Source: Globisporangium splendens
Taxonomy: Eukaryota; Oomycota; Peronosporomycetes; Pythiales; Pythiaceae
DNA length: 64,000 nucleotides
Assembly (NCBI GenBank): GCA_006386115.1
Contig: VFIW01000042.1
Location: 310,001 to 374,000, forward strand
Direction of reading: 5' to 3'
The notes beneath the pieces were generated by a model that did not search any database, was not told the DNA's origin, and saw only the letters and a program-made list of their open reading frames with translations. Below, one piece after another: positions 1 through 64,000 of the stretch; within the stretch, counting starts at the first letter, position 1, and every line of letters starts with the position of its first letter. A program made the translations under genes and the position numbers.

Positions 1-850
1 CGATGCAGAAGAAAGTCCACACACCATCACAAGTGAGCTCCTCCCACTCAATCTCATCTTGCACAGCGCCAACGAACGAAAATGAGGAGAGCTCAGAAAA
101 AAAGAATCGCGCTTTTTGGACTGTGTGGGTGGGTGGGATCCGCTGATGGCTGAATGCAAATTGCTCCGCGACTTATTTATCAAAGGGAAGATGGGACCAG
201 ATGAAATGAGCCACTGGCACACACACGCACACGCACTCAGATGCTCTGGGGGATTTGGATCAATACCGCACTCATAGGAATCCTGACCTGCTGGCCAGTA
301 GTAAACGTATGATACGATTTAGCACCTCAGGACAACACATTCGTGCTGTTGAGGTCTTGCATTGGTGGTGATTATTTTCTGAAACAGCCGTGAAAAAGAA
401 GCTTCGGGCTCTCCAAAGTGACTCGGTTTCACTATACCCCGGTCATTGCTTTTTATCACGAGTCCTACTCTACAATATGTGAGCACAGGCTCATCCACAC
501 CATTTGACCTGGCTATGGTCGCACTACCTACTGTACTGTAAGAGTGGGCTAGGGTTCTTTCCCTGATGTATCGGAAGCCAGTGTTGATTGGTGTGGTGGA
601 CCCAGATCGCTGTGCGGCACTTCGCCCTCGCCCCCTCAAGCAGCAACAGGTCCAATGGCGACACCGCCAGTTGGCGCATGTCCCGCCGTTTGTCTGCGGT
701 ACTGTCAGCCCCGCCCCTGCGTTTACCCGATTCATCAGGGGAAACGAGAGGGAGGAACCATTGTGGCTCTAATCTTGCAACGGCAACTCGGGAAAGCACT
801 TCCAGTGCGGGCTCGAGCAGTGCTGGTTTCCTTTCGTTTGCCGCACTGGT
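1..850. other. Intergenic, upstream of ENT copy 1
   Basis: No supportable gene is seen here. Short ORFs on both strands have low-complexity, non-protein-like composition. Unlike the regions ahead of the other two ENT leaders, this stretch shows only weak resemblance to them, until the promoter motif at about 851. Confidence 0.5.
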
Positions 851-866
851 TCATTCCGCAATTTGC
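851..866 (+). promoter_or_regulatory. Oomycete Inr+FPR core promoter of ENT copy 1
   Basis: TCATTCCGCAATTTGC matches the oomycete initiator (TCATTY) fused to the flanking promoter element (CAATTTGC-like). It lies 45 nt upstream of the ATG at 896. The same block precedes the other two ENT leaders, 50 nt from their ATGs. Confidence 0.75.
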
Positions 867-895
867 TTCGTGGGTGACACTTCTCTCAGCTCAAG

Positions 896-2257
896 ATGCA
901 CTCGCCGAACCAGAAGACCGACAAGCTCATCGTCCAGGAGGACGGTCTCGAGACCGGCCGCGATGGGATGCCCCAGGAGATCTGGGACGACATGGTCAAG
1001 AATGAGAACTTCATCTACTACTCGCTCATGTTCTTGAACGGCTCGGTGCTGTGGGCGTACTACTCGTGTCTGTCGGCGCAGAACTTTTACGCCATCGAAT
1101 TCCCAGATTCCGGCTTGGACTTCTCGTTCCTCACGACGTTGGTCACTGCCTGGCCGATGGTCGCTGGCCAGACCCTGCAAATGTTCTTTGGACTTGACAA
1201 GAAGTTCTCGCAATACGTCCGTGTGCACATTGGTTACTCCATCTTTATGGTGATGGCGATCCTCATCATGGTGTTCTCGGCGATCAACTTCTCGAACCAG
1301 AAGACCGGTGCGTCTCTCGTTCTCTTCTGTTTCGCCTGTATCGGTTTCGGCAACTCGTTCACGGAAGCGACGTACTACACGTTGGCGGCACTTTTCCCAG
1401 TCGAGAAGTTCACGAACGCTGTGCAGATCGGTAACGTGTGGGCTGGTGTGCTCAACATCTCGATCAACACGATTCTGCGTCTTGCGATCGGTGGTCCGAA
1501 GCAGACTGGTGACTCGACCAAAACCAGTTTCTACCTGTTCTTCTCGCTCCTCGTTGTGGTGCTCATTGCCGCCATGTTCTTGTATCGCCGCGTGATCCAG
1601 CTCCCATCGGTCAAGTACTTGATGGAACGCAATGAAGCGTCGACCAAGGCCGAGAACCTTGACACGCAACCGATTGGTGCCACGCTGTCCAACATTGCTC
1701 GCATCTTCAAGATCATCTGGATCCCAGCGCTCACCCAGTTCTTGGTGCTCTTCGTGTCCCTTGTGGTGTTCCCTGGTTTCGCTTGCACCGCGTCGCGCAA
1801 TTTGTTCCCACCTTACAGTGACGACGCCCACACTGTGACTAGCTTGTGGTACTGCTCACCTGGTATCATTGGAAGCTACAACTTCGGTGATTTCTTCGGC
1901 CGTATCTTCTGTGGTGTGCTCGCGTACAAGATCTTCACGATGAACCTGTCGTTCGGTCTCAGTATCCTGCGTTTCGCGTACATCCCTCTTCTGTTGATGG
2001 GAGTCGCCGGTACCTCGCTGTACTCGTTCGGCCGTGGTGACATGGGTGCGCTTGTGTTCAACATCTGCCTCAACTTCACGATCGGCATCACGAACGGTTT
2101 GCTGTCGACGGTGACGATGGGTACGGCTCCTCGAATGTTGCAGCCAGAGGATCGCGAGACTGGTGGTGCTGTGATGGTGTGGTTTTTGTTCCTCGGTATC
2201 GCCGGTGGCTCGACCTTGGGTTTCATCATTGGCGACCAGCACTGGTTTGGATTGTAA
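896..2257 (+). CDS. Equilibrative nucleoside transporter (ENT/SLC29), copy 1
   Basis: This intronless 453-aa polytopic membrane protein is predicted to move nucleosides or nucleobases across the plasma membrane, or an internal membrane, by facilitated diffusion or proton coupling. About 10-11 hydrophobic segments follow a hydrophilic N-terminus of roughly 35 residues. ENT hallmarks are visible: a GFGNSFTEATYYTLAALFP segment followed by the Gly/Ala/Asn-rich VWAGVLNISIN helix (TM4-5), YNFGDFFGR (the family's DxxGR loop), and a late NGLLSTVTMGTAP helix with an acidic EDRETGG loop. The length fits the family (about 400-480 aa). The ATG at 896 is preferred because it lies 45 nt after an Inr+FPR element and matches the start of the paralogue at 6303. 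The paralogue is nearly identical in long blocks but differs in short patches. Purine salvage is a plausible role; the substrate is not determinable. Confidence 0.93.
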   Translation: MHSPNQKTDKLIVQEDGLETGRDGMPQEIWDDMVKNENFIYYSLMFLNGSVLWAYYSCLSAQNFYAIEFPDSGLDFSFLTTLVTAWPMVAGQTLQMFFGLDKKFSQYVRVHIGYSIFMVMAILIMVFSAINFSNQKTGASLVLFCFACIGFGNSFTEATYYTLAALFPVEKFTNAVQIGNVWAGVLNISINTILRLAIGGPKQTGDSTKTSFYLFFSLLVVVLIAAMFLYRRVIQLPSVKYLMERNEASTKAENLDTQPIGATLSNIARIFKIIWIPALTQFLVLFVSLVVFPGFACTASRNLFPPYSDDAHTVTSLWYCSPGIIGSYNFGDFFGRIFCGVLAYKIFTMNLSFGLSILRFAYIPLLLMGVAGTSLYSFGRGDMGALVFNICLNFTIGITNGLLSTVTMGTAPRMLQPEDRETGGAVMVWFLFLGIAGGSTLGFIIGDQHWFGL

Positions 2258-4277
2258 GTCTCTTGCTTGTGAGGCACTGTGTATCCAGTACTATTAGATA
2301 CGATATGACGCAGCATCTTTTTTAATCTTGCAATCTCAAGATGATATGCTTTGTGTATATGAAAATCAGTTCACCAGTGTGTCGTCATTACATTGCAGAA
2401 TTTGTGATGGTTGACGCCTTTTCTCTGCAGTGATACAAAGATCTTGTTGATGGAACATGTGAGTGAGTGACGCAGTCCAGTTAATCGGACGCCGTGGTGC
2501 CGAGTGGTAAACCTCGATGAGGTGATCCGTGGTGCTGCTGCAGCGGTTGCTTGTTGAGAGTGTTCTCGCGTGGTGCGTTGATTGAGGATCGAGCAGATGG
2601 GTGTGCGTGTGTCACCACGGAGGCAGATTGCAGGTTGACCTCGTTGGTTCAACACACGACTGTCGACTTTTCCAATGCGCATGGCACAATGACATAATCA
2701 CCGCCATCGGCGGTACTGTGTGCAGCGCCAAGAGCAGAAAGGAGATGGCGATTTGACGTGCGTAGCAAGGGACTCCGATCAGATGCCACCCACCGTGTAT
2801 CCAATCAGGCGCTTGGAGACACGAAAGTTTACGCCATGGACCTCGGCACTATCTCCCTCCCCCTTCCCCCTGAACGAAATGTTTGGAGAGGCGTCCATAG
2901 TGAAGGCAACACCAAAAGCGCTGGTGCGCGGCGCATTTAGAATAGTATTTCCAACTTTACAGCTTTAGTAGGATGGGCCAAAGGGTTTTCGTCTGAACAA
3001 AAATGCTGGCAGAGTCAGTATGCTGTGTCGCGAACGCTAATGCTGCAAATGCGAGCGGACCCTGCAATGTGCGTCTCTTTGTTGATCTGTTCGCTTCGTG
3101 TGCAATGCGACCACAGAAATGAAACGCATGAAGGCTGCAGAATAAGAGCCCTCTCGCATGCCAAAATTAAACTTGGAAGGTTGGCAGTTTCACAAGCGTA
3201 CTGACTGAAACAGTCAACCATAGCGTGATTGCATTTGAGATGGGACACCCTTCCCTCCAAAAACAGATAGTGACTCAAGTTTTAGTATGGAAAAATGTTG
3301 ATGAGTATTGTAACCAATAAACACCCATCGATAGACAGTCTTTGAGATGGGCAATAACCTTCCAAATAGGATATTTGATTATTGTAATACTGTGAATGCA
3401 AAGTAAAAGGATATAACTGTGTAAAAGTCAAATTTGGTTGGTGCATACCTCGTTGCGTTCATGCGTGGATCATATTTTAAACAGGGAATTCGACTTAACA
3501 GGTGCAAGTCGGTGGAGATGCGAACACAAAGCGGACATGATATCTGGTCTCAACCTGATCTCGAATGTGCAGAAAGCACACGTTTCGTCAGTTTGTTGGT
3601 CTCTTCAACATGCTGTAGCAGCTCTTCTACAATAAAAACTCAATCCTAAACGACAAAGGCATAATGGAACGAGAGAAAGATAGCAGCATGCCCGACTCCA
3701 CATGATCAAGACTTTTATCACTCCATGCATCAGTTCACTTGCGTTCACTGTGGAAAACAGATAAACAAGAACCGAAAGATCCAGTTTGGCGCAGCAGCTT
3801 TGGCGATCAAAGTGGAGCGGCAGCAGAGCCAGGCCATTTGGCGTAAACGTTGGTCCGGGACTTCCCACCACAGAAGCGATGGCCTGATCGGAGCTCTTCA
3901 AAATGAACCGCAGCGACCGATGATGCAGCAGCACGGTGTGTGTGTGTTCGTGTGTCGTGTAAACGCTGTGCGTGGGGCAAAAACCGCGAGCGCAGCACAT
4001 CCATGTTGCATCCCCTCCGAACCCTCTCCACCTCCAGAACGAGCTGTTTTCGGAACCCGGAGACGCGCTGGCCGCTCATTGGCGGAAAGGGCGGTATCAC
4101 CGATGCGACATCGACAAAATGGGTTTGGCTCTTCTCCGCCAGACAAAAACCCGCTGTTGGTAATAGCGGGTGGGAGTCACGCATGGCAGTCAGGGCTCCT
4201 TGGCCAGCTCCCTGTCGCCTTTGACAGATAGAACCGGATCACTTGCTCGCCGCACAACGAGCGAGCCATCAGAGCGG
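2258..4277. other. Intergenic between ENT copy 1 and the ENT relic
   Basis: The first 70 bases after the stop resemble the 3' flank of ENT copy 2 (a shared CACTGTGTATCCAGTAC block and a GCAGCATCTTTTT run), suggesting a conserved 3' UTR. The rest shows no convincing coding frame. From about 3860 to 4277 the sequence resembles 5870-6250, the region upstream of ENT copy 2, so it is duplicated promoter DNA. Confidence 0.5.
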
Positions 4278-4293
4278 CCATTCTGCAATTTGC
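4278..4293 (+). promoter_or_regulatory. Inr+FPR core promoter on the ENT relic
   Basis: CCATTCTGCAATTTGC lies 50 nt before the relic ATG at 4328. It is one base away from the promoter of ENT copy 2 (6253), and the whole leader is nearly identical to that copy. The promoter therefore looks intact although the gene is gone. Confidence 0.65.
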
Positions 4294-4327
4294 CTCATCG
4301 GTGACAGTCCACAACCACTCGACTGCG

Positions 4328-4386
4328 ATGCACTCGCCGAACCAGAAGACCGACAAGCTCATCGTCCAGGAGGACGGTCTCGAGAT
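4328..4386 (+). pseudogene. ENT relic: leader plus first 19 codons only
   Basis: From the ATG the sequence is identical to both ENT genes for about 59 bases (codons MHSPNQK through the GLE of the N-terminal tail). It then breaks abruptly into unrelated DNA (GAGATGGTGG instead of GAGACCGGCC). No transmembrane part remains. It is a third copy cut just inside the CDS, by deletion, unequal crossover or incomplete duplication. Confidence 0.85.
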
Positions 4387-6252
4387 GGTGGTGTGCAGAC
4401 CACAGAGACCTAGTATATTACAACGATGCATCAAAGAATGTGCGAGTTGTGGCAAGTAGACTGGGATGGCACGCATACCCTCGTACAATAAGCAAATAGT
4501 CCGCGTGCGATGGAAACTGGGATGGCAGGCAGGCATAAGTTGCAAGGCGTCGTGTGCAGCTTCTCGTAATAATCTGAAGGTTCGATTGTGCGACTAAAAG
4601 CCTGCCACATGCCTTGATGATCATCTACCTGTATCAATTAATACGTGGTTGTTGGACGCGAAGATTGCACATCGTTGTATTTTGCATACTTTTTGCATGC
4701 TTTTCGTTGAAAGCCAACCTTCTGCAGTAGCCCCAGATCGGGTTTTTATTATTATTGCTGACATCCACATGAATGAGCGCCAGCAACACAGGAAAAGGCA
4801 AGCAACATGCTTGCAATATCAAAGTGATGTCAGCAAAGCGAATTAATCTTGCAATACTCAACTGCCTACACAAGCAGACAGTTGTAAATGGCCCTTGTTG
4901 CAGAAAGCTTCCGTTGAGCTGCTCATAAGCCTGCCGGATAGGAGAACCGATTCGCCTTTCAAGATTTGCAGCTGATTTATGCAGTTCCTAATGTATGAAA
5001 AAAGCTTGCGTTCTATCAGCGCACCGTGGGTAAATGCATGTATGTTTGTTCCAGTCCGGCATCACCCGTATCAGCACCGATATCGTCCATGTCGATAATA
5101 GACAGGTAAATAAAACCGAATGTTAGGATAATCCTGCTGTGATGCTTTACACATTTTAATACTTCCTGAAATAACTCGGTAATCATTTTATAGGGTTATT
5201 TATTTATTGGTTTAATTTAACCGTTTACTGCGAATAAAGTCCCAAGCACAATAGAAGTCCGGTGTTCAGTCTCTGCGCACACAAACCTCAATGGCAAGAC
5301 AGCGGCATTCGTCGCTGTGTGAGGAAGCACCGATGAATAAAATGGCTGTATGCAGCCTGGATTGGATCTGCTAAAATCAAGTCGAGGATACCTTCTCGTT
5401 GTATGGGCGAGGAATCGCCAAACTAAGAGTGATTTGTCGCCAGCTTTTTGAGTCGTAAATCAATTGTGGCAGGTGAAGATCAGAGAGATGCGAGACGGCA
5501 ACAGTTTGGTTTACGAGTGCAGACGACGACCTCAGTTTGTGGATTTCCTCGACTTCCACTTGAGCATTTTCACAAAAAGACGGAGGTTCGGTGAACATTG
5601 TACCGAAATGGTGCTAATTAGACTCATTTGGAAACCAAATACTTCTTAGTACTTGCTTCGTTGATGAGTGATGCGAGTTTTCCACCAAGAGTGTCTTCCA
5701 CAATTGATTTATATCTGAATTCAACCAATATGGCAAGCGCTACTAATTCATGCACACATTCGCTCTTCCTTCGAAAACTTATCAACAGATTAATCCTGTC
5801 AGCTCGTTCGTTTTATGTCTGCTGAGGTTGAACTAGTGACAGACGTCCAGTTCGCAGCAGCACCTTCGGAGCAGCGATCCAAGAAACGAAGCGTCAGCAT
5901 TTTCTGAGCCCCTGGCGTAAACGTCGTCGGCTCCGTCAATCACAAGCGGCAATGGCTTTGATTGGAGCTGGTGGATTTGCGGCACAGACCCGACACCACA
6001 CACACATGTGATGCATGTGTGTGCGAGTGAATGCGTTCTTGACACGCCGCGCATCCACGTTGCATCCGTCGACTCCACCTCCAGAACGAATGCTGCTCTT
6101 TTCTGTCAACGGCCTGGTCGCTCATTGGAGGAACAGGTCGCAACGTCGGTGCGACAGCTGCAAGCGGGCTCGGCTCTTCTCCTCCTGGGACTCGCCCCCT
6201 CTGACAACGTTGTGAGACTTGCTCGGTACGTCCGATCCAGCCATCAGTTCGG
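4387..6252. other. Intergenic with no recognised gene
   Basis: AT-richer DNA with only short ORFs of no recognisable family. From about 5870 to 6250 it is homologous to the DNA upstream of the ENT relic (shared blocks around the ATCCACGTTGCATCC and CTCCACCTCCAGAACGA strings), so it is the upstream region of ENT copy 2. It holds CCAAT-like (ATTGG) boxes. Confidence 0.45.
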
Positions 6253-6268
6253 TCATTCTGCAATTTGC
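6253..6268 (+). promoter_or_regulatory. Inr+FPR core promoter of ENT copy 2
   Basis: TCATTCTGCAATTTGC is an excellent match to the oomycete Inr+FPR and lies 50 nt upstream of the ATG at 6303. It argues that the upstream in-frame ATG at 6219 lies before the transcription start and is not used. Confidence 0.75.
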
Positions 6269-6302
6269 CTCATCGGTGACAGTCCACAACCACTCGACTG
6301 CG

Positions 6303-7664
6303 ATGCACTCGCCGAACCAGAAGACCGACAAGCTCATCGTCCAGGAGGACGGTCTCGAGACCGGCCGCGATGGCATGCCCCAGGAGATCTGGGACGACAT
6401 GGTCAAGAACGAGAACTTCATCTACTACTCGCTCATGTTCTTGAACGGCTCGGTGCTGTGGGCGTACTACTCGTGTCTGTCAGCGCAAGATTTCTACACG
6501 AAGGAGTTCCCAGATTCCGGCTTGGACTTCTCGTTCCTCACGACGCTTGTGACCTCGTGGCCGATGTTTGCTGGCCAGGCTCTGCAAATGTTCTTTGGAC
6601 TTGACAAGAAGTTCTCGCAATACGTCCGTGTGCACATTGGTTACTCCATCTTTATGGTGATGGCGATCCTCATCATGGTGTTCTCGGCGATCAACTTCTC
6701 GAACCAGAAGACCGGTGCGTCTCTCGTTCTCTTCTGTTTCGCTTGTATCGGTTTCGGCAACTCGTTCACGGAAGCGACGTACTACACGTTGGCGGCACTT
6801 TTCCCAGTCGAGAAGTTCACGAACGCTGTGCAGATCGGTAACGTGTGGGCTGGCGTGCTCAACATCTCGATCAACACGATCCTGCGTCTTGCGATCGGTG
6901 GTCCGAAGCAAACTGGTTCCTCCACTAACACCAGTTTCTACCTGTTCTTCTCGCTCCTCGTTGTGGTGCTCATCGCTGCTGTCCTCTTGTACCGCCGCGT
7001 GATCCAGCTCCCATCGGTCAAGTACTTGATGGAACGCAACGAAGCGTCGACCAAGGCCGAGAACCTTGACACGCAACCGATTGGTGCCACGTTGGCAAAC
7101 ATCTTCCGCATCTTCAAGATCATCTGGATCCCAGCGCTCACCCAGTTCTTGGTGCTCTTCGTCTCGCTCACGCTCTTCCCGGGTTTCGCTTGCACCGCGT
7201 CGCGCAACTTGTTCCCACCTTACAGCGATGAAGCGCACACTGTGACCAGTTACTGGTACTGCTCACCTGGTATCATTGGAAGCTACAACTTCGGTGATTT
7301 CTTCGGCCGTGTCTTCTGTGGTGTGCTCGCGTACAAGATCTTCACGATGAACCTGTCGTTCGGTCTCAGTATCCTGCGTTTCGCGTACATCCCTCTTCTG
7401 TTGATGGGAGTCGCCGGTACCTCGCTGTACTCGTTCGGCCGTGGTGACATGGGTGCGCTTGTGTTCAACATCTGCCTCAACTTCACGATCGGTATCACGA
7501 ACGGTTTGCTGTCGACGGTGACGATGGGTACGGCTCCTCGAATGTTGCAGCCAGAGGATCGCGAGACTGGTGGTGCTGTGATGGTGCTGTTCCTGTTCCT
7601 CGGTATCGCCGGCGGTTCCACTTTGGGTTTCCTCATTGGTGACCGACACTGGTTTGGATTGTAA
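6303..7664 (+). CDS. Equilibrative nucleoside transporter (ENT/SLC29), copy 2
   Basis: A 453-aa intronless paralogue of the gene at 896, with the same start, length and topology and the same predicted role in nucleoside or nucleobase uptake. An in-frame ATG lies 28 codons upstream (6219), but 6303 is chosen because the promoter sits between the two and copy 1 starts here. Differences cluster in four patches: after the second helix (DFYTKEF versus NFYAIEF; TSWPMFAGQAL versus TAWPMVAGQTL), in the central cytoplasmic loop (SSTNTS versus DSTKTS), around the helix before GFACTASRN (LTLFP versus LVVFP), and in the last helix. The intervening blocks are nearly identical at the DNA level, including silent sites, a sign of gene conversion. 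The patches might alter substrate preference. Confidence 0.93.
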   Translation: MHSPNQKTDKLIVQEDGLETGRDGMPQEIWDDMVKNENFIYYSLMFLNGSVLWAYYSCLSAQDFYTKEFPDSGLDFSFLTTLVTSWPMFAGQALQMFFGLDKKFSQYVRVHIGYSIFMVMAILIMVFSAINFSNQKTGASLVLFCFACIGFGNSFTEATYYTLAALFPVEKFTNAVQIGNVWAGVLNISINTILRLAIGGPKQTGSSTNTSFYLFFSLLVVVLIAAVLLYRRVIQLPSVKYLMERNEASTKAENLDTQPIGATLANIFRIFKIIWIPALTQFLVLFVSLTLFPGFACTASRNLFPPYSDEAHTVTSYWYCSPGIIGSYNFGDFFGRVFCGVLAYKIFTMNLSFGLSILRFAYIPLLLMGVAGTSLYSFGRGDMGALVFNICLNFTIGITNGLLSTVTMGTAPRMLQPEDRETGGAVMVLFLFLGIAGGSTLGFLIGDRHWFGL

Positions 7665-8551
7665 ATATGTCTTACTCATACTTTCCGTTTGCTTGTTTCG
7701 GCTAATGAAATACATTTTGTGGAAGCATGAAGCGACTGCACTGTGTATCCAGTACCATTAGATTTGATGCGATGGCAGCATCTTTTTAAGTTTTTTTCGA
7801 ATACAATCTACTTTGTACGAATGCCAATTTAATATCATTGTCTGAAGAAGTTGTACATTCCTATGAAGTCGAAGCAAACGTCTGATATATGCAGACACGT
7901 ATTTGAAAGTCGAAAGCTGCCGAGGGCTTGAAAGCCTTTAGTTAACGCAAATACCTGAGGATTGACTTGGGTTTCATTGCAAGTCGGCGTATTAATAGAG
8001 CTAGCTGCTCGTGCTCGTGCATGCTTCTCGCACAGTGAAAGTCGGACGATCTGTGAAGACTTTGACCTGGAATTGACGTAAGTTTTTGAGCAGCTTTATC
8101 ACGAATTGCTCTGGAGCTACTGTACTCGCCCTTGACTTCCGCTCAACTTCGAAGCTCACTGCTGTGATGTCAGCGTTTGCTGTCAGCCATCATGAGACTT
8201 CGGGGTGCAGTTGAACGGTATCACAACCTCACATTCCTGACCAAAGCAGTTGTTTTGCATTCATCCTTGCATTCAAATCAGCGACTCACTTGGGCATATG
8301 GCGACCAGCAAGACATGTCGCGCCAGCCATTCTGTACTTCAACCCACCACTGCCTGACTCTGAGGACACAGTCACAAAGTTCGGACAGATGTGGATTTCT
8401 GGGTTCGCAGCTACTAGGTTCGTATTCGAGACAACGAACATAGAGTCCTCATTTCTCAAACTTCCTTTTAGGTTCGCAAGCAGTGACGACGAACTTAGAC
8501 TCTTACTAGATGCGAACTTTACTCTAAACTTCTCTAGGTCAGCCTAAAAAT
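7665..8551. other. Intergenic between ENT copy 2 and the COMT pseudogene
   Basis: Holds the presumed ENT 3' UTR, which shares a block with copy 1, then AT-rich DNA. A short stretch at 8400-8550 repeats TAGGTTCG and TTCG-containing strings several times. No convincing gene is visible. Confidence 0.4.
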
Positions 8552-9064
8552 GTTTCCAAAATATTCCTCGAAACCGCAACTCGAGCTCTCCTCTGGCCAT
8601 ACTTACCCCAAGAACGTGGCGACCGAGATCGCATCTGTGCACCGCAACTTGACTTCGCAGCGAACGGCGGAGGAAATCGCCGAACTCGAGGTAATCTGGT
8701 GTGCCCGGGATCAGCACGTTGTCTGCGATCAAGAGCGATCCTGACTGGAGCGTCCCGCTCTCGACCATGAGTTTAGCGTCGGACAGGTAGCAGGCCATGT
8801 CGGGATCGATGACATAGATCAAAGGACAAAGATTTGCCAAAAACAAGCTCAAGTAAGCCTCTCTCCTTTCTTTGCAGCGAGTTTGGTGAAATTACTGACA
8901 CCTGCATCCACGGTTTTACTCTTCAGTGCTTGGTGCTGGTCTGCAAAAGCACCTTCAATCGCGGTGACTTGATCCGCGAGATCGCCGGGATCACAGACGC
9001 TGGGCTACCGTGTGTCGCATGTCCTCGAACGAACTCCAGGCACGCTTTCGAGCTGAGGATACAT
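8552..9064 (-). pseudogene. Catechol O-methyltransferase pseudogene (third COMT copy)
   Basis: Read on the minus strand, pieces of the neighbouring COMT genes appear in order. First comes a SKACLEFVR-like stretch from exon 2 (about 9060-9000). A GDLADQVTAIEGAFAD-like stretch from exon 3 (about 8990-8930) is fused directly to it. Last comes an exon-4 stretch with YLSDAKLMVESGTL, SLLIADNVLIPGTPDY and GRHVLGV (8852-8640). Most of exon 2, including the AdoMet-binding ELGGYTGYSA segment, is deleted, and the DHEK metal/catalytic motif has become DPDM. The gene cannot make an enzyme. It is the most degraded member of a three-gene minus-strand cluster and is cut off from the others by a LINE. Confidence 0.8.
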
Positions 9065-9121
9065 TCACAGAATAGTTGTCAGCTATTAGAATCTGCACGC
9101 GAGATTCATGTTTAAAGCTTT

Positions 9122-9979
9122 GTGGATACACTTTGTGATAACTTGTTGCATCCAATCGATCGCAGCTTTCTGGCACAAGCGCTCCAGCATCTTGGATTCC
9201 CATTGAAGTTCGTACGCTTAGTGAAGGTGTTACACTCTCAAACCACTTACAAGTTCATTGTCAACGGTTTCCTGTCGAGAAAGTACAACGTAGCATCCGG
9301 GATTCGTCAAGGATGTCCGCTGGTCCCTCTTCTCTTCATCTTGGCGTTAGAGGTTCTTTATCGGAAAATCGAAGAGAGTGGCGAAATACACGGCGTTGAA
9401 CTCCAGGCAGCAGGATGCGCAACTGAAGTCAGACTTGGAGGATACGCAGACGACACGACCATTTATCTTAGCGATCCCAAGGATATTAGTGCCGTTTTTG
9501 CAATCCTGGACAAATATGGAGCAGCTTCTGGGCTTCGAGTCAATCGGCACAAATCTGCAGTATTACCGCTGAACAAGGAATACAACTCCACCGAAGAGTC
9601 AGTCAGTGACATTCATGTGCTACAACGTGAGGAACATTGCCGCTACCTCGGCATCCAAGTCGGACAAACGCCTTCGAATGCAAGTAACTGGTCCAAGTGC
9701 ATCCAAGCCTTACGTGTCAGACTTCGACTTGCGCGTCTCAAAGCTCACTCTGTCGCCCAACGCGCAGCAATTGCCAGTGCCGTCATCATACCCAAAGTGC
9801 TTTACGTGGCCAGGCACTCCTGGCCCTCTACGGCTATTGTCAATCAGCTACACGACCTAGTGAAACAATTTGTCTGGGGCTCAAGGAATGGTAAGCCTGC
9901 GAAACCGTGGATGAAGGAAGAACAAGCTGAGCTCAAAAAAAATGAATGGAGGCTTGTCAGTACCCAACATCAGAACTGA
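9122..9979 (+). pseudogene. LINE reverse transcriptase fragment
   Basis: The 285-codon ORF starts without its true N-terminus and contains the RT core of a non-LTR element: GIRQGCPLVPLLFILALE (motif B region) and YADD at 9443-9454 (catalytic motif C). The conserved helices and the thumb-like region (GLRVNRHKSAV, RYLGIQVG) follow. Codon 5 onward (LLHPIDRSFLAQALQHLGF) aligns with motif A of LINE RTs, but the catalytic Asp of motif A lies upstream and is missing. The frame fails where eight A residues (9937-9944) replace the seven needed to continue into the frame starting at 9942. Dead as an enzyme. Confidence 0.85.
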
Positions 9980-12284
9980 GCTGATGACGATGAGTGCCAC
10001 AGCAGTCTCCAAATGGGCAATCACAACCTCTCACATCGATCAGGTCATCGGGGAAATCTTGCTGCACAACACAAGGGCTTCTTCGACGTACATCACGCCG
10101 CTCGATGCAATTCCAAGGCGGCCACCCCAGCTTCGTGATAACATGTGGACAACTGGCGCAGCATTATGTGCGTCGCTCCATTCTCGACCCTATGAGCCCA
10201 GAGAACGTGATAATGTACGTTGGTGTTACGAGCACTTCAAGTCGACAATTGTGCAGACTCAATGGGACGGCGATGTGTTCCAGATCGACCTCAGCTCTAA
10301 AATGTCTGACAGGCTTCCAGGTATCATCGCTGAAGGACGAAAGCTACGTGGGACATTCTGTGCAGAATGGCTGCCATACATGACCTCGACTGCAGATGGG
10401 TGGCTTCTTGATCCCAACGGCTCCCCCTACAAACTTGCTCACACATCATTATCAGTTGGAACAGCACAACTGGGTGACATACTTCGATGGGAGTGGAAAA
10501 GACCAGGAGTGCTTAACTTCATCCCAACATGTGGAATCTCCGGATTCTCCCGGCCGTCTATTCGAGCGCTCGAGCGGTTATGTGCTACGTTGGTATCCAA
10601 CTTCCCACAGCTTCTGTATCAACCACAGCAAACAAATGCGCTTCGGCTGTACAACGGGCAACGTCATTACAACCACGAATGGCATCTGCACACCAGTGAA
10701 GCAACTCTGACCCACGTCGACACGACCCTAGTCAAAGCTACGCATACAGTTCACTCCGCAACGGACTGCGACATCATGGCAACAAGAGACTTGAACGGGC
10801 AGAAGGTGTCGTTTCATGCACATCCACGCTTCACAAGAATCGTGCAACTATGGGGTGGCAACGGACGATACAATACGACCAGATCTTTCTATCGGCAACA
10901 AGTTGCAGCAACGAGGACACAAATTGGCAAAGATACTCGAGATGCAGCAGTCAACAAAGCTGTCCATACAGCAGGATCTCTGTGGCCAGGACTGCAATTA
11001 ATCCAGTGGAGCGAATTACACAACATCCCAGGGATTACTGCTTATACGGCTCAGACTCTTCTCCGGCTGAAAGCCAACCGACTCTCCATGTGGAACTAGG
11101 AGAAAGCTGATCTATCCTGCTCGAATCCCGAATGTTCCCAAGTTGTCCAATCTTCTGTTCAACATCTATTCTGGGAGTGTCCGAAAGCCAAACTCGTGTG
11201 GAACTACTTTTATGCGCTATGGGCGAAGATCGGAATCACTCCTGGTCACGACCCCGCAATCTGGATCTTCAGTCTGGATCTACCAGATACTCCAAGGCAT
11301 GCATGGACCACGATCAAGAGACACATTATCGGACACAAGTTCTCCAATGAACATCTCCAAGATCATCTCTATCCCGTCGCACACATGCTGTGGCGATATA
11401 TGAGCGCGTCGCTCATACAGACCATTTGGTGTGCGCATCTGCGACGCATGGATTCGGATCCAATCGAATCGACTGCTGAGATGACGATCATGATGACCAG
11501 ATTAGAGGCAGGAATGCGAAACCTCACACGACTCGCTGAAGCGCAAGCTGGAGACTCGGACGGTCACACGGTTGCGGCAGTCCTCAAGGCATATGTCGAC
11601 TGCTTTCTCAGCCAAACCGACGCCATCCCCTTGACTCCAAATGATACTCGCGGCGTTTACCTGTTGTTTTTCGATGGTGGATCACGCGGCAATCCAGGAC
11701 CAGGAGGGACTGGATCCATTATCGTGCGTGTCCATGAAAACTCGCACACAGCCAGTTTAATTTGGTCCGCGAGCATGGCGTATAGCAGGAAGGACACGAC
11801 CAACAACTTTGCCGAGTACTGGGGTCTCATACATGGACTCCGAGAAGCCCAACGCAGTCACTTCGAACCGTTGTACGTGATTGGAGACAGTGCACTCATT
11901 ATCTCCCAACAGCGAATGCATCGGTCCCCTCAACAGCACCGATTGGCACGTTTATACCAGACAAGTCGACGACTCGCGGATTGCATCGACATCCGAGGAT
12001 GGTACCATCACTACCGTGCCTTCAACAAGATGGCGGACTCAGCCGCCAACCTAGCCATGGACACCAGAACCTCAACGCAGGTCCACTTCCCAACTCATCG
12101 AGCTGCTTTCAACAATCTCACCCAGGATCTTGACAACGACGTCATGCATTGGCTTATGCGAAGTTCGGAAGACCCAAGGTCATCGGACAACACAAGGCAG
12201 CCTCACATAGGACCAAGAGAACATGCCATCCTGGTCAAAGATTATTTAGCAGTTAGAAGTGTTCTAGTGCAATCCGCGCTGTAG
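9942..12284 (+). pseudogene. LINE ORF2 C-terminal half with RNase H, interrupted by TAG
   Basis: In one frame this runs from a linker domain (MNGGLSVPNIRTEL...) through a zinc-knuckle-like C-x4-C-x8-H-x4-C (CSNPECSQ...HLFWEC) to an RNase HI domain. The domain has the family's catalytic pattern: DGGSRGNPGPGGTG, NNFAEYWGLIHGL, GDSALI and a late H...NKMADSAANLA. The stop at 11097-11099 (TAG) falls where the paralogue at 27736-29877 reads TAT (Tyr), so it is a point nonsense mutation. The RNase H portion is otherwise intact. It belongs to the same LINE as the RT ORF just upstream, from which it is separated by a one-base homopolymer shift. Confidence 0.85.
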
Positions 12285-12572
12285 ACACATTTACACTCCT
12301 GTATGAAATTCGCAATGAAGATTAGGTAGGAGAATGGATATTGTAGGTCACGACGATGAACCTAAATATACCTCACCTTATAAAGATGAATAAAGCGAGG
12401 AGATGCTACCACGCTCTGCACAATCAATCACATTCGTTTCCATAGGTTTCGATAGGCAGAAGGGGTTCACTATGACAGAAGATTGCGCTGAGTGTATCCA
12501 ACAACTCGACATACCATGATATTTGGTGCAAATAGAACTAGAATACTTCTAATCTGGTTGTGATTTTGTATT

Positions 12573-13522
12573 CTACAACGCTGATCCCAAGTACGTCGCA
12601 ACCGAGATCGCATCGAAGCGCGTTGACTCTGCGTTCCTCTTCACCTCGTGGCGAACGGCCGAGAAAAGCGGACTGTTCTCGACAAACTCGAGATAGTCAG
12701 GCGCGCCAGGGATCAAGACGTTATCGGCGACCAAGAGCGATCCTGGGCGAAGCGTGCCGCTTTCCAAGATGAGCTTCGTGTCCGACAAGTAGACCGACTT
12801 TTCGTGGTCGATAAAGTAGATCTGGTGCATCGTTTGCAACAGATGTGAGCTTCCAGTACACCTAAACCGGACACAAAAGAAACAGAAAACACTTACATCG
12901 ACAGTCTTGCCAATAAGCGCTTGGTACTGCTCGGCAAAGGCGCCTTCAATGACAGTGACTTGGTCCGAGAGACCCGCAAGCGCAACCACCTACAAAGCGA
13001 GAAAAGAACATCAAGTTTCGGTTGTCTCTCGTTCGTCCATTTTCACGCGTAAGCTTACCTCGCGCACTCGAGCGGCAAACACTGGCGAGAACTCGAACGA
13101 GTAGTAGTGCGACTCGTTGTTGCCCGCGACCTCGCGCTGCAGGCTCGCGAAGCGCACGGCACTGTACCCTGTGTACCCACCGAGCTCGGCCATCACCGTT
13201 GGCTTCTTCTTGCGGATTTCTTCGTCGACGATCTTGCCCTTGTTGATACCAACATTCATCATCGGGTTGGTCGTCGCAAACTCATCGATCGCCGCGACCA
13301 CAGACGCCGGGCTGCCTTGAGTCGCATGCTCCTTCACGTACTCGACGCACGCTTTCGAGCTGCAAGCGGAAGGGATAGAGAGGAAGTCTGAGATTCTAGA
13401 TCGACGCATGCATCACTTGTGGAGGCACTGCAGATCCTACGCGCTCGTTACCTGGCATTGATGGTCTCCATCCACCCTTCACGGAGGCGGATTGGCTGTG
13501 TGGATGGCGAAGGAGAGCCCAT
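12573..13522 (-). CDS. Catechol O-methyltransferase-like, copy 1 (4 exons)
   Basis: Predicted AdoMet-dependent O-methyltransferase of the COMT type, transferring a methyl group to catechol-like hydroxyls in a Mg-dependent reaction. Exons on the minus strand: 13522-13452, 13359-13059, 12989-12897, 12821-12573. Introns are 92, 69 and 75 nt with GTAA donors and AG acceptors. The joined CDS has 237 codons, close to animal COMT (about 220). Seen: MNVGINKGKIVD, the AdoMet loop ELGGYTGYSAVRFA, YSFEFSPVFAARVRE, then YFIDHEKSVYLSD (Asp and Lys as in the COMT DHWK site) and SLLVADNVLIPGAPDY (the Asp-Asn metal pair). No signal peptide is evident, so it is likely cytosolic. The true substrate is unknown; plant phenolics are possible. 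Confidence 0.88.
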
Positions 13523-14213
13523 TGTCGTTGGCATGTGCGTGTGTGTCTTGCAGCGTTTCCACAAATGAAGGAGGCACGGGATTGCGTTGCGGCACCTGAG
13601 AGAGGAGTGATGCGATGGTGTACCAGTTGGATGATTCATGTTTCGAAGCATCGTGATGACGCTCATCATCGCTGTGATTGGTCAAAAAGAAGTATAACGC
13701 AAGATTCTCAGCCAATTGAAACGTTTACGAGCAGAGTGACTGTGAGAAAGTGCATCACGAAGTACAGAATGCAGGTCGTGTGCGCTGTTGATTGGCGGAT
13801 TGGCGCGGTGATTGTGGTCACTCGATTGTACGACTCGACACTGAACCCATCCCCGAGGTTCCACTCAGATTCGTCCTCCCTCCCACGCACGCACGTATCC
13901 AAGGACAATTGTGCAAATGCAACTTCGATTTCGTCAACCGAACCTTTGCAGACGCTTTCGTGTAGCCGTAGACCTCTTACCTCGTGAAGGCATTCATTTA
14001 CACCGTAAGACGTCCAAGTTACCCACATCTCATGGTGTATTGCTCTCTGTGGACACGCAATAATAAGAAAGAGATCCAACGAACAACAGAAAAGGACATG
14101 GCATTGATATGTTCTCTTTAAAGACGCGGGTCACGGCTTTTGACTCAGTATTTGCTTCGTGCGGGCACACTATCTTGCGTTGCATTGTCTAGCGCCGTGG
14201 CACGGCGATGGTT
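13523..14213. other. Intergenic between COMT copies
   Basis: Contains the upstream region of COMT copy 1 and the 3' flank of COMT copy 2. No ORF with protein-like composition and no clear Inr+FPR element was found. Confidence 0.45.
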
Positions 14214-15168
14214 TCAGCCCAAGTAGGTAGCGACAGAGATCGCGTCAGTCAACGCAACGTTTCTGCCAATCTGGACTTCGTGGCGCGTCGTGTTGAACAA
14301 CGGACTGCTCTCGACGTACTCAAGGTAGTCGGGAGCGCCAGGCACCAGCACGTTGTCGGCAACGAGAAGCGAACCGGGTTGAAGCGTGCTGCTTTCCACA
14401 ATCAGCTTCGCGTCCGACAAGTACACACTTTTCTCGTGGTCAATGAAGTAGATCTGGTGCGTACACATTGACAAAAGCGTGAGCTTCCCAGACTCAGAGT
14501 CCAGAGTAACATAGTCGAACTACTGCTGTAATAGGCACGTACATCGACAGTCTTTCCCTTGAGGGCTTGGTACTGCTCCGAGAACGCGCCTTCAATCACG
14601 GTCACTTGGTCTGAGAGACCAGCAATGGCAACCATCTGATAGACCCACGTAAAAGCACACCGCATCGTCAGAGTCCAGCGAAAAGTGTTGGCGGAGGCGA
14701 ACTGCATGGTCTCGTACCTCGCGCACGCGTGCAGCAAACACTGGCGAGAACTCGAACGAGTAGTAGTGCGACTCGTTGTTGCCCGCGACCTCGCGCTGCA
14801 GGCTCGCGAAGCGCACGGCACTGTACCCTGTGTACCCACCGAGCTCGGCCATCACCGTTGGCTTCTTCTTGCGGATTTCTTCGTCGACGATCTTGCCCTT
14901 GTTGATACCAACATTCATCATCGGGTTGGTCGTCGCAAACTCATCGATCGCCGCGATCACGGACGCTGGGTCGCCGTGTGTGGCATTTTGCTTGACGTAC
15001 TCAAGGCACGCTTCCGAACTACGAGCGTTCGATAAACGAGACACAAACTTAGATTCATGTTCGATAGACTCGCAAGTACATACAATCGTGAAAGCCTTGA
15101 CGCATGAGCACACACTTGTTTTCCCAGGCTAGCGCCCATCCACCAGGAGGGGCTGCAGGCAAGCTCAT
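14214..15168 (-). CDS. Catechol O-methyltransferase-like, copy 2 (4 exons)
   Basis: Tandem paralogue of the gene at 12573-13522 with the same exon plan: 15168-15116, 15018-14718, 14635-14543, 14453-14214. Introns are about 97, 82 and 89 nt; exon 2 is 301 nt and exon 3 is 93 nt in both copies. The joined CDS is 228 codons. Exon 2 is almost identical to copy 1 at the DNA level, including silent sites, while exon 1 and the introns differ. The first donor reads GTGTGT, weaker than in copy 1, so exon 1 is the least certain part. Motifs: ELGGYTGYSAVRFA, YFIDHEKSVYLSDAK, LLVADNVLVPGAPDY. The enzyme should be an intact COMT-like methyltransferase. An alternative longer first exon is open upstream on the minus strand to 15471. 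Confidence 0.85.
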
Positions 15169-15659
15169 GGTGCGTTGGGAAGATGACGTTTTTCGAAATG
15201 AGGCGATGGCTCGAGGCACAGCGGCGCGTGTGAGTTGCGCTCTGAGGGGCATGCTCGCAAGGGCGAGAGCGGGCTGCACAGCAGAGAGAGGCCAGGAATG
15301 CCAAGTTCGCTCACACCTGGCGATCACGAGACGAGCCATTATGGTGGCCGTAAACGAACCCGTTTCGCGGCCTCTGATTGGCTGGTTCGGTGTCTGGTCT
15401 GATGGCTTCGCAGGAATGAATATGCCACCCGCATTCACTCTTACAGAATCATTCCAACATTCCCACTCCACAGAACCAACTGCAGCACGTGGCCAGGAAA
15501 TTGGCCTCAGACCGTGCGTGATTTGTACACTGTATACGCGCCTTTACTTGGTGGTCTTTGCATATGTCATGATCTGCCGTGCGCTGATTTCACAGGAAAA
15601 CGAGGACGTTATTGCCCCGTGGTGACATTGAGCACTTTTGCCCAATTGAATTCAAGCTA
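15169..15659. other. Intergenic upstream of COMT copy 2
   Basis: No supportable gene. It ends at the target duplication of LTR element A (15660). Confidence 0.4.
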
Positions 15660-15664
15660 CAGAT

Positions 15665-16033
15665 TGTGACGGAGTCTGCAGCCAATCAGAGTGGCCGCAG
15701 AACTCGCGTTAGCAAATAATTCTCGCGTGTCGCTTATTTCACATTCAACCACACTGGATTTTTGTCCAGTCTCGCCACACGGCGAGATGACCCAGAGAAG
15801 AACTGCAGAGGGAGTTCAAGGATGGGAGACATGAGGAGGGATGACTAGGCAAGGATAGATACACTAGGCACAGAGAGGATAGTTGACGTAGAGCCTAGGA
15901 AAAGCATAACATTTTGAATCTCACTTTCCAATTTGCCTCAATCAACACACACTCCAGCAGCAATCAAGCAACATCCCAGTTACCACCTTCAATTCGCCTA
16001 CTTCAGTACCTAGTGCGCTGCCATTCTGTGACA
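15665..16033 (+). repeat. 5' LTR of element A
   Basis: 369 bp, starts TGTGACGG and ends TGTGACA, so it has TG...CA termini. It carries an Inr+FPR promoter at 15921-15936 and two small hairpins (CTGGATTTTTGTCCAG; CTCGCC...GGCGAG). It is followed at 16034 by TAGTAGCACTCGTCGG, which resembles the primer-binding site of element B with TGG changed to TAG. Confidence 0.93.
15921..15936 (+). promoter_or_regulatory. Host-type Inr+FPR promoter inside the LTR of element A
   Basis: TCACTTTCCAATTTGC, followed by CTC, is a full match to the oomycete initiator plus flanking promoter element, 257 bases into the LTR. It probably sets the start of the R region. The same 16 bases recur in the 3' LTR. Confidence 0.8.
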
Positions 16034-16333
16034 TAGTAGCACTCGTCGGTCCAAGTCCAGCACAAGTGAAATAACCTAAGTCAGTTCGTCTGAGGAGGGT
16101 TGGGTTGCCTTGGGTATTGCCTATTGCCAAATCTATTGCAGTTTCTGCGACTAGTTGGTGTGGTTACACGATTGCGTGGCATCACATACGGAACTCTTTC
16201 ATTGGGACTCTGAGGTTTAACGCCGAGTGCTTGTCCACGCCATTGAAAATCAGACTGTAAATTCCGTATAGCTCGCTACCCAGTGTTTGATCTACACCCA
16301 GTGTTGCAAAACTTCTTAGTGGTGCACAAATTT

Positions 16334-16642
16334 ATGGGGAAACGGAAAAATCGTGAACCCGAGTGTGATTTACAGTACAACTTTGAACAATTGTCGGGGG
16401 ATCACGCCGCGCTGCAAAAGCTCCGCAAAGACCTCTGGCTGACGACAGTGAAGCAGCACAAGTTGATCAAACTTTTTCGGAATCTGATTCCGGATTTGTT
16501 CGACTCAAACGCGCGAAATTTGGTCCAAGATATTACCGATCTGGCTCGTCGCAGAATTGATCAGCTTGCTGAGCTCACCACAGCGTCTTTAGATCACTCG
16601 ATTCATCGCTATCAGAAGGCCAAGAAACAAAGAGTGAAATAA
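16334..16642 (+). CDS. Small ORF between LTR and gag of element A, unknown
   Basis: A 102-codon ORF from an ATG (MGKRKNREPECD...) that is basic at both ends and predicted mostly helical (LQKLRKDLWL, KLIKLFRNLIPDLF, RIDQLAEL). It ends 56 nt before the gag ATG at 16699. Its composition is protein-like and no stop interrupts it, but I do not recognise the family. It could be an extra retroelement ORF, an N-terminal gag module in a separate frame, or captured host sequence. The frame is also open upstream to 16283 from a non-ATG codon. Confidence 0.5.
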   Translation: MGKRKNREPECDLQYNFEQLSGDHAALQKLRKDLWLTTVKQHKLIKLFRNLIPDLFDSNARNLVQDITDLARRRIDQLAELTTASLDHSIHRYQKAKKQRVK

Positions 16643-16698
16643 AGCAGATTTTGGTTTTTCTTTAAGCTACGGAAAGTCCATTGGCTCCCTTTGAAATT

Positions 16699-17193
16699 AT
16701 GACTGGGCGAAGGGGTAGAGTCAATGATCGTGAATCACCAAATCCAAGACCGCGGCAGCAGTCAAGGAGTTCAGGACCCGAGACGCGTCAAACTGCGTCT
16801 CCTGAACCATCGGCTCAGAGTCAAGGAACTCAAGGAAGGCCGACACCACCACCCGCGCCATCGCAGCCTACGCCGGCCCCAAGTACGCAAGCAACTGGTG
16901 GACAGCCTGTAGACAACTTTGCAATGCAGCAATTGCTTTTGTACTTACATCAGCAGCAGCAAATGTTCCAGGAGCAAATGCAAGCACAAATGCAGCAAAC
17001 TCAAGCCCAGATGCAACAGACACACATCCAGTTTGAGCAGATGCTCTCAAGTCAAGGTGGAAGTCGTAAGAAAGATCCTCCAGTGTATGAAGGCAAGTTG
17101 AGTGAAGACTTAGAGCTTTGGATCTTTGCAACCGAAGAATACTACGCCGCCAAACGTGGTCTCATGGAAGCAAACTCGTCTGACTTTGTAACC
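16699..17193 (+). pseudogene. Truncated gag of element A
   Basis: Begins MTGRRGRVNDRESPN. A Pro/Ser/Gln-rich disordered stretch follows, then a Gln/Met coiled region (QQMFQEQMQAQMQQTQAQMQQ), then the start of a gypsy capsid domain (PPVYEGKLSEDLELWIFATEEYY). Similarity to gag ends near 17193, after NSSDFVT. The remaining 45 codons of this open frame (to 17325) have unrelated composition. The capsid is thus cut about a fifth of the way in, and no zinc knuckle remains. Confidence 0.75.
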
Positions 17194-17392
17194 GGACACT
17201 TCCGAGTTACGCAGCACGGTATGTGTGTGAGGAAGCGCATTCAACGCTTCTCTCAAGGACACTGTTCCGAGAGCGGTTGCCTGCTTCCTGCAGTGCAACA
17301 ATCGGTTACCTATAGGTCTCTATAGAGCAACCGTCGATAACCAAAGACTTAGTTAACGGTAAAAATGGAACTGTTTATTCGTTGGGGGTTGC
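17194..17392. other. Unassigned 199-bp segment between gag A and element B
   Basis: It does not continue the gag of element A and is not part of either LTR family. It ends exactly at the TGTAATGG terminus of element B. It may be left over from a third insertion or from the rearrangement that removed most of A. Confidence 0.5.
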
Positions 17393-18041
17393 TGTAATGG
17401 GCCACAACCAGCCATTACATGAAGGTGGATCTGTTCCCAGATCTAGTGTGTCACACACCACCTTCAGCGTGCATTGTGGAGACACAAATAACAAAGGGAT
17501 TACGGTAATACAGTCCCCACATGCACGTGTGACGTCATTCGATGACGTCACGAGCGTTCTCTGTGCTGATCAGTGCAGAATGTTGTTCTCATGTACTAAT
17601 CAGTACAGAGTGATAACATCCATGTACTAATCAAGTACTGAGTGATGGTTCCTGCTTGGGAAACTGGACTGGCGACGAGACCGACGTGTCTCTGCCGCCT
17701 GAAGTGAGTGGCGCGAGCCAATCACTTTGCAGGTATTTCAAACAAGACTTGAAGTTCAAGCTTCTAGAAGATCCCGTAGGTTCAACCTCAGTGTACCCAA
17801 GGTTTTATATATCAGATTCATAGGTTATATTGTGTATGTTTAGGTTTTAGTTATAAAACCTGTAGGATCCCTTGGGGTTCATTTGTAAGTAGCGACAGGA
17901 ACCATAACCTTTTTAATTCAGTTGCAAATTTTCCTCCAAGCCCTCAAGTCTTCTTCCTCCCTCCAAGTAGGGAGATCGCTTCCTCTGGCACAAGCGTGTG
18001 TGCCGTGTTTGAGGGACTGTTGTGAACAGCGCCCTCTTACA
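17393..18041 (+). repeat. 5' LTR of element B with twin CRE sites
   Basis: 649 bp with TG...CA ends. Contains two perfect CRE palindromes TGACGTCA at 17530-17537 and 17543-17550, spaced 5 nt, and a repeated GTACTAATCAGTACAG-type motif with GAGTGAT (about 17594-17645). Confidence 0.95.
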
Positions 18042-18043
18042 CC

Positions 18044-18061
18044 TGGTAGCACTTCGAGCGG
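18044..18061 (+). other. Primer-binding site of element B
   Basis: TGGTAGCACTTCGAGCGG starts 2 nt after the LTR and has the TGG expected to pair with a tRNA CCA end. Element A has a diverged version at the same place, so both probably used the same primer tRNA. Confidence 0.6.
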
Positions 18062-18160
18062 TCCTTCCAACGACCCAGTGAAGTGAAGAGGTTTGGCGAC
18101 GCGGCTTTAAGCACGTCGAGCATTCCTGTCGAAGACCCTGCGAGCATCCTTGTTTGGAAC

Positions 18161-19209
18161 ATGGATGCTACAGGAACCCCACTCGGTCCAGCAGTACCGG
18201 AAACTGTCGAGTTGACTATTGTGGGTTTCCCTCATTTGTCTTCTCATGAGTGGATGGCGCTTGAGCGCATGCGAGATGTCATCGGAGAGGCTGCTGTGGT
18301 CAGTCTGCTTGATCGACGTCTCCGGAGGACCAGAAGAGCGCGGTGGTCAGCTTTATGCACCACGAGATCATGTCCTCCCGGAAGCAGGTCGCAACCCCTG
18401 TTTCCTCAATCAGGACGGTGCCACTGAAGCTTGACGTCTCTCCGTATCGCGGCGGAGAGAACGAGCCACTCTCACGATGGTTCGTCGAGTTGGACGCAGC
18501 CATCGCTGCAAGACAACTGCGAGACCCTTCGCAGCAAGTGTTGTTCGCGATGTCCAACCTTGCGGGTCGTGCGAAGAGCTGGGCGTATGGCAAGCGTTTA
18601 GCGGATCTAAACTACTTCCCCAGCTACGACCACTTCAAGACCGAACTCAAGAAGGCGTTTGAACCTCCACAGAGTGAGTTCCATGCAGGCGCCGAGTTCC
18701 TTGAGCTTCGTCAAAGCCGTTTTGACCTTCACTCGTATGCACAACGTGCTCGTTACTTGGTGTCGAGTATCGTTGACGAGCCGATTGACGTTCCGACGCA
18801 AGTCGTGACGTTCATGACTGGTCTGAACGATGGTCCGATTCGGAACCAATTGTTCCGCGAGTACCCCAAGACGCTGGACGAAGCCATTGAACGTGCGATG
18901 CAAGAAGAGTTCAGCATGAAGCAAGCGAAGTTCCATGGGTTTGCGTCGAGACCAATGCGGCAATCGAATGTTGCGCATGATGGCCCCGAGCCTATGGACA
19001 TCTCGTACATTTCCACGCCTGGAAATGAACGTCCTCGCAACGATGGGAAGTGTTTCCGTTGCGGGAAGTCAGGTCACTTCGCTCGGAACTGCAAGGTGTC
19101 TTTGCCGGGTCGGCAAACGACACAGGGTGCTCGCTCGAACAACCACGATCGTTCTTACGGTCGTCGGTTCGAGCGGTCGCCTGGGCCAAAAAACGGGAAT
19201 GGACAGTAG
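18161..19209 (+). pseudogene. gag of element B (single-base frameshift)
   Basis: The N-terminal part (MDATGTPLGPAVPE..., frame from 18161) reads to LLDRR near 18319. The body then continues in the next frame (SPEDQKSAVVSFMHHEIM...) to the stop at 19207-19209. One base appears to be missing near 18319-18320. The body holds a gypsy capsid domain (YRGGENEPLSRWFVELDAAI, then AKSWAYGKRL and FELRQ-like helices) and a CCHC zinc knuckle, CFRCGKSGHFARNC (about 19050-19091), for RNA packaging. The 3' end overlaps pol by 160 nt and carries the slippery site. An alternative first ATG lies at 18083. The protein would be nucleocytoplasmic virus-like-particle material. Confidence 0.8.
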
Positions 19210-19227
19210 GGGCGGGGCCTCCTACTG
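19188..19227 (+). promoter_or_regulatory. -1 programmed ribosomal frameshift signal, gag-pol
   Basis: Slippery heptamer A AAA AAC (19188-19194) lies exactly in the gag frame (codons AAA AAC). A 9-nt spacer follows, then a stem CAGTAGGGG / CTCCTACTG (19204-19212 with 19219-19227; 9 pairs, one G-U) with a 6-nt CGGGGC loop. The gag stop TAG lies within the stem. After a -1 slip the ribosome enters the pol frame, which is open across this point. Confidence 0.88.
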
Positions 19228-22200
19228 ACCCGGAAAAGAGGACTGTGGACGTTGTGGAGACACAGAACTCTGGCCCCCATGTGCATCAAGCACATGCAGT
19301 TTCCACTATGAGTGAGAAGAGTGTCAGTCAAACGTCAAGTTTGATCGTTCACAGAGTTCATGTAGACGGTATTGCAACGCCTCTACGAGCTTTGGTTGAC
19401 ACTGGTGCGTCGAACAACTTTGTTCGGAATGAAGTGATCGTCAGGCATGGTGTCTTCGTGCCTGATGCGAATGAAGAGAAGATGATGATTGTCCGGTTGG
19501 CAAATGGGTCAACTGTGAAGATGCCGAAGAGAGTCATTCGTTTGGCAATCAAGTGTGAAGATTTCCGAGGTGAAGACGAGTTCATTTTACTCGACCTCGA
19601 TGACAAGTTTGATCTGATTCTGGGCATGCCATGGTTGAAGCGTTTCCAACCTAGCATTGACTGGATGAAGATGAAGATCTCCGTTGACAAGTCACGTGAT
19701 GTTGACTTGTGCTGCACAACAACGGATGAAGTGGTGTGGGTTTACACATCTGTGGAAGAGATCCCGGATGGCCCTTGTGATATTGCGGTGTGCGATGGCC
19801 CCCCATGTTCACAAGTGGTACCCATTTTGAAGACGACAAACGGAGGTGGAGCAGTCAGGCGCCAGAAAAAGACTGTCTCCTTTGCCATCGACGACGACAA
19901 GGTTCGTGATGGCGTTGACAAGAGTGAATGGAAGTGGAACAAACACCCTTCCCAAAACAAGAAGAAGAAGACCAGCAAGAGAAGTTTTTCGTCAAGAGTT
20001 TTGAGTTCCCCTGATCAAGGTACAAGTGGTGATGACGAAGGGAGTGTCCAAGCACAAGACATTCCAAGCGAGTTTGTGAATATCGCGGTCTACAATGAAG
20101 AAGGTGACGTGGATGTAATCCGTCACGTGAAGATTGAAAATCCTCCAAGTTCAGTCCAAGAGTTGATTTTCTTGCCATCGATGAGCAAGAAGACACTGGA
20201 GCGCAGCCTAGCGAGAGGCGATATTGCGCAGGTGTGTGTGATCGTCGAAATGGTCGACGAAGGCTTCGTCAACACAGCACCAAGTGCGGATGCAGATGTG
20301 TTGGACGAAAAGACACGGAAGGAAAGGTTCGAGGAGCAGTCGTGGGACGCCCTCAAGAAGAACCCCGTGTATGCGCTTGCCAGGGAATTTGAAGACATTT
20401 TCCCTGACAAGGTACCGGACGAATTGCCATTCGATAGAGGCATTCGTCATGAGATTGATGTACTTCCTGGCACGAAGTACTGCATCACAAGACAGTGGCC
20501 GTTGCCAAAGGAACAAGTCGAGGCAATCGACGAGCTCTTTGCACAACGTGCTAAGGCTGGTCATGTGCGGGAGAGCAAGTCTCCGCATTGCAGCCCCACT
20601 TTCTGCGTGAAGAAGGCAACTGGAGGTTGGCGCATTGTTCACGCTTTCGACAAGCTGAACGACGCGACAATTCCAGCCCAGACTCCGGTTCCACGCAAGG
20701 ACATGATCCTTGATGGAATGGTTGGCAGCACCGTCTTTAGTGCCATCGATCTGAAAGATGGGTTCTATCAGATTCGAATGCGTGAGAGCGATGTCCCACT
20801 AACCGCAGTGAGTACCCCTAGTGGTATGCTGTGGGAATGGTTAGTGATGCCACAGGGACTGAAGAATGCTCCTGCGACCTTCAATCGAATGGTCACGAAC
20901 GTTCTTCGTCCTCTGCGAACATTTGCACCAAGTTACTTTGACGATATTTTCGTTCATAGTAAGACCACGAATGGGAAGTCTGATGTCGATGTTCATCTCG
21001 ATCATCTTCGTCAAGTTTTCCAGGTCATGCGTGAGAACAAGCTCTACGCAAACTTGAAGAAGTGCATGTTCTTCTCCCCCGAGATCCCTGTTCTCGGTTG
21101 TTTTGTGGGCAAGAGCGGTGTTCGAGTCGATCCGGAGAAAGTCAAAGCTATTGACGATTGGCCAGTGCCAAAGAACGTCAAACAGCTACGACAATGGTTG
21201 GGTCTAGCCAGCTACTTGCACAAGTACACGCGCAATTATGCAGCGTTGGTGCAACCCCTCACACAGCTCTTGAAGAAAGACGTTGAGTGGAAGTGGTCGA
21301 AATACCATCAGACGGCGTTCGAAGAAGTCAAGAGGAGTCTTCGAGAAGCTCCTGTGTTGGCTCTGCCAAACCACGACAAGCCGTTCCACGTCGTCTGTGA
21401 TGCGAGCGACTATGCCATCGGTTGCGCGTTGATGCAACACGATGATGAGGGTCATGAGCGAGTTGTGTCGTATCAGTCACGACAACTCCGACCCGTAGAA
21501 CGGAACTACCCAGTTCACGACAAGGAACTTCTGGCGATGAAGTATTCTTTGGTCAAGTTCCGTGTGTATCTGGTTGGCGAGGAGCGCTTTGCTATCTACA
21601 CTGATCACGCATCTCTGCGTACGGCAGTGAAGACTCCTCATTTGTCGCAAAGAATGGCGAGATGGTTCTCCTTCTTTGCAGAGTACAACTTCGTTGTACA
21701 CTACAAGCCAGGCAAGACGAACATCTTAGCCGATGCGCTTTCAAGACGTCCGGATTACGATCCGAAGACCAAGAGTGAAGACACGGACGGAGCGTGTCGA
21801 CTCTGTGAAGATGTTCAAGCGATCGTGGTGCGAGCTACGACTACAGTGCGAGAAGAAATCGTCGAAGGGTACAAGTCTGACGAAACATGTCAGGACTTGC
21901 TGAAGTACTTCAAGAACCCTTCCGACAAAGCGCTGCAAGGTCTTCCGTCGCGCACAAGATCGCGAGTTCACCGCTTTCGAGTACACAATGGGTTGTTGTA
22001 CTACGCGGTCGAACAAGGGGATACAGCAAGGGTTGTTGTTCCCAACGACGAAGGTCTGCGTCATCGACTCTTGTGTGAGTACCATGACAGTCCTTCGGGT
22101 GGCCATCTCGGACGTGAGAAAACGTTTCTCAGTCTTTCCCGGGATTACTACTGGCCACACATGTACAAGTGGGTGCGCAAGTATGTGAGGACTTGCGAGA

Positions 22201-23978
22201 TCTGCCAACGAGTGAAACCTTCTGGTTCCACTCAGGCACCACTTCGTTCATTGGCTGTCCCTCAGGACAGTTGGAAGTCTGTGAGTATGGATTTCATATT
22301 CGGACTTCCAAGAGACACACATGGACGCAACGGCATCCTTGTGTTTGTGGACCGATTCAGCAAGATGGTTCATCTTGCGCCTGTTTCGGACAAGATCTCT
22401 GCTGAGAAGACTGCCAAGGTCTTTGTAGACGTCGTATTCCGTCTACATGGACTACCAGTCGAGATCGTGTCTGACCGTGACACCCGTTTCACGTCCAAGT
22501 TCTGGCGTGCACTGTTCGGACTTCTGGACACCAAGTTGTCCATGTCAACAGCGGCACACCCTGAAACGGACGGTCAAACAGAGCGAGTGAATCGTGTCCT
22601 CGAAGACGTGTTGCGCAGCTACGCAACGTCTTTCAAAGAGTGGAGTGAGTTTCTCCCTCTTGCCGAGTTTGCGTTGAACAACTCCACACATGTCTCGACA
22701 GGTCACTCTCCATTTTATGTGAACTATGGCATTCACCCTCGAGTGCCTGCTTCCATAATGGGTGAGGTCTCTACCTTGAGTGGGGGAGGGACTCCGGCTC
22801 ATGGAAACAAGCCGAAGTCGTCTTACGACCTGAATGCTGCTTCCGAGTTGAAAGCCAATTTTGACTCGATGAAACCCCTCGACGGCCTAACAAGTCGTGA
22901 AGAGCAGCAAGTCGATGACTTTGTTGTGAGGAGACAAGCCGTTGTGAGGTTTGTTCGAGACGCAATCGCAAAGGCTCAGGATCTGCAAAAGGAACAAGCA
23001 GACAAGAGCGGAAGGAAGAACAAGCAAGTTTATAAGATCAATGATCTTGTACTACTTAGCACGGCGAACCTGCCTGAACATGCAGTGTCCAACTTGGGAA
23101 GCTCCAAGCTTCTGCCAAGGTTCATTGGACCGTTCAAGGTAGTGAAATGCAATGGTGATGCCTACACGCTAGACATACCTACACGCATGCGTCTACACCC
23201 GACATTTTATGTGGGTAGACTAAAGCCTTACCTTCCAAGTGGATCTGCGGACCCTACGAGATCTTCCGCAAACGATCGAGCTGATCGTGAAGCTTCTCCA
23301 CTTGATTGCGAAGAGCAAACAGCTCATCGCTCTGGAGATTCTTCTCGGCGTACAGGAGTTGCAGGGCGTCGAAGGATTGGTCCTTCACTGCCTCCAACGC
23401 TTGAAGACGAGAATGGTACTCGCCACGAAGTACCTCGAGAGCCGAACCTGCCTCTTCCACAGAGCGCAACAGGCGATCGTGAGCCAACTCACGGGACTTC
23501 TCGTTCTTCTGGAGTCGAACAAGTTCGTCCTGAACCTGTTGGAACCGTTCCTCGTAACAGGACTCCAAAGCCGAACACTGGGCAGAACCTTCTGTCAGGA
23601 CGTTGATCTTCGACTCGTGATCGGCGACAAGGTTCTCGAGACTCTCGCAGCGTTCCTCAAGCGTCGAACAACGCTGCTGCAGCGCCTCGATTTGCCCACG
23701 ATGAGCACTCTTCCACTTCCAGAGCCGCTCAATCGTTTTCTCGTTCAGCCCCACCCCCGTTGTTAGACTCTCAGGGAGAGCATCGCTGGGTGGTTGAGCC
23801 GATTGTTGATCATGAAGATCGACCGGCTCATCGTCGAGGAAAGAAGCAGTCGAACCATCAACGCTTCTACAGAGTTCGGTGGCGTGGATATCCACCGAGC
23901 TCGGACACGTGGGAGCCTCGTCAGACATTGGAGTCTGATGTTCCCGACGTGATCCGCAGCTATGAGAACTGCTTGTAG
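19191..23978 (+). pseudogene. pol polyprotein of element B (PR-RT-RH-IN-chromodomain), one TGA
   Basis: Expressed from the -1 shift; the frame is open from 19050. Domain order: aspartic protease (VDTGASNNFVR near 19396; FDLILGMPW near 19608), a long acidic linker, reverse transcriptase with YFDD at 20934-20945, RNase H (CDASDYAIGCAL near 21400; IYTDHASLRT near 21600), integrase with an HHCC zinc motif (22080-22210) and DDE core (MDFIFGLP near 22287, SDRDTRF near 22468, TDGQTERVNRV near 22570). A disordered linker follows, then a chromodomain (HRWVVEPIVDHED...WRGYPPSSDTWEP) ending at the TAG at 23976. A single TGA at 23604-23606 removes the second half of the linker and the chromodomain; on both sides the frame is open. 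The order RT-RH-IN plus chromodomain makes it a chromovirus. Confidence 0.93.
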
Positions 23979-24321
23979 CGTCGCCAGGGGCGACACTACG
24001 ACGACCAGAGCTAGGATTCGCTCTGTCGTCAGCGGGAGTTCTTCTTTGGGCACGAGCATTGCCACGACGAAGAAGACGCTCCATCTTGTTCTCGTTCTCA
24101 AGACGAACAAATGTTCGCCATGAGTCTCGCTGAGCTGCGATGTGTTGGTTCGGATCATCGCGATCGTTGATCCGACGCCAACTGAAGAACCGCTCCTTGT
24201 AGAACTCGAGCTCCCCCTTCTTCTTCAGAATGGGAGAAATGTCGAAGAGTTCTGGAGCTGTCTGCTGTCGCTTGGACGACGGACGTTCTTCACGGTTCAC
24301 TTGGCCACTTGGTCGCTTCAT
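23254..24321 (-). CDS. Antisense ORF of element B: 355-aa coiled-coil protein
   Basis: Runs opposite to pol, from an ATG at 24321 (MKRPSGQVNREERPSSKRQQ...) to a stop at 23254, uninterrupted. The N-terminal 100 residues are basic with plausible globular content (ELEFYKERFFSWRRINDRDD). A Ser/Asp-rich middle overlaps the sense chromodomain. The C-terminal 160 residues show strong heptads (QIEALQQRC, TLEERCESLENLVADHESKINVL, LFALRNQVEKLHDQLDRLRK), predicting a long coiled coil. The sense strand of the coiled-coil part encodes only an Arg/Ser/Pro-rich linker, so the antisense frame may be the selected one. An Inr+FPR-like block lies just upstream. A frame open to 24420 starts inside the LTR and is less likely. 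I know no homologue; antisense genes occur in some plant Ty3/gypsy elements. Confidence 0.6.
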   Translation of the reverse strand: MKRPSGQVNREERPSSKRQQTAPELFDISPILKKKGELEFYKERFFSWRRINDRDDPNQHIAAQRDSWRTFVRLENENKMERLLRRGNARAQRRTPADDRANPSSGRRSVAPGDATSSSHSCGSRREHQTPMSDEAPTCPSSVDIHATELCRSVDGSTASFLDDEPVDLHDQQSAQPPSDALPESLTTGVGLNEKTIERLWKWKSAHRGQIEALQQRCSTLEERCESLENLVADHESKINVLTEGSAQCSALESCYEERFQQVQDELVRLQKNEKSRELAHDRLLRSVEEAGSALEVLRGEYHSRLQALEAVKDQSFDALQLLYAEKNLQSDELFALRNQVEKLHDQLDRLRKIS

Positions 24322-24322
24322 T

Positions 24323-24338
24323 GCCAATTGGAAAGTGA
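24323..24338 (-). promoter_or_regulatory. Promoter-like Inr+FPR block for the antisense ORF
   Basis: On the minus strand it reads TCACTTTCCAATTGGC, one base different from the promoter in the LTR of element A (TCACTTTCCAATTTGC). It ends one base before the ATG at 24321, giving a very short 5' UTR of about 15 nt. Confidence 0.55.
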
Positions 24339-24397
24339 ACTGCTCCGAAAGGTCTGCAAAAGTACGCAAGGTACTTGTGACTTTAAGGAGGGGATGA

Positions 24398-25045
24398 TGT
24401 AATGGGCCACAACCAGCCATTACATGAAGGTGGATCTGTTCCCAGATCTAGTGTGTCACACACCACCTTCAGCGTGCATTGTGGAGACACAAATAACAAA
24501 GGGATTACAGTAATACAGTCCCCACATGCACGTGTGACGTCATTCGATGACGTCACGAGTGTTCTCTGTGCTGATCAGTGCAGAATGTTGTTCTCATGTA
24601 CTAATCAGTACAGAGTGATAACATCCATGTACTAATCAAATACTGAGTGATGGTTCCTGCTTGGGAAACTGGACTGGCGACGAGACCGACGTGTCTCTGC
24701 CACCTGGAGTGAGTGGCGCGAGCCAATCACTTTGCATGGATTTTAAACAAGACTTGAAGTTCAAGTTTCTCGAAGATCCCGTAGGTTCAACCTCAGTGTA
24801 CCCAAGGTTTTATATATCAGATTCATAGGTTTTATTGTGTATATTTAGGTTTTAGTTATAAAACGTGTAGGATCCCTTGGGGTTCATTAGTAAGTAGCGA
24901 CAGAAACCATAACCTTTTCAATTCAGTTGCAAATTTCCTCCAAGTACTCAAGTCTTCTTCCTCCCTCCAAGTCGGGAGATCGCTTCCTCTGGCACAAGCG
25001 TGTGTGCCGTGTTTGAGGGACTGTTGTTAACAGCGCCCTCTTACA
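24398..25045 (+). repeat. 3' LTR of element B
   Basis: 648 bp. CRE palindromes TGACGTCA are retained at 24535-24542 and 24548-24555. The preceding polypurine tract is CTTTAAGGAGGGG. Confidence 0.95.
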
Positions 25046-25326
25046 ATTTTTCATACCTCATTGCTCAAGCCATACCAAAAAGATGACAAGCGTAAGCAGC
25101 AAACCAGTAAAGCTTTACTCGCGGACGGCACATCAGAAGGTCAACTTGTTCGAGCCGTCATTGATTACCGCACACGCCAAGGAAAAGAAGAATACAAGAT
25201 CCACTGGCTTGGTGAGTCCATAACGGAAGCAACGTGGGAACCCGCTGAAAACCTTAAACAAATTCCAGGATTGATTGAAGAATACCGCAACTCGAAGAGG
25301 GAAGATCTTCTCTTAAAGGGAGGTCG
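25046..25326 (+). pseudogene. C-terminal pol remnant of element A with chromodomain
   Basis: The frame begins right at the end of element B with IFHTSLLKPYQKDD, the typical end of an integrase C-terminal region. It continues into a chromodomain (LVRAVIDYRTRQGKEEYKI, then HWLGESITEATWEPAENL) that would direct integration to methylated chromatin. The open frame runs on into the 3' LTR to 25381. A polypurine tract TAAAGGGAGG (25314-25323) precedes the LTR. Everything upstream in A's pol is gone, replaced by element B. Confidence 0.85.
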
Positions 25327-25695
25327 TGTGACGGAGTCTGCAGCCAATCAGCGTGGCCGCAGAACTCGCGTCAGCAAATAATTCTCGCGTGTCGCTTATT
25401 TCACATTCAGCCACACTGGATTTTTGTCCAGTCTCGCCACACGGCGAGATGACCCAGAGAAGAGCTGCAGAGGGAGTTCAAGGATGGGAGACATGAGGAG
25501 GGATGACTAGGCAAGGAGAGATACACTAGGCACAGAGAGGATAGTTGACGTAGAGCCTAGGAAAAGCATAACATTTTGAATCTCACTTTCCAATTTGCCT
25601 CAATCAACACACACTCCAGCAACATTCAAGCAACCCCCCAGTTACCACCTTCAATTCGCCTACTTCAGTACCTAGTGCGCTGCCATTCTGTGAAA
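25327..25695 (+). repeat. 3' LTR of element A
   Basis: 369 bp, the same length as the 5' LTR. Ends GTGAAA where the 5' LTR ends GTGACA. It carries the Inr+FPR promoter TCACTTTCCAATTTGC at 25583-25598, which could drive outward transcription toward 25700. Followed by the target duplication CAGAT. Confidence 0.93.
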
Positions 25696-25700
25696 CAGAT

Positions 25701-26104
25701 CCACCCCTATCGAATTGATCCGCCATTAAAGTCAGCTCTAGGTCAGTTCCATTGGAGCAAGGACACAGAATGTCTACTCAAGTGGACCCAGCTCTGAGAA
25801 AAGACGCTAGGGGACTTAACGTGATGCACAGCGTTCAAGTTGAAGATCAGCACGAAGCTTCCGATGAGCCCGGTCCTACACGCCTATCCACTAGTATTCC
25901 AGAACAAACGCGACTTGGCAGAGCGCCGAGAGCCTTGGTCAAGCACGGTATCTGAAATCACGGCAGCAATCTTGGTGCGGGATCGCGTACGCATAAAGGA
26001 GAGCGTCGTATTCGAGCTTATTGGCGCAAGAACAACCGATGAGCATCTGCGAAAGTTGCCGGTAAACGTGGCGCCACCATACCGCCCCGTTAGTGCGTTT
26101 CTTA
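25701..26104. other. Intergenic right of element A
   Basis: A short ORF from an ATG at 25770 (MSTQVDPALRKDARG..., to 25955) is the only candidate. It is hydrophilic, resembles nothing I know, and may be the N-terminus of an old gene. No further structure seen. Confidence 0.35.
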
Positions 26105-26908
26105 CTACTCTTTGTCAACGCACCTTGGTAACCCAAGTTCACCTGGTGTGACCAGGAGGAGAGAGAACGAACATTTTTCTGCTGCGGACGCGCGCGTCCA
26201 TCGACGAGAATTTGGTCTTCTGTGTATTTTTGTTTCAGGATGGTTCATACCGCCAATCACGATAATGAGCACACTGATCTTGAACGACCGCAAGTTCCGG
26301 ATGCACATGCTTTGAAGCAGCGGGCCGAAAATTTCGACCGAGCACACGGTGACGTCGGTGCTAATGCCACCGAAGCAGTGTGCGTAGTACCGGATCATTC
26401 GCTTGAACGCCGCCCTAACGATCGGAAAACGCACCGCGATGACAGCTTGCTTCTCAGCCGATACGTTCTTGAACATGATAACAACGGCTTCAAGGGTGAA
26501 AAGAGACGATGCCTCGCAAAGAAACAGTGGCGCGTACTCGATTAGTTTCCGGGCGCTCGGACGAAGCGACTTTCCCAAAAAGAGTATGTGGTACATCGGG
26601 AACCAGGCGGAGAACGCACCCGATCTGAGAAGGTCGCGAAATGGAACTGGGAACCGCCACGCGAACGCGAGCATCGCCATAAAGCATTCGTTGGTCGCTG
26701 CTGTCAGTGCCGAGATAACGAGCGCGTCCATGCTGGAGTAGACTTCATTGGTCTTTCCCGAACGCCCACGAATTCGACTACACCAATATGAGAAAACGTG
26801 CTTCAAATTCTGGAAAGTAAGAGCAAACGAACGAAGGTAAGATCGCCAATCCGAAATCAGGATTCTAACACCATTTGAGCAGATAGCACACTTTGGAGCG
26901 CAACTCAA
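26105..26908 (-). pseudogene. Fragment of an unidentified multi-pass membrane protein
   Basis: A 267-codon open frame on the minus strand with convincing hydrophobic helices and conserved-looking loops (ATNECFMAMLAFAWRFPVPFRDLLR, SAWFPMYHILFLGKSL, YAPLFLCEASSLFTLEAVVIMF, FKISVLIIVIGGM). The ends look non-native: the start (MSCAPKCAICSNG) and the last 50 codons have different composition. It is therefore probably an exon or a gene remnant between LTR element A and LINE C2. A candidate internal start is MDALVISALTAAT. I cannot assign a family. Introns could rescue a longer gene model. Confidence 0.45.
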
Positions 26909-26981
26909 CTATGTGGTTTGGTCGAAATGACCGATCCTTTCATAATGGCGACCATGAGGAAACCAGATGATCAAGTCAAGT

Positions 26982-27326
26982 CTCAAGGCATATGTCGACT
27001 ACTTTCTCAGCCAAACCGACGCCATCCCCTTGACTCCAAATGATACTCGCGGCGTTTACCTGTTGTTTTTCGATGGTGGATCACGCGGCAATCCAGGACC
27101 AGGAGGGACTGGATCCATTATCGTGCGTGTCCATAAGGACTCGCACACAGCCAGTTTAATTTGGGCCGCGAGCATGGCGTATAGCAGGAAGGACACGACC
27201 AACAACTTTGCCGAGTACTGGGGTCTCATACATGGACTCCGAGAAGCCCAACGCAGTTAAGTAGGAGAATGGATATTGTAGGTCACGAAGATGAACCTAA
27301 ATATACCTCACATTATAAAGATATAC
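26982..27326 (+). mobile_element. LINE copy C2, truncated and internally deleted
   Basis: Nearly identical to C1 from CTCAAGGCATATGTCGAC through the first half of RNase H (DGGSRGNPGPGGTG...LREAQRS). It then jumps at about 27257 straight to the 3' UTR (GTAGGAGAATGGATATTG) and ends in TTATAAAGAT. About 470 bp present in C1 (roughly 11858-12327) is missing. No target duplication was recognised. Confidence 0.85.
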
Positions 27327-27330
27327 TGGG

Positions 27331-27636
27331 ATGCTTGAGGTGACGATAAACCACAGTTTCTGCAGCATTGCACATTGTTCCGGAGTAATGAAATCAAAGC
27401 GTTTTTCCAATTCCCGGAGCAAAGATCGTTGACCTGGCGGAGCTGTGCGGCTAGCAATATGAGGTAGGAAGAGATTGAGTGCTTGCTCTGCGACGGACTA
27501 AAGCCACAAATTGTCGCCCAAAGCCGAACTTGCTCAGCACAAGGTACAGAAAGTCTCTGTCCAACGTGTCGTAAGCCTTCATGAAGTCAAACATCGCAAT
27601 TCCCGGAGCGTCATCCAACCCTTCTACATCTTCATA
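27331..27636 (-). mobile_element. Fragment of a different LINE RT (element D)
   Basis: On the minus strand it reads GIAMFDFMKAYDTLDRDF followed by LSKFGFGRQFVALVRR, the motif A region of a non-LTR reverse transcriptase (FDFxKAYDTxDRxF). It differs from the sequence of the C-type LINEs. It abuts the 3' end of copy C3 on the same strand. Further down (to about 27331) another frame, PPGQRSLLRELEKRFDFITP, is open but unassigned. Confidence 0.75.
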
Positions 27637-29953
27637 AGGTGAGGTATATTTAGGTTCATCGTCGTGACCTACAATATCCATTCTATTCTCCTACCTAATC
27701 TTCATTGCGAATTTCATACAGGAGTGTAAATGTGTCTATAGCGAGGATTGCACTAGATCACTTCTGAATGCTAAATAATCTTCGACCAGGATGGCACGTT
27801 CCCTTGGTCCTATGTGAGGCTGCCTTGTGTTGTCCAATGACCTTGGGTCTTCCGAACTTCGCATAAGCCAATGCATGACGTCGTTGTCAAGATCCTGGGT
27901 GAGATTGTTGAAAGCAGCTCGATGAGTTGGGAAGTGGACCTGCGTTGAGGTTCTGGTGTCCATGGCTAGGTTGGCGGCTGAGTCCGCCATCTTGTTGAAG
28001 GCACGGTAGTGATGGTACCATCCTCGGATGTCGATGCAATCCGCGAGTCGTCGACTTGTCTGGTATAAACGTGCCAATCGGTGCTGTTGAGGGGACCGAT
28101 GCATTCGCTGTTGGGAGGTAATGAGTGCACTGTCTCCAATCACGTACAACGGTTCGAAGTGACTGCGTTGGGCTTCTCGGAGTCCATGTATGAGACCCCA
28201 GTACTCGGCAAAGTTGTTGGTCGTGTCCTTCCTGGTATAGGACATGCTCGCGGACCAAATTAAACTGGCTGTGTGCGAGTTTTCATGGACACGCACGATA
28301 ATGGATCCAGTCCCTCCTGGTCCTGGATTGCCGCGTGATCCACCATCGAAAAACAACAGGTAAACGCCGCGAGTATCATTTGGAGTCAAGGGGATGGCGT
28401 CGGTTTGGCTGAGAAAGCAGTCGACATATGCCTTGAGAACTGCTGCAACCGTGTGACCGTCCGAGTCTCCAGCTTGCGCTTCAGCGAGTCGTGTGAGGTT
28501 TCGCATTCCTGCCTCTAATCTGGTCATCATGATCGCCATCTCAGCAGTCGATTCGATTGGATCCGAATCCATGCGTCGCAGATGCGCACACCAAATGGTC
28601 TGTATGAGCGACGCGCTCATATATCGCCACAGCATGTGTGCGACGGGATAGAGATGATCTTGGAGATGTTCATTGGAGAACTTGTGTCCGATAATGTGTC
28701 TCTTGATCGTGGTCCATGCATGCCTTGGAGTATCTGGTAGATCCAGACTGAAGATCCAGATTGCGGGGTCGTGACCAGGAGTGATTCCGATCTTCGCCCA
28801 TAGCGCATAAAAGTAGTTCCACACCAGTTTGGCTTTCGGACACTCCCAGAATAGATGTTGAACAGAAGATTGGACAACTTGGGAACATTCGGGATTCGAG
28901 CAGGATAGATCAGCTTTCTCATAGTTCCACATGGAGAGTCGGTTGGCTTTCAGCCGGAGAAGAGTCTGAGCCGTATAAGCAGTAATCCCTGGGATGTTGT
29001 GTAATTCGCTCCACTGGATTAATTGCAGTCCTGGCCACAGAGATCCTGCTGTATGGACAGCTTTGTTGACTGCTGCATCTCGAGTATCTTTGCCAATTTG
29101 TGTCCTCGTTGCTGCAACTTGTTGCCGATAGAAAGATCTGGTCGTATTGTATCGTCCGTTGCCACCCCATAGTTGCACGATTCTTGTGAAGCGTGGATGT
29201 GCATGAAACGACACCTTCTGCCCGTTCAAGTCTCTTGTTGCCATGATGTCACAGTCCGTTGCGGAGTGAACTGTATGCGTAGCTTTGACTAGGGTCGTGT
29301 CGACGTGGGTCAGAGTTGCTTCACTGGTGTGCAGATGCCATTCGTGGTTGTAATGACGTTGCCCGTTGTACAGCCGAAGCACATTTGTTTGCTGTGGTCG
29401 ATACAGAAGCTGTGGGAAGTTGGATACCAACGTAGCACATAACCGCTCGAGCGCTCGAATAGACGGCCGGGAGAATCCGGAGATTCCACATGTTGGGATG
29501 AAGTTAAGCACTCCTGGTCTTATCCATTCCCATCGAAGTATGTCACCCAGTTGTGCTGTTCCAACTGATAATGATGTGTGAGCAAGCTTGTAGGGGGAGC
29601 CGTTGGGATCAAGAAGCCACCCATCTGCAGTCGAGGTCATGTATGGCAGCCATTCTGCACAGAATGTCCCACGTAGCTTTCGTCCTTCAGCGATGATACC
29701 TGGAAGCCTGTCAGACATTTTAGAGCTGAGGTCGATCTGGAACACATCGCCGTCCCATTGAGTCTGCACAATTGTCGACTTGAAGTGCTCGTAACACCAA
29801 CGTACATTGTCACGTTCTCTGGGCTCATAGGGTCGAGAATGGAGCGACGCACATAATGCTGCGCCAGTTGTCCACATGTTATCACGAAGCTGGGGTGACC
29901 GCCTTGGAATTGCATCGAGCGGCGTGATGTACGTCGAAGAAGCCCTTGTGTTA
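27637..29953 (-). mobile_element. LINE copy C3, 5'-truncated with intact C-terminal ORF
   Basis: Same family as C1, C2 and C4, in the opposite orientation to C1. The match to C1 begins at about 29953 (ACACAAGGGCTTC) and runs to the shared 3' end near 27637. It lacks the reverse transcriptase. The remaining frame has neither the A-tract shift nor the TAG seen in C1, so it represents the functional sequence of this half. Confidence 0.9.
27736..29877 (-). pseudogene. LINE ORF2 C-terminal part with RNase H (713 codons)
   Basis: An open reading frame from the linker region (MWTTGAALCASLHSRPYEP...) through the CCHC-like zinc motif (CSNPECSQVVQ...HLFWEC) to RNase HI: DGGSRGNPGPGGTG, NNFAEYWGLIHG, GDSALI, AFNKMADSAANLA. 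The frame is open at its 5' end to the truncation point, so the annotated ATG is internal, not the native start. Without RT it cannot retrotranspose itself; RNase H activity could survive if it is expressed. It is the best reference for repairing the reading of C1. Confidence 0.8.
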
Positions 29954-32900
29954 ACAGACCTACAGCCAATCTCAATCTGTCATCTGACCTGGCGTAATGT
30001 GCGTGGAAGTGCGGTGGATGAAGTCGCCTTCGTCTCTATTGGCTTTGGGGATGGACGAAGTGCACACTCTGCTGCTGCTGCACATAGCGCACACTCAGCA
30101 GAAGAAAGTAGGTGCGACAGCATGGCGCGCGCCTCCGTGGGTGCCTAGTTTAGGAAATAGAATTGGGCATGGCACCCAACAGTATTCTTGTGGTAGATCT
30201 GTCCCATGCTCGACCAGCGTTTACTCAGCCAAGTCCAGGCAAAGTGAGCTGCAGCACAGGCGCTATTGTTGAGAGACTTCAAAAGCGTCGATATGCGACA
30301 GAACGTGACGCATGTCCAGATCTTCGACAAAATGGGACAATGCGCTGCTGCCTGCACGTTGAGTCAAAACTGGCACAAGATAACACGGAACTCGGGAACG
30401 CGAAACACTGACTTTTGTTGCTTGAGGAATGGCAGGTTGTTAGCACTAACGAAGAAGCCTTTGGTGGTGGTTGTGTCATTTGAAGCAGCACCCTGAGTAG
30501 AAGCTGTTGGTCCCCACGTCACTTTCAGCAAGACCTGGCTACAGAAAAATTAGGCAGTCGCACCAGGTCAAAATTCGCACCACCAGTGACAAGTCGAGCA
30601 CACATTTGTATTATGTCCGCTGGCCAATGGAGTGGGATCTCACTGCCATTTGTATGAGACGCTGGGCGAGCGGCAGCCTACGTTCTGCGTCGGTAACATT
30701 CGCCGACCACTACGTACCACAACGTTGAGGCTGCTACTTGATTCATTTTAAAATGGCATGTGCAGAGGTTTCGTTTAGTGCATTACTGTAGCACAGCAAA
30801 ACGTCTACTGTGTACGTACTCTGCTGATATGAAGCCAGGAACTCTTGCGTGTTGTATCTTTTAGAAGTCTCCAGTCGATCTTGGCTTTTCCTCGTCCACG
30901 ATGGACCATCCTGCAAACGAAGAAAGGCGCAAGTGAAGTTGTGGTTCGGAGACTTCGGGGAGAGGCAGAAGAGGTCGTTTGAAGCAGAACAGTAGTGCTA
31001 ATTTTCAAGTCTCAGGTAGTCGGAGTGCAACCGGCAAAGCCACCTTGATTAGCGGCGAATTGGGTAAACATCGTGCAAGAATGGCGTGCCCTGCCCCGTC
31101 CGTTTTTCAAGCGAACAAAGCGGTTCGTGAGTTGGTCGATGTACCACGTTCCATTTGAATGCGAGCATCCTAACAACAGCCCAGCAACCAGAGCCAGTCG
31201 TCTAGTATACTACTGTAGCCAGCTCCACGATGAGTGTGGAGCGATCAAACGGCACAGTGTTCCTCGGAGAAAGTGCTAGTTTGGAGCAGCTTGTGACCGT
31301 CTCGTGATCACCCTCGTTACGCAGTCGAGAGACAGAATTACAATAGAGAAATTAATCAAGGTTGGGGTACTATACCGAAAGCGAAACTCTATTATCAAGC
31401 GACAAGGAGCTCCATGCACAACTGTCGCACAGATCGCTTCGCATGCTAACATTCGCGCCTTGACGCGAGAAAGAAAACAGGAAGATGTGGCGGGTGTATC
31501 AGTAGTTGAGCGAAATCGCGTCGATGCTGAGAATTTGCTTCTCGCACGTGCTACACATGCGTGCGCCTGTCTGTGGTCACAATATTCCTGAGATGCGCAG
31601 AGAGCTAAACATCTCAGTAGCAGACGGATTGTCCCCCGAAATGGACTCATTCCTTGACCCCGACTGCGTGAAGGGCAGAAAACGAAAACGGTGCGGACAG
31701 CGTTGAAGGGATAGGACCGTGACAGCCATGATCCGAGGGAAACAAATCTGTCCTCTGTCTCAATCTACAGAACTTTCGCTGGGAAGAATGCATTCACTAT
31801 CTCCTCTTTGCAAAGCGAATCGAAGTTTTCCACAAAAGACTGTTTTGATAGTTCTTCTCGTATTTTTGTGGCTAAGATAGGTACAAGTGCCTGGTCAAGG
31901 AGATCTCAGATCTTCGGAGTGTATCCTTCATGCACAGCTCGACTGACACTTCTTCAAGCGCAAATTGTACAGATGGTCGCGTTCACCCGATTTTGGGGTG
32001 TTGTAGAGCTTTGGATGGTTTGATTTGAGTGGTGAGCCGAAGCCTTGTTGTCCCTTGCACTTGCTGTAGCGCGCAATCCACCTCGTCCGAAATCCCAGCA
32101 TCATTTACATTCACCGTCCGAATCTCGAGTCTCCTGTTCCTTCAAGTTGCATGCAGCAGCCTGTAGCCAATCTCAATCCGTCAGCCACCGTAACGCAATG
32201 TGTGCAGTGGTGGTGCGGTGGATTAGTTTGATTGGTATCAGCTCCAGAGGGATGAATTTCATCGTATGCCCACTCTGCTGCACATGGCGCACACTCAGCG
32301 GGGAGTGGAACTCGAAAGCAGATACGACAGCTCTGTGATTGCAGACATAATCTATGAAATAGCATTGAACATGATACCCCGTTTTTCTTTTCGATCCAAG
32401 AGATTTGCACTTCAGGGAGTATGACATAGCAGGACAGATGACCCGTTCTCAGACGCTTTGTATAGGAATTGAATTAGCAGAAGATGACGCAAGACTCAGG
32501 AACGCAAAACACTGCGCACACACACACGCGTCGCTGTTGTTGGGCAGCATTTCCGACTGCCAACCAAACAGAGGTAGAGACGTCAGTTGTTGCTCGGTTT
32601 TGCGCCATATGACAACCAGTCGTTTGCCTGGTTTTCCCCATGGTACGACGACGCTTTTCAGTGCGTGGATGTGACTCAGGTCGCAGTAAAAGTGACGGTC
32701 AAATCTCAATCTCTCTAGCACACTAGCGGTAGGTTAGGCGCAAGCTTTTATTGTGTGCACTAGAAGAAGACGAAAGAAGGACCTGCTGGTTTCACCGCTG
32801 CTTGTAATGAGACGCTGAGAACGATGGCCCACTTCCTTCGTTGGTAGCAGCCGTCGAACGCTATGTATCACAAAGTCAAAGGCTGTTTCATTCGTTATAA

Positions 32901-33406
32901 ACCCGCGGCTCCTTGATACGTTGCTCACAAGCGGCCGACTTGAAGAGTTTCGAAGGCGTCTAGGCAGGTTGATCACGATGGTGAAGCTGCCATTCTTCTT
33001 GCTCAGGCGTGATGCAATCGTGACGAAAGAAATGCGCGGCAACCGAAAGTTTCTTTCGTCGTTGTTGCAGTCATCAGCTCACAGCAAATTCAAGTGTTCT
33101 TGTCACAGCATCGTGCAGTGCATGCAGGGTTGTCAATAGGCAAGGTTTTAGGCAAATAATGAAGTATAGGCATGTTTATGTGCCTTTACCCTTCGTTTTT
33201 TGCTTTTACCCTTATCAAAGGCACAATAATTGGTAGCAATTTAGCTTGTATATTCCATGAAACAGGTTCAATTGCAGCTCATTAATTCATACCTTTCCAC
33301 ACCGATGTAAATTGTCATACAAGCAAATTCAGTGAGCTATTTCTACTGTAAAGATACACCAGCACAATTTTGCGCGATCACGTTTATCCTGAGATGCGCA
33401 AAGTGC
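29954..33406. repeat. Gene-poor region of old diverged repeats (left part)
   Basis: No convincing gene. The block 29960-30420 is homologous to 32155-32520: shared strings GCCAATCTCAATC, CACTCTGCTG, GGAACGC and AAACACTG, and the same overall order. These are two old copies of one repeat about 2.2 kb apart. A palindromic motif lies at 31588-31617. The pieces around 31330-31620 recur near 34600-34860 and 38150-38405 (GCGAAACYCTAT and the palindrome in the same order). Confidence 0.55.
31588..31617. repeat. Dispersed 30-nt palindromic motif, copy 1
   Basis: CTGAGATG ... CATCTCAG arms with a 14-nt loop containing GCTAAA. Other copies of the same length lie at 33389-33418, 34807-34836 and 38364-38393, with the conserved upstream string GATCAC and downstream AGCAGACGG. 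Confidence 0.75.
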
Positions 33407-33418
33407 TAAACGTCTCAG
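33389..33418. repeat. Dispersed 30-nt palindromic motif, copy 2 (LINE target)
   Basis: The left arm is CTGAGATG; the right arm is CGTCTCAG, one base off perfect. LINE C4 is inserted immediately after it. Confidence 0.75.
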
Positions 33419-33630
33419 TTGGCAGCCTCACATAGGACCAAGAGAACATGCCATCCTGGTCAAAGATTATTTAGCATTCAGAAGTGATCTATTGCAAACC
33501 GCGCTGTAGACACATTTACACTCCTAGATGAAATTCGCAATGAAGAATAGGTAGGAGAATGGATATTGTAGGTCACGACGATGAACCTAAATATACCTCA
33601 CCTTATAAAGATAAAGATAAACGTCTCAGT
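33407..33630 (+). mobile_element. LINE copy C4, about 200 bp, with 13-bp target duplication
   Basis: The body 33420-33617 is the 3' end of the C-type LINE (GGCAGCCTCACATAGGACC to ATAAAGATAAAGA). It is flanked by the perfect direct repeat TAAACGTCTCAGT (33407-33419 and 33618-33630). The extreme 5' truncation and target duplication are the signature of target-primed reverse transcription. The target is the 3' arm of a palindromic repeat motif. Confidence 0.92.
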
Positions 33631-34806
33631 AGCAAGCGAACTATTTGTCGAGGCGCTTTTCATGGCAGTATCATGCCAAGTCACATTGGCGCGCGCGACG
33701 ATGCAAAGCCTGTGCAGGCGGAGCACCGCGCTTCATGGTGCAACACCGTATGGCTGTGAGTTGGGCTTGCTGATTGAATTCCCCATGTTTTATGACGCTT
33801 TGATTGATGCAGACTCTGTATCTCTCTCATTTCCGGTGCACTTCTTGTGCGTGGATCCTCATGAACTCCAAAACGAAAGTTTGTTTTGCATGGCCCACTC
33901 TATTGTTCGCTCCCGACTTGATTTGGGTAGGGCATTTAGCTTTAATCTAGCAAATGTAACCCAAAGGTTGACCCAGACCAATGTCAAGCCTCTCCAGAAC
34001 AAGCAGTTTGCGCCTGGAATGAAAAACTGGGTAAAGGTGCCATTCTTCTTACAGCTCTCGATCAGATTTGACCGCAGCAATCAACCTGGCACCATGTCGT
34101 CACAATATCATCTGTGCACGACCAAAAGGCTCAAAAAGAAGAGAGCTGCACTCGAGCGACTGAACTCTCTGTGCAATTCTGACAGGGGGAGAGAAGAAGA
34201 GACGATTGTGATGGCTCTCCTCTCCATCCGAAGACAGTGGCATGTTAACTTGTGGTCGAGAAGCGTTCGTTGCTATTTGTTTCCTCAAGCCGCAGACACA
34301 CACCGTAGTGACAGTGGCGGGAACAGGTTTGCGTGGCGCATGCTTGTGTGTCCGCGCATAGAAGAACGTTCTGCCTGATGAGTAGCCGCTCCTGTGTGCA
34401 TCGCTTCAGGCGCTTCGGCTGCGCAGTGACTCTGCTAGCCAGCCATTCGCGGGGTGGCTGCACAGTACCACCAACGCTGCTGACGAGATACTGTGCAGTA
34501 GATGCGGCCCGTCACGCGCGCACACGCATTTCATCAACCAGCAAGCATGTCGACGATACACCACGCGCGCATGAAATCACTGTTTTAAAAGTAAACGATA
34601 AATTGCGAAACCCTATCGGTTTAGATCCGAACGACGCGGTGCAGGAAACGGTGGAATACTGGAGCGAGAGAGGATGCTTGGGCATTTTTACACCTTTGCA
34701 AGCGTGGTACTGCACTAATGGTGTGGTCCAGCGATCACGTCCATGCTGAGATGTTGGCTGCAATAAAACGCGCGCTCTTGCGCCTTTTTCCGCGATCACA
34801 TTTCGC

Positions 34807-34836
34807 CTGAGATGCGCCGCATGCTAAACATCTCAG
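34807..34836. repeat. Dispersed 30-nt palindromic motif, copy 3
   Basis: Perfect arms CTGAGATG and CATCTCAG, preceded by GATCACATTT and followed by CAGCAGACGGATTG. Confidence 0.75.
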
Positions 34837-37800
34837 CAGCAGACGGATTGTTGGTCCTCGCTGCCACCGATTGCGTGATCAGTACCGCACAATTATCAGG
34901 GCAGCATCGAGTGTGGGAAAAAGCTTGGACTGGTGTCTGCTGCATCTTCTGCTGTATTCTGTTCTAGGTGCTTGGTCAACCGACCAACTGAATTTACGAA
35001 ACAGTGTTTTGGCATTGCACTCGCAAGATGTGATCGTACACCACTTCAATCGGTCAGGTATATCATTGAAATGCAATATGACCCTTATAATTCGATGGTT
35101 GTAAAAATGTATACAATGTAAAGTCCTATAATTGAACTACCTTGTTAATTGCCTACATTCCAGCACATTCAGATCTTTAAGTTTTAGTATATCAGTGGCA
35201 ACAGGGTCTGATGTTCAGTTTAAATTACGGTCGTATCTTTTCTGCAAATTTATCACACGTTAGTTCTCTTGAAGGATTGGACGTTATGCCAGTAGCCGTC
35301 TCAATCATCGGACCATCGCAATCGATTGAAAGCGCCACGAGTGGCGCAATGGCGTTCATTGGATAGCTTAGAAGCCCCTTCACACGATCCCGCACTGAGA
35401 GGTGGAAGATATCAAATTTTGCGGCCGCTACACGCATAATAGTTCTCACAGGCGCAAACCATGGACATATTTTCGTGGCGGACCACTCATGCTTTTCCAT
35501 GGCAATACAAACCAAGTCGTAAGTAGATCGTGAAGTAATTGGCATAATATGAAAGAGCTCGATTTGCTAGTGATTTTGGTTTGCTTCAATTCGTCAGAAG
35601 AGTTTTGTAGCGTGGGATATGGCCAAATGAACATTATGTATCATATCTGGTGTACGATCACATTCTGCCAGCACATTATGGCGGTCTCTATTTTTTTACT
35701 GTCGCGTAGAAAGTGGACTGATTTGTCCGAATACCCTCACTTCCATTGCGAAGAGAAGCAGTTGATGTCCCAAATTGCAAAGTCAAGCACAAATAACTTC
35801 ACAGGAATGCTTTGATTGTTGAGCGTTGTGCTTGCATTTTGCTGCGGTCGCGGTGTGAGGTGGTGAATACCCCGTCTCAATGTGTTTTGCTCACACGCAC
35901 ACACACATCGGCATCTGTCATAGAAGTAGCGCTGGTATTACATATCTCAACAGCTTTCGAGCATATCCTAACAAATTCCCAAGACTCTTTTGATCGTTGT
36001 GCTGTGTTTTTGCCGCCGTAAAGTGCGAAAGTATCCTGCAAAACGTGCTTATTGAAGACCACCGTAGGTAGCGCTCGTTTTACACGTTTCTACAACGCAG
36101 CGGAGCATCAAATCCAAACAAATGACCAGGATAGTTCCGATTCTATTTTGTTGTGTTTTTGTATCCCGCATCAAAAGCTGCTTTACAGATATTGACGCCA
36201 CCGTTCGGTATCAACGTTTTACATTTCTCAGCAACTCTGCAAAGCCTCAAATCCAAACCAATTACCAGGACAGTTTGGATTCCTTCGCTGTGGTTCTGCT
36301 GCCGCGGTGCGGGCAAGTGTCCCCCGTCTCATGAGTTTTACACACGTCAAACACTAGTGCTTGTTTTGCATTACGGTAACCATTTGGAGTGTTTTGGCAA
36401 ACCTGTCGCACTGGCGCTTCGCATAGTGCTACACTTCATACTGTCGCTGCGGGCATGGACGCGTAGCTAAGAAGTGCTAAAGCAGGTGGCAAAATGTATC
36501 TATCTTCTTCGCGTGAGCATTTCTGTCGCAGGTCGGAGCTTCTCATTGAGCTACGAAATAGCAACCTCACTCCGATGCGGTGCAGCTAAAGACGGTCACA
36601 CCACTATCTAAACTTGGGCAATCGCGATGCACGGACGAAATGGAACAGATGGTTTATTCACCACTGCTGTGAAACGCGTCTTCACGGAAACTACTTTTGG
36701 CATCTCTCTGTCCAATGATCGAGACTCCGTTCAACATTCACGTCTGGAGCACACACGTTACAACAGCAAAATGACAGAAGAAAAATAGATTTCTTTCCCC
36801 CCTCGTTGCTGTCACGCTCTATGTCTCGATTTGCTCGTGGTCCGCACTTTTGTTGCACGAGCTACACGTGCTATTATTTCGTTAGCAGCAGAGAGACAAA
36901 ATCCTCGTGGTTGGAGTTGGGCATATACGCATCCCCATGAAAGGCTAATAAACAAAATAGCCATCGCAAGTAGAATGGCAAAATGAGGTTGGACGAGTGA
37001 GACTACCCAGGGTGTCGCAACGCCAACCCAGCTCAACCGCTGCGTGCGCAAAAGGAGGCTGAACGCAGGCAGTCTTCACTGACCTCGCTGCAATCTGTAG
37101 GAGACGTTGAGACGCTCGAGCACTGAACACAAGTCTACGAAGTGTTGGCAAGAATGCAACACAGGGTAAGGCTGCCATTCTTCTTACAGCTCTATCCAGT
37201 CAAGTCGTCGTTGTGGTCAGATGTTATACAATCAACCCGGAGCCCTGTTGTCACGACATCGACCAAAGGCTCCAAACGAAGAGAGCTGCACCATTCTCCC
37301 CGACAACTTGACTCGACCTTTAAATTTTGGTTTCACGCTGTGCCATTTTGACGGGCAAGAAAGAAAAGACGCGATGTCCAATCTTGATGGCTCTCCTCGT
37401 CCATCCCGCATGCCGAAGACAGTGGCACGTTAACTTGTGGTCGAGAAGCGTCCGTTAACAGTGGCACTGTTTGTTCTCTCAAGTCGCAGACGGTCAGCCC
37501 AGCAGTAGCAAGTAAGCGTGACGCAAGCTTGAACGGATTGTTTACCTGCGCAGGAACGTCCATTAGCGTCCAACCATTCGCACTTTCACAGCAAATACGA
37601 TCGACGTCCTCAGATACTGAACCGTCAATTTTGTCAGATGCCCAGCCAGCCAGCACAACATATCATGGTGACTATTCTCTGTAGAGGTTACCCTTTTTAG
37701 GGGGCAACACGTTGCGCGATGACAGGAGCTCGGAGGGGAAGTAGATGGGGAGAAGAAGGAGACTTGAGTGGAAGAGGGAGAGAATTGGATTAAGATTGTG

Positions 37801-38363
37801 GTTGTTGTCTATGGAGAGCACGATGCCACCAGGTTGCCTTTTATCTGGAGAGCTGTATACAACATACAATTTGTCTGTATAATGTGCTCTTGCAGAGGAA
37901 GATATGCATGTTGTGCAATTACTGTGGTTTCGTCACCAACATCATTTGGAGGAAAGACATGTTTGTCAGGATTCTGTGCTCTCAACACTCTCCAGCGGCA
38001 TGATGAGTGCGCGCGACAGTACCACCTACGTGCCTCCGAGGAAAATGCGTGGCCCGTCACGCGCGCACCCACATTACGCAAGCAAGCCACCACTGCACAT
38101 CAAATCTGTTTTCTTATTGAATAGTTTGACGACGATAAAACGGCGAGCAAAAGTGAAGCGAAACTCTATCATATCGGTCTATAATAGTACAATAGCACAT
38201 CCACTGTGACGAAGCTTATTATCTTTCCCGCAGTAGGGCACGTTTTGCGCGTTAACGCTTTCTGAATAACCGCGGAAGGAACGCTAAAAATGCCCCTCTT
38301 GCCGTCCGATCCGCGATCGCGTCGATCCTGAGACTTTGGGGCCGAGTCGCGATCATATTTCTC

Positions 38364-38393
38364 CTGAGATGGGCTGCGTGCTAAACATCTCAG
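38364..38393. repeat. Dispersed 30-nt palindromic motif, copy 4
   Basis: Perfect arms CTGAGATG and CATCTCAG, preceded by GATCATATTT. Loop TGCTAAA conserved. Confidence 0.75.
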
Positions 38394-40341
38394 CAGCACT
38401 CTGCACATCTCTGGCTGGCTGGCTGTCTGCGCGGCGACCAGTGCACTACTGTACAGCAGGATAGCATCAAGGAGAAAAGTCGTATCTTCTGCTGGTCGGA
38501 CGAGGAAGGTGTGAGTTTATTGTTCTGTCACAACTTGTTCCGCCAGCCAACCGAATTAATCAACAAGGCTGCTGTTTTTTCAACTGTTGTGCAGATGTAT
38601 CGGGTATCGCTGATCCTAATAATGCAAAGACAGCACTCGTTTTCTCCAATTTGCAACGCCAGAGAACAAGCATCAAATCGCTTGTTTGTTTGTTTTTCAA
38701 TTTCCAAAGTCAGCCAAGCGCAAGCACAACAAGATTTGTTTTGACTCTTTTGTAGCCGTGGTGTGTGTAAAGGAGTATCCCCTGGCTCACTAGCCTTCTT
38801 TTGCAAAGAAAAGCGTCGGCTGTCTCAATTTGTATCAAATCCCACCTGGAGAAGAACTCAACAAGATCGTTTTGACTCGCATGTCTTTTGATGCCGTGGT
38901 GCGAAGGAGTGTAGTCCCCTGTTTCAATGTGTTTTACATACTTTGATGGTCATCGTAGGTAGCGCTCGCTTTACATTTCGCAGCAGCAAATGCATGGCCA
39001 CAAATCCAAAGAAATTACCGAGCCGTGTTTTGCTTGACGGCTCGTGTTTTCGCTGCCGTGGTGTGTAGAGGCAGAATTCCCCGTCTCATCGTGTTTTACA
39101 CACATACACACACACATCAACGGCTGCCGAGGCAATAGCGCGTTTTGCATCACCGTACTCCAAGTCGGGCCACGATCATTTGGAGTGCCTAACAATTGCC
39201 AAAAGCTTTCAAAGATACGCAAGCGAGATGCATCGACTTCTTTGAAGGGAAGCTGTCGCAGGGTGGTGTTTCGCATAAGAGTAATGTCTTCCCCGCAGCG
39301 CCGTGGTTGCGGCCATCGAGGCATGAGTGAATACAAGACCGAAATACTACTTACATACTGATGGAGATCTCAAATAGTTGTGCCCAAATCGAAAAGCACG
39401 CTTTGCGCATTCCTTTGGTTGGAACGGTCGGGCAATCCTGTGACTAAAGCGCGGTAAACGCCGCAAGAACGATTGGCACCATGCAGAGTGCTTGGTTACC
39501 AATCGATCAATGCAAGGTTCATTGCTGCAAGTGTCTTCAGTGTGACATGTTCCAAGTCGTCTGTGCTATTTCAAAGCCAATGGTGACAGCATGGAACACA
39601 TGTTGCAGAGTGCTGTGTGACGCAAAACGGCTTTTTAGATCAGTGAGTGAGGGGGCAATTAAAGCTTACTTTTGTTGAAAGAAACGTTGGCTGGTCACGC
39701 TTGCTTTGGTAGAAAGAGACATTCATTTCTCTCGCCCCTCGTTGCCGTCGCGGTCGGCTCCAAAGGTTTACGTGTCGTCGGGTCACTTCTCTGCAAGCTG
39801 AAATTGACACGAAATCCAGTCCACATGTCCAAAACCCTCTTCAACCGCATAAGCAAGTCCAAATATCGCCCACTCACTCCAACATTTCCATACACTTTCT
39901 ATTTGAAATCAACCTCAGAAATAGCATATTCGAAGTCACAAGAAAGGGAGCTCAGTTCTATCACAGAAAAATAGCCGAAACCACGCCGAGATGAGCTCCT
40001 CCGTCACGCACAGAAGAGATGCGCGCCACTTGACACCACCACCGCATGATGGCGCAACCGGTTGGTGTGTACACTGAACATTGGTCTCATCCGCCCTTGT
40101 CTCTCTCTCGCTCAGCAGACGTGGCGCTGTGCACGGCGGCAATAATGTTTCTCGCACCCGCCTGCATGTGCGTACGCACACGCGTCCGGGGTTTTAAACG
40201 CGATGCGTGTGTGCCACTTGGCCCCTCTCCCCCACCTCCCGTCATGAGTATTCATTCGTCTCGTAATTCGTCCGTCTGGCCGCCGTAAGCGGCGCTGGGA
40301 GTCTACAAGGTTATGATGCCGGACGCGCGCGTTGAAGCGGC

Positions 40342-40357
40342 TCACAATTGAATTTGC
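40342..40357 (+). promoter_or_regulatory. Inr+FPR core promoter of the bZIP/START-like gene
   Basis: TCACAATTGAATTTGC, 64 nt upstream of the ATG at 40406; a good match to the FPR half and a fair match to the Inr. Confidence 0.6.
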
Positions 40358-40405
40358 CTCGTCGAGCGCACACGCCAAGGTTTTAAGCTACGAAGTAGAG
40401 ACGAC

Positions 40406-41856
40406 ATGGAGGTGTTTTACGGCTACGACGTCAAGAGCCACCACCACGAGCTCTTTGAGCTGCGCATGGACGACGACCTCGCCGGTTCGACAGACGAGGA
40501 GTCGGTTCTCAGCGCGCTCATCCGCTGCGACACCGGCAGCGACGACTTCGACTACGGCGACGTGCTCTCGCCCACGGCCATCGACGACCTGGACCTCGAG
40601 CTTGAGGCCACGCTCAAGTCGTTCGGCGCGTCCAGGTGCAAGCGCCGCAAGCGCACCTACGAATTGCGCAAGGTATGGCATTGTTTACGCGAAAGATTAG
40701 CTGCGAATGCGATGCTGACGCTCGTTGTTGCTGTGATTTGATTGTTTAGGACGAGATCGATATTCTCGCCAAGAAGAGCAAGTGTCTCGAGGCCAAGCTG
40801 GGCTTCCTCAAGCACCGCGCGGGCGTCGTCGACGAGCAGAGCGTCGTACAGACGTCCATGAACAACCTCATGCTGCGCGAAGTGCTGCGCAACCAGCAGT
40901 ACCTCATCGCGGGCCTCAAGTCTATGATGGCGTCCGATACGGTACGACTGAAACCTGCGCTTTGGACTTTTGTTCCTTATTCGCATGAGCGCTCATTCGT
41001 TTTCGTATTGCTTCTACAGAGCGAACACGTGCTGAGCCCCGTGGCGACGCCTGTTCACCTTGGCAAGGAGCCACTACAGCGCCGCAAGACGCTCAAGGCG
41101 CTCAAGTACCAGAAGCTCCACGACGCAAAGCGGTATATCGAGAAGCGCACGCAGTTCTCCAACATGAATGAGCGGTTCTCCGAGTCGACGCGAAGTGAGA
41201 CCGACAATGGGGATACGGTCTCCGTTAAATTCGACATCGTGCCGCTCCACGACGCCAAGAGCGTCAAGCAAGTGTACGACGCCATCCTGTTTTACTTTAC
41301 CAACTTTGAGATCTGCATGACCGAGGCGCTCGGCGACCTCACGGTGCGCGAGGAGCACGACGCCGGCAAGAACAAGGACAACGTCGCGCAGCACCGCTTC
41401 CTGTACAACACCAACGGCGTCCAGATCGAGACCAACAGCGTGCTCTTCTCCGAGTACAAGCGCGAGAACCAGCCCTCGTCGTTGATCCCAGGTGGCATGA
41501 TGAGCGGCGAAGAGGGGCTCGTGACCACAGACTTCGTCGATGTCGACGAGATCTTCCCGTACCGCCCCAGCGAGCGCGTTCGCAAGGACATCACGAGCAT
41601 CCTGCACGTCAAGACGTGCCCAGCGGGTCCGCGAACGCCTGCGCCAGACTCGGAGGACGAGGACAGTGACCGTGATGCCGCTGGTGACAGCGACGACCAG
41701 GTCGTGGTGCTCACGATGTGGTTCCAGTGGCGACTGCGCCGCAGCGAGTTCGAGATCCCGGAAGCCGAGCTCGCGGCGCTCGTCGACGACACCGACCGCG
41801 TCCACAACGCGATCCTCAAGTCGGTGCGAGCCTCGCTTCGGGCGATGTCGGCATAG
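40406..41856 (+). CDS. Putative bZIP/START-like oomycete regulator (3 exons)
   Basis: Exons 40406-40672, 40750-40941 and 41020-41856; introns of 77 and 78 nt with GTATGG and GTACGA donors and TAG/CAG acceptors. The phases join cleanly to 431 aa. An acidic N-terminus (MDDDLAGSTDEESV; DDLDLELEATL) precedes a short basic stretch CKRRKRTYELRKDEI that leads straight into leucine heptads (LAKKSKCLEAKLGFLK). This looks like a minimal basic-leucine-zipper, but it lacks a clear Asn-x7-Arg signature. The C-terminal 250 residues (VKFDIVPLHDAKSVKQVYDAILFYF...) resemble the START-like domain of an oomycete protein family. It is likely a nuclear or signalling regulator; the family name is uncertain. The neighbour on the minus strand is only about 60 nt downstream (convergent). 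Confidence 0.75.
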
Positions 41857-41917
41857 AGCAGACGCACTCGAGAACTGCAGCACACCGATAAATGATATTT
41901 ATATTACGCTTTGACTA

Positions 41918-44438
41918 CTACCCGCAGTGGATGAGATCCGATACTGGTAATGCTGACGCGCGCACTGTGCAAATGAGCCGCAGGTCTTTCTTCAGGACAT
42001 GGGCGCTCCCCACAACGCTTCGAGGCAGCAACAGGACTTTGTCGGGGTTCACGCGTGACTGGTAGTACCCGAGCGTCTTGTCCCCCCCTCATGAGGAGAT
42101 AGCAGTACACCATCGGGTCGCTCATTGCTACGAGGTTGATGAACGCGATCGTGGCCTCAACGTCGTCCCTGCGCGTGTGCACGGATTGCATTTGAGATTG
42201 GATGTTTCGGAAGTCCCGCGGACTCATGAGCACTGCTGGCAGCACTTCCATGACCTCTGTGAGCCGAGTATTTACCTTCTGCAACGAGGAAACCCGGTGC
42301 CGACCGGTATTCACTTTGAGTTTGGATATTTTTCTAATCGATGTTGTCGTTCGCCTTGCGATAGTCTCGCGTTGTCCCGTGCTGTGGGGTAGTGTCGACG
42401 GGTCCACACAGAAGTAGTTGCTTGTCCACAGCACGCACATGGATCCAAGGGACCAGAGCACGCCCGCCGAGTACGGCACAGGCGTTCTCGTCTGGATTTC
42501 AGTGGGCCGCTTGCCGCTATACCAGAAAAGAAAGCGTCCAACGACTTTGCGGATCGCGGAGATGCTCCAGAGAAGTACCAGCAGACACAGAAAGAACTTG
42601 CCGTCGATCCAGATGCCTCCAAGTTGCGCGTTGCCGGAGCCTCGGTGGGTCTTGTTCTGTCGAGACTTGACGTTTGCGAGCATCGAGGTCCCCGCGATCT
42701 CAAAGGCGGAGCGGATCTTGGTGTTGCGGAAGCTGGTGGATCGGTACTGAGCGAGAATCGTGACGCTGGCGAGTCCGCTTGAAAGGAACTCGGGAACCCC
42801 GTGGATCCCGTCGACCGGCGTCCACAACTGCTTTCTTCGAGAAATAGCGGTGGCCTCGATGATGACATGAAGAACGGCTGCCAGAAGCCACACGCTGCGC
42901 ATCTGGTTGAAACCGATGGTCAGCATGTCTCGAACTTTCACCTTGAAGACCCCACCCTGTGTCGTGAAGATCTTACTTAGCAGCTCGTAGCTGATCGCGG
43001 CATCGATGCTGTGCGCAAGTGCATAGCAGAAAATGGAGAATGGTGAGTCGAAGATGACCGACTGGATCGGCGTCTTGACAAACAAGATGATCGCCTTCTT
43101 GACGCGGACCAGGAAGCTTCTGCGCTGTTCATTTGATGGTGATACGAGGTAGCAAAACGAGATGAGTATCATGACGCGGAGGTAGTAGTACCCCTGGCCA
43201 ATACAGCGCAGCCAAGCCACGATGCGAAACCACTGTGCAGCTTCCGAGTACACGAACCCGACTTCGTACCGATACTCGTCAATGTAAACGGTCTTGCACG
43301 ATGAATTATCGCAGTCGCGGACTCGAATGATGGTCATCACGTCTGCTTTGCGTGCTCCAGTCGGACTGAACCCTCCCCGGCAGATTTGCATATCCTCTTG
43401 GCTCTCCAGAATCGTTAAATCCACTTGCATCGTCGGATACATCTGCTGAATGGCGCGCATTCGATTCAGTGTGTGCTCCCATAGGAGGCCAATTACTTTG
43501 CACGTCGCGTTTCCGGCCAGACATGAATGGTTGTAGTTGATCCACAGGTCGTGGCAGAAACTCGGTCGAATGTCGAAGCTGAAGCAGATACTTCTGGGTT
43601 CGTTCTCTGCTGTGAACAGGATGTCGGACGAGTAATGCAAGAGCTGGCTCGTTCGCCAGATCCAACTCGCAAACACCTATGGCAGCACGTAGTGGTGAAG
43701 ACGGTCGAGGTAGACATTCTCAGTCCGCAATGCAGTGGTTGTCGGCTCGTTGCGCTGACTGGGGTTCAGCTTCTCTTTTTCTCTCTTCGCTGCAGCAGCA
43801 CTCACGACCGAATCCAGCATACCGAATATCACCTCACCGTTCAAAGTCTTTCCCACGCAGTCGCTGCGATACATGACGCAGTCTGGAAACGCGGCGAGTT
43901 GATAAAATTCCGCAAATGCCCGTAATCCGATAGACGTTGTGTCGAATTTGTAGCTCCAGACTCGTCCGGTGGCATTCCACGCAGTCTCTCTCGACAATTT
44001 CTGTACCGAGTAAAACCAGGGACCGAAAGACTGGAAGACGTCAGGTTCCGGCGATGGATAAATCGTCGGAAAGAACTTGATACCGAGGCCCGAGCGAGGC
44101 ACATCTGACACGACGAGTGTAAGCGAAGCCATGCCGAACAGGAATCGCGACCACGAGAATGTCAGCTGTGTGTCAAGGTACTTGCTTCTGGTCTCCCGAT
44201 TTCGCTTCTGCGCTCGGCGGATGAGCCGGGTGTCATCTCCATCGTAGTCCTCAACCTCGTGGAATGACTGTCTCCATAGTCCTCGAATCGTTCTAGCGAG
44301 CCTGCGATCGGGTCCCCTTTCTGTCTTGTGTGTCGGTGACGGCAAGCGCGGTAGCTCAGCCTTGAATGCTGTGACTTGAGTGGATGTGTCGTCGTTGGCG
44401 GAGCTGGTGAGACGTACGGGGAGTGGCGTTATTTTCAT
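41918..44438 (-). pseudogene. Large multi-pass membrane protein, one stop and one frameshift
   Basis: Reads as a single protein of about 840 aa. The N-terminal half (44438-43680) has a basic cytosolic start, one hydrophobic segment (FLFGMASLTLVVSDV) and an extracellular-looking part with Cys and an N-glycosylation-like NATG. The rest (43676-41918) has about six membrane helices (e.g. VMILISFCYLV, VWLLAAVLHVIIEA, FFLCLLVLLWSISA, VLWSLGSMCVLW). Both halves are in the same frame, separated only by a TAG at 43677-43679. Near 42080 a run of seven C (seven G on the coding strand) shifts the frame; the neighbouring frame gives a more protein-like tail ending at 41918. I do not recognise the function. 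It may be a young pseudogene, or the two lesions may be sequencing errors. Confidence 0.6.
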
Positions 44439-45167
44439 GATCCTGGGCTGCGAAAGATAAAGGAACTGCGACCACCAGGCATGTATCGAGATGCTGCGGC
44501 GCGGTGTAGCGCCAATGCGCAGCTCGCGTGGCTGTCTCGCAACGTCGATCCCTCCGAGTCAATCCCTAAATCAAGCGTGATATGGATAGAAGAGACAGAT
44601 TGGCTCTGCTAACCATCATGGCGGACTGCCTGGGTATTCATCGAAGGAGTGCATGGTGGATTGGAAACCGCTGGCGAGTGCTAGATCTGGTCAAAAATAA
44701 GTTGGCTCAAAATAACCGCCATAATAGTACTCTCACAGAGGCGAGTGTGACTGAGGTGTACTTTGGCTGAGCTCGAATGACTTTCAAAGCTTTACGCTTG
44801 CCTGGTAATCCCAAAGAGTAGAAGTGACACCGCGTCAGCTACATATGGACTTGCCACGAATTTCAAAGAATCTCCGCTCTCAAAGAATAAATTGTGTGAT
44901 GCCTCGTAAATTTGAATATGGGTCCGGGTTGCTCGTCAACTTGTCATGGCTCGCACCACCACCCGAATAATAGAGTGGAAATCTTTGAGTTTCCTTTGGG
45001 TGTCACGCAAGCATTAACTACGACATGGCAAAGGTAGTTTCCCACGTTTCAGTATATTTCGAGTACAGCAGGAGTACAGCAGGAGTACTTCTCGCACCTT
45101 AAAAACAAGTCTGGCTCGCCAAACGACACTGTTTTTCACCAACAATATCACCACACACCAACAGCGT
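44439..45167. other. Intergenic
   Basis: The upstream region of the membrane protein gene, then AT-rich DNA with a small GAGTACAGCAG duplication near 45060-45085. No gene seen. Confidence 0.4.
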
Positions 45168-45584
45168 TTATTCAGATTGTCCACCGCCTTGGCCTGAGTT
45201 ACCTGGGTTATCTGGGTTACTGCCCCCGTTGCCAGACTTACCGTCGTCGCTGTCGTGCTTGCCACCGCCTTGTCCAAGGTTGGCGCCGGGATTGTCCTTC
45301 GAGTCTTCGTGGCAGTTGCCGTGTCGGCGATGCTGCTTCGGGTGCTTCTTCTGGCACCGCCTCACATTGTTCCCAAAGTCATCCCAGTGCCATTCATAAT
45401 CAGCGTTAGCGCAACACTTGCTTCCAGACTAGTTATGTCCGTCGCACTGCGATTCGTTCGTGATGATGCAGGTGTCGTCTTTGCCCTGAGCGAGAAGGTA
45501 ACGCTGCAGGGCTTCAGCACAAGAAGCTTGGCCGGCACGGGTAGCGGTGGCGGCGAGTACGAGCAGGGGCGCGTAGATCTTCAT
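45168..45584 (-). pseudogene. Secreted CBM1-like protein, pseudogene (duplicate unit 1)
   Basis: ATG at 45584, then a signal peptide (MKIYAPLLVLAATATRA), a QRYLLAQGKDD linker and a CBM1-like Cys domain. The codon for the conserved Trp in WSGSKCC is TAG (45429-45431), and a conserved Cys is replaced by Trp (YEWHW for YECRW). Beyond the stop the frame stays open through a short Gly/Asn/Pro-rich tail (GGGKHDSDDGKSGNGGSNPD) to a TAA at 45168. The protein would stop after about 50 residues. It matches the intact genes at 49729 and 60842 in promoter, leader length and N-terminus, so it is a decayed member of the family. Confidence 0.85.
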
Positions 45585-45668
45585 CGTATCTAAAGATGAG
45601 GAATGGAAAACGCGCGAGTGCTCGTGGGAAGAGAGGAAGCACTGTCAGCGGTACTTGTCTTGGTCCAA

Positions 45669-45684
45669 GGAAGTTGGGAAATGA
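45669..45684 (-). promoter_or_regulatory. Inr+FPR promoter of the secreted pseudogene
   Basis: Minus strand TCATTTCCCAACTTCC, about 98 nt before the ATG. The same motif at the same distance precedes the two intact paralogues, so the promoter is preserved though the gene is broken. Confidence 0.65.
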
Positions 45685-46080
45685 GCAACACGGATCCTGG
45701 ATTTTTGGTTCGCCCACAAGTGCTCCCATCGCGCCACTGAGAGACACTCGCCCGCTGTGCGCTTGTCATGGCTCTTCTCGACACTTGGGTATCTTTTCTC
45801 CAATCGGCAGTCAGAGTGATGATCTTCTGACGAATGCATAAGGTGGGAAGGTGTCCACACACGTACTTGTGTAACGCTCGTTCTATTTTTTGTGGAGCCA
45901 CGCGACTGTTCACAGGATCCGTTCGCTCCACGATACGTCTCGTCTGACAGAGCGACCAGCGAATCGACAAGCCTTTGACACACCAGCAAAGGATTTCTCC
46001 CATGTTGGGTCTGGTGTGTTCCGGAACCTTCAACTGCGCATGTTCATGGTGTCGTCAGATACCGTACGCTCAGTCTCGGA

Positions 46081-48416
46081 CTAGTGGCGACAGAGCGCAG
46101 TCGTGGGTCGTAGTCCGAGATCCACGACGACGCCCTCGGCGCCAGGGTCGGGCTTCCGGTACATGGCCTTGGACTCCTGCATCACTTGGCCCTCGTTGAT
46201 GCAGAGCACGTCCTGCTCCTCCATGCCGCAGTAGTACACCTTGCGCTTCTCCTGGTCCACTTGCGCCTGGTTTGTCGTGAACAGGGTCGGCTGGCTGAAC
46301 TCCTCGGTCACCTGCACTTTTGTCCCGAGACGGCCGAGATGGTGGCCATCGCCACCGCTGGGGGCTTTCCGCAGCGTACCCGAGTACAGATGCAAGTCGT
46401 CCAAATAAATGTCCATATCCTTGACGCCGCGCTCCGGAGTCTTGCTGTAGTTCCAAAACTTGATTATGGAGATCACGATCGGGAAATCGAATGCCACGTA
46501 CACGATGTTGCCTTCGTACTTGCCCAAGGAGCTCGCGAGCGGCGCCAACCACGCGTCGCTTGCGTCCCACGTATTCTTGTTGCGTCCGTTGAGCAGGTTT
46601 TCTGGAATGCGAACATCCTCTGAGGCACTGCCACTCGCTTTACTGATCTCAGCGATGCTATAGGGCTTTGCAGTGATCACTTGCGGTGCCAATTGAAGCT
46701 TCTTACCATTGTAATCGTAAATCTCCATGCCGTTGAGACCCAAATAGTATGGATCGCCCCATGTTGTCCAGAAAATAAACTTGAGCAAGAACCCTTGTGG
46801 AAACAGACTAGGCTCGTAATCTTGCTTAACGATCGGCGTCTTGTACGTTCGCGATTGGAAAGGGTACTGAATTCGCTCCAGATACACGTTCTTGCCAGAC
46901 GACGGCGGATCAAACTTGATCACCTGGTCAAAGCCAAACAACGCGATCCCCGGCGCTTTGCGAACCAGGAACCCAGACGCTTTCGGCGATACCAGCACAC
47001 CATCGACGAAGACATGGGTCTGCTTCACGCCACGAAGCGTGTCCTCCGGGCTTTTGTTGTAGTTCCACACACGGAGGCCATAAATATACTGCTCCTTCTT
47101 GAGATCAATGCGGATTTCTTGCGAGATCGACAGCGGCACTAACCACATGTGCGTGTCATCGCAGGTCGTGCCTACACCATCAATAAGCTTTTCCATTCCA
47201 GAAGCACGAGACAAAAGATTAGAAGATATCGAGCAACGATTAAGAAACAAAGCCCTCATACCTTGTCCAAAGTCCGCGGATCACCGTGATAGCCGAGCTG
47301 TATGCACCACGAAGACACAACTACAAGTCAGTCCACCATAAGCAAACATACTCAATCAGCACCGCAAACCTATGATTGTCGTACCGATTCCAAGTCCCGC
47401 GGCGTCGCATCCACTTGGGACAGATCGTGAGGATATGGAACACCGTTTTTGCCCACGAGCACATCCAATTGGGTAAGCCCAATGTAGTTCAAATCGCCCC
47501 ATGCCGTCAACAACTTGATCGTGATCCGTCGTCCACGAACCAAGCTTTCATCGTCCCGGTCGTCGTCTTCTTCATGGTCATTTCCGACTACTTTGTCGAG
47601 AACTGGAGATTTCTGCTGCGGCTCCCCATCAGACACCCACGAGTCGATCGATTTCTGAACGCCACGGTTAGCTGGTCGGACTGCAGCCGTCATGGGTCTT
47701 CCATCTTTGCTCAAACGTGGAGGGTCATGGTTATTGCCCTGGCTCATGTGTTGTGGTGACGGATTCGCCGCTGAATTCGCATCTGTCAGACACATATGCG
47801 CTTTGCCGTCTCGATTCTCAACCGCGATGTTCATTGGACCCTGTGGTCGGCTCCACTTTGCACGTGTCGCTCGTTCTGGCTGCTGCTGTGAACGCTGTTC
47901 ATCGCTCGATTTCGCTGCAATAGCGTCTCCTAACTCGGTGCCTCCGCGCTGGAAATGCAGCGTCGTGGATGGCGCGGATTTACATTGGCTCTGGCGGTCG
48001 TTGGCGCTCTGCTCGGAAAAGCACTTCCCGCCTGATACTGCTGTCGGTTGCGCCATTCGAGTCGGCAACAGCGACACCGCAGACTTGTTCTTGCGCACCA
48101 CTGCCCCTGAGGAGCTATGATGATGATGATGATGGTGATGCGCTGCGGACTTTGGGACGTTGAACGTCGTCACGAACGCTTCCTCGCGCTCCTGCAGCAC
48201 GTCCTTCTCCTTTTGCGTCTTGGACGCCGCCGCCAGTCTCTTCTTGAGCCGATTGCGCTCTTCGAGCATCTTGATGTACTGCCGCTGCTTCTCCAGTACT
48301 GGGTCGTTTGCCGCAGCCAACCCTGCAGCTTCAACGGCCGACGTGGCACCGCCATTTCCGCTCATTGGCTGTGGATGAAAGTCGCTCTGCTTGTCCCATT
48401 TCTTGCGCTCCGCCAT
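46081..48416 (-). CDS. KATNIP-like: KATNIP-like ciliary protein (3 exons, 36-nt microexon)
   Basis: Exons 48416-47385, 47297-47262 (36 nt) and 47187-46081; introns of 87 and 74 nt; joined length 724 aa. The microexon encodes LGYHGDPRTLDK and restores the continuous motif GDPRTLDKLIDGV of the KATNIP (KIAA0556) family. The N-terminus has a helical segment (IKMLEERNRLKKRLAAASKTQKEKDVLQEREEAF), then a disordered part with an eight-His run. The body has two DUF4457-type modules (ITIKLLTAWGDLNYIGLTQLDV; YGLRVWNYNKSPEDTLRGV; then IIKFWNYSKTPERGVKDMDIYLDD). In animals KATNIP binds katanin and acts at the basal body and axoneme; here a role in zoospore flagella is inferred. It is shorter than the vertebrate protein. 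A broken tandem copy lies at 52016-53155. Confidence 0.88.
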
Positions 48417-49728
48417 TGCTTCCAGGGCGTACGCTCTTCAATGTCTCGCTCCGCTTTGGATCAATGACGCTTTTTGGCGCCAAGGAGCGCCGTTGGTTGC
48501 CGCCTGCAACGCCAGGCAGCGCAAGGGGACGCCTCTTCGGACAAGCAGTCAGTCATTTCACCCAGCCACATAGACGCAACATGCACTCAATACGCACAAC
48601 AGGTACACAAGCAGGCGCATGCGGTTGATCACGATCAAGTGGAGATAATTTCGTCATTGCGCGCGTGCACGGGTAGCGCCGTTAGCCAGAGACCGCGAGC
48701 GCAGGAGAGAGCGAACCATGTGCTGCTTGCATGGCAGTCTCCTGCCATCATGGACGACGACCAACGGCGCTCAGTGCCAACATATGCGTGCGCTCGCTAA
48801 GCCCCTTTTCTCCACGAGAGAGAGCGACGCGTCTTCCTTTCGTCGATGTCCAGCACCAGCTCATGCCATTTTTTTGTCAGCGAGCTCTCGTGGTGATGAC
48901 GCTCACCCTGTTCATGCTTGCTGCAAGACCTAAATCCTCTTTAAAGCGAGAGGTGGGTAACCCACCTCTGACACTGAAACCCATCGTGGGTTTAGGTTGT
49001 GGAGTACTGTAGAGGCTGTTCAAATTAATAACAGTAAAATGTGTGCAGTGGGAGGCATTTTCGATCGAGTCAAATTGCAGCAAACTTCTCTCTGACGAAT
49101 CGCTATTCTCTCATTATTAACTGCGCGCTCAGCTCAGCTCTCTCGCATCCCACCGTTCGCTGGAGTGGTGATGTGGAAAAAGGAAGACAAGGTTCGTGTT
49201 GTTCGATCACAGTGCAGACTCGCAAAAGCACACCCAACAGCCACCAATCTGAGCGTCGCCATCTCCAGGGTTGAAAATGGAGATGCCTGCGTTATATGCT
49301 TGGAGGTAAGGTTCATATTTTGATGTGATGCAACAGTGTCCATGACACACTATTATGGTCCTTTCAGACAACTGTCAAGAGATTCCAGGGGACACTCCAA
49401 GTCGGTTTAGCCAGAATCTGAATTATTACGCCTCGCAAAAGGAATATGGGTTCACGTGAGGCTGCATGCGCACGACCAGCAAAAAGCCGAGAGCTCTCAA
49501 TCTCGAGCGAGGTATCTTGGCAAAAGGCATACATAAAAGTATGAAAGCATACACACAAATAGTGTCCCACGACTCAATGTATTCAAAGTAGATCTCGCAC
49601 CCAAGCAAACTAAGCTTGAATGCGACACAGTTCTTTCGTAATCAAAACGAAACACCATCACAAAACATGCAACAGGCATTGCCAACGGCGTTACCAGAAT
49701 CAACGCATTGGCCACGGCTACTACATTC
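48417..49728. other. Shared upstream region of duplicate unit 1, then spacer
   Basis: 48420-49310 is homologous to 53156-54090 (same order of CTTGCATGGCAGTCTCCTGC, GAGGCATTTTCGA and CTATTCTCTCA strings), i.e. the 5' flank of KATNIP in each unit. No gene is seen. 49310-49728 is the 3' spacer of the secreted gene. Confidence 0.6.
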
Positions 49729-51033
49729 TTACGGCTTACTGCCTCGTCCAGGGTTGCCCCCTCCTCGTCCTGGGTTGCCAATTTGTACTTGGTTGCCTCC
49801 TTGGCCAGGTTTGGCACCGCCTTGGTATGGTTTGCCACCACCACCTTGGCCAGGCTTGTCGACACCTTGGCCAGGATGTCCGTCGTCGCTGTCTTTATCG
49901 CCACCGCTTTTGTCTGGCTTGCCGCCATCACGGCCAGGATGTTCCTCGTTCTTGTCTTTATCACCACCACCTTGGCCAGGTTTGGCACCGCCTTGGTATG
50001 GTTTGCCACCACCACCTTGGCCAGGCTTGTCGACACCTTGGCCAGGATGTCCGTCGTCGCTGTCTTTATCGCCACCGCTTTTGTCTGGCTTGCCGCCATC
50101 ACGGCCAGGATGTTCCTCGTTCTTGTCTTTATCACCACCACCTTGGCCAGGTTTGGCACCGCCTTGGTATGGTTTGCCACCACCACCTTGGCCAGGCTTG
50201 TCGACACCTTGGCCAGGATGTCCGTCGTCGCTGTCTTTATCGCCACCGCTTTTGTCTGGCTTGCCGCCATCACGGCCAGGATGTTCCTCGTTCTTGTCTT
50301 TATCACCACCACCTTGGCCAGGTTTGGCACCGCCTTGGTATGGTTTGCCACCACCACCTTGGCCAGGCTTGTCGACACCTTGGCCAGGATGTCCGTCGTC
50401 GCTGTCTTTATCGCCACCGCTTTTGTCTGGCTTGCCGCCATCACGGCCAGGATGTTCCTCGTTCTTGTCTTTATCACCACCACCTTGGCCAGGTTTGGCA
50501 CCGCCTTGGTATGGTTTGCCACCACCACCTTGGCCAGGCTTGTCGACACCTTGGCCAGGATGTCCGTCGTCGCTGTCTTTATCACCACCACCTTGGCCTG
50601 GATTGCCCCCTCCTTGGTATGGTTTGCCACCACCACCTTGTCCTTGCCAGCCACCACCGTGGACCGATGTGCCACCACCTTGACCTGGGGTGCCCCCCTC
50701 TCTGGGGTTGTCGCCGCCTTGGTCAGGTACATTGCTGTGGTCCTCCGCCGATTGGTCGTAGCAAATGTCGTGCCAGCTTTGCTTCTCGGGTTTCTTCTTT
50801 TGGCATTTTTTAATGTTGTTGCCAGAATCGTCCGAACGGCATTCGTAGTCAGCGCTTGCGCAGCACTTGCTTCCGGACCAGTCGTCACCGTCGCACTGCG
50901 CCTCGTCCGCGACGGTGCAGCTGTCGTCGTTGCCTTGAGCGCGCAGGTAACGCTGCGGGGTGTCAGCAGAAGCAGCTTCCGCGCTACGAATAGCAATGGC
51001 GGAGAGTACGAGGAGAGGCGCGTGGATCTTCAT
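49729..51033 (-). CDS. Secreted CBM1-like protein with 57-aa Gly-rich tandem repeats
   Basis: 434 aa, intronless. Signal peptide (MKIHAPLLVLSAIAIRSAEA), then a linker QRYLRAQGNDD (an RxLR-like string, RYLR), then a domain with the spacing C-x6-QCDG-x2-W-x-GS-x-CC-x5-C-x9-C, which fits a fungal-type cellulose-binding module 1. The tail consists of a near-perfect 171-bp (57-aa) repeat present four times plus partial copies. Its units are rich in Gly, Lys, Asp and Pro (KPGQGGGGKPYQGGAKPGQG; DKDKNEEHPGRDGGKPDKSG). It is presumably secreted and may bind cell-wall glucan, with the tail as a flexible spacer or surface-exposed repeat. The ATG at 51033 lies 83-98 nt after an Inr+FPR element. Other frames across the repeat are also open because of the repeat's composition, but only this one has a signal peptide and Cys domain. 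Confidence 0.88.
   Translation of the reverse strand: MKIHAPLLVLSAIAIRSAEAASADTPQRYLRAQGNDDSCTVADEAQCDGDDWSGSKCCASADYECRSDDSGNNIKKCQKKKPEKQSWHDICYDQSAEDHSNVPDQGGDNPREGGTPGQGGGTSVHGGGWQGQGGGGKPYQGGGNPGQGGGDKDSDDGHPGQGVDKPGQGGGGKPYQGGAKPGQGGGDKDKNEEHPGRDGGKPDKSGGDKDSDDGHPGQGVDKPGQGGGGKPYQGGAKPGQGGGDKDKNEEHPGRDGGKPDKSGGDKDSDDGHPGQGVDKPGQGGGGKPYQGGAKPGQGGGDKDKNEEHPGRDGGKPDKSGGDKDSDDGHPGQGVDKPGQGGGGKPYQGGAKPGQGGGDKDKNEEHPGRDGGKPDKSGGDKDSDDGHPGQGVDKPGQGGGGKPYQGGAKPGQGGNQVQIGNPGRGGGNPGRGSKP
49830..50590. repeat. Tandem repeat, 171-bp unit
   Basis: The string GTCGACACCTTGGCCAGG recurs at about 49858, 50029, 50200, 50371 and 50542, i.e. every 171 bases. The units appear identical or nearly so, implying recent expansion or homogenisation. 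It lies inside the secreted-protein CDS and keeps frame (57 codons). Confidence 0.95.
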
Positions 51034-51115
51034 CGTATCGTGACAAATCGGGAGGAATGGGACGGGCAGGTGCTCGTGGGCAGGGAGTACGTCGGTCGCA
51101 CTTGTGTTGGTCCCA

Positions 51116-51131
51116 GGAAATTGGGAAATGA
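51116..51131 (-). promoter_or_regulatory. Inr+FPR promoter of the 49729-51033 gene
   Basis: Minus strand TCATTTCCCAATTTCC, an exact Inr plus FPR-like match ending 83 nt before the ATG. Confidence 0.75.
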
Positions 51132-51133
51132 GC

Positions 51134-52015
51134 AACCTCTCTCCTAGCTTTCCGCTCCCCACTACAACAGCGCTGCTGTGCACTTTCTCACTTCTCCTGG
51201 GATTCCTTGGGCATTCGTGCTGTTGCTGAATCGAAAAGCGGCAGGTTGAACTTCAGTCGGGAATCTGGTGTGAACTGTCCACCAGGGCACGTGCCAGCGC
51301 AGTTGTCGAGTAGTGCTGAACTTGTTTCTGGTGCATTTGGGGTCACTTAATCGAAATAATCCTCCCTTGGTGGATGCCCAAGACAGGAAGGTATCCACAT
51401 GTACCCACACTGGATGTCTTGTTCGCTTCGACGTAACATCGTGTACCTCACTCAAAAACAGAGCAAGGTATGAACACCATCTGTGGAGACTTGTACCCAC
51501 ACGCGATATTCATTCTTTCCATTTTTCTGGGTGCGCGCGACCGTTCGCAGGGTTTGTCACAAGGTACGAGCGTGGCTCGTCCGACAGAGCGGTCAACTAA
51601 CGCGAACGAAAAGCACACACTGTAGCATCGCATCGGATGCTGTCGTCAACTCGCTTGGAATGGAGCTTGTGCCAGGTCACCAGAAGTGTATCCGCTTCCT
51701 TCCCTGGAAGAAAAATACAACTGTCGTGATCTTCCGACCATCTTGGGTGGGATCTCCTCTGTCAGCCTCAAGGATGTGACCCAAAGCATTCTGCTGTCTT
51801 TCCATGTCCACACTCCCAGGCATTTCACAGTCACACGCGCACACACGTCACACCATGAAAGGGATCTGGTGTTTCCTTTTGAATCCATCACGGTTTCCTC
51901 GCAAGGCACGCCACTCGCACAACCAGAACCTCGATTTCTTGGGTCTGGTGTGTTCCGGAAACGTCAACATGCGTGTTCATGGTGTCGTCACGCACCGTAC
52001 GCTCAGTATCGGATT
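51134..52015. other. Spacer in duplicate unit 2
   Basis: Upstream DNA of the secreted gene, homologous in part to 45685-46080 (for instance GGGTCTGGTGTGTTCCGGAA at both 46007 and 51947). No gene seen. Confidence 0.5.
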
Positions 52016-53155
52016 TAGTAGTGGCAGAGCGCAGTCGTGGGTCGTAGCGCGAGATCCACGACGATGCCCTCGGCGCCAGACTCAGAGTGCATGGCATTGG
52101 ACTTCTACATGGTACCGAGGCGGTCGAGATGATCGCCATGTCCACTTCCGCAGCGTCCCCGAGTACAGATGCGAGTCGTCCAAAATAAAAACCATCTCCT
52201 TGACGATGCGCTCTGGGGTCTTGCTATAGCTCCAGAGCTTGATCATGGAGAATCACGATCGGGGAATCGAATGCCACGAATACGATGATGTTGCCTTCGT
52301 ACATTCCACGTGTTCTTGTTGCGTCCATTGAGCATGGTTTCAGGGATGCGAACCAATATCCCAGTAAATAACACGAGGCAAAAGATTAGAAGCCGCAAAG
52401 CGACGATCAGGAAGCAAAGTCCTCTTACCTTGTCCAAAGTCCGCAGGCCGCCGTGATGGCCGGGCTATATGCACCAAGAAGACGCAATTACAAGTTAGTC
52501 CAGCGCAAGCAAACACACTCAACTAGTATTACAAACCTACGACTATCTTGCCGATTCCAACTCTCACGGTGTCGCATCCACTTGGAACAAATCGAGTGGA
52601 TACGGAACAAACGATTTTGCTCACGAGCACATCCAATTGCGTCAGGTCAATGTAGTTCAAAGCAGGTCGTCGGCATCTGTACTTTGAAACGTGAAGGGCT
52701 CGCGTCAAAAAGCTTTCTCTCTCGTGACGCGTTCTCCAGTGTCGTCGATTTTGCATCTGCCAACAAGAAAACGTCCTCATCGTGAGGCGACGCCAACTGC
52801 CTGTCCTTCTTGACTCTGGCCCTGTGAGATTTTCTTGCTGTGGGTATTGCAAAACTGCTGTGATGACAGTGATGACAGTGATGCTGATGCGCTGTGGCTA
52901 CGGACTTTGAGGCGTTGAACGTCGTCACGAACGCTTCCTCGCGCTCCTGCAGCACACCCTTCTCCTTTTGCGTCTTGGACGCCGCCACCAGCTCCTTCTT
53001 GAGCCAATTTCACTCTTCGAGCATCTTGATGTGCTGCCCGTGCTTCTCCAGCACCGAATCGTTTGTTGCGTCCATGGCCGACGCCGCGCCGCCATTTCCA
53101 GCCAATGCCAGCGGATGAAAGTCACTCTGCTTGTCCCATTTCTTGCACTCCGCCA
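52016..53155 (-). pseudogene. KATNIP-like pseudogene (duplicate unit 2)
   Basis: Pieces of the gene at 46081-48416 in the same order. The N-terminus is MAECKKWDKQSDFHP (53155 onward) with EKHGQHIKMLEE, then a stop where the intact copy has Arg. It continues with KEGVLQEREEAFVTTFNASKSVA (near 52970-52900), then LNYIDLTQLDVLVSK (near 52660), a microexon-like stretch, ETMLNGRNKNTWN (near 52330) and the last C-terminal codons (near 52090-52020). About half the sequence is deleted, including the central WNYNKSPED module, with several frameshifts. It cannot encode a working protein. Confidence 0.88.
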
Positions 53156-54690
53156 TTGCTTCAAGGCGTATGTTCTTCTTGTATGCCGCTTCCCTTTTAG
53201 TGACGTTTTTTAGCGCCAAGGAGCGCCGTTGATCGCCGCCAGGCAGAACAACGGGACACCCGTTCGTAGACGCGCATCTCATTCAGCCATTTCTGCCATC
53301 GCCTTCAGCTTCACGGGCGCAATATGCGCTAAATGCACACGAACGTGTGCCTGCATTAACGTATTTACACGGCCACGAACAGTTGGAGGTCACATGCTGG
53401 TGCGCTTGTGACGCCATTAACTAGAGACCACGATCGTTGGGTCGAGTGAACCGTGCGCTGCTTGCATGGGAGTCTCCTGCCATCATGGACGGAGGACAGC
53501 AGCAGCGCTCAGCACCAATGGATGCGGGTGCGTGCGCTCGCTGAACCACTTGTCTCCATGAGAGAGAGAGAGAGAGAGAGAGAGAGCGACGCGTCTTCCT
53601 TCGAGCAGCTCTTGCTTATTCTGTGGCGCCAATTTTGTGAGAGATCCCTCTTGGTAATGCCGATTAACCTCTTTATATTTGCTACAAGACATAAAGCCTT
53701 TTAGAATGGTTTCCAATGGAAACTTTCGATCGCCAAAGTCCATCTGTTTTTGTAATTCTTCCAAATGAGGTGGGGTTTCGGGTACCAAGTACTATATAGA
53801 CTGTTTGAATTAATGCACACGACCTTGCGAGGCATTTTCGACAGAGTCAAATGGATCAGCATCAAAGAGCTCGTGTTCGCTGCGGCTCTTCCTTCTCGTC
53901 GTCGCTGGTGGATCACTATTCTCTCAGTATTGACATAACTCTTCGCGCGTGCTGAGCTCTCTCCCATTTCATCATTTCGTGCGATTATGCGAAAAAAGAA
54001 GTCAAGATTCGCGTTTTCCAACCACAACACGCCACTATCATGCACAGTGTTGTAGTGGATGGAGATGCTGCCAAGCAATTACAAAAGGACTGAGCATAGT
54101 CGTCTGCTGGGTTCTGCGCTCAAGCTCAGGACCCAGCTGTGTCTCTCCAAGCTCGCAATATTAAAGAAAACGCACTTCAAGCATTTCACCTCAAAGTGAG
54201 CACCCTTTAAATCAATAGTGAACACAAGTGCCACACCTTCTGCTAGTAATTTATACAAGCTCTCACGTGATGTGCACACATCAAATATTAACTTATGCCA
54301 TGCACTATCTTAGAGAGAAATTTTTAATGTCCTGCGGGAGAGAAACAGAGAAGAAAGCGCGAGAGAACATGACGATGGCAGCCCCAATGCCATTCTCTCT
54401 CTATGGACGTCCGCGTTGCCGCGCGAGCAGCGGGAAAAGGGTGAGCTGCTCGGGAAGGACAAGGGCTTCTGCCGCCGCCTCGGTCATTACGTAACCCAAC
54501 TGCTTCCGCGCGCGTTCCCATCGCTTTGAAAGTGTGCGTGCGCCAGGGAAGAAGCAGACGACAAGTGGCGCGACCGATTGCAGAAAAGAAGAAAAAGGAT
54601 CGAGCTTCCGTTTATTTGCGCTCCGTGGTGCTGCGTTCTCCGCTGTACGCTAACGCGCACATCAGGATCTCTCTTTTCTTTGAGCACTAG
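53156..54690. other. Upstream region of duplicate unit 2 and pseudokinase 5' flank
   Basis: 53156-54090 is homologous to 48420-49310. A GA/CT microsatellite lies at 53560-53586. Beyond 54100 there is no clear gene. The first exon of the pseudokinase may lie here, because its frame opens just after a CACTAG acceptor-like string at 54690. Confidence 0.5.
53560..53586. repeat. (AG)n microsatellite
   Basis: About 13 AG dinucleotides in the pseudogene's upstream region; the homologous site in unit 1 (near 48820) has only GAGAGAGCGACGCG. Confidence 0.9.
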
Positions 54691-57600
54691 ACGTCGCCTG
54701 CGCGTTCCAACAAGAACACGTGGAAGCGATTAGACGCGTATTGGCAAAGAGAAACGAGACTCCGCCACGTCCATTCGTCGACGTCTGCAGAGAGCTCCAG
54801 ATATACGGGGCACCGACGATGCTGGCGCACAAGGATACTCCTGCCGCGCTCGATGTGCAGCATGCGCTTGGGTCGCTGATGCTGTTCCCGACGCAGGGGC
54901 TGCTGCTCTCGGCGCTGAGCACGGTGCACCAGCTGTGTCTCCAGGCGAAGGACCGTCAGAACGCGAGTCTGCAGCTGCACGCACGACTGCATCAAGTGTT
55001 CCTTCGGATCACGAACTCTGCGTCGCATGGCACGCTGAGCAAGGGCTTTGAGGTGTCGAGCTTCACGAGCCTCTTGAACCAGTTCCGCCTCGTGCTGGAG
55101 CAGCATGTGCGGCTCAAGAATATTGTGCTGCGTATGCTCGCGAGCCGACGCTTCCTCGCGAGTATCAAGAAGGTTCACGAAGAGCTCAGCGCGCTGATCA
55201 CGAAGTGGCATCTCGCGAGCGCCACCAGCGCCACGATGGTCTGGAAGGAGCAGTTTGCGATCAACCTGCATCTGGACGAGAAGACGCTGCATGCGACGCT
55301 GCGCGCGCTGCTCGCGACCACGTTCGTGAGCAAAGAGTATTTTAGCGAACGCCGCCAGTCGCAGATTCTAATGGAGCTCGTGTGTGAGTTTGCACCCGAG
55401 CGCGAGCGCTCGAAGCACAACTCGCCGCATCTGCTGGAGACGCTCAAGATGACGCACAAGCGGATCTCCAACTACTCGGGGGTGCACATCCGCCGCGTGC
55501 CGCGCTGGTTCCTCCCACGATCCGAGGTCGAGGGCACGGACAAGTACAAGATGGTTGGCCACGGTTCGTTCGCCTCCACTTTATTTCGCGGCGACTACTT
55601 CGGCGTCGATGTCGGCAGCACGGGCGGCCACGCGGTCGCGGTCAAGTATCTCTGGCCGCTCAAAGATGCGTACTACACGCAGGTCGAGCACGTGTTCGTC
55701 CAGACGGTCCAGGAATGGTGGCACATCAACCACCCGAACGTCGCGCAAGTGCGAGGCGCATGCCATGTAGCCAGCCCGCCGTACATTGTCCGCGACTTTG
55801 CAGCGTACGGTAACCTCACGACGTACATCGGGGCGGTGCGTGCGCACGCGAACGACCCGAAGCCTGGCGAGTCCAAGGCGCACAAGATCGAGACGGTCAT
55901 GTGGGAGCTCATCTACGGCGCGTGCAAGGGTGTCTTGTACCTCCACGAGCGAAGGAAACTCGTGCACGGCGGGCTTCGGTGCAACAACATCTTGGTGAGT
56001 AAATCAGGGCAGGCTGTGGTCGCGGACTACGGCATGCGAGCCTTGGCGTGTGAAGTGCGGAAACACAACATGGACGTGGACCATGCCAAGGTCGATGAGA
56101 GCGAGTACATTCGGTGGCAAGCGCCCGAGTGTCTGCTCGAGGAGAGCGGCGCGTCGCTGTTTTTCGCGTCGGAGGCGTCAGTCCCGTCGTCGAACGCGAA
56201 CTTGTCGTTTGCATCGGACGTGTACGCACTGGGGATGTGCATTTTAGAGGCTGTGACCGGAGCTGTGCCATGGAGCGATCTCGATATCTCCGAGGTACGC
56301 TCGTTGAAGCAGAATCTCGGAGGCGTGCTACCACCGCGACCCAAGCGCATGCACACGGACGTCTGGAGCCTCGTGCAACGAATGTGTGTCGCCGATCCGA
56401 AGCAGCGCATTTCGCTGCGTACCGTCCTGACAGAGATCAAAGGACTGGGTTACGTTGGCTATGGGAGCAAGAACGTGCAGATCGAGACACCAAAGCAAAG
56501 TGGGAATGACGACGGCCACGCGCCGTCAGCGAAGGCATCGGAAAACGACTCGATTGTGACGCTCAGTAGCGCGAGTGGCCAACAAAGCAACGATGCTGTA
56601 CAAGTACCAAACAATGCAGAGGGAAGAAATAATCAAGGCGCTGAAGTCGCAGACCCAGGCTGTACGAGCGAACAGCAGATCGGAGCGCAAGGTCATGCTT
56701 CAGTATCGAAATCGAAACAGGATTCCAGTCGCAGCTCGCTCAAGTCCATGGGCGTGGATTCAGACACGCCATCGCCTGTTGTGGAGACCCCAGAGAACGC
56801 TGAAGCTGTGAATGCACAGGATGCCAGTATTCTGATCAATGATCAGTCACCGGATCACGTTATCGCTGCTGCAGCAGAAATCGCAGAGCGTTCAACTTTC
56901 GGTATTCCTAAAAAGTCAGAAGAAGCAGCAGAACTTCCTCAAGGATCTGTTCATGGTACCGATGAGCTTCCAGCGCCGGAGCGAAAAGTGTATAGTTCGA
57001 TTTTGAGACCGATGAATGGAGCAGAATCCGAGGCTCCAGTCATGGAGCTTGCGTCCCAACTAGAGATCCTTGAAACGAGCGATGAAGAAGACGTCGTACC
57101 TGACATCGATCTGGTGTTTCTTAATCCAAAGATTACAGCACCAATGGAGGGTGACGATGGCGACAAGGAGAAATCTGACGATGCGTTGGCGAAGGTGAAT
57201 GGCGCAGACCGTGAAACCAAACCCGTTGTTGAAGATATGAACTTCGTCGTCGAGTACCAAGACGTTCAAGTGCAAGGAACCATTCAAGGCATCGAAAAGT
57301 GTTCGGCAATGGACATCATTGGCCCGTCAGAAGAAGAGGTGAATATCTTTCTGGTTAAAAACACCAAGGCTTCTCCGAAAAAGTTGTCGAGCACCGCATC
57401 GACGGTGGAACCGGAGCACGAAATCGAGAGCAGTGATGCCTCTTTTGTTGGTGAGCACAAGGATATCTGCAGTCTGGATCGCGAAGTAAAGAAACCGGAG
57501 GCAGTGGAGGAAGCCCCAATCTCGCTCACAAGTGAGCTTCGCAACCGCATCAAGTCTAACGGCCCGAATTACGACCGAAGCTCGTTTCTCGACAATCTCC

Positions 57601-58157
57601 TGCGTGCGACCACTCTGCGGACGGAGTACATGACTGCGAAGGAGACCAGCGAGTTGCCGCCTCCGCCGCCTTTGTCGACGCCAAGATTCGTCGATCTCGT
57701 TGAAACCATCAAAGCGCACGATCAGCCAGAAGTCGTGCTGCAAGCCCTTGGCATGCTGCGCAACGGACTTCGACGGGATAAGCAAGACGTCGACTGGACC
57801 GAACAAGGTGGCATTCTGGCATTGCTTCAGATTATCTGGAAAGGGATTTCGAAGAAATGCACTTGTCTGGCGTTGGATATCCTGGTCGAAATCGCAGTGC
57901 AGAACCCCGAGGACATTGAAGCCATGGTGGACAGCGATGTCGTCAAAGTGCTGACCAAGTTCATCGAGTACCGTGGTGCCTCCGAAGAGCTGGACCTCGT
58001 TGCGTCGTTTCTGTTGGAGATCCTCGCGAAAAGTGATAACGCGAAAGACCGGTTGTGGCGAAGCGAAGGAATCAAAGTGCTCGAGGCGAACACGGCAATC
58101 GATCGACGCTTGGTCCAAGAGATCAAGTCGATCATGGCGAAATACAAGTCGAGGTAA
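54691..58157 (+). CDS. TKL-like pseudokinase with C-terminal ARM-like repeats
   Basis: An open frame of about 1,155 codons. The N-terminus is unresolved: the frame starts after an acceptor-like CACTAG and the first clear ATG is at 54820, so an upstream exon is likely. A helical N-terminal region of about 270 aa precedes a kinase domain (about 55540-56470). That domain has a glycine loop (GHGSFASTLFRG), VAVKYLW with the lysine at 55644, the pseudo-catalytic motif HGGLRCNN (55965-; HRD changed to HGG), DYG in place of DFG (56025), and a plausible APE (WQAPECLL). Loss of the HRD aspartate predicts no phosphotransfer. A long acidic, Ser-rich disordered part follows, then about 150 aa of armadillo-like helices (GGILALLQIIWKGISKKCTC, ALDILVEIAVQNPEDIEAM). 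Probably a signalling scaffold. The TPR gene follows on the same strand. Confidence 0.85.
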
Positions 58158-58230
58158 GGAAGATGCATTGGCTCTTAATACTGGCTGACATGGATGAATC
58201 AACAGCTGGGTAACTTTGCGGCTATTTCTC

Positions 58231-59802
58231 ATGTACTGGGAAATTATCAGTCAGGGCCACACCCACATGAACCGTGGAGAATACGATCTGGCTGTGGAGC
58301 GCTTCACCGAGGCGATTGCGCTGGACCGGAAACGGGCTGGGTATTACTGTGACCGAAGGTAAACAAGCAATCGATTTTGTATTATGCTCATCGACAGTGA
58401 AGCTAACTTTGTGTGTGATTTGCATAGCCTTGCGTATTACGAAGCTTCGCTGTTCAAGAAAGCGGCCGATGACGCATCGCGATGCATGCGATACAATCCG
58501 TACGACGTCGTGGGTATGTGAGAATGGTATCCACATTATCCCATAAAGTGGACAAGCCTTGGAGGATGCTCATTGAATGATGTTGTTATTTTGTTTAGGC
58601 TACTTGCGGCATGGCATGGCGCTCAAAGCACTCGGTCGATACAACGAAGCGATCGTGAGTCTTCGGAAAGGCCGCCAAGTCGACCCAAAGTACTCGAAAA
58701 TCCGAGATATCATCACAGAGGTAGTCAGATTCATGAATTGAAGTTTCTCCCTGCAATTTCATCATGCTGATGGCTGGCTTTGTGGGTTTGGCTTGTACAG
58801 ATCGAAGATTTGCGTCGGGGAAGAGGTCGCGAGGACGTCCCGCCAGAGCCTGTGAGTGTGTCTCCCGAAGAGATCGTGAAGGCGAAGAAGAAAGAAGGCG
58901 ACGACGCTTTACGAAAGAAACAGTACGACATCGCAGTACGGCACTACACAGACGCACTTGCGATTGACAAGCGGAACGACTTGATCTATCTCCATCGAAG
59001 GTTGGTTTCTCTGCAAAATGTTGCTGGTGCAAGTGCTGCTTGGGGTCTTAACGTTATCATTGTTTGCAAATACTAGCATTGCGCACAGCGGCTGCGGACT
59101 GTACGACCGCGCGATTGAAGATGCTTCCAAGTGCATTCAGATCAATTATCGTCAAATCGAAGGCTACTACCGACTCGCGCTGGCGTTGAACGCGAAGGGG
59201 CAGTATGACCAAGCGCTTCGAACGCTCTACAGAGGCCAGGAGATCGATTCGCGGCATTCTGGCATCACGCGATTTATCCAACAGGTACTGAGTTTTCTCT
59301 TTTTTTCTTGTCGTCTCCCCTTGATTGACGTCTAATGGATCCATTCGCGTGTGATAAACAGCTGGAGGAGGAGCAAGCGAAACGAGCAGGTTTGAGCCTC
59401 CCGAGTTGGTTCAAGGAGAAAGGGTACCAGGCTTTCCAGCTGCGGTCGTACGAGGAAGCGATCAAGTTTTACACCAAAGGCATCGCGGCGTCCACATGCG
59501 ACCACGACGACGTGGCACTGCATTGCTTTTTCTACCGCGCGCGTGCGAACCAGTGCCGCGGCGAGTTTAGCGCTGTGATCATGGATTGCACGCACATCTT
59601 GCATCACAATCCGAAAAACGTGTTTGCGCGCCTGCGTCGCGCCGACGCATATGAGCAGCAACGCGACTACTTTATGGCGCTGCAAGACATGCAAGAGCTG
59701 GTGATTTTTAATCCGGACTTTGAAAGCGCGCGCGCGCGGCTCGAGTCGCTTCAAGTACGGCTCCAGTTTCTCCCGCGCACGAATCTCCAGCATGTGTTGT
59801 AA
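58231..59802 (+). CDS. TPR-repeat protein (6 exons)
   Basis: Exons 58231-58358, 58428-58513, 58599-58720, 58801-59000, 59077-59284 and 59362-59802. The five introns are 69-85 nt, all GT...AG, with phases that join to 394 aa. TPR units are evident throughout: GEYDLAVERFTEAIALD, ALGRYNEAIVSLRKGRQVDP, KKQYDIAVRHYTDALAID, GLYDRAIEDASKCIQIN, NAKGQYDQALRTLYRG, LRSYEEAIKFYTKGI. No J domain or other catalytic module is seen. The architecture resembles co-chaperones such as DNAJC7 without its DnaJ part, or an axonemal-assembly TPR protein. The start at 58231 is the first ATG in frame before the first TPR; an upstream exon cannot be excluded. The gap to the pseudokinase stop is only about 70 nt. Confidence 0.88.
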
Positions 59803-60742
59803 AAGGGTTTACAGTAACGTCGGCAATTACCCCAGATGGATGGGATAGTATCAAGTTGATTTTTTCATGCAAGCGTGTGTGAAGAGGTTGTATGCTTTAC
59901 ACAAATGATATCATGCCACGACATGGATACTTCGCAAGCAGTGGCTCCAGATATGTGGTCTTTGTTTTATCGAACATTCGTGCGTCAAAAGAAAAGCAAA
60001 TACCGAATACCAATGTCGCGCCAGTGAAGCCATGATCCACGTGCACCAAATTTTTGCGACCCTGACATTTCATTTGTCTCAAGACACTTCTAGGAAAGCG
60101 ACATGGCACTTTGGGCAAAGTGAGGCAGCCAGTGGGTCTTCAACAGCGTGCTTTTCTTCCTATTTCCCGTTCTCTGGTCTCGCGTTTGGCGCCGCCGGTC
60201 AACTTGATGAGCTACGATTTCTGATATTCTTCGAAAGGACGTGCGAGCACTACAGCAAATGGAGTTCGGATCTTCAACATGCACGGAAGTGAGCGATCTC
60301 AGCAGTCGAAATGGCTGCAGGAAACAAAAAAGTAGTGGGAAACGAAAAGAGTGTGACGCATGATTTGGATCCATTCGCGTGAAACGACCTTGAAGGGCCG
60401 CGGGAAAAAAAGTGCCAATAGATACATTCTGACGCACATCTCTCTCTCTCTCTCTCTCTCTCTCCCAACTACGCGACTCGGAGGCTAACGCCAGCAGTGC
60501 TGCTTTGGCAGTAGTCGCGCGGTATCTGCAATACTTGCTCCCTAACTCATCCGCCTGCCAACTCTGTGTTGACCCAGTTGAAGTATTGTTTTCTCTGTGA
60601 ATGCGAGAGCTGATGGCCCCAGAGAATCCAGTCGAGTTGCCTCAAACGCGTCCCTTGGTCCCACACGGTGGTGTTGTCCTCTCCTCTTCCAAGCGGTCTT
60701 CCTTCTGGAGCTGCGCGCCTCGAGTGGCAAACCGCTCTGCTC
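59803..60742. other. Intergenic
   Basis: No gene seen. A (TC)n microsatellite of about 14 units lies at about 60439-60466. Confidence 0.5.
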
Positions 60743-60758
60743 TCATTTCCAAATTTCC
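60743..60758 (+). promoter_or_regulatory. Inr+FPR promoter of the secreted His/Asp-rich gene
   Basis: TCATTTCCAAATTTCC, followed by TTGGAC, 84-99 nt upstream of the ATG at 60842. Same motif and spacing as the paralogues at 45584 and 51033. Confidence 0.75.
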
Positions 60759-60841
60759 TTGGACAGCCACAAGCAACAAGCTACAAGAACAGCTACGGTC
60801 TCCGCACTCCACCCAAGCATCTCTTACGTCATCTCACCACG

Positions 60842-61492
60842 ATGAAGATCTACGCACCTCTCGCTCTGCTTGCCACGTTGGCTGCTGCCTCAACTCGGTT
60901 CGCTGAAGTTTCAGCCGTGGAAGCTCCTCACCGCTCGCTTCGCTCTCAGGGCAACGACCAAGGCAGCTGCACTATCACGAACGGATCTCAGTGTGACGGT
61001 CAGAACTGGACGGGAAGCAAGTGCTGTGCCGACCCCGGCTACGAGTGCCGTTGGGATGACAAAGGTCAGAACGTGAAGCGATGCCAGAAGAAGAAGAAGG
61101 GAGGCAAGCATGACCGCGACGATGACAAGAAGGACAGCGATGACTGCGAGCATGACCATGACGATTGCAAGAAGGACAGCGATGACTGCGAGCATGACCA
61201 TGACCATGACAAGAAGGACAGCGATGACTGCGAGCATGACCATGACGATTGCAAGAAGGACAGCGACGACTGCGAGCATGACCATGACCATGACAAGAAG
61301 GACAGCGATGACTGCGAGCATGACCATGACCATGACAAGAAGGACAGCGATGACTGCGAGCATGACCATGACGATTGCAAGAAGGACAGCGATGACTGCG
61401 AGCATGACCATGACAAGAAGGACAGCGATGACTGCGAGCATGACCATGACGATTGCAAGAAGGACAGCGATGACGGCAAGCTTTGCTACTGA
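60842..61492 (+). CDS. Secreted CBM1-like protein with DDCEHDHD repeat tail
   Basis: 216 aa, intronless. Signal peptide MKIYAPLALLATLAAASTRF, then a linker APHRSLRSQGND (an RxLR-like string, RSLR), then a CBM1-like domain: C-x6-QCDG-x2-W-x-GS-x-CC-x5-C-x10-C (QNWTGSKCC, YECRW). The tail has eight 14-residue units KKDSDDCEHDHD plus DC or HD, one unit being 12 residues, and ends GKLCY. The tail is extremely rich in Asp, His and Cys and could bind divalent metals; this is inferred from composition only. The upstream in-frame ATGs from 60668 lie before or at the promoter and are not used. An inverted, broken paralogue with the same tail lies at 63395-64000. Confidence 0.9.
   Translation: MKIYAPLALLATLAAASTRFAEVSAVEAPHRSLRSQGNDQGSCTITNGSQCDGQNWTGSKCCADPGYECRWDDKGQNVKRCQKKKKGGKHDRDDDKKDSDDCEHDHDDCKKDSDDCEHDHDHDKKDSDDCEHDHDDCKKDSDDCEHDHDHDKKDSDDCEHDHDHDKKDSDDCEHDHDDCKKDSDDCEHDHDKKDSDDCEHDHDDCKKDSDDGKLCY
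61127..61470. repeat. Tandem repeat, 42-bp unit (DSDDCEHDHD)
   Basis: Eight units of 42 nt (one of 36) within the secreted CDS; the same unit makes the array at 63420-64000 on the other strand. Confidence 0.93.
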
Positions 61493-61710
61493 GGGAAGCA
61501 TACAGCGTGGCAAATACAACTACGAAACTTGGGAAGGCTGATCTGGACTGAAGGATATGGGAAGACTTGAGCTTGAGTTCGTTTCACATTGCTCTGGCGC
61601 ATTTTATAACACGTGGATAAACAACAAAAAACAAAAAGAAGTCGTCGAGCAAGTTAGCGCGCGGCTCAAGTTGAAGGACAGGAGCGACAGCGGTGGTGCT
61701 GCAGTAGTGA

Positions 61711-63127
61711 TTGGTTCTACCACTTGCTTCTTTTCTATTAATCGACAATGAGTGCTTTTCTTTTACTAGTGGGGCATTTGCAAATCTAACCCAGCTAGCA
61801 GCTTTCTCACCGCCTTTGTCAGAAGTAGCAGTAGGATTTTTGCGTACAACTGGGCTCTGGAGCTTCTTGGTGGTGATTGCATTTGCGCAGGTGTTTGGCG
61901 TGTTTTGCAGCGAAGTGCGGTCGGTCCAACGCGTCATCTGCGGACAAAAACCGTGGAATGGGCTCTCACATACTGCCCGCTTCAACGACGAGCCTTACGC
62001 TGATCGCCTGGCTGCGTGCGTGCTTCAAGGTCGGCTGTACAAACCAGTGCAGCTCAACGTCGCGCTCGAGCCCAGCAGCGCTGTCGCAGAGGACACAACG
62101 GGGAACTCCATTCACGGCTACTGCGTTTGTGCACGCATCGGAATGGTGCTGGATCCGACGTCGTACAAAGCGTACCGTGCAACACGCAATACGCTCACCG
62201 AGACACTCGACAACATTTTTACAAGCTGCTCAATACTCGATACAACGTCATCCATGGTGCGCTCCGAATCGTCGACGATGTGCACAACTCGACCATGACT
62301 CTGCTGCCGAAATCGTTGCCGATGTTGATCATGCCGTACTGGGACAATGGCATCACTTCGCGGTATACCATTCCAGGCTGAGACGGCAGTGCGTGCATGT
62401 TTCGCCTCTCTGGCAAGTACGAGACGCCGGGTGACATGGCTATGATCTTAGAAGGAGTCTCGCGATCTAACCGTGAGAACAAGACCATTGAGTGGCTCGG
62501 TGGTGTGTGGTGCAACGGCTGGTACGAAGACCTATCTGGGGCGAAATGGTACGCCGACATCTCCAGCACGAGCCAGAATCCCAAGTACATCTTCCACCGG
62601 TAGTTCGACACGATCAACTTTCGCGAGCAAAATTGCGTCAACACGTCGGAATGTGATGATGTACCATTACTTCAAGGTTGGGTCGCCTTCCTCAGCATGA
62701 CGCAGACTGCGAAGTGGCTCAACTCGATTGCGATTTCCAACAGATATCGCTACGGACTCTTCATCTACGAGGCGCTCCATGAAATCAAGTTCAAGAGTAA
62801 GTACAGCATCGACCTGCTGATCTCGAATCTATCTCTTGGTGTGCTCTTGTTCCGATTACTGATCGCAATCACTGCTCTCCAGAACAGCGTTCGCGCTGGA
62901 GAGAATAAACCAGCCGGAATCGGTCCAGGATGCGTGCCGCGCTCGAGGTACTTCACGTTGCTCCTGCTCTTGTTGCTCCCACGACTCAAGGCCACCATCG
63001 CTGCTGTTGGGAGTCGGTATGAAGGAACCTCGTGCACGATGTGCACGGGGATAGCGCGCGACGACCGACGCCAGAGCGCATACGGCGAGCATGAAAGGCT
63101 CTCTGCCACGAGCGACAAAAGACATTG
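61711..63127 (+). pseudogene. Broken multi-pass membrane protein gene
   Basis: Protein-like sequence in one frame from about 61711 (LWSFLVVIAFAQVFGVFC; NDEPYADRLAACVLQG; GMVLDPTSYKAYRATRNTLTETLDNIF). It shifts frame at about 62215, next to a run of five T, and continues in another (KLLNTRYNVIHGALRIVDD; LPMLIMPYWDNG) to a TGA at 62379. The reading continues in the same frame to a TAG at 62601 and then to 63127 (GWVAFLSMTQTAKWLNSIAIS; SLGVLLFRLLIAITALQN). So there are two stops and one frameshift. The helices and Cys/Asn-rich extracellular stretches suggest an oomycete multi-pass surface protein, perhaps distantly related to the one at 41918-44438. No native start was found. Confidence 0.7.
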
Positions 63128-63394
63128 AAACGAAACTCACTCGATTGTCAATTAGAGAATGGAAAAATGCAAGTAGCAGAACTCATTCCTGCTACGACGA
63201 CGTCAGTGCTGCGCATGCCTCGCACTTTCTCATGCACGCTGACTGACTTGTGGTAGTACTTTGTTTTCTTCTTTCACGTGGATGTTCTGTTGTTCAGCTT
63301 CCCGATGCGTGCGTTGCGGCAATCATACAAGTGCTACACGACCTTACTTATGGCGGGGCTTCCCATTATCCGGGTAACCTTGACCAGGCTTTCC
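63128..63394. other. Spacer
   Basis: No gene seen between the broken membrane protein gene and the end of the repeat-tail gene. Confidence 0.4.
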
Positions 63395-64000
63395 CTAGTT
63401 ATCGTGGTCATGCTTGTCGTCGTCATGGTCATGCTCGCAGTCGTCGCTGTCCTTCTTGTCATGGTCGTGGTCATGCTCGCAGTCATCGCTGTCCTTCTTG
63501 CAATCGTCATGGTCATGCTCGCAGTCATCGCTGTCCTTCTTGCAATCGTCGTGGTCATGCTCGCAGTCATCGCTGTCCTTCTTGCAATCGTCGCGGTCAT
63601 GCTCGCAGTCATCGCTGTCCTTCTTGCAATCGTCATGGTCATGCTCGCAGTCATCGCTGTCCTTCTTGTCATGGTCATGGTCATGCTCGCAGTCATCGCT
63701 GTCCTTCTTGTCATGGTCATGGTCATGCTCGCAGTCGTCGCTGTCCTTCTTGCAATCGTCATGGTCATGCTCGCAGTCATCGCTGTCCTTCTTGCCATGG
63801 TCGTGGTCATGCTCGCAGTCATCGCTGTCCTTCTTGCATGGTCATGGTCATGCTCGCAGTCATCGCTGTCCTTCTTGCAATCGTCATGTCATCATGCAGT
63901 CGCGGCATCATGGTCATGCTCGCAGTCATCGCTGTCCTTCTTGCAATGGTCATGCTCGCAGTCATCGCTGTCCTTCTTGTCATGGTCATGGTCATGCTCG
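63395..64000 (-). pseudogene. Partial DDCEHDHD-repeat secreted protein, broken, cut by window end
   Basis: On the minus strand an array of KKDSDDCEHDHD-type units runs from the window edge to a TAG at 63395 (ending DDDKHDHDN). It is the same 42-bp unit family as the gene at 60842, in inverted orientation. Two lesions are visible: near 63885-63905 (irregular unit with a TGA) and near 63835 (a GCATGG junction that shifts frame). From 63834 to 63395 the frame is open. The signal peptide and CBM1 part would lie beyond 64000, so whether a functional gene starts there is unknown. The open frame of simple Met/Thr/Ala composition on this strand is a shadow. Confidence 0.75.

What the first reader, a model, noticed from the sequence alone, without database searches (positions are those of the whole stretch)
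23254..24338. Antisense coiled-coil gene with its own promoter-like element inside a chromovirus
Element B carries an uninterrupted 355-codon ORF on the strand opposite pol. Its C-terminal 160 residues form regular leucine heptads, while the sense frame opposite them is only an Arg/Ser/Pro-rich linker. A 16-base Inr+FPR-like block (TCACTTTCCAATTGGC), one base different from the promoter in LTR A, ends one base before its ATG. A protein-coding antisense gene with a host-type promoter in an oomycete retrotransposon would be a new regulatory or accessory function. Antisense genes are known only from a few plant Ty3/gypsy lineages such as Grande. The sense chromodomain is overlapped too, so this is dual-coding DNA.
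Basis: partly seen in the sequence, partly recalled or inferred. Interest (0 to 1): 0.9.

Follow-up and report, generated by a model that had tools for sequence, protein, structure and literature searches.

The report
Hidden antisense gene in oomycete retrotransposon
A virus-like jumping element in the plant pathogen Globisporangium splendens carries a second gene written backwards across its own polymerase gene, and evolution appears to have preserved both by letting the important parts of one protein lie opposite the unimportant parts of the other.

Summary
Confirmed, and broader than reported. The 355-codon antisense ORF (23254-24321, minus) lies in a chromodomain-bearing Ty3/Gypsy element of Globisporangium splendens. 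It is not chance: synonymous recoding of the overlapping pol leaves it open in 8 of 20000 trials. Against a family (F59) whose antisense protein is 60% identical, antisense dN/dS is 0.24-0.29 where the gene is alone and opposite pol's linker; opposite the chromodomain the sense frame is the constrained one. So the DNA is dual-coding with segregated constraint. Of 116 copies chosen by integrase, at least 63 keep the antisense frame open. Sixteen homologues (43-80%) come from unnamed contigs. A sister family (S) has its own 536-aa antisense gene with a similar selection pattern; a third (T) has a long conserved antisense frame. The promoter-like block is conserved between B and F59, but lies very near the ATG, varies in its second half and was not found in S. 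No transcript, fold match or function is shown. Antisense genes are known in plant Ty3 elements, fungal Boty and HTLV/HIV; this is a new, overlapping variant. A role as accessory regulator is inferred.

The parts
17393..18041 (+). 5' LTR of element B
   Evidence: repeat pair; ends read from sequence; 634 of 656 aligned bases identical over slightly wider segments
19050..23606 (+). pol frame of this copy: protease, RT, RNase H, integrase, SH3-like domain; in-frame TGA at 23604-23606
   Evidence: Pfam; ORF list
23232..23765 (+). pol linker, R/S/P-rich, between the SH3-like domain and the chromodomain; sense dN/dS 1.7-1.8 between B and F59 over 23257-23765
23766..23978 (+). C-terminal chromodomain of pol with its stop, same frame as pol
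   Evidence: Pfam Chromo E=2.9e-13
23254..24321 (-). antisense gene, 355 aa
24043..24237 (-). antisense residues 29-93: conserved N-terminal domain of four predicted helices (invariant in 22 aligned sequences: W48 R49 D56 S67 W68 F71 V72 L74 E75 N76 E77), preceded by basic KR clusters
   Evidence: alignments, AlphaFold2
23791..24042 (-). antisense residues 94-177: predicted disordered, mostly opposite the chromodomain
   Evidence: antisense dN/dS 1.1-1.6 opposite the chromodomain
23260..23772 (-). antisense residues 184-354: long coiled-coil helix, opposite the pol linker
   Evidence: antisense dN/dS 0.28-0.29
24323..24338 (-). INR+FPR-like block; INR exact, FPR one mismatch
24385..24397 (+). 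putative polypurine tract next to the 3' LTR (read from sequence, not tested)
   Evidence: the 20 nt 60-80 bases before the antisense ATG, which overlap it, are 18/20 identical between B and F59
24398..25045 (+). 3' LTR of element B

Best explanation
The ORF is a real antisense gene of the retrotransposon. SHOWN by sequence comparison: it is kept as a protein by purifying selection, in the N-terminal part where it is alone and in the C-terminal part opposite pol's linker, while opposite the chromodomain selection acts mainly on pol. The two proteins thus share about 720 bp by placing ordered parts opposite disordered ones. PREDICTED: a basic N-terminus, a small helical domain, a disordered middle, and a long coiled coil that would make it a dimer or oligomer. 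INFERRED: it is transcribed from the minus strand, from a start just upstream of its ATG or from the 3' LTR, and acts as an accessory factor, most likely a nuclear dimeric protein that binds element DNA/RNA or another element protein and tunes expression or integration, as has been proposed for antisense genes of plant Ty3 elements. My odds: coding gene under selection about 0.95; dual coding with segregated constraint about 0.9; nuclear regulatory role about 0.35.
For: Synonymous recoding of the 240 overlapping sense codons leaves the antisense frame open in 8 of 20000. Mean divergence between families B and F59 at antisense wobble vs sense wobble: antisense-only 0.489/0.298, linker 0.411/0.191, chromodomain 0.126/0.263, pol-only 0.189/0.414. 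dN/dS for two pairs of copies: antisense 0.27/0.24 (alone), 0.29/0.28 (linker), 1.6/1.1 (chromodomain); sense 0.35/0.29 (chromodomain), 1.8/1.7 (linker), 0.10/0.11 (pol-only). The same antisense phase in pol-only DNA gives 3.1/2.2, so the low values are not an artefact of the phase. 90 of 114 scored copies have no stop; at least 63 of 116 copies chosen by integrase are open. 81 homologues at E<=1: 65 named G. splendens, 16 from unnamed contigs, down to 43% identity. Sister family S shows a similar pattern, with an N-domain match above all 200 shuffles. Structure.
Against: No transcript or protein evidence was available. No Pfam family above its cut-off and no useful solved-structure match, so function is open. 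Of the 116 integrase-chosen copies 18 have stops in the antisense frame and 35 are unlisted; 9 of 9 unlisted copies that I read are broken. The 60 loci used for B and F59 were chosen by antisense protein match, which favours intact ones; the between-family comparison is less exposed to this. The pol-only averages include copies that align poorly; single pairs give lower values. Chromodomain contrasts in single B/F59 pairs are not significant (p 0.087, 0.15), nor are the linker contrasts in S (p 0.48, 0.14, 1). S has no INR+FPR block within 120 nt upstream.
Confidence: 0.72

Rival explanations
1. The antisense frame is open by chance, a by-product of pol's codon usage and base composition.
For: The 114-codon antisense-only part alone is open in 1007 of 20000 first-order Markov sequences, so that part is not remarkable by openness.
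Against: 8 of 20000 for the overlap under synonymous recoding; variation sits at the antisense wobble position in the antisense-only part and the linker; antisense dN/dS well below 1 there; the same phase in pol-only DNA gives 2.2-3.1 and is closed by stops.
Confidence: 0.03
2. The minus-strand RNA is what matters (double-stranded RNA or interference with sense transcription); the protein is secondary.
For: Reviews allow regulatory roles of antisense RNA itself in retroelements (PMC7264820, PMC10186651); a promoter-like block is conserved between B and F59.
Against: An RNA role does not explain codon-phase-specific conservation in the antisense frame, nor the probably homologous antisense protein domain of a sister family.
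Confidence: 0.1
3. A host coiled-coil gene was captured in reverse orientation.
For: Gene capture is known in LTR elements (PMC7264820).
Against: All named homologues are G. splendens proteins, and no Pfam match or clear non-element homologue was seen for B; two thirds of the gene lies inside pol; two other families have an antisense frame in the same place. No homologue search outside this genome was made for family T.
Confidence: 0.07
4. The protein is a structural or assembly partner of the element (for example a coiled-coil cofactor of Gag or of integrase/chromodomain) rather than a regulator.
For: Long coiled coils suit scaffolding; co-encoding opposite the chromodomain ties the two to one module (inference).
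Against: No direct evidence; basic KR clusters near the N-terminus would suit a nuclear protein.
Confidence: 0.25

Closest known systems
Antisense additional ORFs of plant Ty3/Gypsy elements (Grande gene23, RIRE2, Retand TRP28, PvRetro13) and fungal Boty
   Same: Antisense gene at the 3' end of an LTR element, conserved in most copies of a family, unknown function, suspected nuclear protein; Grande's is transcribed from its own promoter (PMC7264820, parts 1-2 of 3 read; PMC11963269, abstract and passages).
   Different: Those are described as lying between pol and the 3' LTR; here two thirds of the gene overlaps pol itself, opposite linker and chromodomain. No TRP28 domain. Different host group.
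HTLV-1 HBZ and HIV-1 ASP
   Same: Proteins encoded antisense in a retroelement; HBZ is a basic leucine zipper factor, ASP lies antisense across env (PMC10186651, passages; PMC3185765, abstract in a search listing).
   Different: No bZIP domain here; those are driven from the 3' LTR, here the start is uncertain.
Segregated (asymmetric) overlapping genes, e.g. Tat/Rev of HIV-1
   Same: Each frame is constrained where the other is relaxed (PMC8227390, passages).
   Different: Tat/Rev overlap on one strand (recalled); here opposite strands of a retrotransposon, with order opposite disorder.
Chronos elements of oomycetes
   Same: Oomycete Ty3/Gypsy with a chromodomain at the end of pol (PMC5348765, abstract and passages).
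   Different: Chronos has a second, archaeal-type RNase H; Pfam shows none in element B's pol. The word 'antisense' does not occur in that paper's main text.

Membership tests
Ty3/Gypsy chromovirus | pol order protease-RT-RNase H-integrase | tested here: met
   Pfam order along pol
Ty3/Gypsy chromovirus | chromodomain at the C-terminus of pol | tested here: met
   Chromo E=2.9e-13 in the pol frame; frame continuous with pol in 26 of 30 B and 27 of 28 F59 copies, not in this copy
Ty3/Gypsy chromovirus | RT falls in the chromovirus clade | not tested
   no RT tree was made
Chronos (oomycete) | second, archaeal-type RNase H next to the element RNase H | tested here: not met
   only RT_RNaseH models match in pol at E<=1
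Antisense accessory ORF of LTR elements (general kind) | antisense ORF near the 3' LTR, kept in most copies and under selection | tested here: met
   open in at least 63 of 116 copies; dN/dS; it overlaps pol, unlike the described ones
Retand TRP28 antisense protein | Pfam Transposase 28 domain (PF04195) | tested here: not met
   not among the 15 weak Pfam matches at E<=1
HBZ-like bZIP antisense protein | bZIP domain | tested here: not met
   no bZIP family among the matches at E<=1
HBZ-like bZIP antisense protein | transcription from the 3' LTR | not testable with these tools
   no RNA data; some annotated models begin with MHAEG, which can be read from the LTR at 24479-24465
Oomycete INR+FPR promoter | YCAYTYY, 2 nt, MWTTTNC | tested here: inconclusive
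   INR exact, FPR one mismatch; 15/17 identical between B and F59; INR kept in 28 of 30 B copies but spacer and FPR vary; leader about 15 nt

The most novel reading that the evidence does not exclude
Chromodomain-bearing Ty3 elements of oomycetes generally carry an old antisense gene overprinted on the 3' end of pol. Three families in this genome have an antisense frame in the same place; in two of them it is under selection and the N-domains are probably homologous; in B the coiled coil and the disorder lie in register opposite pol's disorder and chromodomain. This would be an element-wide, HBZ-like regulatory layer whose geometry is dictated by segregated dual coding.
Probability: 0.5. Interest if true: 0.85.

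Novelty: new variant of a known kind. Interest (0 to 1): 0.74.

Why it matters
To my knowledge (recalled, not searched exhaustively) long antisense overlaps in eukaryotic elements are rarely backed by codon-level selection on both strands. Here the phase (antisense wobble on the sense second position) lets the two frames be told apart in a large family of copies, so the order/disorder segregation model becomes testable. It would also extend antisense accessory genes beyond plants, fungi and retroviruses, and it explains a set of annotated 'hypothetical proteins' of this genome as element genes.

Tried and rejected
Host-gene origin: no clear non-element homologue of B's protein in two protein searches nor of S's protein in one. 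Fold identity: no useful match in the PDB by Foldseek for the whole model or the N-domain; sequence hits fell in the coiled coil and were generic. Related DNA in viral contigs: 13 stretches matched a pattern, none confirmed. The exact-complement sense ORF 23239-23766 was rejected: divergence is highest at mod-1 positions, not at its wobble. Translation start upstream in the LTR: three of the four kinds of base change in the B block would be non-synonymous in that frame (my reading), so the ATG at 24321 is preferred; some annotated models start further up. S and T were fetched to see whether other chromodomain families lack the antisense gene; both have antisense frames, so no antisense-free family was found as a negative control. 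For element A only relatives of its chromodomain were searched; its antisense strand was not examined. The whole-alignment comparison of B and S (hhalign probability 89%) was set aside because it includes residues opposite the chromodomain, where likeness may come from pol; the antisense-only comparison is weaker.

Full report
SETTING. The window lies in a genome of 53,310,241 bases in 195 contigs whose proteins are named Globisporangium splendens. The assembly paper reports 53.3 Mb and genes predicted by AUGUSTUS with transcriptome hints (PMC7163027, whole text read). Element B runs from about 17393 to 25045, with LTRs 634/656 identical. Its pol has protease, RT, RNase H, integrase and SH3-like domains, and a chromodomain follows in the same frame. 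No matching target-site duplication is visible at its ends.

THE OBSERVATION. The antisense ORF is present: 355 codons, 24321 to 23254, with an upstream in-frame ATG at 24420. Its codons are offset so that the antisense third position is the pol second position and the pol third position is the antisense second position, which makes the two frames separable. Recoding the overlapping 240 pol codons synonymously with pol's own codon usage left the antisense frame open in 8 of 20000 trials (mean 6.5 stops). The antisense-only part (114 codons) was open in 1007 of 20000 Markov sequences, so its openness alone is not remarkable.

COPIES. A DNA search scored 40 of 378 candidates, all 40 matching over the whole query at 97-100%. 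A protein search scored 114 of 478 candidates; 90 of the 114 have no stop. For a less biased sample I took the 116 scored integrase matches (of 927 candidates): 81 have a near-full antisense match listed at the expected place, 63 of them open and 18 with stops; 35 are not in the capped lists, which does not by itself mean broken. I read nine of those 35: all nine carry all or part of the antisense DNA, and all nine are broken by frameshift, stop or truncation; a tenth locus read there, L078, is one of the listed copies and is intact. Copies with a sense open frame of at least 1500 codons have a listed, stop-free antisense frame in 27 of 38, the rest in 36 of 78 (Fisher p=0.017; leaving out the unlisted p=0.054). 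So the antisense frame does not decay preferentially where pol stays long.

SELECTION. Within 30 B copies (chosen by antisense match, hence biased) diversity by class (shared first position / antisense wobble / sense wobble) is .017/.037/.018 antisense-only.023/.018/.017 chromodomain.015/.043/.018 linker.042/.034/.089 pol-only. Mean divergence between B and a second family, F59, is .306/.489/.298.166/.126/.263.260/.411/.191 and .231/.189/.414 (58 loci, two short ones dropped; the pol-only averages include copies that align poorly). For L009 and L039 the antisense proteins are 60% and the compared pol stretch 88% identical, and pol-only differences are 46/28/161 of 492 each. For two pairs of copies dN/dS in the antisense frame is .27/.24 alone.29/.28 opposite the linker and 1.6/1.1 opposite the chromodomain; in the sense frame it is .35/.29 for the chromodomain, 1.8/1.7 for the linker and .10/.11 for pol-only. 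Antisense against sense wobble: linker p 8e-6 and 1.5e-5, antisense-only p .012 and .0035, chromodomain p .087 and .15 (not significant). The same antisense phase in pol-only DNA gives dN/dS 3.1/2.2 and is closed by stops. Standard dN/dS is only indicative in dual-coding DNA, but the position classes do not depend on it. Sense pol is open through linker and chromodomain in 26 of 30 B copies and 27 of 28 F59 copies; the window copy is among the exceptions.

PROTEIN. AlphaFold2 (22 sequences) predicts helices in residues 29-93, disorder in 94-177 and one helix in 184-354 (mean pLDDT 73.7, pTM 0.31). The disordered middle lies mostly opposite the chromodomain, the coiled coil opposite the linker. 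No Pfam family passes its cut-off, and no PDB fold is usefully matched. Of 81 protein homologues at E<=1, 65 are named G. splendens and 16 come from unnamed contigs of other sources (jgi, ena, lgn) at 43-80% identity; the profile search gave 89 at E<=0.01, again with no other named organism. Some proteins (P0040, P0045) look mosaic, F59-like at the N-terminus and more B-like in part of the coiled coil (by eye), which suggests recombination between families.

SISTER FAMILIES. A related chromodomain element (family S; integrase stretch 58% identical over 236 residues) has its own 536-aa antisense gene in the same position. For L079 against two divergent copies, antisense dN/dS is .36/.33 alone.31/.27 in the linker and 1.65/1.64 opposite the chromodomain; sense is .16/.14 in the chromodomain and .67/.79 in the linker; the two divergent copies against each other give .47.44 and 1.43 antisense. 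Those copies have two stops and one stop. The wobble contrast is significant in the antisense-only part and the chromodomain for the two L079 pairs, not in the linker, and nowhere for the third pair. The antisense-only N-domains of B and S align (28% identity over 65 columns, hhalign probability only 24%, E 8.6e-4), scoring above all 200 column shuffles: probable, not proven, homology. The coiled coils do not align significantly. A third family (T, L084) has an antisense frame open for 307 codons to the edge of the fetched piece, 55% identical over 284 residues to part of an annotated protein, P0091, whose end also looks like a coiled coil by eye; it has no Pfam match.

PROMOTER. The block matches INR (YCAYTYY) exactly and FPR (MWTTTNC) with one mismatch (definitions in PMC3599244: passages and section 8 read). 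Between one B and one F59 copy the last 17 nt before the ATG are identical at 15 of 17 positions, the 43 nt before that at 12 of 43 (ungapped). 27 of 30 F59 loci carry the motif at -17, but only 10 of 30 B loci carry it in the window's exact spelling up to CCAATT. Within B the block is more variable than its upstream flank (pi .082 against .003): INR is intact in 28 of 30, and the changes fall in the spacer and FPR. A start there leaves about 15 nt of leader, shorter than the 32-144 nt measured in 121 P. infestans genes. S has no such block within 120 nt. The promoter is plausible for B and F59, unproven, and not general. Some annotated models begin with MHAEG or MHTEG before the ATG; MHAEG can be read from the LTR at 24479-24465, which could mean a predicted first exon there.

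HOW IT MOST LIKELY WORKS. Shown: a protein-coding antisense gene with segregated constraint. Predicted: a coiled-coil dimer with a small helical N-domain and basic clusters. Inferred: an accessory nuclear factor acting on the element's own expression or integration. A structural partner of element proteins is the main rival.

WHAT IS KNOWN. Antisense accessory ORFs are described for plant Ty3 elements and Boty, between pol and 3' LTR (PMC7264820, parts 1-2 of 3 read; PMC11963269, abstract and passages), and for HTLV/HIV (PMC10186651, passages). Segregated overlap is known in viruses (PMC8227390, passages). For oomycetes, the listings of my searches and the passages of the Chronos paper (PMC5348765, with its abstract) showed no report of an antisense gene; I opened only some of the listed papers, and the library lacks most subscription papers. 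Hence: new variant of a known kind.

Noticed in passing
L079 673-2280 minus; L080, L081: A second chromodomain Ty3 family has its own 536-aa antisense gene opposite pol's linker and chromodomain, with a similar selection pattern.
   Followed up: yes
L084 79-999 minus: A third chromodomain family has a long antisense frame, 55% identical to part of annotated protein P0091; selection not tested.
   Followed up: partly
P0040, P0045: Mosaic-looking antisense proteins joining an F59-like N-terminus to a more B-like coiled-coil part, suggesting recombination between families.
   Followed up: no
window 17371-17392 and 25046-25065: Element B sits inside remains of element A but shows no target-site duplication, suggesting recombination or deletion after insertion.
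   Followed up: no
P0002, P0003, P0034, P0036 N-termini; window 24465-24479 minus: Annotated models begin with MHAEG/MHTEG before the B-type start, as if a first exon in the 3' LTR were spliced on; reminiscent of HBZ, untested.
   Followed up: no
window 26981-28438: Inverted repeat arms of 277 nt (97%) inside and beside a 713-aa minus-strand ORF with an RNase H-like motif (read by eye).
   Followed up: no
window 54720-58157: 1145-aa ORF with a protein kinase domain (Pfam E=4.5e-30).
   Followed up: no
window 11196-12284: ORF with a reverse-transcriptase-like RNase H domain (RVT_3, E=2.8e-16).
   Followed up: no
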